This document shows, in pieces, positions 1-56,412 of a stretch of DNA of 56,412 nt. The stretch is from an uncultured Sphingomonadales bacterium (lineage in GTDB: Bacteria; Pseudomonadota; Alphaproteobacteria; Sphingomonadales; Sphingomonadaceae): positions 1-56,412 of the forward strand of contig CAILIO010000327.1 in the NCBI GenBank assembly GCA_903834285.1, given 5' to 3'. The position numbers were made by a program, and so were the translations under genes. The notes below the pieces were generated by a model, which did not search any database, had not been told where the DNA came from, and saw only the letters and a program-made list of their open reading frames with translations. The first letter of the stretch is position 1, and each line of letters opens with the position of its first letter.

Positions 1-252
1 ATGGATTTTCTGAAAGGCGAAGTCGCCGGCGACTATCATCCGGTCGGAACATGCAAGATCGGGCGAGCCAATGACAAATCCGCGGTAGTTGATTCGGAAC
101 TGCATGTGCATGGCATGAGAAATCTGCGGGTGGCGGACGCTTCCGTCATGCCTGTGATTACGAACGCCAATACCAACGCCACGACAATCATGATCGGCGA
201 GCGCGCCGCCGATTTTATTGCTGGGGCAAATCGCTTTTCAGCAGGACAATAG
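1..252 (+). CDS. GMC-family oxidoreductase, C-terminal part (truncated by window edge)
   Basis: YHPVGTCKIG...VVDSELHVHGMRNLRVADASVMPVITNANTNATTIMIGERAADFI is the classic GMC C-terminal domain; ORF open at window start. Confidence 0.9.
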   Translation: MDFLKGEVAGDYHPVGTCKIGRANDKSAVVDSELHVHGMRNLRVADASVMPVITNANTNATTIMIGERAADFIAGANRFSAGQ

Positions 253-682
253 CTTGCGCCGAAATCCGGGTGCCCTCTGGGTGAGATATTTTGGTAAGAC
301 CAATGCGAAGGCCTTTTCTCAGTGAATGGATGCGGCTGCCCGAGGCAATACTGAACCGCGCAGGCTTCGCCTGAAGCCTCAACTCCTGAGTTGAACTCGA
401 ATAGGCTGATTGAAACGTCCGGAATTGCTCAAAGTTGTCGTCCTCAGGTGGGGCGGCGAATGACAACAATTGCGGCACAGCCTGGCTCCGGACGTGAATC
501 CCTTCTCGTGGGGCCTACTCTGCCTGCGCGTGGCAGGTTCGGCCATGAGCGGACGTTACCGATTCTGGATCGACACAGCGAGGGTTAGCCGCGTGCCGCG
601 AGAAGCAGACAAGATGTATCGTCACACCAGGCCGGATCATCACGTGGTATCGGACGCGCACGAAGGCGTCCGCCGTGCCTTG

Positions 683-1408
683 TTACCTGCGCTTGACGGC
701 CATGATGATCACATGCTGTTCGCGTGGCCCCGTCGGGGACGGCTCCGGGCCCCGATCGGTTTCGATCACCGTGACCGCGAAGCCGCTGCGGGCGAGTGCT
801 CCGGCAAATCTGTCGTCGTGAGACGCAGACCAGACGCCGAGAATTCCGCCCTCCGTCAAAGCAGTCCACGCAGACGCTACCCCTTCTCGGGAATAGAGCC
901 AATCGTTCGCCCCGCGCGTGAGGCCTTCTGGTCCGTTGTCGACGTCGAGCAGGATGCAATCGTACCCTTGCACCGCGGATGCAATCAACAAGGCAACGTC
1001 TTGCTGCACCAGTTGCACGCGCGGGTCATCGAGACACCCGTCGGTGATGCGCGCCATGGGCCCTTTCGCCCACTCAACGACCTTCGGCACGATTTCTGCG
1101 ACCGTCACTTCAGCATCGCGTCCGAGCACCCGGAGAGCGGATCTCAGCGTGTAACCCATGCCGTAGCCGCCGATGAGCATGTGAACCGGGTCGCGACCGC
1201 CGAGTTCTGCGCATACCGCGCTGGCAAGCACCCCTTCCGACGCCGAAAAGTCTGTGCTCATCAATTCGGTGTCGTCGAGAAGGATCGCGAAATCAGGTCC
1301 ACTCTGGATGAGGCGGAGCCTGCTCCCATCCGGAACGAAAGCGGTGTCGACGAGGTGCTCGCCGGCATTCAAAGCGGATATGCCGGTGGCGCTGGCTGGA
1401 TGCTGCAA
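683..1408 (-). CDS. Spermidine synthase-like / SAM-dependent methyltransferase-fold protein
   Basis: HMLIGGYGMGYTLRSAL...VTVAEIVPKVVEWAKG...YDCILLDVDNGPEGL resembles the polyamine aminopropyltransferase family. Confidence 0.75.
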   Translation of the reverse strand: MQHPASATGISALNAGEHLVDTAFVPDGSRLRLIQSGPDFAILLDDTELMSTDFSASEGVLASAVCAELGGRDPVHMLIGGYGMGYTLRSALRVLGRDAEVTVAEIVPKVVEWAKGPMARITDGCLDDPRVQLVQQDVALLIASAVQGYDCILLDVDNGPEGLTRGANDWLYSREGVASAWTALTEGGILGVWSASHDDRFAGALARSGFAVTVIETDRGPEPSPTGPREQHVIIMAVKRR

Positions 1409-1411
1409 GCG

Positions 1412-1723
1412 CTACTTCTTGCGTGCCTTGCGGGCCGCATACTTTGCGTCCCTGGCCGCCTTGCGCTCTTCTTCGGTAAGCGCAGGCGGTACCTCCTTGG
1501 CAGCGCGCTCGGCCTTTTCGGCAAGTTCCTGCGCCTTTTTCGCCTTGAGCAAGGCGCGCTTTTCGGCCTGCAATTTCTCACGCGCCTCAGCCGCGGCAAT
1601 GCGTTCGGCCAGCGCTGCGGGATCCAGCGGGGTTCGTGCCTTGAGTTTTGCGAGTGCCGTTTCTCGCGCTGACGCTGCCGCCGCGCGCCGGGCCTCGAGC
1701 CCGGGTTCCTTGTAACCTGCCAT
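1412..1723 (-). CDS. Small Ala/Lys/Arg-rich charged protein (DUF6481-like)
   Basis: MAGYKEPGLEARRAAAASARETALAKLKAR...; low-complexity coiled-coil-like; adjacent to the preceding CDS. Confidence 0.6.
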   Translation of the reverse strand: MAGYKEPGLEARRAAAASARETALAKLKARTPLDPAALAERIAAAEAREKLQAEKRALLKAKKAQELAEKAERAAKEVPPALTEEERKAARDAKYAARKARKK

Positions 1724-1992
1724 AAACGGGATCGTCTCCGAAGGGGGGCGCTTGCTTTTCCGTGCGATGGGATCGCAAGCCGCCAAGGTGCATCCGGTGG
1801 CGAGCGACGCCCACGCCTGGGAGCTCGACCGGCGTGGCGGCGTGGCTGCACCGTCATCGCGGCCCCCTACGCCGTGTCGCGGCCTATGTCACGGATTGTT
1901 GTTGGGCGGGATTCAAGCGGTGTGAACGGAGCGCGAAAGCCGAGGGAGCATTGCGACCGGCCCGCGGCGCTCCGAGGCGCGCGGAATAGGCC

Positions 1993-2022
1993 CCCTCCTC
2001 TGAAAAGGAGGGAGCTTTATGT
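1993..2022 (+). terminator. Terminator-like hairpin upstream of the ars operon
   Basis: CCCTCCT-CTGAAA-AGGAGGG stem followed by a T-rich tract. Confidence 0.45.
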
Positions 2023-2073
2023 GCTTTTTTGCGAAGTGGGCGCCCCGTCCCTGACCTCTTGATCCGATCCTTT

Positions 2074-2093
2074 ATTTCGATTATCGCCGAAAT
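2074..2093. promoter_or_regulatory. Inverted repeat ATTTCG-N8-CGAAAT abutting the arsR start; candidate ArsR operator
   Basis: Exact 6-bp inverted repeat ending one base before the ATG at 2094. Confidence 0.45.
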
Positions 2094-2438
2094 ATGGAAA
2101 TGAAACTTGCCGTGGCCGGTCTTTCGGCGCTTGCGTATGAGGGGCGCCTCAGGGCGTTCCGGCTGCTGGTGCGGGCGGGATCGGCGGGCATCGCGGCGGG
2201 GGAACTGGCGCGGCAGCTGGACGTGCCGGCCAATACGCTTTCGACCAACCTTGCCATTCTGAGCCATGCCGGGCTTATCGAGAGCCGGCGGGCGGGCAAA
2301 TCGGTGATCTACTCGGTCCGTTACGGGCAAATGACCGCGCTGCTGCAGTTCCTGATGGAGGATTGCTGCGCCGGGTCTTCGGAGATTTGCGCGCCGCTGA
2401 AGGAAATCGCGCTGGCGTGCGATTGTGCTGATAGCTGA
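2094..2438 (+). CDS. arsR: ArsR-family arsenic-responsive repressor
   Basis: Winged HTH (LARQLDVPANTLSTNLAILSHAGLIESRRAGKSVIYSV) with C-terminal DCCAGSSEIC cysteines; followed by arsC/aqpS/arsH. Confidence 0.9.
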   Translation: MEMKLAVAGLSALAYEGRLRAFRLLVRAGSAGIAAGELARQLDVPANTLSTNLAILSHAGLIESRRAGKSVIYSVRYGQMTALLQFLMEDCCAGSSEICAPLKEIALACDCADS

Positions 2439-2965
2439 TGGCAAACGGGGGAATCCGCATGACTGAAGATCTGCCGGGCGTGCTGGTGCTGTGCACCGGC
2501 AATTCGGCGCGCTCGATTCTGGGCGAGGCCATGCTGGCGAAGCTGGGTGCGGGCCGCCTGCGCGCCTATAGCGCGGGGAGCAAGCCCAAGGGCGTGCCGC
2601 ATCCCGGGGCGCTGCGGCTGCTGGCGCGGCGGGGTATCGATACGGCGCCGTTCCGCTCCAAGAGCTGGAACGAATTTACCGCAGCGGGGGCGCCGCGCAT
2701 CGATATCGCGATCACAGTGTGTGACAATGCGGCGCAGGAGGCCTGCCCGGTGTTTATCGGCGCGCCGGTGAAGGGCCATTGGGGCCTGCCTGATCCCGCC
2801 GATGTCGAGGGCGGGGACGAAGCGGTCGATGCGGCGTTTGAGGCGACGTGGCAGTCGCTCGCCGTCCGGGTCCGGGCGCTGCTGGCCGCGCCGTTCGAAA
2901 CGATGGCGCCGGCCGCCCTGCAGGACCTCCTCTCCGAAATCGGCCGCATGGACGGCGCGGCATGA
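2438..2965 (+). CDS. arsC: Arsenate reductase, LMW-phosphatase (thioredoxin-coupled) type
   Basis: VLVLCTGNSARSILGEAML (CX5R P-loop); downstream of arsR; GMAPSKP-like GSKPKGVPHP segment. Confidence 0.9.
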   Translation: MANGGIRMTEDLPGVLVLCTGNSARSILGEAMLAKLGAGRLRAYSAGSKPKGVPHPGALRLLARRGIDTAPFRSKSWNEFTAAGAPRIDIAITVCDNAAQEACPVFIGAPVKGHWGLPDPADVEGGDEAVDAAFEATWQSLAVRVRALLAAPFETMAPAALQDLLSEIGRMDGAA

Positions 2966-3624
2966 GCCGCGATTTCTGGGCCGAGGCGATCGGCAGCTTC
3001 TTCCTGTTCTGCACGGTGATCGGTTCCGGCATCATGGCCGAGCAGCTGGCCGGGGGGAACATCGCGGTGGCGCTGCTGGGCAATACGATCGCGACGGGGG
3101 CCATGCTCTATGTGCTGATCGGGATGCTCGGCCCGCTATCGGGCGCGCATTTCAATCCGGCGGTGACGCTGGTGTTCCGCCTGCGCGGCGACCTTTCTTC
3201 GAGCACGGCGCTGCGGCTGGTGGCGGGGCAGCTTGCGGGCGGGATTCCCGGCGTGTGGGCCGCGCACCTCATGTTTGCGCGGCCGATCCTCGAGCTTTCG
3301 ACCAAAGTGCGCACCGGGCCCGGACAGTGGGCGGGCGAGTTCATCGCGACGTTTGGGCTGGTCTTCGTGATTCTCGGCACGCTGCGGCACCGGCCGCAAG
3401 GCGTGCCAGCGGCGGTGGCGCTCTATATCGTGGCGGCCTACTGGTTCACCTCGTCGACCAGCTTTGCCAACCCGGCGATCACGCTGGCGCGCGCGCTGAC
3501 TGATACCTTTGCGGGGATAGCGCCGGCGGATGTGCCCGCGTTCGTCATGGCGCAAGTGTTGGGTGCGGTGGCGGCGCTGCTGGCGGGCCGGGCGGTGTTT
3601 GCAGGCGATGAGGGGCTGGCGTGA
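2962..3624 (+). CDS. aqpS: Aquaglyceroporin of the ars operon (AqpS-like)
   Basis: MIP fold with two NPA motifs ([19 protein letters not shown]); ATGA overlap with arsC. Confidence 0.88.
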
Positions 3625-4370
3625 GCGGGACGGCGTATGCGCGGCTGCGGACTTTGGCCGATCCTCACAGTTTCCCGGCGCTGAAGGCGGAATACCTCCA
3701 CCGCCAGCCGGCACTGGGGCTCGGCGCGCTGGAACCGCCGCCGCGGATCCTTCTGCTCTACGGGTCGCTGCGCGAGCGATCGTTCTCACGCCATTCGGTA
3801 GAGGAAGCGGCGCGGCTGCTGCAGCTGCTGGGCTGCGAGACGCGGATTTTCGATCCCTCGGACCTGCCGTTGCCCGATCAGGTCGCGGGCGATGACCATC
3901 CGGCCGTGCACGAGCTGCGCGAGCATTCGCTGTGGTCGGAGGGGCAGGTCTGGTGCAGCCCGGAGCGGCATGGGCAGATCACCGGGATCATGAAGGCGCA
4001 GATCGACCACTTGCCGTTGGCCTACAAGGGCCTGCGCCCGACGCAGGGGCGGACGCTGGCGGTGATGCAGGTCTCTGCGGGGTCGCAGTCGTTCAACTCG
4101 GTCAACACGCTGCGCCTGCTCGGCCGGTGGATGCGCATGTTCACGATCCCGAACCAATCGAGCGTGGCCAAGGCCTATGAGGAATTCGACGCGGCGGGGC
4201 GCATGAAGCCATCGGCCTACTATGACCGGATCGTTGACGTAATGGAGGAGCTGGTGCGCTTCACCGTGCTGCTGCGGCCGCATGCCTCGCAGCTGGTCGA
4301 TCGCTATTCGGAGCGAGTCGAGACCGGACGGCAAGTGGGGGCGGCGGACGCGATCATGGGATCGATCTGA
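3621..4370 (+). CDS. arsH: ArsH NADPH-dependent FMN reductase / organoarsenical oxidase
   Basis: [27 protein letters not shown]...[24 protein letters not shown]; overlaps aqpS. Confidence 0.93.
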
Positions 4371-4386
4371 CGCTGCCCCCTCGCCT

Positions 4387-4812
4387 TCAGCCCTTTGTCA
4401 GTTGCCCGCGCACCGCGCCGCCGGGAAAATCTGCCGTGTGGATGTTGACATAGAAGCCCGCCGGGTTCGCCACGATGGGCTTGAGCTTGGCGGGTTCCAC
4501 CGCGATGCACATGTCGCTGCCCTTGCCGGTGACGTCCATGGTAATGACGGGGCCGCCGTTCACGCCGGCCGCGCCGGTGTGGACGTGGGCCATGGTGGGC
4601 GCGGCAATCTTCTCGCCATAGAGCGTGTAGCAAAAGTCGCCGGTTTCGGTGTTGATCTCGACGCGGAAGGCGCCGTTGCCATCGGGGGCACCGCCTCCGA
4701 CTTCGTTGGCGCCGGAGAGGTTGGCCGTGAGCACCACCGTTTCGGCGGAAGCGGCCACCGGTGCGAGCATGAGCGCGGCGGCGCTTGCCGCAAGAAGCAG
4801 AGTCCTGATCAT
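4387..4812 (-). CDS. CHRD-domain secreted protein
   Basis: Signal peptide MIRTLLLAASAAALMLAPVAASA; LSGANEVGGGAPDGNGAFRVEINTETGDFCYTL...AHVHTGAAGVNGGPV. Confidence 0.85.
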   Translation of the reverse strand: MIRTLLLAASAAALMLAPVAASAETVVLTANLSGANEVGGGAPDGNGAFRVEINTETGDFCYTLYGEKIAAPTMAHVHTGAAGVNGGPVITMDVTGKGSDMCIAVEPAKLKPIVANPAGFYVNIHTADFPGGAVRGQLTKG

Positions 4813-4920
4813 CGCATCTTCTCCAGTCCTGACGGCACGTCCACGGCCTGAAGACTCGACCGGGGTTCCCGCGCGCTCGTCAATCCTACGCCTCCCCGCC
4901 CCCGCGCGCAAAGGCTTGTC

Positions 4921-6078
4921 TCAAAAGCTCTTGGGCAGGCCCAGCACGTGGGTAGCGACATGGCTGAGGATGAGATTCGAAGAGATCGGGGCGACCTGGT
5001 AAAGGCGGGTTTCGCGGAACTTGCGCTCGATGTCGTATTCCTCGGCAAATCCGAAGCCACCGTGGGTCTGCACGCACATGTCGGCCGCGAACCACGAGGC
5101 TTCGGAGGCGAGCAGCTTGGCCATGTTGGCCTCGGTTCCGGCGCCCTCCCCGGCGTCGAACCGGGCTGCGGCATCGGCGACCATCTGCGCGGCGGCGGTG
5201 GTCTGGATATAGGCGCGGGCGATGGGGAACTGGACGCCCTGGTTCTGGCCGATAGGCCGGCCGAAGACGGAACGCTCCTTGGCGTAGGCGCTGGCGCGAT
5301 CAATGAAGAAGCGCGCATCGCCGATGCATTCGGCGGCAATGAGGATGCGCTCGGCGTTCATGCCGGAGAGGATGTAGCGGAAGCCCTCGCCTTCTTTGCC
5401 GATGAGATTTTCCGCCGGGACCGAGAGGTCGTCGAAGAACAGCTCGGTCGTCGCGTGGTTGAGCATGGTACGGATCGGGCGGATGGTGAGGCCATTGCCC
5501 ACGGCCTCGCGCATATCGACGAGGAGGACGCTCATGCCTTCAGTGGACTTCGCGCAGTCCTCGCGCGCCGTGGTGCGCACAAGAAGGACCATGAGGTCCG
5601 AATGTTCGGCACGGCTGATCCAGATCTTCTGGCCGTTGACGACGTAGCGGTCGCCATCCCTACGGGCGAAGGTGGTGAGGCGCGTGGTATCGGTGCCGCT
5701 GGTCGGTTCGGTCACGCCGAAGGCCTGAAGGCGCAGATCGCCGCGCGCGATGGCGGGGAGGTAGCGGTCTTTCTGGGCTTCGGAGCCGTGGCGCAGGAGG
5801 GTGCCCATCGTGTACATCTGCGCGTGGGCGGCGCCGCCGTTGCAGCCGGAACGGTGGACTTCCTCGAGTACGGCGGTGGCCGCGGCGAGGCCGAGGCCGG
5901 AGCCCCCGTAGACCTCAGGAATGAGGACCGAGAGCCAGCCTTCCTGCGCGAGGGTGGTGACGAATTCGGTCGGGTACTTGCGGTCGCGGTCGAGCGCTTG
6001 CCAGTAGCTCCCCGGAAAGCGCGCGCAGAGCCGCCTCACGCCTTCGCGCAGGTCTGCAAAGGTTTCTTCATCGGCCAT
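4921..6078 (-). CDS. Acyl-CoA dehydrogenase
   Basis: AFGVTEPTSGTDTTRLTTFARRDGDRYVVNGQKIWISRAEHSD; QTHGGFGFAEEYDIERKFRETRLYQVAPISSNLI. Confidence 0.93.
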   Translation of the reverse strand: MADEETFADLREGVRRLCARFPGSYWQALDRDRKYPTEFVTTLAQEGWLSVLIPEVYGGSGLGLAAATAVLEEVHRSGCNGGAAHAQMYTMGTLLRHGSEAQKDRYLPAIARGDLRLQAFGVTEPTSGTDTTRLTTFARRDGDRYVVNGQKIWISRAEHSDLMVLLVRTTAREDCAKSTEGMSVLLVDMREAVGNGLTIRPIRTMLNHATTELFFDDLSVPAENLIGKEGEGFRYILSGMNAERILIAAECIGDARFFIDRASAYAKERSVFGRPIGQNQGVQFPIARAYIQTTAAAQMVADAAARFDAGEGAGTEANMAKLLASEASWFAADMCVQTHGGFGFAEEYDIERKFRETRLYQVAPISSNLILSHVATHVLGLPKSF

Positions 6079-6163
6079 GGCTCAGATCTCCCGCAAACGC
6101 TTGTGCGGCATGGCTATTGCCTGCCTTTGGCGCGCCGTAAAGCGGGCGGTCCGGGCAAATTTG

Positions 6164-7396
6164 CTAGTCTGCGCCGAGGCGGTGGCGTTCGCGGCGCAGA
6201 TAAACGTAGAGCATGATGAACACCGGCACGATAACGAGCGCCGCAAAGATATCGTGCTCCACATGCACGCCGAACAGGGCAAGGCCGCCGCTGAGATAGG
6301 CGAGGAGCGAGACGGCGTAATAGGTGATGGCGACGGTGGAGAAGCCTTCGACGAGGTGCTGCAGCCGAAGCTGGGTGCGCGTGGCGCTTTCCAATGACTT
6401 CAGGAGCTGGGCGTTCTGGTCCTCGATCCGCGTCTCGATCCGGGTGCGCAGCAGCGAGGTGAGCTGGGCCGAGCGCTCGGCCAGTTCCTGCTGGCGCCGC
6501 ACCACCGTCTCGCACGTGCGGATCGCCGGGTAGAAGCGGCGCTGGGTGAAATCGGCAAGGCTGGCAAAGCCGGGGATGGCGACGGGGGCAAGCGTGGCGA
6601 GGCGCTCGTCGACGAGGCGGGCGTAAGCGGCGGTGGCGCTCAGGCGGTAGCGCGAATCGCTGGCGATGGTGCCGAGCTCGAGCGACATCGCGCAGAGCGC
6701 ATCGAGCAGTTCGTTGTCCGAGCTTTCATCCGAATCGAGCCGGCGCCCGAACAAGCGCAGTTCCTCCTCGGCCGCGTCGAGCTTGCCCCAGCAGGCCCGC
6801 GCAACAGGGAGGCCGAGCAGCGCCATATTGCGATAATTGCCCAGTTCCTGCAGCGATTGCACCGCGCGGGCGAGATCGACCGGGCCAAGCTGGCCGGCCG
6901 CCACGACCAGCCGGCCATAGCCTTCATCCTTGATCCGGAAATCGGAGGAGAGCCGCGCGCCGCCGCCAAAATCGCAGCAGACGAGCTCGGCCGGATCGAC
7001 ATCGAACTCGGCCATTTTTGCAGCTGCGGCGGCGGCATCCGCTTCGATATCGATCAGCGTGGCGCGCAGCACTTCGCCCGGCGCGCTTTCGGCCCAGGCG
7101 CGCGCCTCGGCGAGCAAGGGCGCATCGGGGCGCGCAAAGACGGTGAGCGTCGTTGCCTCGCTGTGGCGTTCCCAGGTGAACAGCAGGCCATCCGCGAGAA
7201 TCCCCTGCATGTGGCGCTGGCCCGGTTCGGCAACAAACGCGGGACTGCCACGGAAGGGCGGCAACCCTTCGTGGGTGGCCCCATTGGGGGCGAGGCGCAG
7301 GATCTGCACGATCGTCATCGGCGGCGTGATCGGCGGCCAGCGCCGCAAATGCATTTCGCCGACAATCTCGCGCCGGAGCCGGTGCTCGTTCAACAT
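6164..7396 (-). CDS. DUF3422-family membrane protein
   Basis: MLNEHRLRREIVGEMHLRRWPPITPP N-terminus and C-terminal TM pair; head-to-head with bchI. Confidence 0.8.
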   Translation of the reverse strand: MLNEHRLRREIVGEMHLRRWPPITPPMTIVQILRLAPNGATHEGLPPFRGSPAFVAEPGQRHMQGILADGLLFTWERHSEATTLTVFARPDAPLLAEARAWAESAPGEVLRATLIDIEADAAAAAAKMAEFDVDPAELVCCDFGGGARLSSDFRIKDEGYGRLVVAAGQLGPVDLARAVQSLQELGNYRNMALLGLPVARACWGKLDAAEEELRLFGRRLDSDESSDNELLDALCAMSLELGTIASDSRYRLSATAAYARLVDERLATLAPVAIPGFASLADFTQRRFYPAIRTCETVVRRQQELAERSAQLTSLLRTRIETRIEDQNAQLLKSLESATRTQLRLQHLVEGFSTVAITYYAVSLLAYLSGGLALFGVHVEHDIFAALVIVPVFIMLYVYLRRERHRLGAD

Positions 7397-7448
7397 GGCT
7401 TCAAGCACTCCTTCCCGGCCGCGCGCGGCGCTGGGCACAGTCTTTCAC

Positions 7449-7492
7449 AGCACACTTGCCGTTACAACCCGCATAGTCCAGATTGCTTGACA
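7449..7492. promoter_or_regulatory. Degenerate tandem PpsR-like boxes upstream of bchI
   Basis: AGCACACTTGCCGTTACA and AGTCCAGATTGCTTGACA (match ACA half of TGT-N12-ACA), 8 bp apart. Confidence 0.35.
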
Positions 7493-7494
7493 CT

Positions 7495-8496
7495 ATGAAC
7501 CGCTTCCCCTTCTCCGCCATCGTCGCGCAAGACGAAATGAAGCAGGCCCTGCTGCTGGCCGCTGTCGACCCTGCGATCGGAGGCGTGATGGTCTTCGGCG
7601 ATCGCGGTACCGGAAAATCGACCGCTGCGCGGGCACTTGCCGCGATCCTGCCGCCGATCACCGCGGTGGAAGGCTGCCGCTTCGGCTGTGCGCCGACCGA
7701 TGCGGGGACCTGTCCAGATCCCTGTACATCGAAGAAGACGGCCAAGCGCGCGGTGCCCTTCGTCGACCTGCCGCTGGGCGCGACCGAGGACCGCGTGATC
7801 GGCGCGCTCGATCTCGAACGCGCGCTGCGCTCGGGCGAAAAGCGCTTCGAGCCCGGCCTCCTTGCCAAAGCGCACCGGGGCTTTCTCTATATCGACGAGA
7901 TCAACCTGCTCGAGGATCACTTGGTCAATCTGCTGCTCGATGTTGCGGCTTCGGGCGAGAACCTGGTCGAGCGCGAGGGGCTTTCGGTGCGGCACAAGGC
8001 GAAGTTCGTGCTGATCGGCAGCGGCAATCCTGAAGAAGGCGAATTGAGACCGCAGTTGCTCGACCGGTTCGGGCTTTCGGTCGAAGTGCGCACGCCGCAA
8101 ACGCTCGATGCCCGCGTCGAGATCATGCGCCGCTGCGCATCGCACGAGCGCGATCCCGCTGCCTTTGGCGAGGACTGGGCAGCGGCGGACGCGAAGATCG
8201 TGCGCCGTATCGCGCGCGGTCGCTCGCGCTTGCCGACTGTCGAGACGCCGGACGAAGTGCTCTACGATGCCTCGCGGCTGTGCATGGCCTGCAAGGCCGA
8301 TGGCTTGCGCGGCGAACTGACCGTCATGCGCGCCGCGCGCGCGCAGGCCGCGCTGGAAGGGGCGGATACGGTCAAGCGCAAGCATGTGATTGCGGTCGCC
8401 CCGATGGCGCTGCGCCACCGCCTGCGCCGCGACGTGCTTGACGAGACGGGCTCCACCACCCGCATCGAGCGCGCAGTGGCCGAGGTGTTTGGATGA
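7495..8496 (+). CDS. bchI: Magnesium chelatase ATPase subunit I
   Basis: MNRFPFSAIVAQDEMKQALLLAAVDPAIGGVMVFGDRGTGKSTAARALAAILP; Walker A. Confidence 0.97.
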   Translation: MNRFPFSAIVAQDEMKQALLLAAVDPAIGGVMVFGDRGTGKSTAARALAAILPPITAVEGCRFGCAPTDAGTCPDPCTSKKTAKRAVPFVDLPLGATEDRVIGALDLERALRSGEKRFEPGLLAKAHRGFLYIDEINLLEDHLVNLLLDVAASGENLVEREGLSVRHKAKFVLIGSGNPEEGELRPQLLDRFGLSVEVRTPQTLDARVEIMRRCASHERDPAAFGEDWAAADAKIVRRIARGRSRLPTVETPDEVLYDASRLCMACKADGLRGELTVMRAARAQAALEGADTVKRKHVIAVAPMALRHRLRRDVLDETGSTTRIERAVAEVFG

Positions 8497-10181
8497 CCAC
8501 TCCGCCCGCGTCGCCCGCCGCAGAGGATGCGGCGCTGGCGCTGCGCGCCTTTGCGCTCTGGCCAGCCGGTTTTGGGGGCCTATGGCTGCGCGGCCCCGGC
8601 CCCGCGCGTGATGCGCTGGTGGAGCGGCTGGGCAGCACAGTGCGCCTGAAGCGCATGCCGGCGCATATCGACAGCGAACGCCTGCATGGCGGGATCGACC
8701 TTGCCGCCAGCCTCGCCGCTGGGCGCAGCGTGTTGCGATCCGGCTTTCTGGAGGAAGCGCGCGGCGCGATTGTGCTGGCGCCGCTGGCGGAGCGGATTAC
8801 CGCCTCGCTCGCGGGCAGCGTGGCGCAGGCGCTCGATCATGCGGATACGGCGGAGCGCTTTGGCCTCGTCCTGCTCGACGACGGGGCAGAGCATGACGAA
8901 GTGCCGCCGCTCAGCCTGACCGAGCGCGTGGCGTTTGCGTGCGATCTGGGCAATGCCGCTCCGGCGGGCTTCGATGCGACCGAACTGCCCGCCCCCCTCG
9001 CCTCACCCGCTGAAATCCCGGTCTGCAGCGCAGAGGGGCTGGAGGCGCTTGCTGCCGTCTCGCTTGCGCTAGGGGTCGATTCCGGCCGGGCGCTGCGCTT
9101 CGCCGCGCTGGCCGCCGGTGCCAGCGCGCGGCTGGCCGGGCGGGAGACCGTGCGCGAAAGCGACCTTGCTGCCGCCGCACGGCTGGTGCTCGCCCCGCGC
9201 GCAACACGCCTTCCGCCGCCGCCGCCCGAGGACAACGCCGAACCGCCCCCTCCTCCCCCGCCGCCGCAGGACAGCGATGCCGATACGCCCGGCGATGAGG
9301 AGCAGGAGGACAATGGCAAGCCCGATCCCGATCAGCTGATCGAGGCCGCTGCCGCTGCGATCCCGCCGGGCCTCCTCGAGGCGCTCGCCGCCGGTCGCAC
9401 CCGGCGCGGTGCGGGGAGTGGGGGTGGTGCGCGTCATCTCTCACCGCTGCGGGGCCGCCCGCTGGCGGCACGGCAGGGCCTGCCACGTGGCGGCGCCAGG
9501 CTCGCGCTGATCGACACGCTGCGGGCCGCCGTGCCGTGGCAGGCGCTGCGGCGGGCGGAAGGCGATGCGCTTACGGGCCTGCGCATCATGAAGGACGATG
9601 TGCGCGTCCGCCGGTTCGAGGCGCGCAGCGCTTCGGTCACGATCTTTGCGGTCGATGCCTCGGGCTCGGCGGCTTTCACGCGGCTGGCCGAAGCGAAGGG
9701 CGCGGTCGAGCTGCTGCTCGCGCAGGCCTATGTGAAGCGGACGGAAGTCGCGCTTGTCGCGTTCCGAGGGAGCGAGGCGCAATTGCTGCTGCCGCCCACC
9801 CGCTCGCTGACCCGGGCGCGGCGGGCGCTGAGCGAACTGCCAGGCGGCGGCGGTACCCCGCTCGCAGCTGGACTTTCGATGGTCTGCACCCTCGGCACCG
9901 GCCTCACGCGGCGCGGCTATACGCCGCTGCTGGTGCTGCTGACCGACGGGCGTGGCAATATCGCGCTCGATGGCGGCACCAACCGCGCGACGGCGACCGA
10001 GGATGCCATGAAGGCCGGGCGCGCGATCGCCACGGCAGGGCTTGCCGGGGTGGTGATCGACATTTCGCCCCGCCCCCGCCCCGAAGCCGCCGCCATCGCC
10101 TCTGCCATGCGCGCGCGCTACGTGCCGCTGCCGCAGGCAAGCGCCGCGACGCTCAGCAAGGTGATCGGCGCTCTGACATGA
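8493..10181 (+). CDS. bchD: Magnesium chelatase subunit D
   Basis: Overlaps bchI; Pro-rich/acidic linker PPPPPPPPQDSDADTPGDEEQED; VWA domain TIFAVDASGSAAFTRLAEAKGAVELLLAQAYVKRTEVALVAFRG. Confidence 0.96.
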   Translation: MTTPPASPAAEDAALALRAFALWPAGFGGLWLRGPGPARDALVERLGSTVRLKRMPAHIDSERLHGGIDLAASLAAGRSVLRSGFLEEARGAIVLAPLAERITASLAGSVAQALDHADTAERFGLVLLDDGAEHDEVPPLSLTERVAFACDLGNAAPAGFDATELPAPLASPAEIPVCSAEGLEALAAVSLALGVDSGRALRFAALAAGASARLAGRETVRESDLAAAARLVLAPRATRLPPPPPEDNAEPPPPPPPPQDSDADTPGDEEQEDNGKPDPDQLIEAAAAAIPPGLLEALAAGRTRRGAGSGGGARHLSPLRGRPLAARQGLPRGGARLALIDTLRAAVPWQALRRAEGDALTGLRIMKDDVRVRRFEARSASVTIFAVDASGSAAFTRLAEAKGAVELLLAQAYVKRTEVALVAFRGSEAQLLLPPTRSLTRARRALSELPGGGGTPLAAGLSMVCTLGTGLTRRGYTPLLVLLTDGRGNIALDGGTNRATATEDAMKAGRAIATAGLAGVVIDISPRPRPEAAAIASAMRARYVPLPQASAATLSKVIGALT

Positions 10182-10191
10182 CGACTTTGGC

Positions 10192-11079
10192 ATGAGCAAG
10201 CCGCTTGTCTGGGAAACCGACGGGCGCGATTGGCCGCACCGCGCGGCCAGCCGGTTTGTCACGGCGGGGCCCCTCACATGGCATGTGCAGGAAATGGGCT
10301 TAGAGAATCAGGGCGGGCTGACCGTGGTGCTGCTCCACGGCACGGGCGCTGCCACGCACAGCTGGCGCCATCTGATGCCGCTGCTGGCTGAGGACCACCG
10401 CGTAATCGCGATGGACCTGCCGGGCCACGGATTTACGCGCGGCCGCCCGGCTGGCGGGTTGAAGCTGCCCGGCATGGCTACCGCTGTGGCCGCACTTCTC
10501 GCCAAGCTTGAGGTTCGTCCCGCGAGGCTGATCGGTCATTCGGCCGGCGCTGCCATCGCGCTGCAGATGGTGCGCAGCGGCCTCGATGTGCCCGAGGTCA
10601 CCGGCCTCAGTGCGGCCCTTTCGCCGTTTCCCGGGTTCTTCGCGCCGTTGTTTCAGGGGCTCGCCCGTGCGCTCGTGCTCAATCCGCTGGTGCCGCGTCT
10701 CTTTGCCGCCAGTGCGCGCACTTCGGGCGATACCGGGCGGCTGCTTGTCCGTTCGACCGGTTCGCACATCGATGCCGAAGGCGTGCGGTGCTACGCCATG
10801 CTGCTCGGCAACGCGCTGCATTGCCGCGGCGCGCTGGAAATGATGGCGGGATGGGATCTCGCCAGCCTGCAGCGCGAGCTGCCCAAGGTCGCGGCGCGGG
10901 TGCGCCTGATCCACGGCGCGAAGGACGCTGCCGTACCGACCAGTTCGGTCGAGCAGGCGGTGCGCTTGCTGCCGCAGGGAGAGCTCAGTGTGCTTGCAGG
11001 CCTTGGCCACCTGGCGCACGAAGAGCGGGCGGATCTTGTCGCGGAGGCCATTGCTGCCACTGCGGCGGTCCATGCTTGA
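10192..11079 (+). CDS. bchO: Alpha/beta hydrolase BchO (Mg-chelatase-associated)
   Basis: LVWETDGRDWPHRAASRFVTAGPLTWHVQEMG...VVLLHGTGAATHSWRHLMPLLA; follows bchID. Confidence 0.95.
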   Translation: MSKPLVWETDGRDWPHRAASRFVTAGPLTWHVQEMGLENQGGLTVVLLHGTGAATHSWRHLMPLLAEDHRVIAMDLPGHGFTRGRPAGGLKLPGMATAVAALLAKLEVRPARLIGHSAGAAIALQMVRSGLDVPEVTGLSAALSPFPGFFAPLFQGLARALVLNPLVPRLFAASARTSGDTGRLLVRSTGSHIDAEGVRCYAMLLGNALHCRGALEMMAGWDLASLQRELPKVAARVRLIHGAKDAAVPTSSVEQAVRLLPQGELSVLAGLGHLAHEERADLVAEAIAATAAVHA

Positions 11080-11093
11080 GAAGGAGGCAGTGC

Positions 11094-11231
11094 GTGGCTC
11101 AGAACTTTGGATGGATCGAAATGGTCGTGTTCGGCGGGGTCGCGCTCTCGCTCGGCGTGTGGCAGCTCATCTCGGTCAACCGCGAGATTGCGCGCGACAA
11201 GGCGAAGAAGGACGCTGCGACGAAGGACTGA
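11094..11231 (+). CDS. 45-aa single-TM protein, GTG start
   Basis: MAQNFGWIEMVVFGGVALSLGVWQLISVNREIARDKAKKDAATKD; AAGGAGG at 11081-11087 with 6-nt spacing to GTG. Confidence 0.7.
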   Translation: MAQNFGWIEMVVFGGVALSLGVWQLISVNREIARDKAKKDAATKD

Positions 11232-11235
11232 TCGG

Positions 11236-12375
11236 TCAGCGGCGCGATCTCGGCATCCGGTGCGGGATCAATTGCTGCACGATGGGTGAGCAGAAGCGGT
11301 CGAGCGAAAGCGTTTCCTGCATCGCCACCACCGGCTCGCCATAGAGCCGCGCATGCAGCGTCGAGCGGGTGTAGAAGGGCGAATCCTCCCAGGTCCGCCG
11401 CACCGTGGCATGGCCGCGATCCGCGCGGGTGACCCGTTCCATCTGCCACATCGTGTTGGGCAGCGGCGCGGTCGGCGGCAATTCGGCCTCGTGCGGAATT
11501 CCGGCGCAATCGAAGCGTAGCGCGCTCGCAAAGGTCGAGCCGTCGCGGCGCTTCCCTTCGTAGAACACCGCGACATCCTTGCCGAGGTGCGCGCGCGACC
11601 AGTGCCAGACGCGAAAGCCCTCCTCGAGCGACTCCGCGCCGCGGTTGGAATCGAGGTAGGCGCTGCCCTTCCAGCTGAGCTCCGGCGCCTGCATCTCGAC
11701 CGAAATGCGCGCGCGCGGGGCAAGGCAGTGCCACAGATGCTTGCCCGCCGGGTCGAGCGCGAAGGCCTCGGTGTTGAGCATTTCGGGCCAGACCTTGATC
11801 TGCCCCGACACGCGGCGGCGGAAGGGGTTCAAGATCCGCTTGTCGAGCTCTTCGATGTCGATGATCAGACAGTCCCCCGCCCAGCGCACCGAACTGGGCC
11901 CGATCGCGAACTGGTCCGCCTCGGGCTTCACCGCGTGCTCGCCCCGCTCGGTCATCGTCCAGCGCGCCTTGGGGCCATAGAGCGCGACGTTGAGCGCGCA
12001 GTGATCGAGCGGGTTTCCGCGTCCGGACCGCTTGAAATAGGGTGAGAACACGCTGCCGATAAAGGCGATCAAGGTGAGGCCGTGCTGGCCGTCATCGCTC
12101 AGCGCATCGACATACCACCAGCTGTAGCCGCCCGCCTGCACCGGCGCATCGAAGCGGGGATGCGCATCGCTGTCGCGGCTACCTGGCGCGCGCATCAGCC
12201 GGTCGTCCTCGCCGCGATCGAGCAAGGCCCAGGGATCGGGGGCCAGCGGCGCGGGCGGCAGGGCGCCGTTCATCCGCGCAATGCCCTTCCACAGCGCGGG
12301 CCATTGCTCTGCCGCCTCAGGGCCGCTGTCCTTGAACCGCAGCATACCATCTGCGTGGGTCTCGCCTCGCCACAT
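11236..12375 (-). CDS. crtC: Carotenoid 1,2-hydratase (hydroxyneurosporene synthase)
   Basis: FDAPVQAGGYSWWYVDALSDDGQHGLTLIAFIGSVFSPYFKRSGRGNPLDHCALNVALYG. Confidence 0.95.
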   Translation of the reverse strand: MWRGETHADGMLRFKDSGPEAAEQWPALWKGIARMNGALPPAPLAPDPWALLDRGEDDRLMRAPGSRDSDAHPRFDAPVQAGGYSWWYVDALSDDGQHGLTLIAFIGSVFSPYFKRSGRGNPLDHCALNVALYGPKARWTMTERGEHAVKPEADQFAIGPSSVRWAGDCLIIDIEELDKRILNPFRRRVSGQIKVWPEMLNTEAFALDPAGKHLWHCLAPRARISVEMQAPELSWKGSAYLDSNRGAESLEEGFRVWHWSRAHLGKDVAVFYEGKRRDGSTFASALRFDCAGIPHEAELPPTAPLPNTMWQMERVTRADRGHATVRRTWEDSPFYTRSTLHARLYGEPVVAMQETLSLDRFCSPIVQQLIPHRMPRSRR

Positions 12376-12438
12376 GGTTCAATCTCCCATGCCCCACATG
12401 CGGGGCTTGTGCAGGATGATTGACGCATTGCTCCTAAA

Positions 12439-12456
12439 TGTCCAATGTAATTGACA
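12439..12456. promoter_or_regulatory. PpsR/CrtJ-like operator TGTCCAATGTAATTGACA between crtC and crtF
   Basis: Exact TGT-N12-ACA. Confidence 0.65.
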
Positions 12457-12457
12457 T

Positions 12458-13636
12458 ATGAATATGTCCACCAGACTGGATTTGCCCCAAAGGGTCGGGC
12501 TCAAGGAACGCTGGATCGGCTGGCGCAACCGTCTCTTGATGAGCCCGAAGTTCCAGCAATGGAGCGCCGCCTTCCCGCTCACCCGGCCGATCGTGCGCTC
12601 CCGCGCGCGGCGGGCTTTCGATCTGGTGGCCGGGTTTGCTTATGCTCAGGTGCTAACCGCCTGCGTGGAGAGCGGCTTGCTGGACCTGCTGGCCGAGGGC
12701 GCCTGCGACACGGCAACCGCCGCCAACCGTGCCGGGCTCGGCGTTCCTGCGACCGAGCGCCTGCTGCGCGCTGCCGCCTCGCTGGGCGTCGCCGAATCGC
12801 TCCCGGGCGGGCGCTGGACACTGGGGATGGATGGCGCCGCGCTGCAGTGCAATCCCGGCGCGCGGGCGATGATCCGGCACCACGCGCTGCTCTATACCGA
12901 TCTCGCCAATCCGCTGGCGCTGCTGCGCGCGGACCGCAAGGAACCGACCGCGCTCTCGGAATTCTGGACTTATGCGCGGGCAAGCGCGACCGGCGCCGTC
13001 CCGCCCGGGCGGCAGGGTGATGCCGAAAACGAGCCCGCCGCAGCGGCCTATTCCGCGCTCATGGCCGCCTCGCAGGCGATGGTCAGCGAGCAGTTGGTCG
13101 CGGCCTATAAATTCAGCCGGCACAAGGCGATGCTCGATGTCGGCGGCGGCACAGGTGCCTTCGTCCGTGCGGTGGGCATGGCCGCGCCGGCACTGCGACT
13201 CGGCCTGTTCGATCTGCCCGATGTCGTGGCGGGCGCAGAAACGACACTAGGCCGCGACGCGCTGATCGCGCCACGCCTGACCCTGCACAAGGGCAGCTTC
13301 CTCCACGATCCGCTGCCCACCGGCCATGACCTCATCACGCTCGTGCGAATCCTGCACGATCATGACGACGAACCGGCGCTGCGCATCCTGCGCGCCGTGC
13401 GGGCCGCGCTGCCGCCCGGCGGCACGCTGCTGATCGGCGAGCCGATGGCAGGCGCTGCCGGCGGCGCGGCGATGGGCGATGCCTATTTCGGGCTCTACCT
13501 CTGGGCGATGGGATCGGGGCGCCCACGCCGTCCGGCAGAGCTGGGAGCGATGCTGCGCAGCGCCGGTTTTGCAAGCTGGAAGGCGCTTCCCACGCACCTC
13601 CCGCTGGTCTGCGGCGCGATCGTCGCGCGTGTCTGA
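12458..13636 (+). CDS. crtF: Demethylspheroidene O-methyltransferase
   Basis: WIGWRNRLLMSPKFQQWSAAFPLTRPIVRSRARRAFDLVAGFAYAQVLTACVESGLLDLL; SAM motif MLDVGGGTGAFVRAV. Confidence 0.95.
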   Translation: MNMSTRLDLPQRVGLKERWIGWRNRLLMSPKFQQWSAAFPLTRPIVRSRARRAFDLVAGFAYAQVLTACVESGLLDLLAEGACDTATAANRAGLGVPATERLLRAAASLGVAESLPGGRWTLGMDGAALQCNPGARAMIRHHALLYTDLANPLALLRADRKEPTALSEFWTYARASATGAVPPGRQGDAENEPAAAAYSALMAASQAMVSEQLVAAYKFSRHKAMLDVGGGTGAFVRAVGMAAPALRLGLFDLPDVVAGAETTLGRDALIAPRLTLHKGSFLHDPLPTGHDLITLVRILHDHDDEPALRILRAVRAALPPGGTLLIGEPMAGAAGGAAMGDAYFGLYLWAMGSGRPRRPAELGAMLRSAGFASWKALPTHLPLVCGAIVARV

Positions 13637-13726
13637 CCCGGCCCTTAGGCCCTCTCGCGCGTCAATCTCCAAAACGGACCATCGGCGATGCTGCACAGCT
13701 TGTCGCAGGCCCAACTTCGACAAAAG

Positions 13727-13770
13727 TGTAGTGCCGAGTTGACACTCATTCATGACAATGTAAGCTGACA
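13727..13770. promoter_or_regulatory. Tandem PpsR/CrtJ-like operators and candidate sigma70 promoter of bchCXYZ-puf
   Basis: TGTAGTGCCGAGTTGACA, 8-bp gap, TGACAATGTAAGCTGACA; TTGACA(13739)-N16-TAAGCT(13761). Confidence 0.7.
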
Positions 13771-13833
13771 CTCGGAAAGTCCTCCAGACCGCACGGCATG
13801 CCGTGTGGCGAAGGGCTGAGGGGAAAAGTGGTC

Positions 13834-14769
13834 GTGGAAGCACTAGCGCTGATAATGGAGGCACCGGAGCAATTGGCTCTCAGGCCCCTCGCGCTTGATG
13901 CGCCGACCGGCTCCGACGTCGTCGTCGAAGTCCGCTGGAGCGGCATCAGCACCGGCACCGAAAAGCTGCTCTGGACAGGCAAGATGCCCATGTTTCCGGG
14001 CATGGGCTATCCGCTCGTACCCGGTTACGAATCGGTGGGCCGCGTGGTCGATGCCGGCCGCGATGCCTGGGCGCGAATCGGTGACTGGGTCTTCGTTCCG
14101 GGCGCGAGTTGCTTCCGCGATGCGCGCGGCCTCTTCGGCGGATCGGCCCGCCGCCTCGTCCTGCCCTCGGCCCGCGCGCTGACCATCGACGAGTCGTTGC
14201 AGGCTGACGGCGTGCTGTTTGCCCTCGCTGCAACTGCGCTTCATGCCCTCGATGGCGGCACCCTGCCCGATCTGATCGTCGGCCACGGCGTGCTGGGCCG
14301 CCTGCTCGCGCGCATCACGATGGCGCTCGGCGCGCCGCCGCCGACCGTGTGGGACACCGATCCGCTGCGCACCGCCGGGGCAATTGGCTACACGGTCATC
14401 ACCCCCGATGCCGATCCGCGCCGCAACTATCACTCGATCTGCGATGCCAGCGGCGATTCGAACATTCTCGATACGCTGATGGGGCGCCTCGCCCGCGGCG
14501 GGGAAATCAACCTTGCCGGTTTCTATGCGGACCGGCTGAACTTCGCTTTTCCGACCGCCTTCCGCGCCGAGGCCCGCATCCGCGTTGCCGCGGAATGGTG
14601 TCCGGGCGATCTTGACCGGACCCGCGAGCTCATAAGCTACGGCCGGCTCGACCTCAGCGGCCTCGTCACCGACGTGCGCCCCGCGAGCGAGGCGGCGGAC
14701 GCCTATCCTGCGGCCTTCACCGACCGCAACTGCCTGAAAATGGTTCTCGATTGGAGCAATTGCGCATGA
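13834..14769 (+). CDS. bchC: Bacteriochlorophyllide a dehydrogenase
   Basis: EALALIMEAPEQLALRPLAL...SGISTGTEKLLWTGKMPMFPGMGYPLVPGYESVGRVV; GTG start chosen by family N-terminus. Confidence 0.94.
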   Translation: MEALALIMEAPEQLALRPLALDAPTGSDVVVEVRWSGISTGTEKLLWTGKMPMFPGMGYPLVPGYESVGRVVDAGRDAWARIGDWVFVPGASCFRDARGLFGGSARRLVLPSARALTIDESLQADGVLFALAATALHALDGGTLPDLIVGHGVLGRLLARITMALGAPPPTVWDTDPLRTAGAIGYTVITPDADPRRNYHSICDASGDSNILDTLMGRLARGGEINLAGFYADRLNFAFPTAFRAEARIRVAAEWCPGDLDRTRELISYGRLDLSGLVTDVRPASEAADAYPAAFTDRNCLKMVLDWSNCA

Positions 14770-15761
14770 CGACTCTTGAAGCATCTGCGCGCGTCCAGGC
14801 CCTTCGCGACGAGGCCGCGATCGAGCCCGATGCGATCGTGCCGACCGAAGTGACCAAGGAAACGCAGATCATCGCGATCTACGGCAAAGGCGGCTCGGGC
14901 AAGAGCTTCGCGCTGTCCAACCTCAGCTACATGATGGCACAGCAAGGCAAGCGTGTGCTGCTGATCGGCTGCGATCCCAAGTCCGACACCACCTCGCTTC
15001 TGTTCGGCGGCAAGAGCTGCCCCACGATCATCGAGACCTCGGCGCGCAAGAAGCTGGCTGGCGAGGACGTGCGGATCGAGGACGTGTGCTTCCAGCGCGA
15101 CGGCGTCTTCGCCATGGAACTCGGCGGGCCCGAAGTCGGCCGCGGCTGTGGCGGGCGCGGCATCATCCACGGGTTCGAACTGCTCGAGAAGCTCGGCTTC
15201 CATGAGTGGGGCTTCGATTACGTGCTGCTCGATTTCCTCGGCGACGTGGTCTGCGGCGGCTTCGGCCTGCCGATTGCGCGCGACATGTGCCAGAAAGTCA
15301 TCGTCGTCGGTTCGAACGACCTCCAGTCGCTCTACGTTGCCAACAACGTTTGCAAGGCGGTCGAATATTTCCGCTCGATGGGCGGCAACGTCGGCGTCGC
15401 GGGCATGATCATCAACAAGGACGACGGCACTGGCGAAGCCAAGGCCTTTGCCGAGACGGTCGATATCCCGGTTCTCTGCGCAATCCCGGCGGACGAGGAT
15501 ATCCGCCGCAAATCCGCGAACTACCAGATCATCGGCCGGCCAGACAGCCAGTGGGGCAGCCTGTTCGAGGAACTGGCCGAGAACGTCGCCACTGCCCCGC
15601 CGCGCCGGCCCAAGCCGCTCGACCAGGACGGACTGCTCGGCCTGTTCTCGCCCGAGGATACCGGCGGCAACGTGACCCTGCTCCCCGCCACTCAGGCCGA
15701 CATGCGCGGTGGCAGCTTCGAACCCAAGGCTTCGCTGGAGGTCATCTACGATGACATCTGA
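14766..15761 (+). CDS. bchX: Chlorophyllide a reductase iron protein subunit X
   Basis: IIAIYGKGGSGKSFALSNLSYMMAQQGKRVLLIGCDPKSDTTSLLFGGKSCPTI; ATGA overlap with bchC. Confidence 0.98.
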   Translation: MTTLEASARVQALRDEAAIEPDAIVPTEVTKETQIIAIYGKGGSGKSFALSNLSYMMAQQGKRVLLIGCDPKSDTTSLLFGGKSCPTIIETSARKKLAGEDVRIEDVCFQRDGVFAMELGGPEVGRGCGGRGIIHGFELLEKLGFHEWGFDYVLLDFLGDVVCGGFGLPIARDMCQKVIVVGSNDLQSLYVANNVCKAVEYFRSMGGNVGVAGMIINKDDGTGEAKAFAETVDIPVLCAIPADEDIRRKSANYQIIGRPDSQWGSLFEELAENVATAPPRRPKPLDQDGLLGLFSPEDTGGNVTLLPATQADMRGGSFEPKASLEVIYDDI

Positions 15762-17289
15762 GGTGCGCCCTGCTCCTGACCGGATCGATGCCATGCCGGA
15801 TGCGCCGCTTCCGGCTGGTGCCGACGGCGGTTGCCATGGCGGCGCCGACCGCATGCGCGAAGCCGCGCGCAGTGCGGGCAAGAGCGAAGTGCTTGATCGC
15901 TATGCTGCCGACTACCCGGTCGGTCCGCACGACCAGCCCCAATCAATGTGCCCCGCCTTCGGCTCGCTGCGCGTGGGCCTCAGAATGCGGCGCACAGCCA
16001 GCGTGCTCTCGGGCTCGGCTTGCTGCGTCTATGGCCTCACCTTCACCTCGCACTTCTACGGCGCGCGGCGCAGTGTCGGCTACGTTCCGTTCAATTCGGA
16101 AACGCTCGTCACCGGCAAGCTCTTCGAGGATATCAAGGAAGCGGTCGAAAACCTCGCCGATCCAGCGCTTTACGACGCGATCGTGGTGACCAACCTGTGC
16201 GTGCCCACGGCGAGCGGCGTGCCGCTGCGCCTGCTCGGCAAGGAAGTGAACGGCGTCCGGATCATCGGGATCGATGTTCCGGGCTTCGGCATCCCGACTC
16301 ACGCCGAAGCCAAGGACGTGCTCGCCGGCGCCATGCTCGCCTATGCCCGCAGCGAGGCAGAAGCAGGCCCGGTGAGTGCGCCCCAGACGCGGCCCGACAA
16401 GCCGACCGTCACCCTGCTGGGCGAAATGTTCCCGGTCGATCCGATGGGCATTGCCCAGATGCTCGAGCCGATGGGCCTGGCCGCTGGCCCCGTGGTGCCG
16501 ACGCGCGAATGGCGCGAGCTCTATGCCGCGCTCGATTGCGCCGTGGTCGCCGCGATCCACCCCTTCTACACCGCCAGCGTGCGCGAATTCGAAGCCGCCG
16601 GCCGCACGGTCGTCGGCTCGGCCCCGGTGGGCCGCGATGGCACGGCAGCCTGGCTCGCAGCCATTGGTGATGCCTGCGGGATCAAGGCCGATCTCGTCGC
16701 CGCCGCGCAGAACCGCATCCTGCCCGCGATCAGCGGCGCGCTCGCCGCCCGCCCGATCAAGGGCCGCATCACCGTCTCGGGCTATGAAGGCTCCGAACTG
16801 CTGGTGGCGCGCCTGCTTGTCGAAAGCGGCGCGGATGTCCGCTACGTCGGCACTGCTTGCCCGCGCACCGTCTGGTCCGATCCCGATCGCGAATGGCTCC
16901 AGGCTCGCGGCATCAAGGTGCAGTACCGCGCGAGCCTCGAGCAGGACATCGCCGCGGTCGAGGAATTCCGCCCCGATCTCGCCATCGGCACGACCCCGGT
17001 GGTCCAGCACGCCAAGCAGATGGCGATCCCGGCGCTTTATTTCACCAACCTCATCTCGGCCCGGCCGCTGATGGGCCCGGCAGGCGCCGGCAGCCTTGCC
17101 ATGGTGGTCAACACCGCCATCGCCGGCAAGGCGCGGTTCGACCGGATGTCGGCCTTCTTCGAGGGTGTCGGTACCGGCCATACCACCGGTGTCTGGGAAG
17201 ATACCCCGCAGGACCGCCCGAACTTCAAGAAGAAGTACGCGGCGCTCAACGAGGCGGCCCGCAAGGCGGCCGAGGCGGTGGGCTCATGA
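15751..17289 (+). CDS. bchY: Chlorophyllide a reductase subunit Y
   Basis: QSMCPAFGSLRVGLRMRRTASVLSGSACCVYGLTFTSHFYGARRSVGYVPFNSE. Confidence 0.98.
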   Translation: MTSEVRPAPDRIDAMPDAPLPAGADGGCHGGADRMREAARSAGKSEVLDRYAADYPVGPHDQPQSMCPAFGSLRVGLRMRRTASVLSGSACCVYGLTFTSHFYGARRSVGYVPFNSETLVTGKLFEDIKEAVENLADPALYDAIVVTNLCVPTASGVPLRLLGKEVNGVRIIGIDVPGFGIPTHAEAKDVLAGAMLAYARSEAEAGPVSAPQTRPDKPTVTLLGEMFPVDPMGIAQMLEPMGLAAGPVVPTREWRELYAALDCAVVAAIHPFYTASVREFEAAGRTVVGSAPVGRDGTAAWLAAIGDACGIKADLVAAAQNRILPAISGALAARPIKGRITVSGYEGSELLVARLLVESGADVRYVGTACPRTVWSDPDREWLQARGIKVQYRASLEQDIAAVEEFRPDLAIGTTPVVQHAKQMAIPALYFTNLISARPLMGPAGAGSLAMVVNTAIAGKARFDRMSAFFEGVGTGHTTGVWEDTPQDRPNFKKKYAALNEAARKAAEAVGS

Positions 17290-17441
17290 TTTTCTTCATA
17301 TCCTATAGCGGCCATCGCCTCGCCATTACAGTCCAGCCCTCGAAGCAGCCGCCGAGCCAACCGTCGGCGCTGCTGCTGGGACAGAGCTTGAACAGGGCGC
17401 TGGCCCAGTCTCTGAGCCAGACTTTGGGAGGGCGCGCATGA
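17286..17441 (+). CDS. 51-aa ORF between bchY and bchZ, overlapping both (ATGA/ATGA)
   Basis: [51 protein letters not shown]; start overlaps bchY stop, stop overlaps bchZ start. Confidence 0.5.
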
Positions 17442-18883
17442 CCCTCATCATCGATCATGATCGGGCCGGTGGCTACTGGGGCGCGGTCTACGTCTTCACC
17501 GCGGTCAAGGGCCTGCAGGTGATCATCGACGGCCCTGTGGGCTGCGAGAACCTGCCTGTTACTTCGGTGCTGCACTATACCGACGGGTTGCCGCCGCACG
17601 AACTGCCCATCGTCGTCACCGGCCTGGGCGAGGAAGAGCTCGGCAAGACCGGCACCGAGGCGGCCATGCGCCGCGCGTGGAAGACGCTCGATCCCGATCT
17701 TCCGGCGGTCGTCGTGACCGGCTCGATTGCCGAGATGATCGGCGGCGGCGTCACGCCCGGCGGCACCAATATCAAGCGTTTCCTGCCCCGCACGATCGAC
17801 GAGGATCAATGGCAATCGGCCGACCGCGCGCTGAGCTGGCTGTGGACCGAGTTCGGTCCCAAGGCGATGCCAGCCCCCAAGGCGCGCAAGGAGGGCGAGA
17901 AGCCCCGCGTCAACATCATCGGCCCGGCCTACGGCATGTTCAACATGGCCTCGGACCTTGCCGAAGTGCGCCGCCTGATTGAAGGCATCGGCGCCGAAGT
18001 GAACGTGGTCTTCCCGCTGGGCTGCCACCTCGCCGATATCCGCAAGCTGGCGGATGCGGACGCCAACGTCTGTCTCTACCGCGAGTTTGGCCGCAACTTG
18101 TGCGAAGTGCTCGAGCGGCCCTACTTCCAGGCGCCGGTCGGCCTTACGTCGACCACCCGCTTCCTCGAGGCGCTTGGCGCGTCGCTCGGGCTGGATCCCG
18201 AGCCGTTCATCACGCGCGAGAAGCACACCACGATCAAGCCGCTGTGGGATCTGTGGCGCTCGGTGACGCAGGACTTCTTCGGCACGGCAAGCTTCGGCAT
18301 CGTCGCGAACGAGACCTATACCCGCGGGATCCGCCACTTCCTCGAAGAGGACATGGGCCTGCCCTGCGCCTTCGCGTTCTCGCGCAGTGCCGGGGTAAAA
18401 CCGAAGAACGAGGATGTCCGCGATGCCATCCGCGCGGGGGCGCCGATGGTGGTGTTCGGTAGCTACAACGAGCGGATGTACCTCGCCGAATGCGGCGCGC
18501 GCAGCATCTATATCCCGGCGAGCTTCCCTGGCGCCGCGATCCGCCGCCACACCGGCACGCCCTTCATGGGCTATTCGGGGGCGACCTACCTGATCCAGGA
18601 AGTGTGCAACGCGCTGTTTGACGCGCTGTTCCACATCCTCCCGCTGGCCACCCAGCTCGATGCCGTGCCCGCCACACCGGCGCGCGCGCACCGCGAGCTG
18701 CCGTGGAGCGATGAAGCCAAGGCCCGGCTCGACGCGCTCGTCGAGGCGCAGCCTGTGCTCATCCGCATCTCCTTTGCCAAGCGCCTGCGCGACGCGGCTG
18801 AAGCCGCCGCGCGCCGCGAAGGCGAGAGCATCGTCAGCCCCGACCGGCTGGCAGATGCGCTGCTCGGTGCATCCGCGCCATGA
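17438..18883 (+). CDS. bchZ: Chlorophyllide a reductase subunit Z
   Basis: [64 protein letters not shown]. Confidence 0.98.
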
Positions 18884-18950
18884 GCTGCGCGAACCCCATC
18901 ACCCGCACCCCAGCGGGCACCACCATTCCCTCGGTTTCGGCCGTTGGAAT

Positions 18951-18966
18951 ATCGCCGGGGGGCGAT
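18951..18966 (+). other. Short RNA hairpin in bchZ-pufB intergenic region
   Basis: ATCGCC-GGGG-GGCGAT. Confidence 0.4.
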
Positions 18967-19007
18967 CGCCGCCTCTCGCTTTGCACGTCAATACTGGAGA
19001 TGCAGAT

Positions 19008-19160
19008 ATGAGCGATGATCGCCTTGGGCTCAGGACCTACCTGACGCCTGAAGAAGCCAAGGAATTCCACAAGCTGTTCATGAGCAGCTTCCTCGGCTTC
19101 ACCGCCGTGGCCGTGGTTGCCCACGCGCTTGTGTGGTCGTGGCGTCCCTGGATTTCGTAA
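19008..19160 (+). CDS. pufB: LH1 antenna beta subunit
   Basis: [39 protein letters not shown], 50 aa. Confidence 0.95.
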
Positions 19161-19264
19161 GAAATCCACCGTCACTTCCATTACGTTTGGCCACAACGGC
19201 CGCCCGGCCTTCTGGCCGAACTAAACGACCGCGCCCAAGTGGCGCATTCACAAGGACAATGACC

Positions 19265-19444
19265 ATGTGGAGAGTCTGGCTTATTTTCGATCCGCGCAGG
19301 GCCCTCGTGGCACTTGCTGCCTTCCTGTTTGTGCTGGCAATCGTGATTCACTTCATCCTGCTCAGCACGCCTCGCTACAACTGGCTCGACGGCCCGCACA
19401 CCGCGGCCCAGGCAGCCCCGGCTGCAGCCGCAGCCAAGCCCTGA
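19265..19444 (+). CDS. pufA: LH1 antenna alpha subunit
   Basis: [43 protein letters not shown]; alternative ATG at 19259. Confidence 0.95.
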
Positions 19445-19459
19445 CCACCTGCAAGGCAA

Positions 19460-19503
19460 GAGGCGGCATCCCACCACTGTAACAGGGTGGGCCATGCCGC
19501 CTC
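19460..19503 (+). other. pufA-pufL intercistronic stem-loop
   Basis: GAGGCGGCAT-CCCACC-loop-GGTGGG-CC-ATGCCGCCTC; perfect 10-bp outer and 6-bp inner stems. Confidence 0.85.
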
Positions 19504-19579
19504 CGGCACTGCCGGGGGAACCGGTTGATCTTAACCATGTATTTGTGCCCGCCAGGCTTGGGCGGGGGAGGATAGAGCT

Positions 19580-20404
19580 ATGGCGCTCCTCAGTTTCGAG
19601 CGAAAGTATCGCGTGCGCGGAGGCACGTTGATCGGCGGGGACCTTTTCGATTTTTGGGTCGGCCCGTTCTATGTCGGTTTCTTCGGAGTGATTACGGCGA
19701 TCTTCGCCTCGCTCGGGACGGCCCTGATCTTCTACTGCGCCTCGCAAGGCGGCACGTGGAATCCTTGGCTGATCTCGATCGCTCCGCCGGACCTCAAATA
19801 TGGCCTGGGCTTTGCCCCGCTTCGTGAGGGCGGGTTCTGGCAGGTGATCACGGTCTGCGCGATTGTCTCGTTCACATCGTGGGCGCTGCGAGAAGTGGAG
19901 ATCTGCCGCAAGCTTGGCATGGGCTACCATGTCCCGGTTGCGTTCGGCTTCGCCATCTTCGCCTACGTATCACTGGTGGTGATCCGTCCCGTGCTGCTGG
20001 GTGCCTGGCACTTCGGCTTCCCCTACGGGATTTTCAGCCACCTCGACTGGGTGTCGAACACCGGCTACCAGTACCTGCACTTCCACTACAATCCGGCGCA
20101 CATGCTGGCGGTGTCGTTCTTCTTCACCACCACCCTCGCGCTCGCATTGCACGGCGCGCTGGTGCTGTCCGCGGTCAACCCGAAAGAGGGTGAGACCGTC
20201 AAGACGCCGGAATATGAAGACACCTTCTTCCGCGATCTGATCGGTTACTCGATCGGCACCCTGGGCATCCACCGCCTGGGTCTCCTGCTGGCGCTCAACG
20301 CCGGCTTCTGGAGCGCGGTCTGCATCATCATCAGCGGACCGCTGTGGACCCGCGGATGGCCCGAATGGTGGAACTGGTGGCTCAACCTGCCGATCTGGTC
20401 GTGA
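19580..20404 (+). CDS. pufL: Photosynthetic reaction centre L subunit
   Basis: [37 protein letters not shown]; full-length 274 aa. Confidence 0.99.
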
Positions 20405-20417
20405 AGGAGGACTAGCT

Positions 20418-21386
20418 ATGGCTTACCAGAATATCTTCACCCAGGTTCAGCTCAGCCATGCCCCGGAAATGGGCATTGGGATGAAACCCGGCAGTGATCC
20501 GCGCGGCACTGCCGTAGGGTTCAACCACCTCTTCGGCCGCTTCGGCCAGGCCCAGCTTGGCCCGATCTACCTTGGCTGGACAGGGCTTCTCGCCCTCCTT
20601 TGCGGGTTCATCGCGTTCGAGATCATCGGTCTCAACATGATGGCCTCGGTCAACTGGAACCCGATCCAGTTCGTCCGCCTGCTGCCCTGGCTCAGCCTCG
20701 AGCCGCCGGGGCCGGAATACGGCTTCTCGCCCATCGTGCCGCTCGCCAAGGGCGGCTGGTGGATCCTCGCCGGCATGTTCCTGACGCTCTCGGTCCTGCT
20801 CTGGGCGATCCGGACCTACCGCCGGGCCCGCGCGCTCGGCATGGGCACCCACGTGTTCTGGGCATTCATGTCGGCGATCTGGCTGTTCCTCGTGCTCGGC
20901 TTCATCCGGCCCGCCTTCATGGGCAGCTGGTCTGAAGCGGTGCCCTTCGGCATCTTTCCGCATCTCGATTGGACCGCCGCGTTTTCGATCCGCTATGGCA
21001 ACTTGTTCTACAACCCGTTCCACTGCCTCTCGATCGCCTTCCTCTACGGCTCGACGCTGCTCTTTGCGATGCACGGCGCGACGATCCTTGCGGTTGGGCG
21101 CTACGGCGGTGAGCGCGAAATCGAGCAGATCACCGATCGCGGTACCGCATCGGAGCGCGCTGCCCTGTTCTGGCGCTGGACGATGGGCTTCAACGCCACG
21201 ATGGAATCAATTCACCGCTGGGCCTGGTGGTTTGCCGTGCTGACCACGTTGACCGGGGGCATCGGCATCCTCCTCACTGGCACCGTTGTCGACAACTGGT
21301 ACCTGTGGGCACAACAGCACCACTACGCGCCGGCTTACCCTTCGACGGGGGTCGTTGATCCGGCAATGGGGAGCAAGGTACAATGA
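20418..21386 (+). CDS. pufM: Photosynthetic reaction centre M subunit
   Basis: [56 protein letters not shown]. Confidence 0.99.
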
Positions 21387-22465
21387 AAAGAACCATGCTG
21401 CTGCGCCTCGGCGCGGTCCTCGTCGGCGCAGCGCTGCTCAGCGCCTGCCAGGTCGGAACCAAATCTGCCAAGCAATATGGCTATCGCGGCACCGGCATGG
21501 ATCAGATCACGCTCGCTGCGGCGAACAAGACGATCGATCCGATCAATGTCGTGCCACCGCCGCCCTATGATCCGCCCAAGCCGGGTGGTCGTCCTGCCCG
21601 CGAGGCCTACCAGAACGTTCAGGTTCTGGGCGACATCTCGGAAGACGAATTCAGCTACACGATGGCCGCGATCACGCAGTGGATCGCGCCAGAGCAAGGC
21701 TGCAACTATTGCCACAACCCGGCGAACATGGCCTCGGACGAGCTCTATACCAAAAAGGTCGCGCGGCGGATGCTGCAGATGACCCGGAAGATCAACACGG
21801 GCTGGACAGGCCACGTGAAGCAGACCGGCGTTACCTGCTACACCTGCCACCGCGGCCAGGCAGTGCCGACCGAGAACTGGGCGCTGCCGGCAAAGGGCAA
21901 TCCGGACACGATCCTCGGCAATCGCCATGGCCAAGACGCGCCAGTGATCGCCACGGCCTATTCGTCGCTGCCCAACACGGCGTTTGCGAAGTACCTGCTC
22001 AATGCCAATTCGGCGCCGATCAGGGTGCAATCGACGTACAGCCATCCCTCGCGGCTCGACAAGACGAGCACGATGGAGGCCGAAGGCACCTACAGCCTGA
22101 TGATGCACACCTCGACGGCGCTCGGCGTGAACTGCACGTTCTGCCACAACGCCGGCTCGTTCCAGGCCTGGAACATGAGCACCCCCAAGCGCGTCGGCGC
22201 CTGGTATGGCTATCGCATGGTGCGTGACATCAACGGCGAATACATCGGCTCGCTCGCCGGGGTGTTCCCCAAGCACCGCCTTGGCCCCCAGGGCGATCCG
22301 CTCAAGGTCAACTGCACGACCTGCCACCGCGGCATCAACAAGCCTCTGGGCGGTGTCTCGATGGTCAAGGACTACCCGGCCCTGCGGCCGACGGGGCCCA
22401 TGGTCACCGCGGCCGCTGCTCCTGCCCCGGCCGCTCCGGCTGCGGCGGCAACCAAGATGCCGTAA
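21383..22465 (+). CDS. pufC: Reaction-centre tetraheme cytochrome c subunit (lipoprotein)
   Basis: Lipobox LLSAC; four CXXCH motifs CNYCH, CYTCH, CTFCH, CTTCH; ATGA overlap with pufM. Confidence 0.98.
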
Positions 22466-22511
22466 GGCAAACCGAACACCCCCGCGCTCGCAACCGGCGC
22501 GGATTACCTTG

Positions 22512-22549
22512 CCCCTGCGATCCAGATGGATCGCAGGGGTTTTCTTTTT
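22512..22549 (+). terminator. Rho-independent terminator of the bchCXYZ-pufBALMC operon
   Basis: CCCCTGCGATCC-AGAT-GGATCGCAGGGG-TTTTCTTTTT. Confidence 0.93.
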
Positions 22550-22674
22550 GGTCAGGGTGGCGGTTTCGGTGCCGATCCAAGCGTGCCCTGGGGGCACCTT
22601 GGCCGCTGCGCCCGTTGGCGCCCCGCGCGACAGGGCGCAATTGAAACCGCTGGCAAGGCCTCTATGCTGCCTGC

Positions 22675-22986
22675 ATGAACCTGCTGCGCCGGATTCGCTG
22701 GAGCATTGATCGCGCGCTGATACGCGATGGCTTTTCTGGCACATTGACGCTGATCCACCGGCTCGTTGCGTGCATCCCGATCGGCCTCGCAACGGCCTTA
22801 GGCTGGTTGATTGGCCTCGATGAGAAGCACTGGCAGGGGTACGCCTTGCTTGCTGCTGGTATCGGAGCGTCCATCGTCTCACTGTTGTGTATGCAATGGC
22901 GATCAATGGCAGCATCGGCGCGCACGAGACGATCTGAACGCATAGCGCGGGGCGAGATACATGGCAGGCGCTCGGACGGGCCTTAA
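22675..22986 (+). CDS. Hypothetical small membrane protein
   Basis: 103-aa ORF with two hydrophobic segments; no family recognised. Confidence 0.4.
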   Translation: MNLLRRIRWSIDRALIRDGFSGTLTLIHRLVACIPIGLATALGWLIGLDEKHWQGYALLAAGIGASIVSLLCMQWRSMAASARTRRSERIARGEIHGRRSDGP

Positions 22987-23010
22987 GCCGATCAATACCG
23001 CACTCTGCCT

Positions 23011-23271
23011 TTAGCGCCTCTTCGCCCGCCGCAGCATATCCGCGAGATGGACCGGGAACGAGGCAGCCAGCGGCAGCGCGATCCATGGCCAGCTGGCGCC
23101 GACCAGCGCGGCGCGCAAGGACAGCATCATGCAGGCGCCCGGGAGCAGGAGGAGCGCAATGTCGATGGCGGGGCGGCCGGCGCGCAGCAGGATCAGCGCC
23201 TCGAGCACGAGCACGGCGAGCACGAGATCGGCGGCGTGGCCGCTGGCGAAGAAGGCCGCGAGATCAGGCAT
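23011..23271 (-). CDS. Hypothetical membrane protein downstream of tspO
   Basis: MPDLAAFFASGHAADLVLAVLVLEALILLRAGRPAIDIALLLLPGACMMLSLRAALVG. Confidence 0.6.
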   Translation of the reverse strand: MPDLAAFFASGHAADLVLAVLVLEALILLRAGRPAIDIALLLLPGACMMLSLRAALVGASWPWIALPLAASFPVHLADMLRRAKRR

Positions 23272-23272
23272 C

Positions 23273-23773
23273 TCAGCCGGTGAACGGCCCATTGAGCTGG
23301 ATCACCTGCCAGTTGAGCGCACCAGCCACTGAAACCCAGGCGAGATAGGGCAGAAGCAGCAGCGCGGCGATGCGCGAATGGCGCGCGCAGACCGCGATCA
23401 GGACGACGATCGAGAACCACAACACTGAAAGTTCGACAAAGGCCCAGTCCGGCCGGCGCAACTGGAAGAACAGCACGGTCCAGGTCACGTTGAGCGCACC
23501 GTTGATCGCATAGAGTCCGATCAGGGTGTCCGAGGCGCGGCTATCTGGCGCCGCGCGCCAGGCATAGACGCCCGAGGCGGCGATGAGCGTGAAGACGACC
23601 GTCCAGATCATGCCGAAGGCGGGCGGCGGCGGGTTCCAGCTCGGCAGGCGCAGGCTCAGGTACCAGCCGGTCGTATCGGTCATCGTGCCGCCAACGCCAG
23701 CGACAATGGCCGCCGCGATCGCGGCAATGGCAATCGGCAGTCCCCAGGGCCGGTTCGCCACGCGGCTGCTCAA
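23273..23773 (-). CDS. tspO: TspO/MBR-family tryptophan-rich sensory protein
   Basis: TGWYLSLRLPSWNPPPPAFGMIWTVVFTLIAASGVYAWR...LNVTWTVLFFQLRRPDWAFVELSVLW; TTG start overlapping bchP stop (GTG 23761 alternative). Confidence 0.88.
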   Translation of the reverse strand: MSSRVANRPWGLPIAIAAIAAAIVAGVGGTMTDTTGWYLSLRLPSWNPPPPAFGMIWTVVFTLIAASGVYAWRAAPDSRASDTLIGLYAINGALNVTWTVLFFQLRRPDWAFVELSVLWFSIVVLIAVCARHSRIAALLLLPYLAWVSVAGALNWQVIQLNGPFTG

Positions 23774-24966
23774 GGGTGTGCTGCCCTGAGGCCCAGGAGA
23801 TGCGCGGTATCCTTGAGGAAGATCCGCACGTGCGCCATCGGATCGGCGCGGACGAGCTTCTTGTTCATGTAGGCCTGCCAGGTGAGCTTCTGCACATCGG
23901 GATCGGCGCACATCGCAACGAAGCGTTCGCGGCGCTTGTCGCTGGAATACCAGAAGTATTGCATCATGCCGAGAATCCAGAACACCCGGCCATGCTCGCG
24001 CATGAAGGAGCGCCGCGCGGTCCTGAGCGCGCTCGGCTTGCCGGTGGCGAGGAACTGGTGAGCGGCATTGGCGGCGTGGCGGCCGCACGTCATCGCGTAA
24101 TAAATCCCCTCGCCCGAGGCGGGCGCGACGACGCCGGCGGCGTCGCCCGAGACGAGCACATCGCGGCCATTGTCCCAGCGCTTCAAGGGCTTCAAGGGAA
24201 TGGGCGCGCCTTCGCTGCGCACCGTCTCGCACGTCTCAAGGCCCATTTCGCGGCGCATGTTGGCGACCGAGCCCCGGAGCGAGAAGCCCTTGTTGGCACT
24301 GCCGACACCGATGCTGGCGGTTTCTCCATGCGGAAAGACCCAGCCATAGAAATCGGGCGAGACGCGGCCCTGGTAGATCACGTCGCAGCGCGCGGGATCG
24401 TAGCCCCGGTCATTCGCGGGGGGCGACTTGATGATCTCGTGATAGGCAAAGACGCATTTGACGTTCTCGCTGCCGGGCAGGCTATCGCGCGCGACGCCCG
24501 AGCGCGCGCCATCGGCGCCGATGACGAGACGGGCGCGAACGCGGTGTTCGAGGCCACCGCGGGCTTCGCGGTAGACGACCACGGCGCCTTCGGCACCATC
24601 GCGATCAATCCGCTCGAACGTGCCGGTGCGGCGCTCGGCTCCCACCTGCGCGGCGCGGTTCCTGAGCCATTCGTCGAATACGTCGCGATCGACCATGCCG
24701 ACATAGCCGATTTCGCCCACCGGCATATCAACGGCGCGATCCGACGGCGCGACCATGCGCGCGCTGCGGGCGCGGGCGACGAGCAGGCTGTCGGGGATGG
24801 CGAACTCTTCCATCAGGCGCGGGGGAACCGCGCCGCCGCAGGGTTTGATGCGCCCTGCCCGGTCCAACAGCATGACCGAATGCCCCATGCGCGCCAGATC
24901 AGCGGCAGCCGTTGCCCCAGAGGGCCCTCCGCCAACAACGACGACGTCGAATTCGATCCCGCTCAT
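23770..24966 (-). CDS. bchP: Geranylgeranyl bacteriochlorophyll reductase
   Basis: EFDVVVVGGGPSGATAAADLARMGHSVMLLDRAGRIKPCGGAVPPRLMEEF. Confidence 0.96.
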   Translation of the reverse strand: MSGIEFDVVVVGGGPSGATAAADLARMGHSVMLLDRAGRIKPCGGAVPPRLMEEFAIPDSLLVARARSARMVAPSDRAVDMPVGEIGYVGMVDRDVFDEWLRNRAAQVGAERRTGTFERIDRDGAEGAVVVYREARGGLEHRVRARLVIGADGARSGVARDSLPGSENVKCVFAYHEIIKSPPANDRGYDPARCDVIYQGRVSPDFYGWVFPHGETASIGVGSANKGFSLRGSVANMRREMGLETCETVRSEGAPIPLKPLKRWDNGRDVLVSGDAAGVVAPASGEGIYYAMTCGRHAANAAHQFLATGKPSALRTARRSFMREHGRVFWILGMMQYFWYSSDKRRERFVAMCADPDVQKLTWQAYMNKKLVRADPMAHVRIFLKDTAHLLGLRAAHP

Positions 24967-26294
24967 GCTTCCACCTCCCGCAAATTCATCGCCGCGCCCT
25001 GCCCTGCCATGCGCGCTGCCATCACCGCCGCTGCCATGAACAGCAGGGCCTCGACCGCAAAGATTGTCTGGAAAGCGCGCCCGTCGCTTTCCGCGTGGCG
25101 CGCCAGATCGACCCCGACTGCCCCGGCGAGCCCGCCGAGGCCGAAGGCGACGCCTTGCGCTGCGCCCCAAATGCCCATGCGCACGCCGGTATCAGCGCGG
25201 CCTCCAGCTTCGCTGCCGGCGCCTGCAAGGCTCATCATCGCGCCGATGGCGGAGACGGCGAACACGCCATTGGCAAAGCCAAGCGCGCCGATATTGGCAG
25301 CGAGCGGCCAGCCCGGACCAATGCCTGCTCCCACCGCAAGGCCGGCCAGAGCCAGCGCCGAACCGACGCAGCCGGCCGCGATCCAGCCCCTGAGTTCCCC
25401 GGCGGCGCGGCCCGCAAAGGCGCTGCCGCCGACGCCCGCGACGATCATGCCGAGCAGGACGCCGCTGTGCTGGACCGCCGAAAGCGACGTCGATTGCGCG
25501 GGGCTCATGCGGAAGACGATCCCGGCGAAGGGTTCGAGGATGAGGTCCTGCATCGAGTAGGCGAGCATCGAGAGGAATACGAACACGGTGAAGCGCCGCG
25601 CCGCCGTTTCGGCAAAGACCGCGCGCAAGGCATCGCCGAGGCTGGTTGCGTGTTCCGGTTCGGGCGTGGCCGCTGCCGGCACGCCGCGCTCAAGCCGGAA
25701 AGTGGCGAGCACGGTGAGCATAAGCGCGGCGAGCGCGATACCCCCCGAGACCTGAACAAGCCGGCCCCACGAAAACGGATCGAGCAGCGCGCCCGCAGTG
25801 CCTGCGGAAATGACGATCCCCATGACCATCATGATCCAGGTGACAGCAGCCGCAGCGGAGCGGCGCTGCGGGGCGACACCTGCGGCGAGAAGCGCAAGAA
25901 GCGAGGTGCCCGCCGCGCCGACACCGGCGCCGATCAGGATAAAGCCGAGGAGCAGGACCGCGTCCGCCGCAAGGGGTAGCGCCTTGCCCAGCGGCAGGGC
26001 GAAGACGGCGAGCATGGAACCGAAGCCCAGCACTGCGACGCCGCCGATGATCCAAGGGGTGCGGGCATGACCGCGGTCAGATCCATGGCCCCAAACGGGA
26101 CGCGCGAGCTGCACGGCATAATGGAGTGCGACGAGCCCGGCGGGGACCGCGGCGGCCATCCCGTATTCGACGACCATGACCCGGTTGAGCAGCGAAGTTG
26201 CCAGCATGACGATCGCGCCGATGGATGCCTGAACCAGGCCGAGGCGTGCAATGGAGAGCCAGCCGAAGCCGGGCGTTTTCGTCAGGCGGGCCAT
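24963..26294 (-). CDS. PucC/BCH2-family MFS protein between bchG and bchP
   Basis: LGLVQASIGAIVMLATSLLNRVMVVEYGMAAAVPAGLVALHYAVQLARPVWGHGSD; ATGA overlaps on both sides. Confidence 0.93.
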   Translation of the reverse strand: MARLTKTPGFGWLSIARLGLVQASIGAIVMLATSLLNRVMVVEYGMAAAVPAGLVALHYAVQLARPVWGHGSDRGHARTPWIIGGVAVLGFGSMLAVFALPLGKALPLAADAVLLLGFILIGAGVGAAGTSLLALLAAGVAPQRRSAAAAVTWIMMVMGIVISAGTAGALLDPFSWGRLVQVSGGIALAALMLTVLATFRLERGVPAAATPEPEHATSLGDALRAVFAETAARRFTVFVFLSMLAYSMQDLILEPFAGIVFRMSPAQSTSLSAVQHSGVLLGMIVAGVGGSAFAGRAAGELRGWIAAGCVGSALALAGLAVGAGIGPGWPLAANIGALGFANGVFAVSAIGAMMSLAGAGSEAGGRADTGVRMGIWGAAQGVAFGLGGLAGAVGVDLARHAESDGRAFQTIFAVEALLFMAAAVMAARMAGQGAAMNLREVEA

Positions 26295-27223
26295 CACCAG
26301 TGGCCGCCCAGGCCGCCGGCGGCTGCCAGCATGCCGAGGACATAGAGCGTGACGCCGGTCCCGCCATACCACGGCGCGCGCGCCGCAGGATCGGCGATCA
26401 GCTTGGGCATCAGTGCGAACTGCACGGCGAGCACCAGCGCGACGATGACCGCGGAGAGCGTGAGGCCCTGCTGCACCAGATAGGCCGCGACGATCACTTG
26501 CGCGAGCGCCATCACCCCGCAGGCGAAGAGCGCGGCAGTGCGCACGCCGAGCACGACCGGAAGCGAGCGCACGCCCGTCTGCTTGTCGCCTTCCACCGCC
26601 TTGAAATCATTGAGCGTCATGATGCCGTGCGCGCCAAGACTGTAGAGCACGAGGACGACCAGGACCGGGGCGCGCGGCAAAGTGCTGGTCATCACGGCAG
26701 CACCGGTGAACCAGCTGAGGCCTTCATAAGTGAGACCGACAAGCGCGGGGCCCCACCAGCCGCTGGCCTTGAGGCGGAACGGCGGTGCGCTGTAGGCCCA
26801 GGCGGCGGCGAGGCCGACCGCCGTGGCGACCATGACCCAGATACCGAGCGCGGCACCGACCGCGAAGGAAATAAGCGAGCCGACGCAGGCGATCCACAGG
26901 CCCCAGCGGCCCGGAATGCGGCCCGAGGGAATCGGCCGGTTCGGTTCGTTGATCGCATCGACATGGCGATCGAACCAGTCATTGATGGCCTGGCTGTTGC
27001 CGCAGACGAGCGGCCCGGCCAGCAGGCCGCCCGCGATGATCGCGATCCAGTGGCCTGCGGCGGGCTGGCCCGAGGAGACGACGCCGCACATGAAGGCCCA
27101 AATGGGTGGAAACCAGGTGATCGGCTTCAGCAGCTCCAGCACGTCACGCGGGGCGGGACGCCGGATGTCCTTGGGGGAAGCCGTGGGAGCCATCGAAGGG
27201 GCCGAAGTGGCTGGCTGCGTCAT
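26294..27223 (-). CDS. bchG: Bacteriochlorophyll synthase (geranylgeranyl transferase)
   Basis: DVLELLKPITWFPPIWAFMCGVVSSGQ...NDWFDRHVDAINEPNRPIPSGRIPG UbiA-type motif. Confidence 0.96.
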   Translation of the reverse strand: MTQPATSAPSMAPTASPKDIRRPAPRDVLELLKPITWFPPIWAFMCGVVSSGQPAAGHWIAIIAGGLLAGPLVCGNSQAINDWFDRHVDAINEPNRPIPSGRIPGRWGLWIACVGSLISFAVGAALGIWVMVATAVGLAAAWAYSAPPFRLKASGWWGPALVGLTYEGLSWFTGAAVMTSTLPRAPVLVVLVLYSLGAHGIMTLNDFKAVEGDKQTGVRSLPVVLGVRTAALFACGVMALAQVIVAAYLVQQGLTLSAVIVALVLAVQFALMPKLIADPAARAPWYGGTGVTLYVLGMLAAAGGLGGHW

Positions 27224-27227
27224 ACCT

Positions 27228-27271
27228 TGGAGGGTATGGTTGACACCCCTAAGTGTCAATTGATTCTTACA
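27228..27271. promoter_or_regulatory. Tandem PpsR/CrtJ-like operators upstream of bchG
   Basis: TGTCAATTGATTCTTACA (exact TGT-N12-ACA) and TGG-N12-ACA, 8 bp apart; TTGACA on - strand. Confidence 0.65.
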
Positions 27272-27286
27272 CTTGCGTGAGAAGCG

Positions 27287-28708
27287 CTATTCGCTCTCGC
27301 CTACCAGATTGCCGAGCCCGTAGCGGTGGAGCTTGGAATAGAGGCTCTGCCGGCTGAGGCCGAGGATTTCGGCGGCCGAGGCGCGGTTGTCCGACGTATA
27401 GGCGAGCGCGGCTTCGATGCAGAGGCGCTCGATGAGATCGGTGCTCTCGCGCACGATTTCCTTCAGGCTCGCGCGGCCGACGAGTTCGGTGAGCTGCTCG
27501 ACCGAACGCGGCAGATCGAGCGGCGTGGGCGGCAGATCGCGCAAGCGGCGGCCGATCTCGCGGATCGCGAAGCCATAGCACGGCGCGTCGCCCGAAGTGC
27601 GGACCGCCGAGAGTTCCACCGGCTCCTCGATCTCGGAATCCCGCGCGCGAACCACGGTGCTGACATTGCGGGCGAGGCCGTACTTGGTGAGCTGACCTTC
27701 GATCAGATCGAGATCGATGCCCGGCCGGCCGACGAATTCGCCAAGCGGGCGGCCGCGGATCTGATCCAGCGAGGCAGCGCGGGCGAGTTCGAGGAACGCG
27801 ATGTTGGCCGCGATGATCCGCATGTCGGAATTGGCAACGACAAAGGCATCGGGCATGCGCTCGACGATATCGAGGAGCGTGGCGGCACCCTCGGTCGTGC
27901 GCTCCATCGTGCTGCCGAGGCGGACCAGCAGGTAGCGCCCGCCGAGCTGGCGGAAGCCGGTGGCCGAAATGGTAAGCTGCTGGCGCGCGCGTTCAAGATC
28001 GACCGTCAGCGGCGAGACTTCGGAGGTCGTCAGAACCGCGCCGAGATAGGCAATCAGCGCATCGCGCGAGCTACGCGCGATGAGCCCGGAGAGTTTGGTG
28101 CCGACAAGGCTGCCGGGACGCGCGTCGAGCAGGGTGTGGGCGGCTGGGTTGGCTTCCTGGATGCGCTGGCTGTCTGCCTCGACGAGGAGGACGGGTTCGG
28201 ACGAAAGATCGAAGAGCAGGCGGTAGCGTGTCTCAATCTGACGCAGGCGCATATAATCGCGCTCGAGCGACTGCTGGGCCTGGAGCAGGCGCTGCTGGAG
28301 CACCACGGCCCCGCGCATGTCACGCCCGACCGCGATCAGGCGCTTGCCGCCCGCAAGGCTGATCAGCAGATAGCGTACCGGGATATCGCCGGCGGGGCTT
28401 GTATGGTTGACCTGCCGCCAGCGACTGCCCGACTCACCGGGTTCGACCTGCAGCATGTCCTTGACCTTGGCGCGGCTTTCGACCGTGACAGTGCTGGCGA
28501 ATTGCTGGCCGATCCAGCTGTCGCAGCCCGGAAAGTCCTGCCGGTTTGCCGCGACATCAAGAATGTGACCGTCAGGATCAAGCGAGAGAGTGACGTCACC
28601 TGCAGCAAGCACAAGGCGCAGGGCATCAGCCGAACAGATGTCGTTGAAAGCAGACTCTGACCGGGTAAACGGTGTCTTGTCCGCGAGGGCGCGTTCGGGT
28701 TCTGCCAC
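27287..28708 (-). CDS. ppsR: PAS/Fis-HTH transcriptional repressor of photosynthesis genes
   Basis: Multiple PAS-like segments; C-terminal HTH ALAYTSDNRASAAEILGLSRQSLYSKLHRYGLGNL. Confidence 0.95.
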   Translation of the reverse strand: MAEPERALADKTPFTRSESAFNDICSADALRLVLAAGDVTLSLDPDGHILDVAANRQDFPGCDSWIGQQFASTVTVESRAKVKDMLQVEPGESGSRWRQVNHTSPAGDIPVRYLLISLAGGKRLIAVGRDMRGAVVLQQRLLQAQQSLERDYMRLRQIETRYRLLFDLSSEPVLLVEADSQRIQEANPAAHTLLDARPGSLVGTKLSGLIARSSRDALIAYLGAVLTTSEVSPLTVDLERARQQLTISATGFRQLGGRYLLVRLGSTMERTTEGAATLLDIVERMPDAFVVANSDMRIIAANIAFLELARAASLDQIRGRPLGEFVGRPGIDLDLIEGQLTKYGLARNVSTVVRARDSEIEEPVELSAVRTSGDAPCYGFAIREIGRRLRDLPPTPLDLPRSVEQLTELVGRASLKEIVRESTDLIERLCIEAALAYTSDNRASAAEILGLSRQSLYSKLHRYGLGNLVGESE

Positions 28709-28722
28709 GGTAACGACTGGCC

Positions 28723-29673
28723 CTAGCCGGCGTTCACGGTCTGGTGCGTGGCCGCGCCGACCAGATGGTTGGCGAGAGCGAGCGCTCCAGGTGCGTCTAC
28801 CGCCGAGCCATCTGCCCCGGCCTCATCGGCCAGTGCTGGATTGGCATTCACTGCTTGTCCCCCCACCAGAATTTTCACGTCTTGGTACATGGACACGCTG
28901 CGGATCGCCTTGATTGTTCTTGATAAAGATTCGGTAGTAACATCGCAGGATACGGTCAAGCCGACGAGGTCGTAGGACTTGTTGGCAACCTTTGCGATCA
29001 GTTGCCGCATGTCAGGCGCGACCAGAACTTCGCTGTCCCACGCGGCGCGGACAAAGACTTCATGGACCATCGTCGCGCCGAAACTGTGCTGATCGCCGGG
29101 CATCGCCGAGAACAACGCGCGGCTGGGCGCCCTGAGCGGCCCGGTGATGATCGGGCTGCCCCACGCGATTTCGCGCATGACTTCCTGAAGACGCCACAAG
29201 CCGATGGTGACATCGAGGAAATCGCACCGATCCTCTTCCCATAGATCGCCGAGCCGGCGCGCGGCAGGCGCCAGAAGATCGACCAAGATAGCATCGATGC
29301 CGATCCCGCGCGCGACGTACTCCTCGACATGGACGAGCAACTCATCGGCCTGAAGCGTTAGCGGCAGCGGACAGAACCGCGCGACATCCTCCGCCGTGAT
29401 GACCCCGCCGCCCTCGCTCACGAAGCGACCGGGTCGCATGCGATGCGCCACCAGCAGCTGGGGAATGATCTCGCCTTCGATGAGCGTGCTGATCGCGGAA
29501 CTGGAACCGGGGCGCTGGCGGCGAGTGCCCGCATTGCGGCCGCTACCGGGATTGGCGGCCTTGCGGCGACTGCCAACCGGTACACCCGAATGATCTTCGT
29601 GTGTGGAGGATTGCTCCCCCTTCCGGGGGCCCTGGCCGCCTGTGGGGCCGCTTTTGCCTACTGCCAAGTCCAT
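28723..29673 (-). CDS. ppaA: PpaA/AerR-type cobalamin-binding antirepressor
   Basis: B12-binding fold (GDQHSFGATMVHEVFVRAAWDSEVLVAPDMRQLIAKVANKSYDLVGLTVS...ILVGGQAVNANPALADEAGADG) next to ppsR. Confidence 0.88.
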   Translation of the reverse strand: MDLAVGKSGPTGGQGPRKGEQSSTHEDHSGVPVGSRRKAANPGSGRNAGTRRQRPGSSSAISTLIEGEIIPQLLVAHRMRPGRFVSEGGGVITAEDVARFCPLPLTLQADELLVHVEEYVARGIGIDAILVDLLAPAARRLGDLWEEDRCDFLDVTIGLWRLQEVMREIAWGSPIITGPLRAPSRALFSAMPGDQHSFGATMVHEVFVRAAWDSEVLVAPDMRQLIAKVANKSYDLVGLTVSCDVTTESLSRTIKAIRSVSMYQDVKILVGGQAVNANPALADEAGADGSAVDAPGALALANHLVGAATHQTVNAG

Positions 29674-29792
29674 GCCAGACACTCCCGTCTGCCGCAGCTC
29701 CGTTGCCGCGTGGGGATAGTGGTTAACGACACTCCGACTCTGTCCCTCCCCCAAGGCCTACGCCCATTCCAAAACCTTGGCAAACCCAAATC

Positions 29793-29826
29793 TGTCAATT
29801 TTAGTTGTCGTCCAATTTTATTGACA
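29793..29826. promoter_or_regulatory. Composite PpsR-like operator in the divergent ppaA-bchF region
   Basis: TGTCAATTTTAGTTGTCGTCCAATTTTATTGACA; outward-facing TTGACA elements on both strands. Confidence 0.5.
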
Positions 29827-29882
29827 GTCCGCCAAAACGAGTCGTAAGCTCCTCATTGTCAAAAGGGATGGGACGACCAAGA

Positions 29883-31735
<1,853 letters not shown>

Positions 31736-31739
31736 GCCC

Positions 31740-33336
31740 ATGCAGCTTGCCGTCTGGACCTATGAAGGACCGCCGCATGTCGGCGCCATGCGGGTCGCGA
31801 CGGCGATGCGCGGCGTGCACTATCTGCTGCATGCGCCGCAGGGCGATACGTACGCGGACCTGCTGTTCACGATGATCGAGCGGCGCGATGCCCGCCCGCC
31901 CGTGACTTACACCACCTTCCAGGCGCGCGATCTGGGCAAGGATACCGCGAGCCTGTTCCAGAACGCGGCGCGCGATGCTGTGGAGCGGTTCAAGCCGCAG
32001 GCGCTGCTGGTCGGCGCTTCATGCACGGCCGAGCTGATCCAGGACGATCCGGCGGGCCTTGCCAACAATATGGGCCTGCCCTGCCCGGTGATCCCGCTCG
32101 AGCTGCCCAGCTATCAGCGCAAGGAAAACTGGGGCGCGGCGGAAACCTTCTACCAGATCGTGCGCCATCTGGCCGATACCTCGGTGCGCCCCGCCGCGCG
32201 CGAAGGCCGCCGTCCGTGCGTCAATCTGCTCGGCCCCGCTGCGCTCGGCTTCCGCCACCGCGACGATGTGCGCGAGGTGCGCCGCATCCTCGACCTGCTC
32301 GGCATCGACGTGCATCTCGTCGCGCCGCAGGGCGCTTCGCCAGAGGATATCCGCACCATCGGCGCGGCTGATTTCAACATCGTGCTCTATCCCGAGATCG
32401 GCGATGAAGCGGCGCGCTGGCTCGACAAGACTTTCGCCCAGCCCGCGATCCGCACGGTGCCGATCGGCGTGGGTGCGACCCGCGCCTTCATCGCCGAAGT
32501 GGCCGCGCTGGCCGGGGTCGATCCCGCGCCGGCGCTGAACGATCCTTCTTCGCGCATGCCGTGGTGGAGCCGCTCGGTCGATTCGACCTATCTCACCGGC
32601 AAGCGCGTGTTCGTGTTCGGCGATGCGACCCATGCCGTTGCCGCCGCGCGGATCGCGCACGAGGAGCTTGGCTTCACCGTCTGCGGGATCGGCTGCTACA
32701 ACCGCGAATTCGGACGCGAAATTCGTAATGCGGCCAAGGAATACGGCCTTGAGCCGCTGATCACCGACGATCATCTGGCCGTCGAGGACGCCATCGCCGC
32801 CGCCGCGCCCGAACTGGTGCTGGGCACGCAGATGGAGCGTCATATCGCCAAGCGCCTCGGCATTCCCTGCGCGGTGATTTCCTCGCCGGTCCACGTGCAG
32901 GATTTCCCGGCGCGCTTCAGCCCGCAGATGGGCTTCGAAGGCGCGAACGTGATCTTCGACACCTGGGTGCACCCGCTCGTCATGGGGCTGGAAGAGCACT
33001 TGCTCACCATGTTCCGCGACGACTTCGAGTTCAGCGACGCGGCGGGCCCCTCGCACCTCCATGGTTCGGCCCCGGCGCATAACGCAATGCAGGCCCAAAT
33101 GCAGGCCAAGCCCGAACCGGTGCTCGCACCGGCGGGCGATATTCTGATCAGGGAAGAAGCCGCGCCCGTCGCTGCTTCGGGCGGCTCGTCCGGCTGGACC
33201 GACGAAGCGACACGCGAACTGCACAAGATTCCGTTCTTCGTGCGCGGCAAAGCCAAGCGCAACACCGAGAAGTACGCGAATGAAATGGGCCTGGCGGCTA
33301 TCACGCTCGACACGCTCTACGAGGCAAAAGCCCACT

Positions 33337-33347
<11 letters not shown>
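31740..33347 (+). CDS. bchB: Dark-operative protochlorophyllide reductase subunit B
   Basis: [66 protein letters not shown]. Confidence 0.98.
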
Positions 33348-38683
<5,336 letters not shown>

Positions 38684-38685
38684 CC

Positions 38686-40128
38686 ATGACCGGAACACCC
38701 GCCATGACCGACACTATCCCGCAGACCCGCCTTTCGCGGATGGCGGGCCAGTGGACGCGCGTGGCGATGACCTGGCTGCCCTTTGCCGACGCGGCCAGCG
38801 CCGAGCTGCCCCTGCCCCGGCTGCTGCGCCTCGCGCTGTTTCAGGTGAGCGTGGGCATGGCAACGGTGCTCCTCAACGGCACGCTCAACCGCGTGATGAT
38901 CGTCGAGCTGCACACCCCGACCTGGCTGGTTTCGCTGCTGATCGCGATGCCGCTGCTGTTTGCACCGCTTCGCGCGCTGATCGGCCACAAGTCCGATACT
39001 CACCGCTCGGTACTCGGCTGGCGCCGCGTACCCTATATCTGGTTCGGCACGCTGATGCAGTGGGGCGGTCTCGCGATCATGCCCTTCGCGCTGCTGCTGA
39101 TGAGCGAGACGCGCACGTTCTACACCGGCCTTGGCGGGGGCGCGCTGGCCTTTCTGCTGACGGGCGCCGGCCTCCATGTGACGCAGACCGCCGGCCTTGC
39201 GCTCGCGACCGACCTTGCGCGCGAGGACAAGCGCCCGCGCGCAGTGGCGCTGCTCTATGTGATGCTGCTGGTGGGCATGATGGTTTCGGCCTTCGTGATC
39301 GGCGGCCTACTGGTGCCCTTCAGCCCGACCCGGCTGGTGCAGGTGATCCAGGGTGCGGCAGTCGTCACGCTGGTGCTCAACATTACCGCGTTGTGGAAGC
39401 AGGAAGGCCGCAATCCTGGCGCGACTGCCAAGGATCGCGAAACGCCGGAATTCCGTGACGTGTGGCGCGAATTCGTGGCCGAGCCCCACACAGTCCGCCT
39501 CCTTTCGGCCATCGGCCTCGGCGCGGCGGCCTTTGCGATGCAGGATGCGCTGCTCGAACCCTATGGTGCCGAGCTGCTTGGCCTGACCGTCGGGTCGACG
39601 ACGATGCTGACGGGTTCGTGGGCGATGGGCGCGATTGCCGGATTCTCGCTTTCGACGCGCGTGCTGGAGCGCGGCTTCGATCCGCTGCGGCTGGCGGGCG
39701 CCGGGATGGTCGGCGGGATCTGCGCGTTCATTCTCGTACTGCTGGCAGCGCCGCTCCATGCGCCGCTCCTCCTCGCGATCGGCGCGGGCTCGATCGGCTT
39801 CGGCATCGGGCTGTTCTCGGTCGGCACCCTGATCGCAGCCATGTCGCTCGCGCAGCGTGGCGATTCGGGCGTGGCGCTGGGGGCTTGGGGCGCAGTGCAG
39901 GCGACGGCTGCGGGCAGCGCGCTCGCGGTAGGCGGCGTGATCCGCGACACTGTGACGTGGCTGAGCGGGCCCAGCGGCCGCGCGGCGGGCTATGCCACGG
40001 TCTACAGCCTGGAAATTGTGATGCTGATCATGGCGCTGGTCGTGCTGGGGCCGCTTGCGGGCAAGCGCATCGGGATCGCTGGCGATCTGCCCGGGGGGCA
40101 GATGGCCATCCCCGAGTTTCCGACATGA
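38686..40128 (+). CDS. lhaA: Light-harvesting complex assembly protein LhaA (PucC family)
   Basis: LLRLALFQVSVGMATVLLNGTLNRVMIVELHTPTWLVSLLIAMPLLFAPLRALIGHKSDTHRSVLGWRRVPYIWFGT. Confidence 0.95.
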   Translation: MTGTPAMTDTIPQTRLSRMAGQWTRVAMTWLPFADAASAELPLPRLLRLALFQVSVGMATVLLNGTLNRVMIVELHTPTWLVSLLIAMPLLFAPLRALIGHKSDTHRSVLGWRRVPYIWFGTLMQWGGLAIMPFALLLMSETRTFYTGLGGGALAFLLTGAGLHVTQTAGLALATDLAREDKRPRAVALLYVMLLVGMMVSAFVIGGLLVPFSPTRLVQVIQGAAVVTLVLNITALWKQEGRNPGATAKDRETPEFRDVWREFVAEPHTVRLLSAIGLGAAAFAMQDALLEPYGAELLGLTVGSTTMLTGSWAMGAIAGFSLSTRVLERGFDPLRLAGAGMVGGICAFILVLLAAPLHAPLLLAIGAGSIGFGIGLFSVGTLIAAMSLAQRGDSGVALGAWGAVQATAAGSALAVGGVIRDTVTWLSGPSGRAAGYATVYSLEIVMLIMALVVLGPLAGKRIGIAGDLPGGQMAIPEFPT

Positions 40129-40200
40129 GTGTGGTGCCAAATTGAGTGCGGTGGTGGGAATTGCGGCCTCCGGGGCCCTGATCCGGGAAAGGAACGTTCG

Positions 40201-40977
40201 ATGAAAAGCGCATATGTAGTTGGCTCGATTGACGTGGCAGAGCTCGCGCTCTGGGCGTTCTTCCTCTTTTTCGTCGCCTTGGTCTTCTGGCTGCGGCGCG
40301 AGGACCGCCGCGAGGGCTATCCGCTCGAGGACGAGATGAACGGATTCATCGAAAGCGTCGGCGGCCCGCTGTCGACCGCGCTGCCCAAGCGCTTCATCCT
40401 GCCGTTCGATCGCGGCACGGTGGTGGCGCCCGTCGGCCCCAGCGAGGGCCGCGAGCCGGTGGACATCGCCGCCAAGCGCTACGAGAATTTCCCCGGCGCG
40501 CCTTATGTCCCGACCGGCAATCCGCTGGTCGACGGCGTGGGCCCGGCGTCTTACGCCAACCGCGCCAAGTGGCCCGACCAGGACGCGCAGGGCCGCGCCC
40601 GCATCGTGCCGCTTTCGACCGAGGGCCATATCTCGGTGTGGAGCGGCAACCGTGATCCGCGCGGCATGCAGGTCATCGCGGCGGACGGCAAGGTGGCCGG
40701 CACCGTGACCGATCTGTGGATCGACCGCGCCGAGCACCAGGTCCGCTATCTCTCGGTCGAGACGACGAGCGGCAAGACCGTGCTCGCCCCGATGGCGATG
40801 GCCACGGTCAGCGCGGCGGGCGTGACCATCGATGCGATCAACGCCGCCGACTACGACGCCGTGCCGCAGCTCGAGAACGCGACCGAGATCACCCGTTATG
40901 AAGAAGAGCGCGTGATCGGCTACTTCGGCGGCGGCTATCTCTATGCCAACGCCGGCCGTCAGGAGCCGATCCTGTGA
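40201..40977 (+). CDS. puhA: Reaction centre H subunit
   Basis: GSIDVAELALWAFFLFFVALVFWLRREDRREGYPLEDE; PRC-barrel C-terminus. Confidence 0.97.
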   Translation: MKSAYVVGSIDVAELALWAFFLFFVALVFWLRREDRREGYPLEDEMNGFIESVGGPLSTALPKRFILPFDRGTVVAPVGPSEGREPVDIAAKRYENFPGAPYVPTGNPLVDGVGPASYANRAKWPDQDAQGRARIVPLSTEGHISVWSGNRDPRGMQVIAADGKVAGTVTDLWIDRAEHQVRYLSVETTSGKTVLAPMAMATVSAAGVTIDAINAADYDAVPQLENATEITRYEEERVIGYFGGGYLYANAGRQEPIL

Positions 40978-41603
40978 GAGAGCACGATATCGAGCCGATC
41001 CGCGGCCTGCCGGGTGATCTGCCTCCGGGCGAGGCGATCCTCTGGCAGGGCGCGCCCGATGCGTGGGTCTTCGCCCGCAGCGCGCTGGGTGCGCGGTGGA
41101 TTGGCGGGTATTTCGTGGCTCTCGTCGGCTGGGCGCTTGTCAGCGGTACGCCGCTGGGCGCGCTCCTCACGGCAGGCTTCGGTGTGCTGGCGATGGGCCT
41201 CGTCTATGGCTTCGCGCTGCTGGTCGCGCGCAGCACCGTCTACACGATCACCAACCGCCGCGTGGTGCTGCGCGTGGGCGTCGCGCTCAGCAAGTGCATC
41301 AATCTACCGCTAGTGAAACTCGGCGGAGCGGATCTGCGGGCCCTCGGCGCGGGCTACGGCGATATCGCGCTTTCGCTTCAAGGCTCGAGCATGCTCGGCT
41401 ACGCGATGCTCTGGCCGCATGCCCGGCCCTTCCGCCTCGCGAAACCGCAGCCGATGCTGCGCGCGCTGCCGAACGCGGCTGACGCGGCCGGCATTCTGGC
41501 CAAGGCCACCGCGGCGATTGTGCCGCTGCAACAGCGCAGCGAAGCGGCACCCGCCGCCACTGCAGCGCGTCCCGTTATGGGCGCAAGGGAGGCTACAGCA
41601 TGA
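40974..41603 (+). CDS. puhB: Photosynthetic complex assembly protein PuhB (PH-domain)
   Basis: GDLPPGEAILWQGAPDAWVFARSALGARWIGGYFVALVGWAL; ATGA overlap with puhA. Confidence 0.94.
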   Translation: MREHDIEPIRGLPGDLPPGEAILWQGAPDAWVFARSALGARWIGGYFVALVGWALVSGTPLGALLTAGFGVLAMGLVYGFALLVARSTVYTITNRRVVLRVGVALSKCINLPLVKLGGADLRALGAGYGDIALSLQGSSMLGYAMLWPHARPFRLAKPQPMLRALPNAADAAGILAKATAAIVPLQQRSEAAPAATAARPVMGAREATA

Positions 41604-42082
41604 GCCTGGTTCACGATCACGAACAGACGATGCCCAAGGGCGCCCTTACGGCGGCGCTCATGCTGGTGGTCACGGCGCTGGCGCTCACCACTTTGGTCAA
41701 GGTCGGCGTGCTGAGCCGCGAAGCGGTGCCTGCCATCGCCCGCACCGAAGCCCATGTCGCCCCGGCCCAGATGCGCCAACTCAGCTTCACCGATCGCGGT
41801 GACGGCGCGGTGGTGGTACGCGATATGACGACCGGCGAGACCGTGCGCGTCCTCGTGGACGGCGTGCCGGGCAACGGCTTCGTGCGCGGCGTCATGCGCG
41901 GCATGGCGCGCGAGCGGCATATCCGCGGCGTCGGCATGGCCCCGCCCTTCACGCTCACGCTGTGGAAGAACGGTACGCTCAGCCTTGAGGACAAGAGCAC
42001 GGGCCGCGCAATCGAACTCGGCTCGTTCGGGCCCGACAACCGCGCCGCCTTTGCCGCGCTGCTGCCCGGGGGCGCCGCCTGA
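41600..42082 (+). CDS. puhC: Photosynthetic complex assembly protein PuhC
   Basis: Position; N-terminal TM; RQLSFTDRGDGAVVVRDMTTGETVRVL...GFVRGVMRGMARERHIRG. Confidence 0.93.
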   Translation: MSLVHDHEQTMPKGALTAALMLVVTALALTTLVKVGVLSREAVPAIARTEAHVAPAQMRQLSFTDRGDGAVVVRDMTTGETVRVLVDGVPGNGFVRGVMRGMARERHIRGVGMAPPFTLTLWKNGTLSLEDKSTGRAIELGSFGPDNRAAFAALLPGGAA

Positions 42083-42369
42083 TGTCTGCCAGCCAGTTCG
42101 ATACCCCCTGCCGCATCGAAATCGAGCAGACGCCGGAGCACTTCCACGCGCATGTGCGCCTCGCGGGGGATATCGAGCTTCAACCCGGAGACCGGGTGAA
42201 AGTGCACGGCGCACCGATCCGCGTTGATTTCGGTCAAAGCCTCGCCATCGACCGGATGGCAACGGTAACGCGGGCGGGTCCGCTGGTGCGGGCGTGGATC
42301 AAGCTGGCCGCCTATTTCGACCTTACCGAACTCTACGAAGTCAGCTTCACGCCCGGGAGACCGTCATGA
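42082..42369 (+). CDS. 95-aa conserved-type ORF between puhC and acsF
   Basis: [89 protein letters not shown]; overlaps both neighbours. Confidence 0.88.
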
Positions 42370-43505
42370 ACGCCCCTACCACGATCGACCCGAAATCGTC
42401 CGCGCATGAAGAATTCAGCCGGGCTGCTGCGGCAGCAGGTCTGGACATCGACAACGGCAGCAGCGCCAAGCTTGATACCCTGGCCATGGCGCGCGCCGAA
42501 ACGGTGCTGAGCCCGCGGTTCTACACCACCGACTTCACCGCGCTCGATGCGATCGACGTCTCGCCGGTGCGCGCCGAGTGGGACGACCTGATCTCCGAGA
42601 TGCAGGCGGACCGCAACAAGCTGCACTTCAAGCGCAAGGAGAGCTTCGAGGGGATCATCGAGGGGCTGGAGCCCGCGCTGCGCGAGGAGTTCACCGACTT
42701 CCTCGTGAGCTCGATGACCTCGGAATTTTCCGGCTGCGTGCTCTATTCCGAAATGGCCCGGCGCACGCGCAATCCGGACATGAAGATGCTGTTCAAGCTG
42801 CTGGCGCGCGATGAAAGTCGCCATGCCGGGTTCATCAACGAAACGCTCAAGGATGCCGGGATCGGCGTTGACCTGGGTTTCCTGACGAAGTCCAAGAAGT
42901 ACACGTACTTCCGCCCGAAGTTCATCTGGTACGCCGTCTATCTTTCTGAGAAAATTGGCTATGCCCGCTATATCACGATCTACCGGCACCTCGCCAAGCA
43001 CCCGGAATACCGCTTCCACCCGATCTTTTCGTGGTTTGAGGAATGGTGCAACGACGAGTTCCGCCACGGCGAAGCCTTCGCGCTGCTGATGCGCGCCGAT
43101 CCCAAGCTGCTGACGGGCCTCAACCGGTTGTGGATCCGCTTCTTCCTGCTTTCGGTCTACGCCACGATGTATGTGCGCGATCATGCCCGCCCGGTGTTCC
43201 ACGCCGCATTGGGCGTCGATCCGACCGAGTATGACTACAAGGTCTTCTCGGTCTGCACCGCGATCACGCGTCAGGTCTTTCCGATCGAGCTGGAAACCGA
43301 TGATCCGGCCTTCCGCCGCCGCATGGACGACCTGCTCAACGCCAGCAACCGCATCGCCGCCGGCAAGGCGCGCGGCGGAATTGTCGGTGCCTTCCAGCGC
43401 TACAGCGGCGTCGCGGCCGCGGGGCTCGCCTTTGCCCGGATGTACTTCCACCGCACCCGTGAGAACGCGCTGCCTGCTTCGGTGCGGATGCAACCTTCGT
43501 GGTGA
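42366..43505 (+). CDS. acsF: Aerobic (O2-dependent) Mg-protoporphyrin IX monomethyl ester cyclase
   Basis: [42 protein letters not shown]; diiron EXXH motifs ([22 protein letters not shown]). Confidence 0.98.
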
Positions 43506-44284
43506 GTTTTTCCGGCCATGCCGTGCCCATGGTGGTCACACTGCTTGTGTGGTTCTTCGCCACCGGGCTGATCGCGTGGCTGGACAACCGTGACCGCGCG
43601 ACTTTCCCACGCGCGCTGGCGCTGGCAGGCGCGGGCGGCATTCTCGGGCTGGTCGCGGTCGTGGCCGGCTCGGTGATCCCCGGCATGGCAGGTGCCTATA
43701 TCGGCTTCATCGGCGCGCTGATGATCTGGTCGTGGCACGAGGCAAGCTTCCTGATGGGCGCGGTCGCGGGTCCCCGACGCGAGCCGAGCAATCCTGCCGC
43801 GCGCGGCTGGGACCGCTTCATCGATGCCGGATCGACGCTGATCTACCACGAGATCGCCCTTGCCCTCACCGCGCTCATGCTCATGTCGCTGGGCTGGAAC
43901 GCGGTCAATCCGACGGGGGCCGAAGTCTTCGTGCTGCTGCTCGCGCTGCGGGTTGCCAGCAAGCTCGCGCTCTTTGCCGGTGTGCCGAGCCAGGTCGGCG
44001 ATCTGCTGCCCCCGCATCTCGATTACTTGCGCAGCTATTTCGGCCCGCGCCGCTTTTCACCGGCGCTGGGGATGGCGCTGATCTTCACGGTGGTCCTTGC
44101 CGCGCTGCTGGGGAATGCGGCGCTCGCCGCGCCGGCAGGCAGCACCGAAGCCGTTCGCGCCAGCCTGCTCTTCGCCATGGCGGCGCTGGGCGTTCTCGAA
44201 CATGTGTTTCTCGCCTTGCCGTTTCGCGACGGCGCACTCTGGGGCTGGGCTCTGCCTGGCCGCCGCAATCACCTGGGCGCTTGA
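43499..44284 (+). CDS. puhE: PuhE (DUF3623) photosynthetic complex membrane protein
   Basis: Polytopic; [20 protein letters not shown]...[24 protein letters not shown] start overlapping acsF stop. Confidence 0.92.
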
Positions 44285-44326
44285 GGGCCCGGATCTGAGG
44301 TTTTGAAGGGAAGGGGTATTTCGGCC

Positions 44327-45547
44327 ATGGATTATGAGGCCTTCTTTACACAGGAACTCGACGGCATCCGCGGCGAGGGGCGCTATCGCATCTTCGCCGA
44401 ACTGGAGCGCCATCGCGGCTCCTTCCCCAAGGCGACGCGCTACGTGGATGGCGGCACGCAGGAAGTGACCGTCTGGTGTTCGAATGACTACCTCGGCATG
44501 GGCCAGCACCCCAAGGTGCTCGACGCGATGCACACCGTGATCGACGAGTGCGGCGCGGGCGCGGGCGGCACGCGCAACATTTCGGGCACCAACCGCCACC
44601 ACGCGCTTCTCGAAGCCGAACTCGCCGATCTGCACGGCAAAGAAGCCGCGCTGCTGTTCACCTCGGGCTATGTCTCGAACTGGGCGGCGCTCGGCACGCT
44701 GGCCTCGCGCCTCCCCGATTGCGTGGTGTTCTCGGACGCCGGCAACCATGCCTCGATGATCGAGGGCATCCGCCACAGCCAGGCCGAGCGGGTGATCTGG
44801 AAGCACAACGACTGGCGCGATCTTGACCGCAAGCTTGCGCAAGTGGCCCCCGGCCGTGCCAAGTTGGTCGCCTTCGAGAGCGTCTATTCGATGGACGGTG
44901 ATATCTCCCCGATCCGCGAGATCATCGAAGTCTGTGAGGCGCATGGCGCGCTTTCGTACATCGACGAAGTCCACGGTGTCGGCCTCTATGGCCCGCGCGG
45001 TGGCGGCGTGGCCGAGCGCGACGGGCTGATGGACCGCATCGACGTGATCGAGGGCACGCTGGGCAAGGCATTCGGTGTGATGGGCGGCTATATCGCTGCC
45101 TCAGAGGCGCTTTGCGACTATGTCCGCAGCTTCGCCTCGGGCTTCATCTTCACGACGGCGATCCCCCCTGCCCTTGCCGCCGGCGCCTGCGCCAGCATCC
45201 AGCATCTGAAGGTCAGCGGCTACGAACGCGCCCGCCACCGCGACCGCGTGAGCACGGTGCGCCGCAAGCTCAATGCGCTGGGCATCCCGCACCTCGACAA
45301 CCCGAGCCACATCATCCCGGTGATGGTGGGCGACGCGCGCAAGTGCAAGATGATCAGCGACTGGCTGCTCGACAATCATGGCATCTATGTCCAGCCGATC
45401 AACTATCCCACCGTGCCGCGCGGCACCGAGCGGCTGCGCATCACGCCCTCGCCCGTGCACACCGACGGCGATATTGACCGGCTGCTGGAAGCGCTGAGCG
45501 ATATCTGGTCGCAGTGCGAACTGGCACGGCGTTCACACGCGGCTTGA
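44327..45547 (+). CDS. hemA: 5-aminolevulinate synthase
   Basis: [63 protein letters not shown]. Confidence 0.98.
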
Positions 45548-45565
45548 AGTGATCTGAGATTGGAG

Positions 45566-45602
45566 AACCCGGCTCCCTGCAGGCGCGGGGCGCCGGTTTT
45601 TT
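45566..45602 (+). terminator. Terminator-like hairpin after hemA
   Basis: AACCCGGC...GCCGGTT followed by TTTT; GC-rich stem with bulge. Confidence 0.6.
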
Positions 45603-45922
45603 CCTTTGGCTACTTGGCTGACCTGCTGCAGAGCACGCAGGTAGCTGGCGTTCAACAAACACCGACCGACCGGCAGTTCGCGTCCACCCCCGGCCCATGC
45701 CAGAACGCCTTCTCTCGCCGAAAACCCCCATTCCGTTCGATTGAACAGCCCGTATGCCGAAGCTGACTCATGGCGGCGGCCGGTAAGAAACTTGCGGCTG
45801 GCGCCATGGATAATCCGCTCGGCAACGACCATCCTGCCAACACCGCCCGGGGCAGAACCAAGCGAAAGCACCCGCCTTTCCGGAGCCCCCAAACCGCAGG
45901 CAGCGGCCTCACGAAAGAGAAC

Positions 45923-46708
45923 ATGGACATGACGAACGTAGCGCCGGAAAACGATCGTGGCCTTGCCGGCCAGACCATCTTCGTGAGCGGCGCGGGCGCC
46001 GGGATCGGCCGCGCGATCGCTGAAGCGCTGGGCGCTGCGGGTGCGAACCTTGCGCTGTTCGATCTCGACGCGGCGGCCATCGACGCCGTGGCCGGACCGC
46101 TGAAGGGGCAAGGACTGCGCGTAAGCTGCCATACTGGTGACGTCGCGTCCGCAGCCGATGTCCATTCCGCGATCGAACAGGCGGTGCAGCTTCACAAGCA
46201 ACTGGATGGGGCCGTCAACAATGCCGGCATTGTGGGCGCTTCAGCCGATGTCCTCGATTATCCGGCGGAGGTCTTCAGCCGTGTTCTCGACGTGAATGTG
46301 ATGGGCGTGCTGCATGGCATGCAAGCGCAGCTCGCCGTGATGAAGCGGCAAAGGCGCGGGGCGATCGTCAACGTAGCCTCGGCCGCGGCGATTATCGGAT
46401 GGGCCGGGCACAGCGCTTATGTCGCCAGCAAGCATGCCGTCGTCGGCCTGACCAAGACCGCCGCGCTTGAATATGCGGCGCAGGGCATCCGCATCAATGC
46501 GGTCTGCCCCGCCTTCATCTATACCGACATGACAGCAGGACTGTTTCAAACGCCCGGCGTGCACGAAACGGCTGTCGCCAATCATCCGATTGGCCGCCTT
46601 GGCCAGCCCCGCGAAGTTGCCGAGGCCGTGATGTGGTTGCTTTCCGATCGCTCGTCGTTCGCCGTAGGCAGCAGTCTGGTGGTGGACGGGGCTTCGACCA
46701 TCGACTGA
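45923..46708 (+). CDS. Short-chain dehydrogenase/reductase
   Basis: IFVSGAGAGIGRAIAEALGAAGANLALFDLD; NNAG, SAYVASKHAVVGLTK. Confidence 0.93.
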   Translation: MDMTNVAPENDRGLAGQTIFVSGAGAGIGRAIAEALGAAGANLALFDLDAAAIDAVAGPLKGQGLRVSCHTGDVASAADVHSAIEQAVQLHKQLDGAVNNAGIVGASADVLDYPAEVFSRVLDVNVMGVLHGMQAQLAVMKRQRRGAIVNVASAAAIIGWAGHSAYVASKHAVVGLTKTAALEYAAQGIRINAVCPAFIYTDMTAGLFQTPGVHETAVANHPIGRLGQPREVAEAVMWLLSDRSSFAVGSSLVVDGASTID

Positions 46709-46922
46709 ACGGCCGGACCGGCCCGGATGGAAGCATACTCGGCCGTCCTTCCGGGCTGCAGATACTATCCGGCGACCCCAGCCTGCATCGGCCCCAGGCC
46801 GCGCGCAGAAGGGCTTTGAAGGTTTCCGCACGACTCTGTACCAGCGCCCTGCAATCGCCTTGCGCCCGGCTCCCCAGCCTAGCGGCGCTGATAAAGGCCC
46901 ATTGTCAGGATTTTGAGCTGCA

Positions 46923-47753
46923 ATGAATTATCGCCATTCCTTCCATGCCGGCAATAGCGCCGATGTCGTGAAGCACAGCCTGCTGATCGCCCTCGTGCGG
47001 GCTTTGCAGCTCAAGCAGAGCGCGCTGACCCTGATCGACACCCATGCCGGCTGCGGGCTCTACGACCTCGGCGGCGAGGAGGCCCAACGCACCGGCGAGG
47101 CCGCGCAGGGCGTGCTGCGGGCCTTTGCAGACCCTAGCCCCTTGCTGGACGACTACCGCGCGGCCGTACATGCGGTGAATGCGGGGGCGGAGCCGCGTCT
47201 TTACCCGGGCTCGCCGCAGGTTCTGGCGCAGTTACTGCGATCGCAGGACGTCCTGATCCTCAACGAAAAACATCCCGAGGACGCCCATACCCTGCGCAGC
47301 GTGATGCGCGGCACATCCGCCGCCGTGCATGAGCGCGATGCCTACGAACTGTGGCTGGCGCTGCTGCCGCCCCGCAGCCCGCGCGGCGTAGTGGTGGTCG
47401 ACCCGCCTTACGAACAGACGGACGAACGCGAGCGGATCACGGCCACGCTTGCCGCCGCCATGCGCAAATGGGCGCATGGCGTGACGGTGATATGGTATCC
47501 GCTGAAAGAGCGCGCGGTGCATCTGCGGTGGAAGACGCATCTGCGGGGGCTCAGCATTCCGAAAATGCTGAGCGTAGAGCATTGGCTCTACGACAGCGAT
47601 CAGCCCGGCCTTTACAACGGCGCGGGCCTCTTCATCGTCAACCCGCCCTACGCCTTCACGGAAGCGCTGCCGCCTCTGCTGGAGGCCCTGCGCGCCGCAC
47701 TGGCGCCAGAGGGGCATAGCGGCGAGATCGCCGCCGCTTGGTTGAGCAATTAG
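46923..47753 (+). CDS. rlmJ: 23S rRNA (adenine2030-N6)-methyltransferase
   Basis: MNYRHSFHAGNSADVVKHSLLIALVRALQLKQSALTLIDTHAGCGLYDLG; VVVDPPYEQTDE. Confidence 0.95.
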   Translation: MNYRHSFHAGNSADVVKHSLLIALVRALQLKQSALTLIDTHAGCGLYDLGGEEAQRTGEAAQGVLRAFADPSPLLDDYRAAVHAVNAGAEPRLYPGSPQVLAQLLRSQDVLILNEKHPEDAHTLRSVMRGTSAAVHERDAYELWLALLPPRSPRGVVVVDPPYEQTDERERITATLAAAMRKWAHGVTVIWYPLKERAVHLRWKTHLRGLSIPKMLSVEHWLYDSDQPGLYNGAGLFIVNPPYAFTEALPPLLEALRAALAPEGHSGEIAAAWLSN

Positions 47754-47773
47754 AACAGGCCCTCAACGCCTTA

Positions 47774-47814
47774 ACAAAAAACGCCGCCCCCGCGAGGGGA
47801 CGGCGCTCTTTTTT
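47774..47814. terminator. Bidirectional terminator between rlmJ and cytochrome c gene
   Basis: AAAAAAC-GCCGcCCCC-gcga-GGGGaCGGC-gcTCTTTTTT. Confidence 0.88.
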
Positions 47815-47833
47815 GCGCTGTGGTAAGCGAGGC

Positions 47834-48346
47834 TTACTTGGTCGCGTCGGTCAGGTAGGCGATCACGTCCGCACGGTCCTGGCCCTTGGGCAGGCCGGCG
47901 AAGGCCATCTTGGTGCCGGGCACGACGCGAGCCGGCTTTTCGAGGTACTGGTATAGCTTCTCGGGCGTCCAGGTGATGCCGCTTTCCTTGTTCGCGGTCG
48001 AATAGGAGAAGCCGGCGATCTGGCCCGACTTGCGGCCGATGATGCCGTGGAGCGAGGGCCCGATGCGGTTCACGCCCGGATCGATCACGTGGCAGGTCTT
48101 GCACTGGGTGAAGACGGCTTCGCCGTGCTTGGCATCGCCCTTCATGTCAGCAAACTTGGTGCCATCGAGCGTGGTGACGTCGTCGGCCGCGATCTTGGCA
48201 GCCGCAGGGGCAGCAGTGTCAGCAGCAGCCGAAGTGGCCGCAGCAGGCGCTTCGGCGGGCGCCGCAGCTTCTTCCTTCTTGCCACCGCAAGCCGCCAGGG
48301 CGGCGGACAGGGCGATCAAACCGAGGTATCCTCTCAAATTGCTCAT
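47834..48346 (-). CDS. Lipoprotein-type class I cytochrome c (c2-like)
   Basis: Lipobox LAAC; Ala-rich linker; CKTCH heme motif; GPSLHGIIGRKSGQIAGFSYS; VPGTKMAFAGLPKGQDRADVIAYL. Confidence 0.92.
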   Translation of the reverse strand: MSNLRGYLGLIALSAALAACGGKKEEAAAPAEAPAAATSAAADTAAPAAAKIAADDVTTLDGTKFADMKGDAKHGEAVFTQCKTCHVIDPGVNRIGPSLHGIIGRKSGQIAGFSYSTANKESGITWTPEKLYQYLEKPARVVPGTKMAFAGLPKGQDRADVIAYLTDATK

Positions 48347-48611
48347 GGCCACTCCTTCACGAAACTGGGGCAGTTGCAAAACTGCCGAACGATTATGACG
48401 AAAATCTCAGACCGGCAACCGGCAAACGCCGTGCAGCGGGCATGGACCGTGTTCCTTACACACATTTAATCTTCACCCGGATCGGCGCCCGGGCAATTGT
48501 CCTCAAGGGCATGTCGCGCAGCGCCCCGCGATCTGCCATCGCGCGGCGGTTTTGCGCGGGGCCGCAGCACCCTTTGACAGCAGCGCCGCAGCACCCGTAA
48601 AGGCAGTCGGG

Positions 48612-50168
48612 ATGAGGGTATGGCCGTTCTCGGTATTGCTTGACGCGCGCCACGTGGCGGCGCGGGACAAGGCATTGGCCGAGCTTGCCCTGATTGTCCT
48701 GCTGAGCGCGCTGGCCGCTCTCCCCGCGATCTGCGCGCCGGTGCTGCCGCTGATCGATCTGGGCGGCCATATCGGGCGCTATGCAGTGCAGCTCGATGCG
48801 GGACGTTCCGAAGTCCTGCGCAATTGGTACAGCTTTAACTGGGGGCTGCTGCCCAATCTCGGCGTCGATCTGCTGGTCCAGCTGCTCGCGCCGGTCATGG
48901 GGCTGGAGCCGGCGGTCCATCTGATCGTCGGGATGATCCCGCCACTCACGGTTTCGGGCATGCTGCTGCTTTCGCGTGCGGCGCATGGGCGTATCGGGGT
49001 CAATGCGCTCTTTGCCCTGCCGCTGGCGATCTCGCTGCCCTATCTCTACGGCTTCGTGAATTTCGCGCTGTCGATTGCGCTCGCCTTTCACGCCATGGCG
49101 CTGTGGATCGCGCTGGAGCGTCGGCCTCTGCTGCGCACGGCGCTGTTTGTGCCGATCGGGTTCGTGCTGTGGCTGTGCCATCTCGTCGGCTGGGCGGTGT
49201 TCTGCGTGATGGCCGGGGTGACCGCGCTGGAGGCCGGCCTGCGCGGCGGCAAGGGCGCGGTTTCGACGGTGGTCAGCACCGGCCTGATGATGGCACCGCT
49301 GCTGCTGGGTCCGATCATTGGCGCGCTGATGAGCAAGCCGGGCGGAGACGCTGTTCCGCTGTTCGAGATCACCAACTCGCCGCTGCGGAAAATCGAATGG
49401 CTGATGATGGCGCTGACCGACCGCTGGCTCGGGTGGGACGCGGCGTGTGTCGGCGTGATCCTGTTCGCCATCTATCTAGGCCTGCGCGTCCCCGCCTTTG
49501 TCCGGAACCGCGCGCTGCTGCTCGCTGCGCTCGCCCTGCTGGCGCTCTATCTGCTGATGCCCGATACGATCATGGGCTCGCGCTATGCCGACATGCGCAT
49601 TGCGCCGGTGATCCTTGCGCTACTGGTGCTGGCCGCGGCGCCCGGTCCGCAGGCCGGCAAGCGCCTGATGCAGGGGTTGATGATCGGGGCCGCGGTGTTC
49701 GTCCTTGCCCGGCTCGCGACCAATACGGCGAGCATGGCAATGTCCGGGCGGCAATTTGCCGAGACGCTGACGGCGATCGAGGCAGCCCCGCGCGGGGTCA
49801 ACCTCGTCTCGCTCTATGTGGACGAATGCGAAGTGTGGAACACCGACCGCCGACGGCACATCATGGGCTATGGCCTCGCGCGGCGACACTTGTTCGACAA
49901 CGGGCAGTGGCAGCTGCCGAGCGGGCAGCTGATCGCGATCCACAACCGGCGCCTCTCGCCGTTCGACCGCGATCCGTCCACGATCACGTTCCTGAAGCCA
50001 TGCGGAGAGCTGCCGGCCGTCACGAAGGATGTCGCCGCGATCCCGCGCGCGGCGCGCTTCCTGTGGGTGGTCCGGATCGATCCGGCGACGCGCTTCCCCG
50101 GGTGGGAGCCGCTGCGCAAGACGGCGGACAGCGTGCTCTACCGGCGCTTGCCAACTCAACTCGATTGA
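48612..50168 (+). CDS. Polytopic membrane protein of unknown function
   Basis: About 518 aa, many hydrophobic segments. Confidence 0.75.
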   Translation: MRVWPFSVLLDARHVAARDKALAELALIVLLSALAALPAICAPVLPLIDLGGHIGRYAVQLDAGRSEVLRNWYSFNWGLLPNLGVDLLVQLLAPVMGLEPAVHLIVGMIPPLTVSGMLLLSRAAHGRIGVNALFALPLAISLPYLYGFVNFALSIALAFHAMALWIALERRPLLRTALFVPIGFVLWLCHLVGWAVFCVMAGVTALEAGLRGGKGAVSTVVSTGLMMAPLLLGPIIGALMSKPGGDAVPLFEITNSPLRKIEWLMMALTDRWLGWDAACVGVILFAIYLGLRVPAFVRNRALLLAALALLALYLLMPDTIMGSRYADMRIAPVILALLVLAAAPGPQAGKRLMQGLMIGAAVFVLARLATNTASMAMSGRQFAETLTAIEAAPRGVNLVSLYVDECEVWNTDRRRHIMGYGLARRHLFDNGQWQLPSGQLIAIHNRRLSPFDRDPSTITFLKPCGELPAVTKDVAAIPRAARFLWVVRIDPATRFPGWEPLRKTADSVLYRRLPTQLD

Positions 50169-50207
50169 TAGACTATAACCATAAACTTCCAGAGCAGGAT
50201 GCCTCCA

Positions 50208-51503
50208 ATGACCGACCTTAGCAAAGCGCGGCCCGAAACCCTTGCCCTCCACGCTGGCTGGCGGGCGGATCCGACGACCGGTTCAGTCGCGGTGCCGATC
50301 CATCAGACGACTTCGTACCAGTTCCATTCGACCGAGCATGCCGCGAACCTGTTTGCGCTCAAGGAACTGGGCAACATCTACACCCGCCTCATGAACCCGA
50401 CGACCGACGTGCTCGAGCAGCGCATGGCCGCGATCGAGGGCGGCGTTGCAGCGTTGGCAGTCTCCTCGGGCCAATCGGCGACGACGCTGGCCATCCTCAA
50501 CCTTGCCAAGGCGGGCGACAACATCGTTGCCTCGACCAACCTTTATGGAGGCACCTGGAACCTGCTGGCGAACACGCTGCGCGATCTCGGCATCGAGACG
50601 CGGTTTGTCGATCCGGCGGACGTGGAGGGCTTCCGCCGCGCGACCGATGACAAGACGCGCGCCTATTATGCCGAATCGCTGCCCAATCCGAAGCTGGAAG
50701 TGTTCCCCATCGCCGAAGTGGCCGCGATCGGGCGCGAATATGGCATTCCGCTGATCATGGACAACACCGCGGCGCCGCTGCTGATCAAGCCGTTCGAGCA
50801 TGGCGCGGCGGTGGTGGTCTATTCCGCGACCAAGTACATCGGCGGGCACGGCACCTCGATCGGCGGGCTGATCATCGATGGCGGCAATTTCGACTGGGAG
50901 GCCTTCCCCGAGCGCCAGCCGCACCTCAACACGCCGGACGCCAGCTATCACGGCGCGGTCTGGGCGCGTGATATCAAGCCGCTGGGGCCGATCGCCTACA
51001 TCATCCGCGCGCGGGTGGTGCTGCTGCGTGATATCGGCGCGGCGCTTTCGCCGATGAGCGCGTTCCAGCTGATCCAGGGGCTGGAGACGATGCCGCTGCG
51101 CATCGAGCGGCACTGCGAGAACGCGGTGAAGGTGGCCGCCTTCCTTGCCGAGCATCCCAAAGTGGCTGCGGTGATCCATCCTTCGGTGGCGACGGGGCGC
51201 GCGGGCGATCTTGCCGCGAAATACCTGACCCGCGGCCAGGGCGGGCTTGTCGGCTTCGAGCTCAAGGACGGGGCCGATGCGGGCAAGCGCTTCATCGATG
51301 CGCTGCAATTGTTCTACCACGTGGCGAACATCGGCGACGCGCGCAGCCTCGCGATCCATCCCGCCTCGACCACGCACTCGCAGCTTTCGGTCGAGGAGCA
51401 GGCGGCGAGCGGCGTGTCACCGGGCTATGTGCGGCTTTCGATCGGGATCGAGCATATCGACGATATTCTGGCCGATCTGGGCGCGGCGCTGGACGCGGCG
51501 TAG
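50208..51503 (+). CDS. O-acetylhomoserine (thiol)-lyase / Cys-Met metabolism PLP enzyme
   Basis: PETLALHAGWRADPTTGSVAVPIHQTTSYQF...VVVYSATKYIGGHGTSIGG. Confidence 0.95.
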   Translation: MTDLSKARPETLALHAGWRADPTTGSVAVPIHQTTSYQFHSTEHAANLFALKELGNIYTRLMNPTTDVLEQRMAAIEGGVAALAVSSGQSATTLAILNLAKAGDNIVASTNLYGGTWNLLANTLRDLGIETRFVDPADVEGFRRATDDKTRAYYAESLPNPKLEVFPIAEVAAIGREYGIPLIMDNTAAPLLIKPFEHGAAVVVYSATKYIGGHGTSIGGLIIDGGNFDWEAFPERQPHLNTPDASYHGAVWARDIKPLGPIAYIIRARVVLLRDIGAALSPMSAFQLIQGLETMPLRIERHCENAVKVAAFLAEHPKVAAVIHPSVATGRAGDLAAKYLTRGQGGLVGFELKDGADAGKRFIDALQLFYHVANIGDARSLAIHPASTTHSQLSVEEQAASGVSPGYVRLSIGIEHIDDILADLGAALDAA

Positions 51504-51530
51504 GCTGGACTGAAGACCATCCCGCACACT

Positions 51531-51615
51531 CGTCATTGCGAGGAGCGTAGCGACGAAGCAATCCAGAGCGTATTTGCCTGACGCTCTGGATTGCTTCGCT
51601 ACGCTCGCAATGACG
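51531..51615. repeat. REP-like long inverted repeat
   Basis: CGTCATTGCGAGGAGCGTAGCGACGAAGCAATCCAGAGCG / CGCTCTGGATTGCTTCGCTACGCTCGCAATGACG. Confidence 0.9.
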
Positions 51616-51676
51616 AACAGGCGGCCGGTCGGACTGCTCTTCCCCGGAATTTGGCAGGGATGGCCGAGGACAGTCC

Positions 51677-53398
51677 CTAGTACCCCACCGCCATGCCGTC
51701 CTTGCGGTGGTCCGAGCCGCCGCGGTAGGCACCGGTCTTCGGGTCAATCATGATGCCCTGATAGCCGCCCATTTCCGAACCATCGGTGCGCAGGACTTTG
51801 TGTCCGCGTGCGGCGAGATCGGTGCCGACGAGATCGGCGAGGCCGCTTTCGAGGCGCAGCACGTTATCTTGCTGCGAGTGGTTGAAGCGGGCGGCGTCAC
51901 TGGCGCTTTGGACGTTGGCACCGAAGGCGAGGAGGTTGGCGAGGACTTGCGCCTGCCCCTGCGCCTGCTGGCCGCCCTGCATGACACCGAACGAGAAGTA
52001 AGGCTTGCCGTCCTTCGACACGAAGCCGGGGATGATCGTGTAGAACGGGCGCTTGCTCGGAGCGATGGCGTTGGGGCTCGCGGGATCGAGCGAGAAGGCA
52101 TTGCCGCGGTTGCTGAGCACGAAGCCGTAGCCCGGCACGGTGACGCCCGAGCCGAAGAAATCGTAGACCGAATAAATCAACGAGACGACGTTCCCCTCGC
52201 TGTCCGCCGTGGTGATATAGGCGGTGCCGCCGAGTGCGGGGGTATCCGGGCCGATAGAGGCGGCCTTCTTCATGTCGATCCGGCTGCACTGCGCGGCGGC
52301 ATAATCCTTCGAGATCAGGCGGGCGACGGGGACGGCGGAGTAGTCCGGATCGCCGTTGAAGCGTTTGAGATCGGCGTAGGCGAGCTTCTTGGCCTCGACC
52401 ATCAGGTGCCAGTAATCGGCCGAGCGGGGGCCGAGTTTAGCGGGATCGAGGCCGAGTTTTGCGGGGCAGACTTCGAGCATGTTCATGATCTGGAGCACGG
52501 CGAAACCCTGCGTGCTCGGGGGCATTTCGTGGATCGTGTAGCCCTTGAAGGTGGTGCTGATGGGTTCGACCCAGCGGGCGTGGATCGTATCGAAGTCCTT
52601 TAGTGAAAAACCGCCGTCAAGGCTTTGGGATTTTGCGACAATCGCTTCGGCAATCGGGCCCTTGTAAAAGGCATCGCGCCCGCCGCTGGCGATCAGGCGG
52701 AAGGCCTTGGCGAGATCGGGATTGCGGAAAATGTCGCCCCAGCCGAGCGACTTGCCGCCGGGCATGTAAGTCTTGGCGGAGTCAGGATCCTTGGCAAGAA
52801 GCTTGGCGCTGACCTGCCATTCGCCGCCGATGCGTTCGGAGAGCGGGAAGCCCTGTTCGGCGATGCGGATGGCGGGCTGGAGCGCGGGCGCAAGGCCGAG
52901 CTTGCCATAGCGCGCAAGCAGCACCGACCAGCCATCGACCGCGCCGGGAACGAGCGCGGCGTGGATGCCTTCCTCGGGCATCGCCGCGCCGAACATTCGG
53001 GCGTAGCGTTCAAGGCTGGCGCCGCTGGGCGCGCGGCCCGCGGCATCGAGCGCGACAAGGCGCTTTTCCTTCGCGACCCAAGCGATGACGAACATGTCGC
53101 CGCCGATGCCGGTTGCCTCGGGCTCCACCACATTGATCGCGGCGGCGGTGGCGATGGCGGCGTCGAAGGCATTGCCGCCGGCGTGGAGCACTTCGAGTCC
53201 GGCTTCGGCGGCAAGCGGCTGGCTGGTGGCAACCATGCCGTTCATCGCCATGACTTCGGAGCGGCTCTGCGCGGTCCACCCCCCTGCCCTGTCGCCCCGA
53301 ACCGCGTCGAAAGGAGCGGGATCGGCTTGACTGACCAGCGGCGTCAGCGCGAGCAGCGCAGTGCCGACGGGAAGGCGCAGGCTGAGGCGAAAGGGCAT
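51677..53398 (-). CDS. ggt: Gamma-glutamyltransferase
   Basis: GMVATSQPLAAEAGLEVLHAGGNAFDAAIATAAAINVVEPEATGIGGDMFVI; GGTAYITTADSEGNVVSLIYS. Confidence 0.95.
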   Translation of the reverse strand: MPFRLSLRLPVGTALLALTPLVSQADPAPFDAVRGDRAGGWTAQSRSEVMAMNGMVATSQPLAAEAGLEVLHAGGNAFDAAIATAAAINVVEPEATGIGGDMFVIAWVAKEKRLVALDAAGRAPSGASLERYARMFGAAMPEEGIHAALVPGAVDGWSVLLARYGKLGLAPALQPAIRIAEQGFPLSERIGGEWQVSAKLLAKDPDSAKTYMPGGKSLGWGDIFRNPDLAKAFRLIASGGRDAFYKGPIAEAIVAKSQSLDGGFSLKDFDTIHARWVEPISTTFKGYTIHEMPPSTQGFAVLQIMNMLEVCPAKLGLDPAKLGPRSADYWHLMVEAKKLAYADLKRFNGDPDYSAVPVARLISKDYAAAQCSRIDMKKAASIGPDTPALGGTAYITTADSEGNVVSLIYSVYDFFGSGVTVPGYGFVLSNRGNAFSLDPASPNAIAPSKRPFYTIIPGFVSKDGKPYFSFGVMQGGQQAQGQAQVLANLLAFGANVQSASDAARFNHSQQDNVLRLESGLADLVGTDLAARGHKVLRTDGSEMGGYQGIMIDPKTGAYRGGSDHRKDGMAVGY

Positions 53399-53427
53399 CG
53401 TGGTCTCCCGGTGTGGCTTGAAGCGGA

Positions 53428-53835
53428 TCAGCCCTGCGTCGCCAGCAGCAGGCACCAGCCGGCCAGCACCACCATCGTGAGCCAGGTGCCGATCACACCC
53501 AGCGAGCGGGGCAGCGGCGGCTTGGTATCGACAGGCGCATAGAGTCCGATCACGTGCAGGATGCGCGAAGCCAAAAACAGCGCCGCGACGGCCTTGAGCC
53601 CGAGCGGCGCGGCATGCGCGAGTTCAAGCACGCCGACCATCAAGATCACGATCGGCGCGTGTTCCGCGAGGTTGGCATGCGAGCGGCAGGCACTGATCAG
53701 CTTGGCATCGCCCTGGTCCCCGAAGGCCACGCCAAGCCGCATGCGCTGGCGCACGGTATCGATTGCGGTGATGAGGAGCATGATTGCCGAGACGGCGGCG
53801 ACAAAAGCGGTGACGGGGAGGATGATCATGCGCAA
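53428..53835 (-). CDS. MAPEG-family membrane protein
   Basis: RMRLGVAFGDQGDAKLISACRSHANLAEHAPIVILMVGVLELA. Confidence 0.88.
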   Translation of the reverse strand: MRMIILPVTAFVAAVSAIMLLITAIDTVRQRMRLGVAFGDQGDAKLISACRSHANLAEHAPIVILMVGVLELAHAAPLGLKAVAALFLASRILHVIGLYAPVDTKPPLPRSLGVIGTWLTMVVLAGWCLLLATQG

Positions 53836-53850
53836 TCCTTCTGGTTCAAA

Positions 53851-54276
53851 TCAGGCTTTGGTCCAGCCGTGCGAGAGAAGCTTCACGGTGACTTTGCCGG
53901 TGGCGACGGTGACGCCGCCTGCATCGAGCATCGGGAATTCGGCGAGGTAGCCCGCGCTGCCCTTGCGTTCGAGATCGGCGAGGAGGCCAACCAATACGGG
54001 CTCATCGAGATTGAACTCGGCGAAGACATCGGTAGCGGCCATCTTGTGGAACGAGACCGCGATGTCCTTGATGATCGGGTAGAAGCGCGCGGTATCGAGG
54101 ATCGAGATGCCGGGGATGGCAGCGGTCGCCTCGGCCAGCACGGTGAAGGCGCCCATGTACATCACGCCGACGTGGTTCTCGTTGCCGGCGAGCGGCATCC
54201 GGTAGCGCGCGTGGCCGCGGCCGCCTTCGAGGAGATCGAGGCCGGTGCGTTCGACGAATTCGACACGGTAGGTCAT
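53851..54276 (-). CDS. Hotdog-fold thioesterase-like protein (YiiD/DUF4442-like)
   Basis: NENHVGVMYMGAFTVLAEATAAIPGISILD...VFAEFNLDEPVLVGLLADLERKG. Confidence 0.65.
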   Translation of the reverse strand: MTYRVEFVERTGLDLLEGGRGHARYRMPLAGNENHVGVMYMGAFTVLAEATAAIPGISILDTARFYPIIKDIAVSFHKMAATDVFAEFNLDEPVLVGLLADLERKGSAGYLAEFPMLDAGGVTVATGKVTVKLLSHGWTKA

Positions 54277-54285
54277 GGGTTGGTC

Positions 54286-56025
54286 CTAAGCCTTGTAATG
54301 GACGTCGCCGCCGACGAGGGTTTGCTGGACGCGGATGTCCTTGATCTTTTCGGGGTCCACCGCGGCGGGATCACCGTCGAGGATCACCATGTCCGCCAGC
54401 TTGCCGGGGCTGAGCGTGCCCTTGAGGTCTTCCTCGAACGAAGCATGCGCGCCATTGGCAGAGAGGACCTTGAGGCCTTCCATCACGGTGATCTTCTGGC
54501 TGGGGCCCCAGATCTCGCCGTTCCAGCCCTTGCGCGTGACCATGCCCTGCAGGCCCATCAGCGGCGCGAACGGCCCCGGTGGGAAATCGGACCCGGCGCA
54601 GACGGGCACGCCCGCGTCGATCATCATGCGGTAGGCCATCATGTGTTCCATCATCTCCGCGCCGTAGAAATGGAACTTGTCGGCATTGTAGTAGGCATAG
54701 CTGGTGAACAGTGCGGGCACGACGCCAAGCGCCTTGATCCGCGCGACGAGTTCGGGCGAAACGTTGGTGCAGTGGGTGATCTTGGGGCGGCGGTCGGCGG
54801 GGCCAAGCAGCTTCACGCCGCGTTCGTAGGCGGTAAGCACCATGCCGATGGCAACATCGCCGTTGGCGTGGAAATTGGGCTGGATGCCGGCGCGCATCTG
54901 CTTTTCGACGAGCGCATCAAGGCCCTCCTGCGTCTGCATGATATTGCCGTAATACGGCGGGGTGCGGCCGGGATAGGGCGTGGCGCGCGACATCGTGCGT
55001 TCGGAGAAGGAACCGTCGGAGAACTGCTCGGCAGTGGCGCCGAAGCGGATCCATTCATCGCCGAAGCCGGTGCGCACGCCGTTGGCGATGAGCGCATCGA
55101 GCATGGCGCCCGAGGTTTCATAGGTCACGCGGTGGAGCAGTTTGCCCTCGCGCCGGATCTGCTGGATCGCAGAAAAATCGTCGGCAAGGCCGGTGCTCGC
55201 GGCGACGAGGCCCGGCGCGGTGTGGCAGACGCTGGTGAGGCCGTAACGGACGAATTCCTGGCTGATCTTGGCCTGGCCGGCAATCGCGCGGGCGCGCAGC
55301 TGTTCGGGGGTGAGATCAGGTTCCCTGGCTTGGTCCCGCACGAAATTGAGCGCGGCATCGGTGACCCGGCCGGTGAGATTGCCGTTTGCATCACGGTCAT
55401 AGGTGCCGCCGAAGGGATTGGGCGTATCGCGGGTGATCCCGGCATTCTTGAGCGCAAAGCCGTTGACCACGCCGGTGTGCCCGCCGCGGTGCGTGACGAT
55501 GACGGGGTGCGTGGGGGAGACGCGGTCGAGATCGGCCATGACGAGCGGACGGCCGTCCTTGATCTTGGTATCGTCATAGAACTCGCCGCGCACCAGGCGG
55601 CCGGGCGGGGTCTGCACGGCACGGTCGCGCAGCAGCTTGACGATGCGGTCGATGGTGAAGAACTCGACCTCGAACGGATTGCCGACGAGGACATCTCCGA
55701 GGAGACTCCCGCCGACAGCATGAAGATGCGCATCGTTGAAGCCGGGGACGATGGTTTGCCCGCCCAGATCAAGGACCTGCGTGTGGGGCGTGGCAAGAGA
55801 CTTGAGCTCGGCCCAGGTGCCGACGCCGACGATCCGGCTGCCAGCGATTGCGATGGCATCGGCGGTCGGGATCGCGGGATCGAGCGTGTGGATGCGCGCG
55901 CCCTTGTAGATCAGCGTCGGCGCGGGATCGAGGATTGCCGCCCATGCGCGTGGGCTCAGGCTGGCGAGCGTGAGCGCCCCGCCCGATCCCAGAAGGCCGC
56001 GCCGCGTGATTGCCAGAGATGCCAT
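54286..56025 (-). CDS. Tat-exported amidohydrolase (YtcJ-like)
   Basis: MASLAITRRGLLGSGGALTLASLSPRAWA; IVPGFNDAHLHAVGGS...HCTNVSPELVARIKALGVVPALF. Confidence 0.88.
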   Translation of the reverse strand: MASLAITRRGLLGSGGALTLASLSPRAWAAILDPAPTLIYKGARIHTLDPAIPTADAIAIAGSRIVGVGTWAELKSLATPHTQVLDLGGQTIVPGFNDAHLHAVGGSLLGDVLVGNPFEVEFFTIDRIVKLLRDRAVQTPPGRLVRGEFYDDTKIKDGRPLVMADLDRVSPTHPVIVTHRGGHTGVVNGFALKNAGITRDTPNPFGGTYDRDANGNLTGRVTDAALNFVRDQAREPDLTPEQLRARAIAGQAKISQEFVRYGLTSVCHTAPGLVAASTGLADDFSAIQQIRREGKLLHRVTYETSGAMLDALIANGVRTGFGDEWIRFGATAEQFSDGSFSERTMSRATPYPGRTPPYYGNIMQTQEGLDALVEKQMRAGIQPNFHANGDVAIGMVLTAYERGVKLLGPADRRPKITHCTNVSPELVARIKALGVVPALFTSYAYYNADKFHFYGAEMMEHMMAYRMMIDAGVPVCAGSDFPPGPFAPLMGLQGMVTRKGWNGEIWGPSQKITVMEGLKVLSANGAHASFEEDLKGTLSPGKLADMVILDGDPAAVDPEKIKDIRVQQTLVGGDVHYKA

Positions 56026-56412
56026 GCCCCGCCCCCGTTTGCGCGCTGCATCATGGCCGGGAATGCCGGGCAGCGGCTGATCATCTGATCGGGAGGTTGC
56101 GGGCGAGGACGCCGCGATGCAAGCGCAATGACATCCCCAGCCCTGCTTCTGCACTGGTTTTGCGGTTCTCCAGGCTGGTGCACCCTGCGGATGCATCGTG
56201 CTGTCCCGCCCTAGACCTGCATTTCGCCGGAGATGGGAAGGGAAACCCAGACAGCAGTTGCCGTAACCATCCCAGCTTCGAACGCAGAACGGCAACGCGT
56301 GACGGTTTGCTTTCTAAAGGGGCAGGGATATAATAGCCAAAGATAACCAACAATAATACGTAATTTATGTAAATTTATTTTATCTACATTGCGGGATATC
56401 TTGGTTAGATCG

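Follow-up and report, generated by a model that had tools for sequence, protein, structure and literature searches.

A conserved small membrane-protein gene associated with the photosynthesis gene cluster of proteobacterial anoxygenic phototrophs

The window, i.e., the whole 56,412-nucleotide stretch of DNA analysed here, carries part of a photosynthesis gene cluster. On its plus strand, the genes for the Mg-chelatase subunits I and D, bchI (7498–8496, above the TIGR02030 cut-off) and bchD (8493–10181, above the NF009943 cut-off), are followed by bchO (10192–11079, above the TIGR03056 cut-off). Directly 3′ of bchO, on the same strand, an ORF with a GTG start and a TGA stop (11094–11231) encodes a predicted single-pass membrane protein of 45 amino acids; its assignment draws on the translation, the position of homologues, dN/dS and an AlphaFold2 model. 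The bchO TGA occupies 11077–11079, leaving 14 nt before the GTG at 11094, and a Shine-Dalgarno sequence, AAGGAGG, is read from the sequence at 11081–11087 (plus strand) with a 6-nt spacer to that GTG. The convergent crtC lies on the minus strand (11236–12375), with 4 nt between the end of the small-gene TGA (11231) and the crtC stop (first base 11236). Its NF045922 match of 279.8 bits is below the curated cut-off of 400; the genes in this position in relatives are annotated as carotenoid 1,2-hydratase. The original prediction had given the same translation and the same distances to the bchO stop, the Shine-Dalgarno sequence and the crtC stop, and these details proved correct. Using a model too crude to be informative, no terminator- or promoter-like site was detected between bchI and the small gene.

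A DUF3422 gene (PF11902, 6164–7438) adjoins bchI on the other side. Genes of this type are also found between bchO and crtI in other alphaproteobacterial clusters (L120, L121, L147, L165, L168 and L251), and the DUF3422 gene is possibly a second unexplained gene of the cluster. The interval between crtC and crtF (12375–12458) is without crtD; in most sphingomonad relatives, a crtI/crtD-type desaturase gene occupies this place. The window genome carries crtI-family genes on other contigs, C156 and C361, and its crtD may thus lie outside the cluster.

An ORF of 45 codons alone proves nothing in GC-rich DNA, and the window contains many open frames that long. The combination of AAGGAGG, a spacer of 4–9 nt and RTG occurs five times in the window against an expectation of 0.68. 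The case for a gene therefore rests on comparison and conservation. With the single sequence as query, Sphingomonadaceae homologues were recovered at E-values down to 1e-11, and the strong matches are located between bchO and a convergent crtC. In most phototrophic Sphingomonadaceae the homologue stands directly 3′ of bchO and faces crtC; in several relatives there is a 4-nt overlap between its start and the bchO stop, and the starts in relatives are preceded by Shine-Dalgarno-like sequences. Among 36 codon-aligned members, pN is below 0.35 in 69 pairs, and pS exceeds it in each of these; dN/dS is about 0.1–0.6 among the closest pairs. The value is 0.22 between the window gene and that of Novosphingobium jiangmenense, the nearest named relative in the codon set. 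This pattern of substitution indicates that the small gene is under purifying selection. Shortness, GC richness, a GTG start and the abundance of frames of this size in the window would also be expected of an ORF that arose by chance or of conserved non-coding DNA, and such a reading is already contradicted by the comparative data: the homologues keep the frame at the same place in three classes, synonymous divergence exceeds non-synonymous divergence in every close pair, and the start sites have Shine-Dalgarno-like sequences. We consider it next to negligible, and the comparison indicates that the ORF at 11094–11231 is a real, conserved gene. Orthologues downstream of bchO, for which a synteny search had been proposed, were thus found. 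The original expectation that automated ORF callers would miss the gene does not hold for at least one relative, as the homologue of Novosphingobium capsulatum (about 60 amino acids, ATG start, 4-nt overlap with bchO) is annotated as WP_062786511.1, a “hypothetical protein” with no assigned function.

The encoded protein is predicted to be almost entirely helical. AlphaFold2, supplied with 36 homologues, models one helix over residues 5–44 with a mean pLDDT of 92, and the best 19-residue hydropathy stretch covers residues 10–28 (mean 1.9). Taken together, hydropathy and the model helix place the transmembrane (TM) segment at about residues 8–29 (codons at 11115–11180, plus strand), the exact borders being approximate. 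Summed over 47 homologues, K/R number 12 and D/E 43 before the TM segment, against 279 K/R and 197 D/E in the 20 residues that follow it. By the positive-inside rule, these counts predict an N-out/C-in topology, in which the N-terminus, short and acidic, is external and the charged helix at the C-terminus (about residues 30–45; codons at 11181–11228, plus strand) is cytoplasmic. Hence, the one TM helix and charged cytoplasmic tail of the original prediction agree with the model, the hydropathy and the charge counts. The family profile, A4, features an acidic residue where the TM segment begins, (W/Y)(Q/E) at its cytoplasmic end and a basic segment following it. The window protein matches this profile with an E-value of 2.8e-18 in its own genome, a value to be read with the window sequence itself being a row of the profile; independent support for its membership comes from the homologues of the single-sequence search. 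An apparent conserved C-terminal motif, the RHPVGEHRLDDR/RHPEGQH tail, was rejected, being the antisense of the conserved MLP(F/Y)RMPR end of CrtC. Tails of the RHPVGEHRLDDR type occur where the small-gene frame extends into crtC and thus give no evidence of a functional motif.

The presence of the small gene follows anoxygenic phototrophy, and the family is confined to phototrophs. In the Sphingomonadaceae sample (151 genomes, 30 with bchO and 121 without), 26 of the 30 bchO-positive genomes carry the small gene. It is directly 3′ of bchO in 23 of these 30, and in three more it has another position within the cluster: in G001 and G097 it follows pufC, and in G021 it lies about 6 kb past bchO. 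No match was found in the bchO-positive G074, G142, G108 and G130. None of the 121 bchO-negative genomes has a credible match; the few weak ones (E 0.003–0.1) are mostly long unrelated frames. A similar picture was obtained from the alphaproteobacterial sample (385 genomes, 27 with bchO and 358 without), where the small gene is present in 22 of the 27 bchO-positive genomes. Among the others, a contig end falls just past crtB in G642, the sequence is masked at the expected place in G340, the assembly is fragmented in G403, and no match was found in G554 and G635. Credible matches number zero among the 358 bchO-negative genomes, three weak ones having failed on inspection. Fisher’s exact test gives P < 1e-24 in both samples, a figure that describes rather than tests the association, as the genomes are not independent and phylogeny was uncorrected. 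The broad idea of a photosynthesis-linked membrane microprotein is borne out by this very strong co-occurrence with bchO and by the retention of the small gene in the cluster.

In a sample of 399 Pseudomonadota genomes, strong matches were seen in cluster context only. A phototroph of betaproteobacterial type (G1000, class inferred) has the order crtC, small gene, crtB, and gammaproteobacterial Nevskia MAGs carry the small gene as well. Weak matches in ten bchO-negative genomes (G094, G106, G118, G132, G399, G493, G512, G810, G689 and G816) were rejected as long unrelated frames or as lying in genomes with no cluster genes, and a recurrent weak match, SDCRSFEPTT...FWHM, was removed as the antisense of bchX. 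Local checks revealed no small gene next to crtC or tspO in the plasmid clusters of Roseobacter litoralis and Sulfitobacter guttiformis, nor beside crtC in Thiocapsa, Ectothiorhodospira and Methylobacterium loci; for the latter these are local results rather than whole-genome absences. The lack of the small gene in the Rhodobacterales plasmid clusters and some others suggests that it is not universally required. Separately, Roseobacter litoralis has an annotated gene for a 57-amino-acid hypothetical protein (WP_158308178.1; L175, 222–395) that lies between bchX and bchY.

The surroundings of the small gene differ among lineages. In lineages other than sphingomonads, the genes usually run bchI-bchD-bchO-crtI-crtB-(tspO)-small gene, with crtC convergent to the last of these; the small gene is mostly directly 3′ of crtB, sometimes overlapping its end. 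In sphingomonads, crtI and crtB are located outside the photosynthesis cluster (PMC12654162), and their departure would have brought the small gene next to bchO. Read in this way, the gene orders indicate that adjacency to bchO, seen in sphingomonads and in Brevundimonas-type clusters, is a derived rather than an ancestral state, in which case linkage to Mg-chelatase is not an ancestral feature. With some exceptions, the small gene lies inside the cluster, follows bchO, crtB or tspO and converges on crtC, and it usually remains inside when the cluster is rearranged. The small gene and crtC often overlap at their ends, by up to about 54 nt (L004, L011 and L205). However, the small gene is not tied to crtC, which is about 500 kb off in G097 and on another contig in G001 with the small gene still in the cluster. 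It is directly behind tspO in G451, G681, G400, G409 and G332; in G332, about 215 kb separate the pair from bchO, and nothing else in the 15 kb read was recognised as a cluster gene. Synteny thus points to no single stable partner gene.

We consider it very probable, from distribution and gene context, that the small protein has a photosynthesis-specific accessory role. What it accessorizes was weighed among several readings. It could be an anchor or accessory subunit that brings CrtB, CrtI or CrtC/CrtD/CrtF to the photosynthetic membrane, as its usual place outside the sphingomonads, directly behind or even overlapping crtB and facing crtC, would suggest, and as would suit the presence of crtC in 51 of the 53 bchO-positive genomes. 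We regard this as unlikely, because sphingomonads keep the small gene inside the cluster with crtI and crtB away from it, bchO-negative sphingomonads are without it, crtC is far from it or on another contig in G001, G097, G400, G409 and G332, and several genomes with no small-gene match contain crtC. A dependence on crtC or TspO was set aside, as both are near-universal among the bchO-positive genomes (TspO in 52 of 53) and hence do not discriminate. The same near-universality, often with several copies and also where the small gene is absent, weakens the idea of a TspO partner or modulator in porphyrin/carotenoid signalling. The neighbour in most lineages is crtB or bchO, and Roseobacter and Sulfitobacter have tspO at the site with no small gene; such a partnership is a rather remote prospect, even with the tspO-adjacent genomes and the isolated pair of G332 in its favour and with TspO described as a negative regulator of crt genes in Rhodobacter (PMC10604819).

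A minor or stoichiometric TM subunit of RC-LH1, acting like PufX, protein-U or protein W, would fit the size, the single-pass topology, the specificity to phototrophs and the position behind pufC in two genomes. This reading is quite improbable. The orientation of LH1 alpha/beta and PufX is opposite to the N-out orientation predicted here. The lack of any PDB chain match, with the parent complexes of about 83 distinct RC M-chains included, is weak evidence against it, the small gene not being established in any solved species. As for the reaction-centre chains themselves, the G681 PufM is not the Rhodopseudomonas palustris chain, its best PDB match being 9m8m, above 6z5r. More remote still is a membrane tether for Mg-chelatase (BchI/BchD/BchH) or BchO. 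The short gap or 4-nt overlap behind bchO in sphingomonads does imply coupled expression there. However, this adjacency is lineage-specific, with crtI-crtB-(tspO) in between or bchO at a distance elsewhere, and stable linkage to bchI, bchD or bchH across lineages was not found beyond the sphingomonads and Brevundimonas-type clusters. Moreover, some clusters with bchI and bchD are without the small gene where it was looked for, and Mg-chelatase thus apparently does not require the small protein. The Mg-chelatase tether put forward in the original prediction is therefore not specifically supported, given the derived adjacency to bchO and the crtB and tspO neighbours elsewhere.

The small gene is independent of crtI and crtB in sphingomonads and of bchO in other lineages. 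This points to a partner that all phototrophs share, and an accessory or assembly role is preferred for this reason. Under the preferred reading, the small protein would be made together with pigment genes (bchIDO in the window genome, crtIB-tspO elsewhere) and placed N-out/C-in in the inner membrane. Its charged cytoplasmic helix may then offer a docking site to a peripheral pigment enzyme or to a photosynthetic complex still being formed. The protein, rather than being a catalytic enzyme, would thus serve as an accessory or assembly factor that links the supply of pigment to the biogenesis of reaction centre and LH1. Docking or assembly through the cytoplasmic helix is, tentatively, the best explanation that context and predicted topology suggest. 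The conservation of the small gene would also fit a regulator.

The photosynthesis gene cluster is usually regarded as a nearly complete parts list, and in phototrophic sphingomonads low carbon strongly induces it (PMC7762795). A small gene that is conserved, tracks phototrophy, is covered by neither a Pfam nor an NCBIfam model and is unnamed in the literature searched is a candidate for a missing accessory factor of this cluster. The phototroph-only distribution suggests a helper protein overlooked by pigment research. It is possible, though we would put it cautiously, that the small protein is an unnamed, phototrophy-specific assembly factor or complex subunit of alpha-, beta- and gammaproteobacterial phototrophs, which couples pigment synthesis to complex assembly and has been passed over in a cluster that is among the best studied in bacteria. 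No description of the small gene was found in a search limited to open-licence papers. Published cluster maps contain unlabelled hypothetical genes (PMC3176799; PMC7762795), and an earlier, unnamed sighting is thus possible.

No credible Pfam, NCBIfam or PDB match was obtained for the family; the small protein resembles small accessory proteins of photosynthetic membranes, yet it is in no family tested by sequence. Its nearest annotated counterpart is the Novosphingobium capsulatum homologue mentioned above, which occupies the same bchO-crtC interval. CcmD (PF04995), of the heme-export complex, shares with the small protein its size, a single TM helix and a charged C-terminal end, whereas the small gene is in no ccm operon and is restricted to phototrophs. 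Identity with CcmD was rejected, as there is no gathering-level PF04995 match (one of the 36 members reaches E 0.0086, and the window protein has no match). Like the small protein, PufX, protein-U/PufY and protein W are bitopic membrane proteins of very small size, and their occurrence is specific to anoxygenic phototrophs. In contrast to them, the small protein matches no PDB chain, is predicted to be N-out/C-in, and is encoded mostly with pigment genes rather than with puf. A 95-amino-acid ORF without a Pfam or NCBIfam model (42082–42369) lies between puhC and acsF and overlaps both, and G554, G635 and G681 have homologues of it in the corresponding position; by its position, it is a candidate for BciE (PMC3176799; PMC7319587), the gene for which is directly upstream of acsF (PMC3176799). 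The small gene itself was rejected as bciE, since it is this other ORF that stands before acsF. Nevertheless, BciE, which serves the alphaproteobacterial O2-dependent cyclase AcsF as an auxiliary subunit (also PMC7319587), is likewise a small protein encoded inside the cluster and was long annotated as hypothetical.
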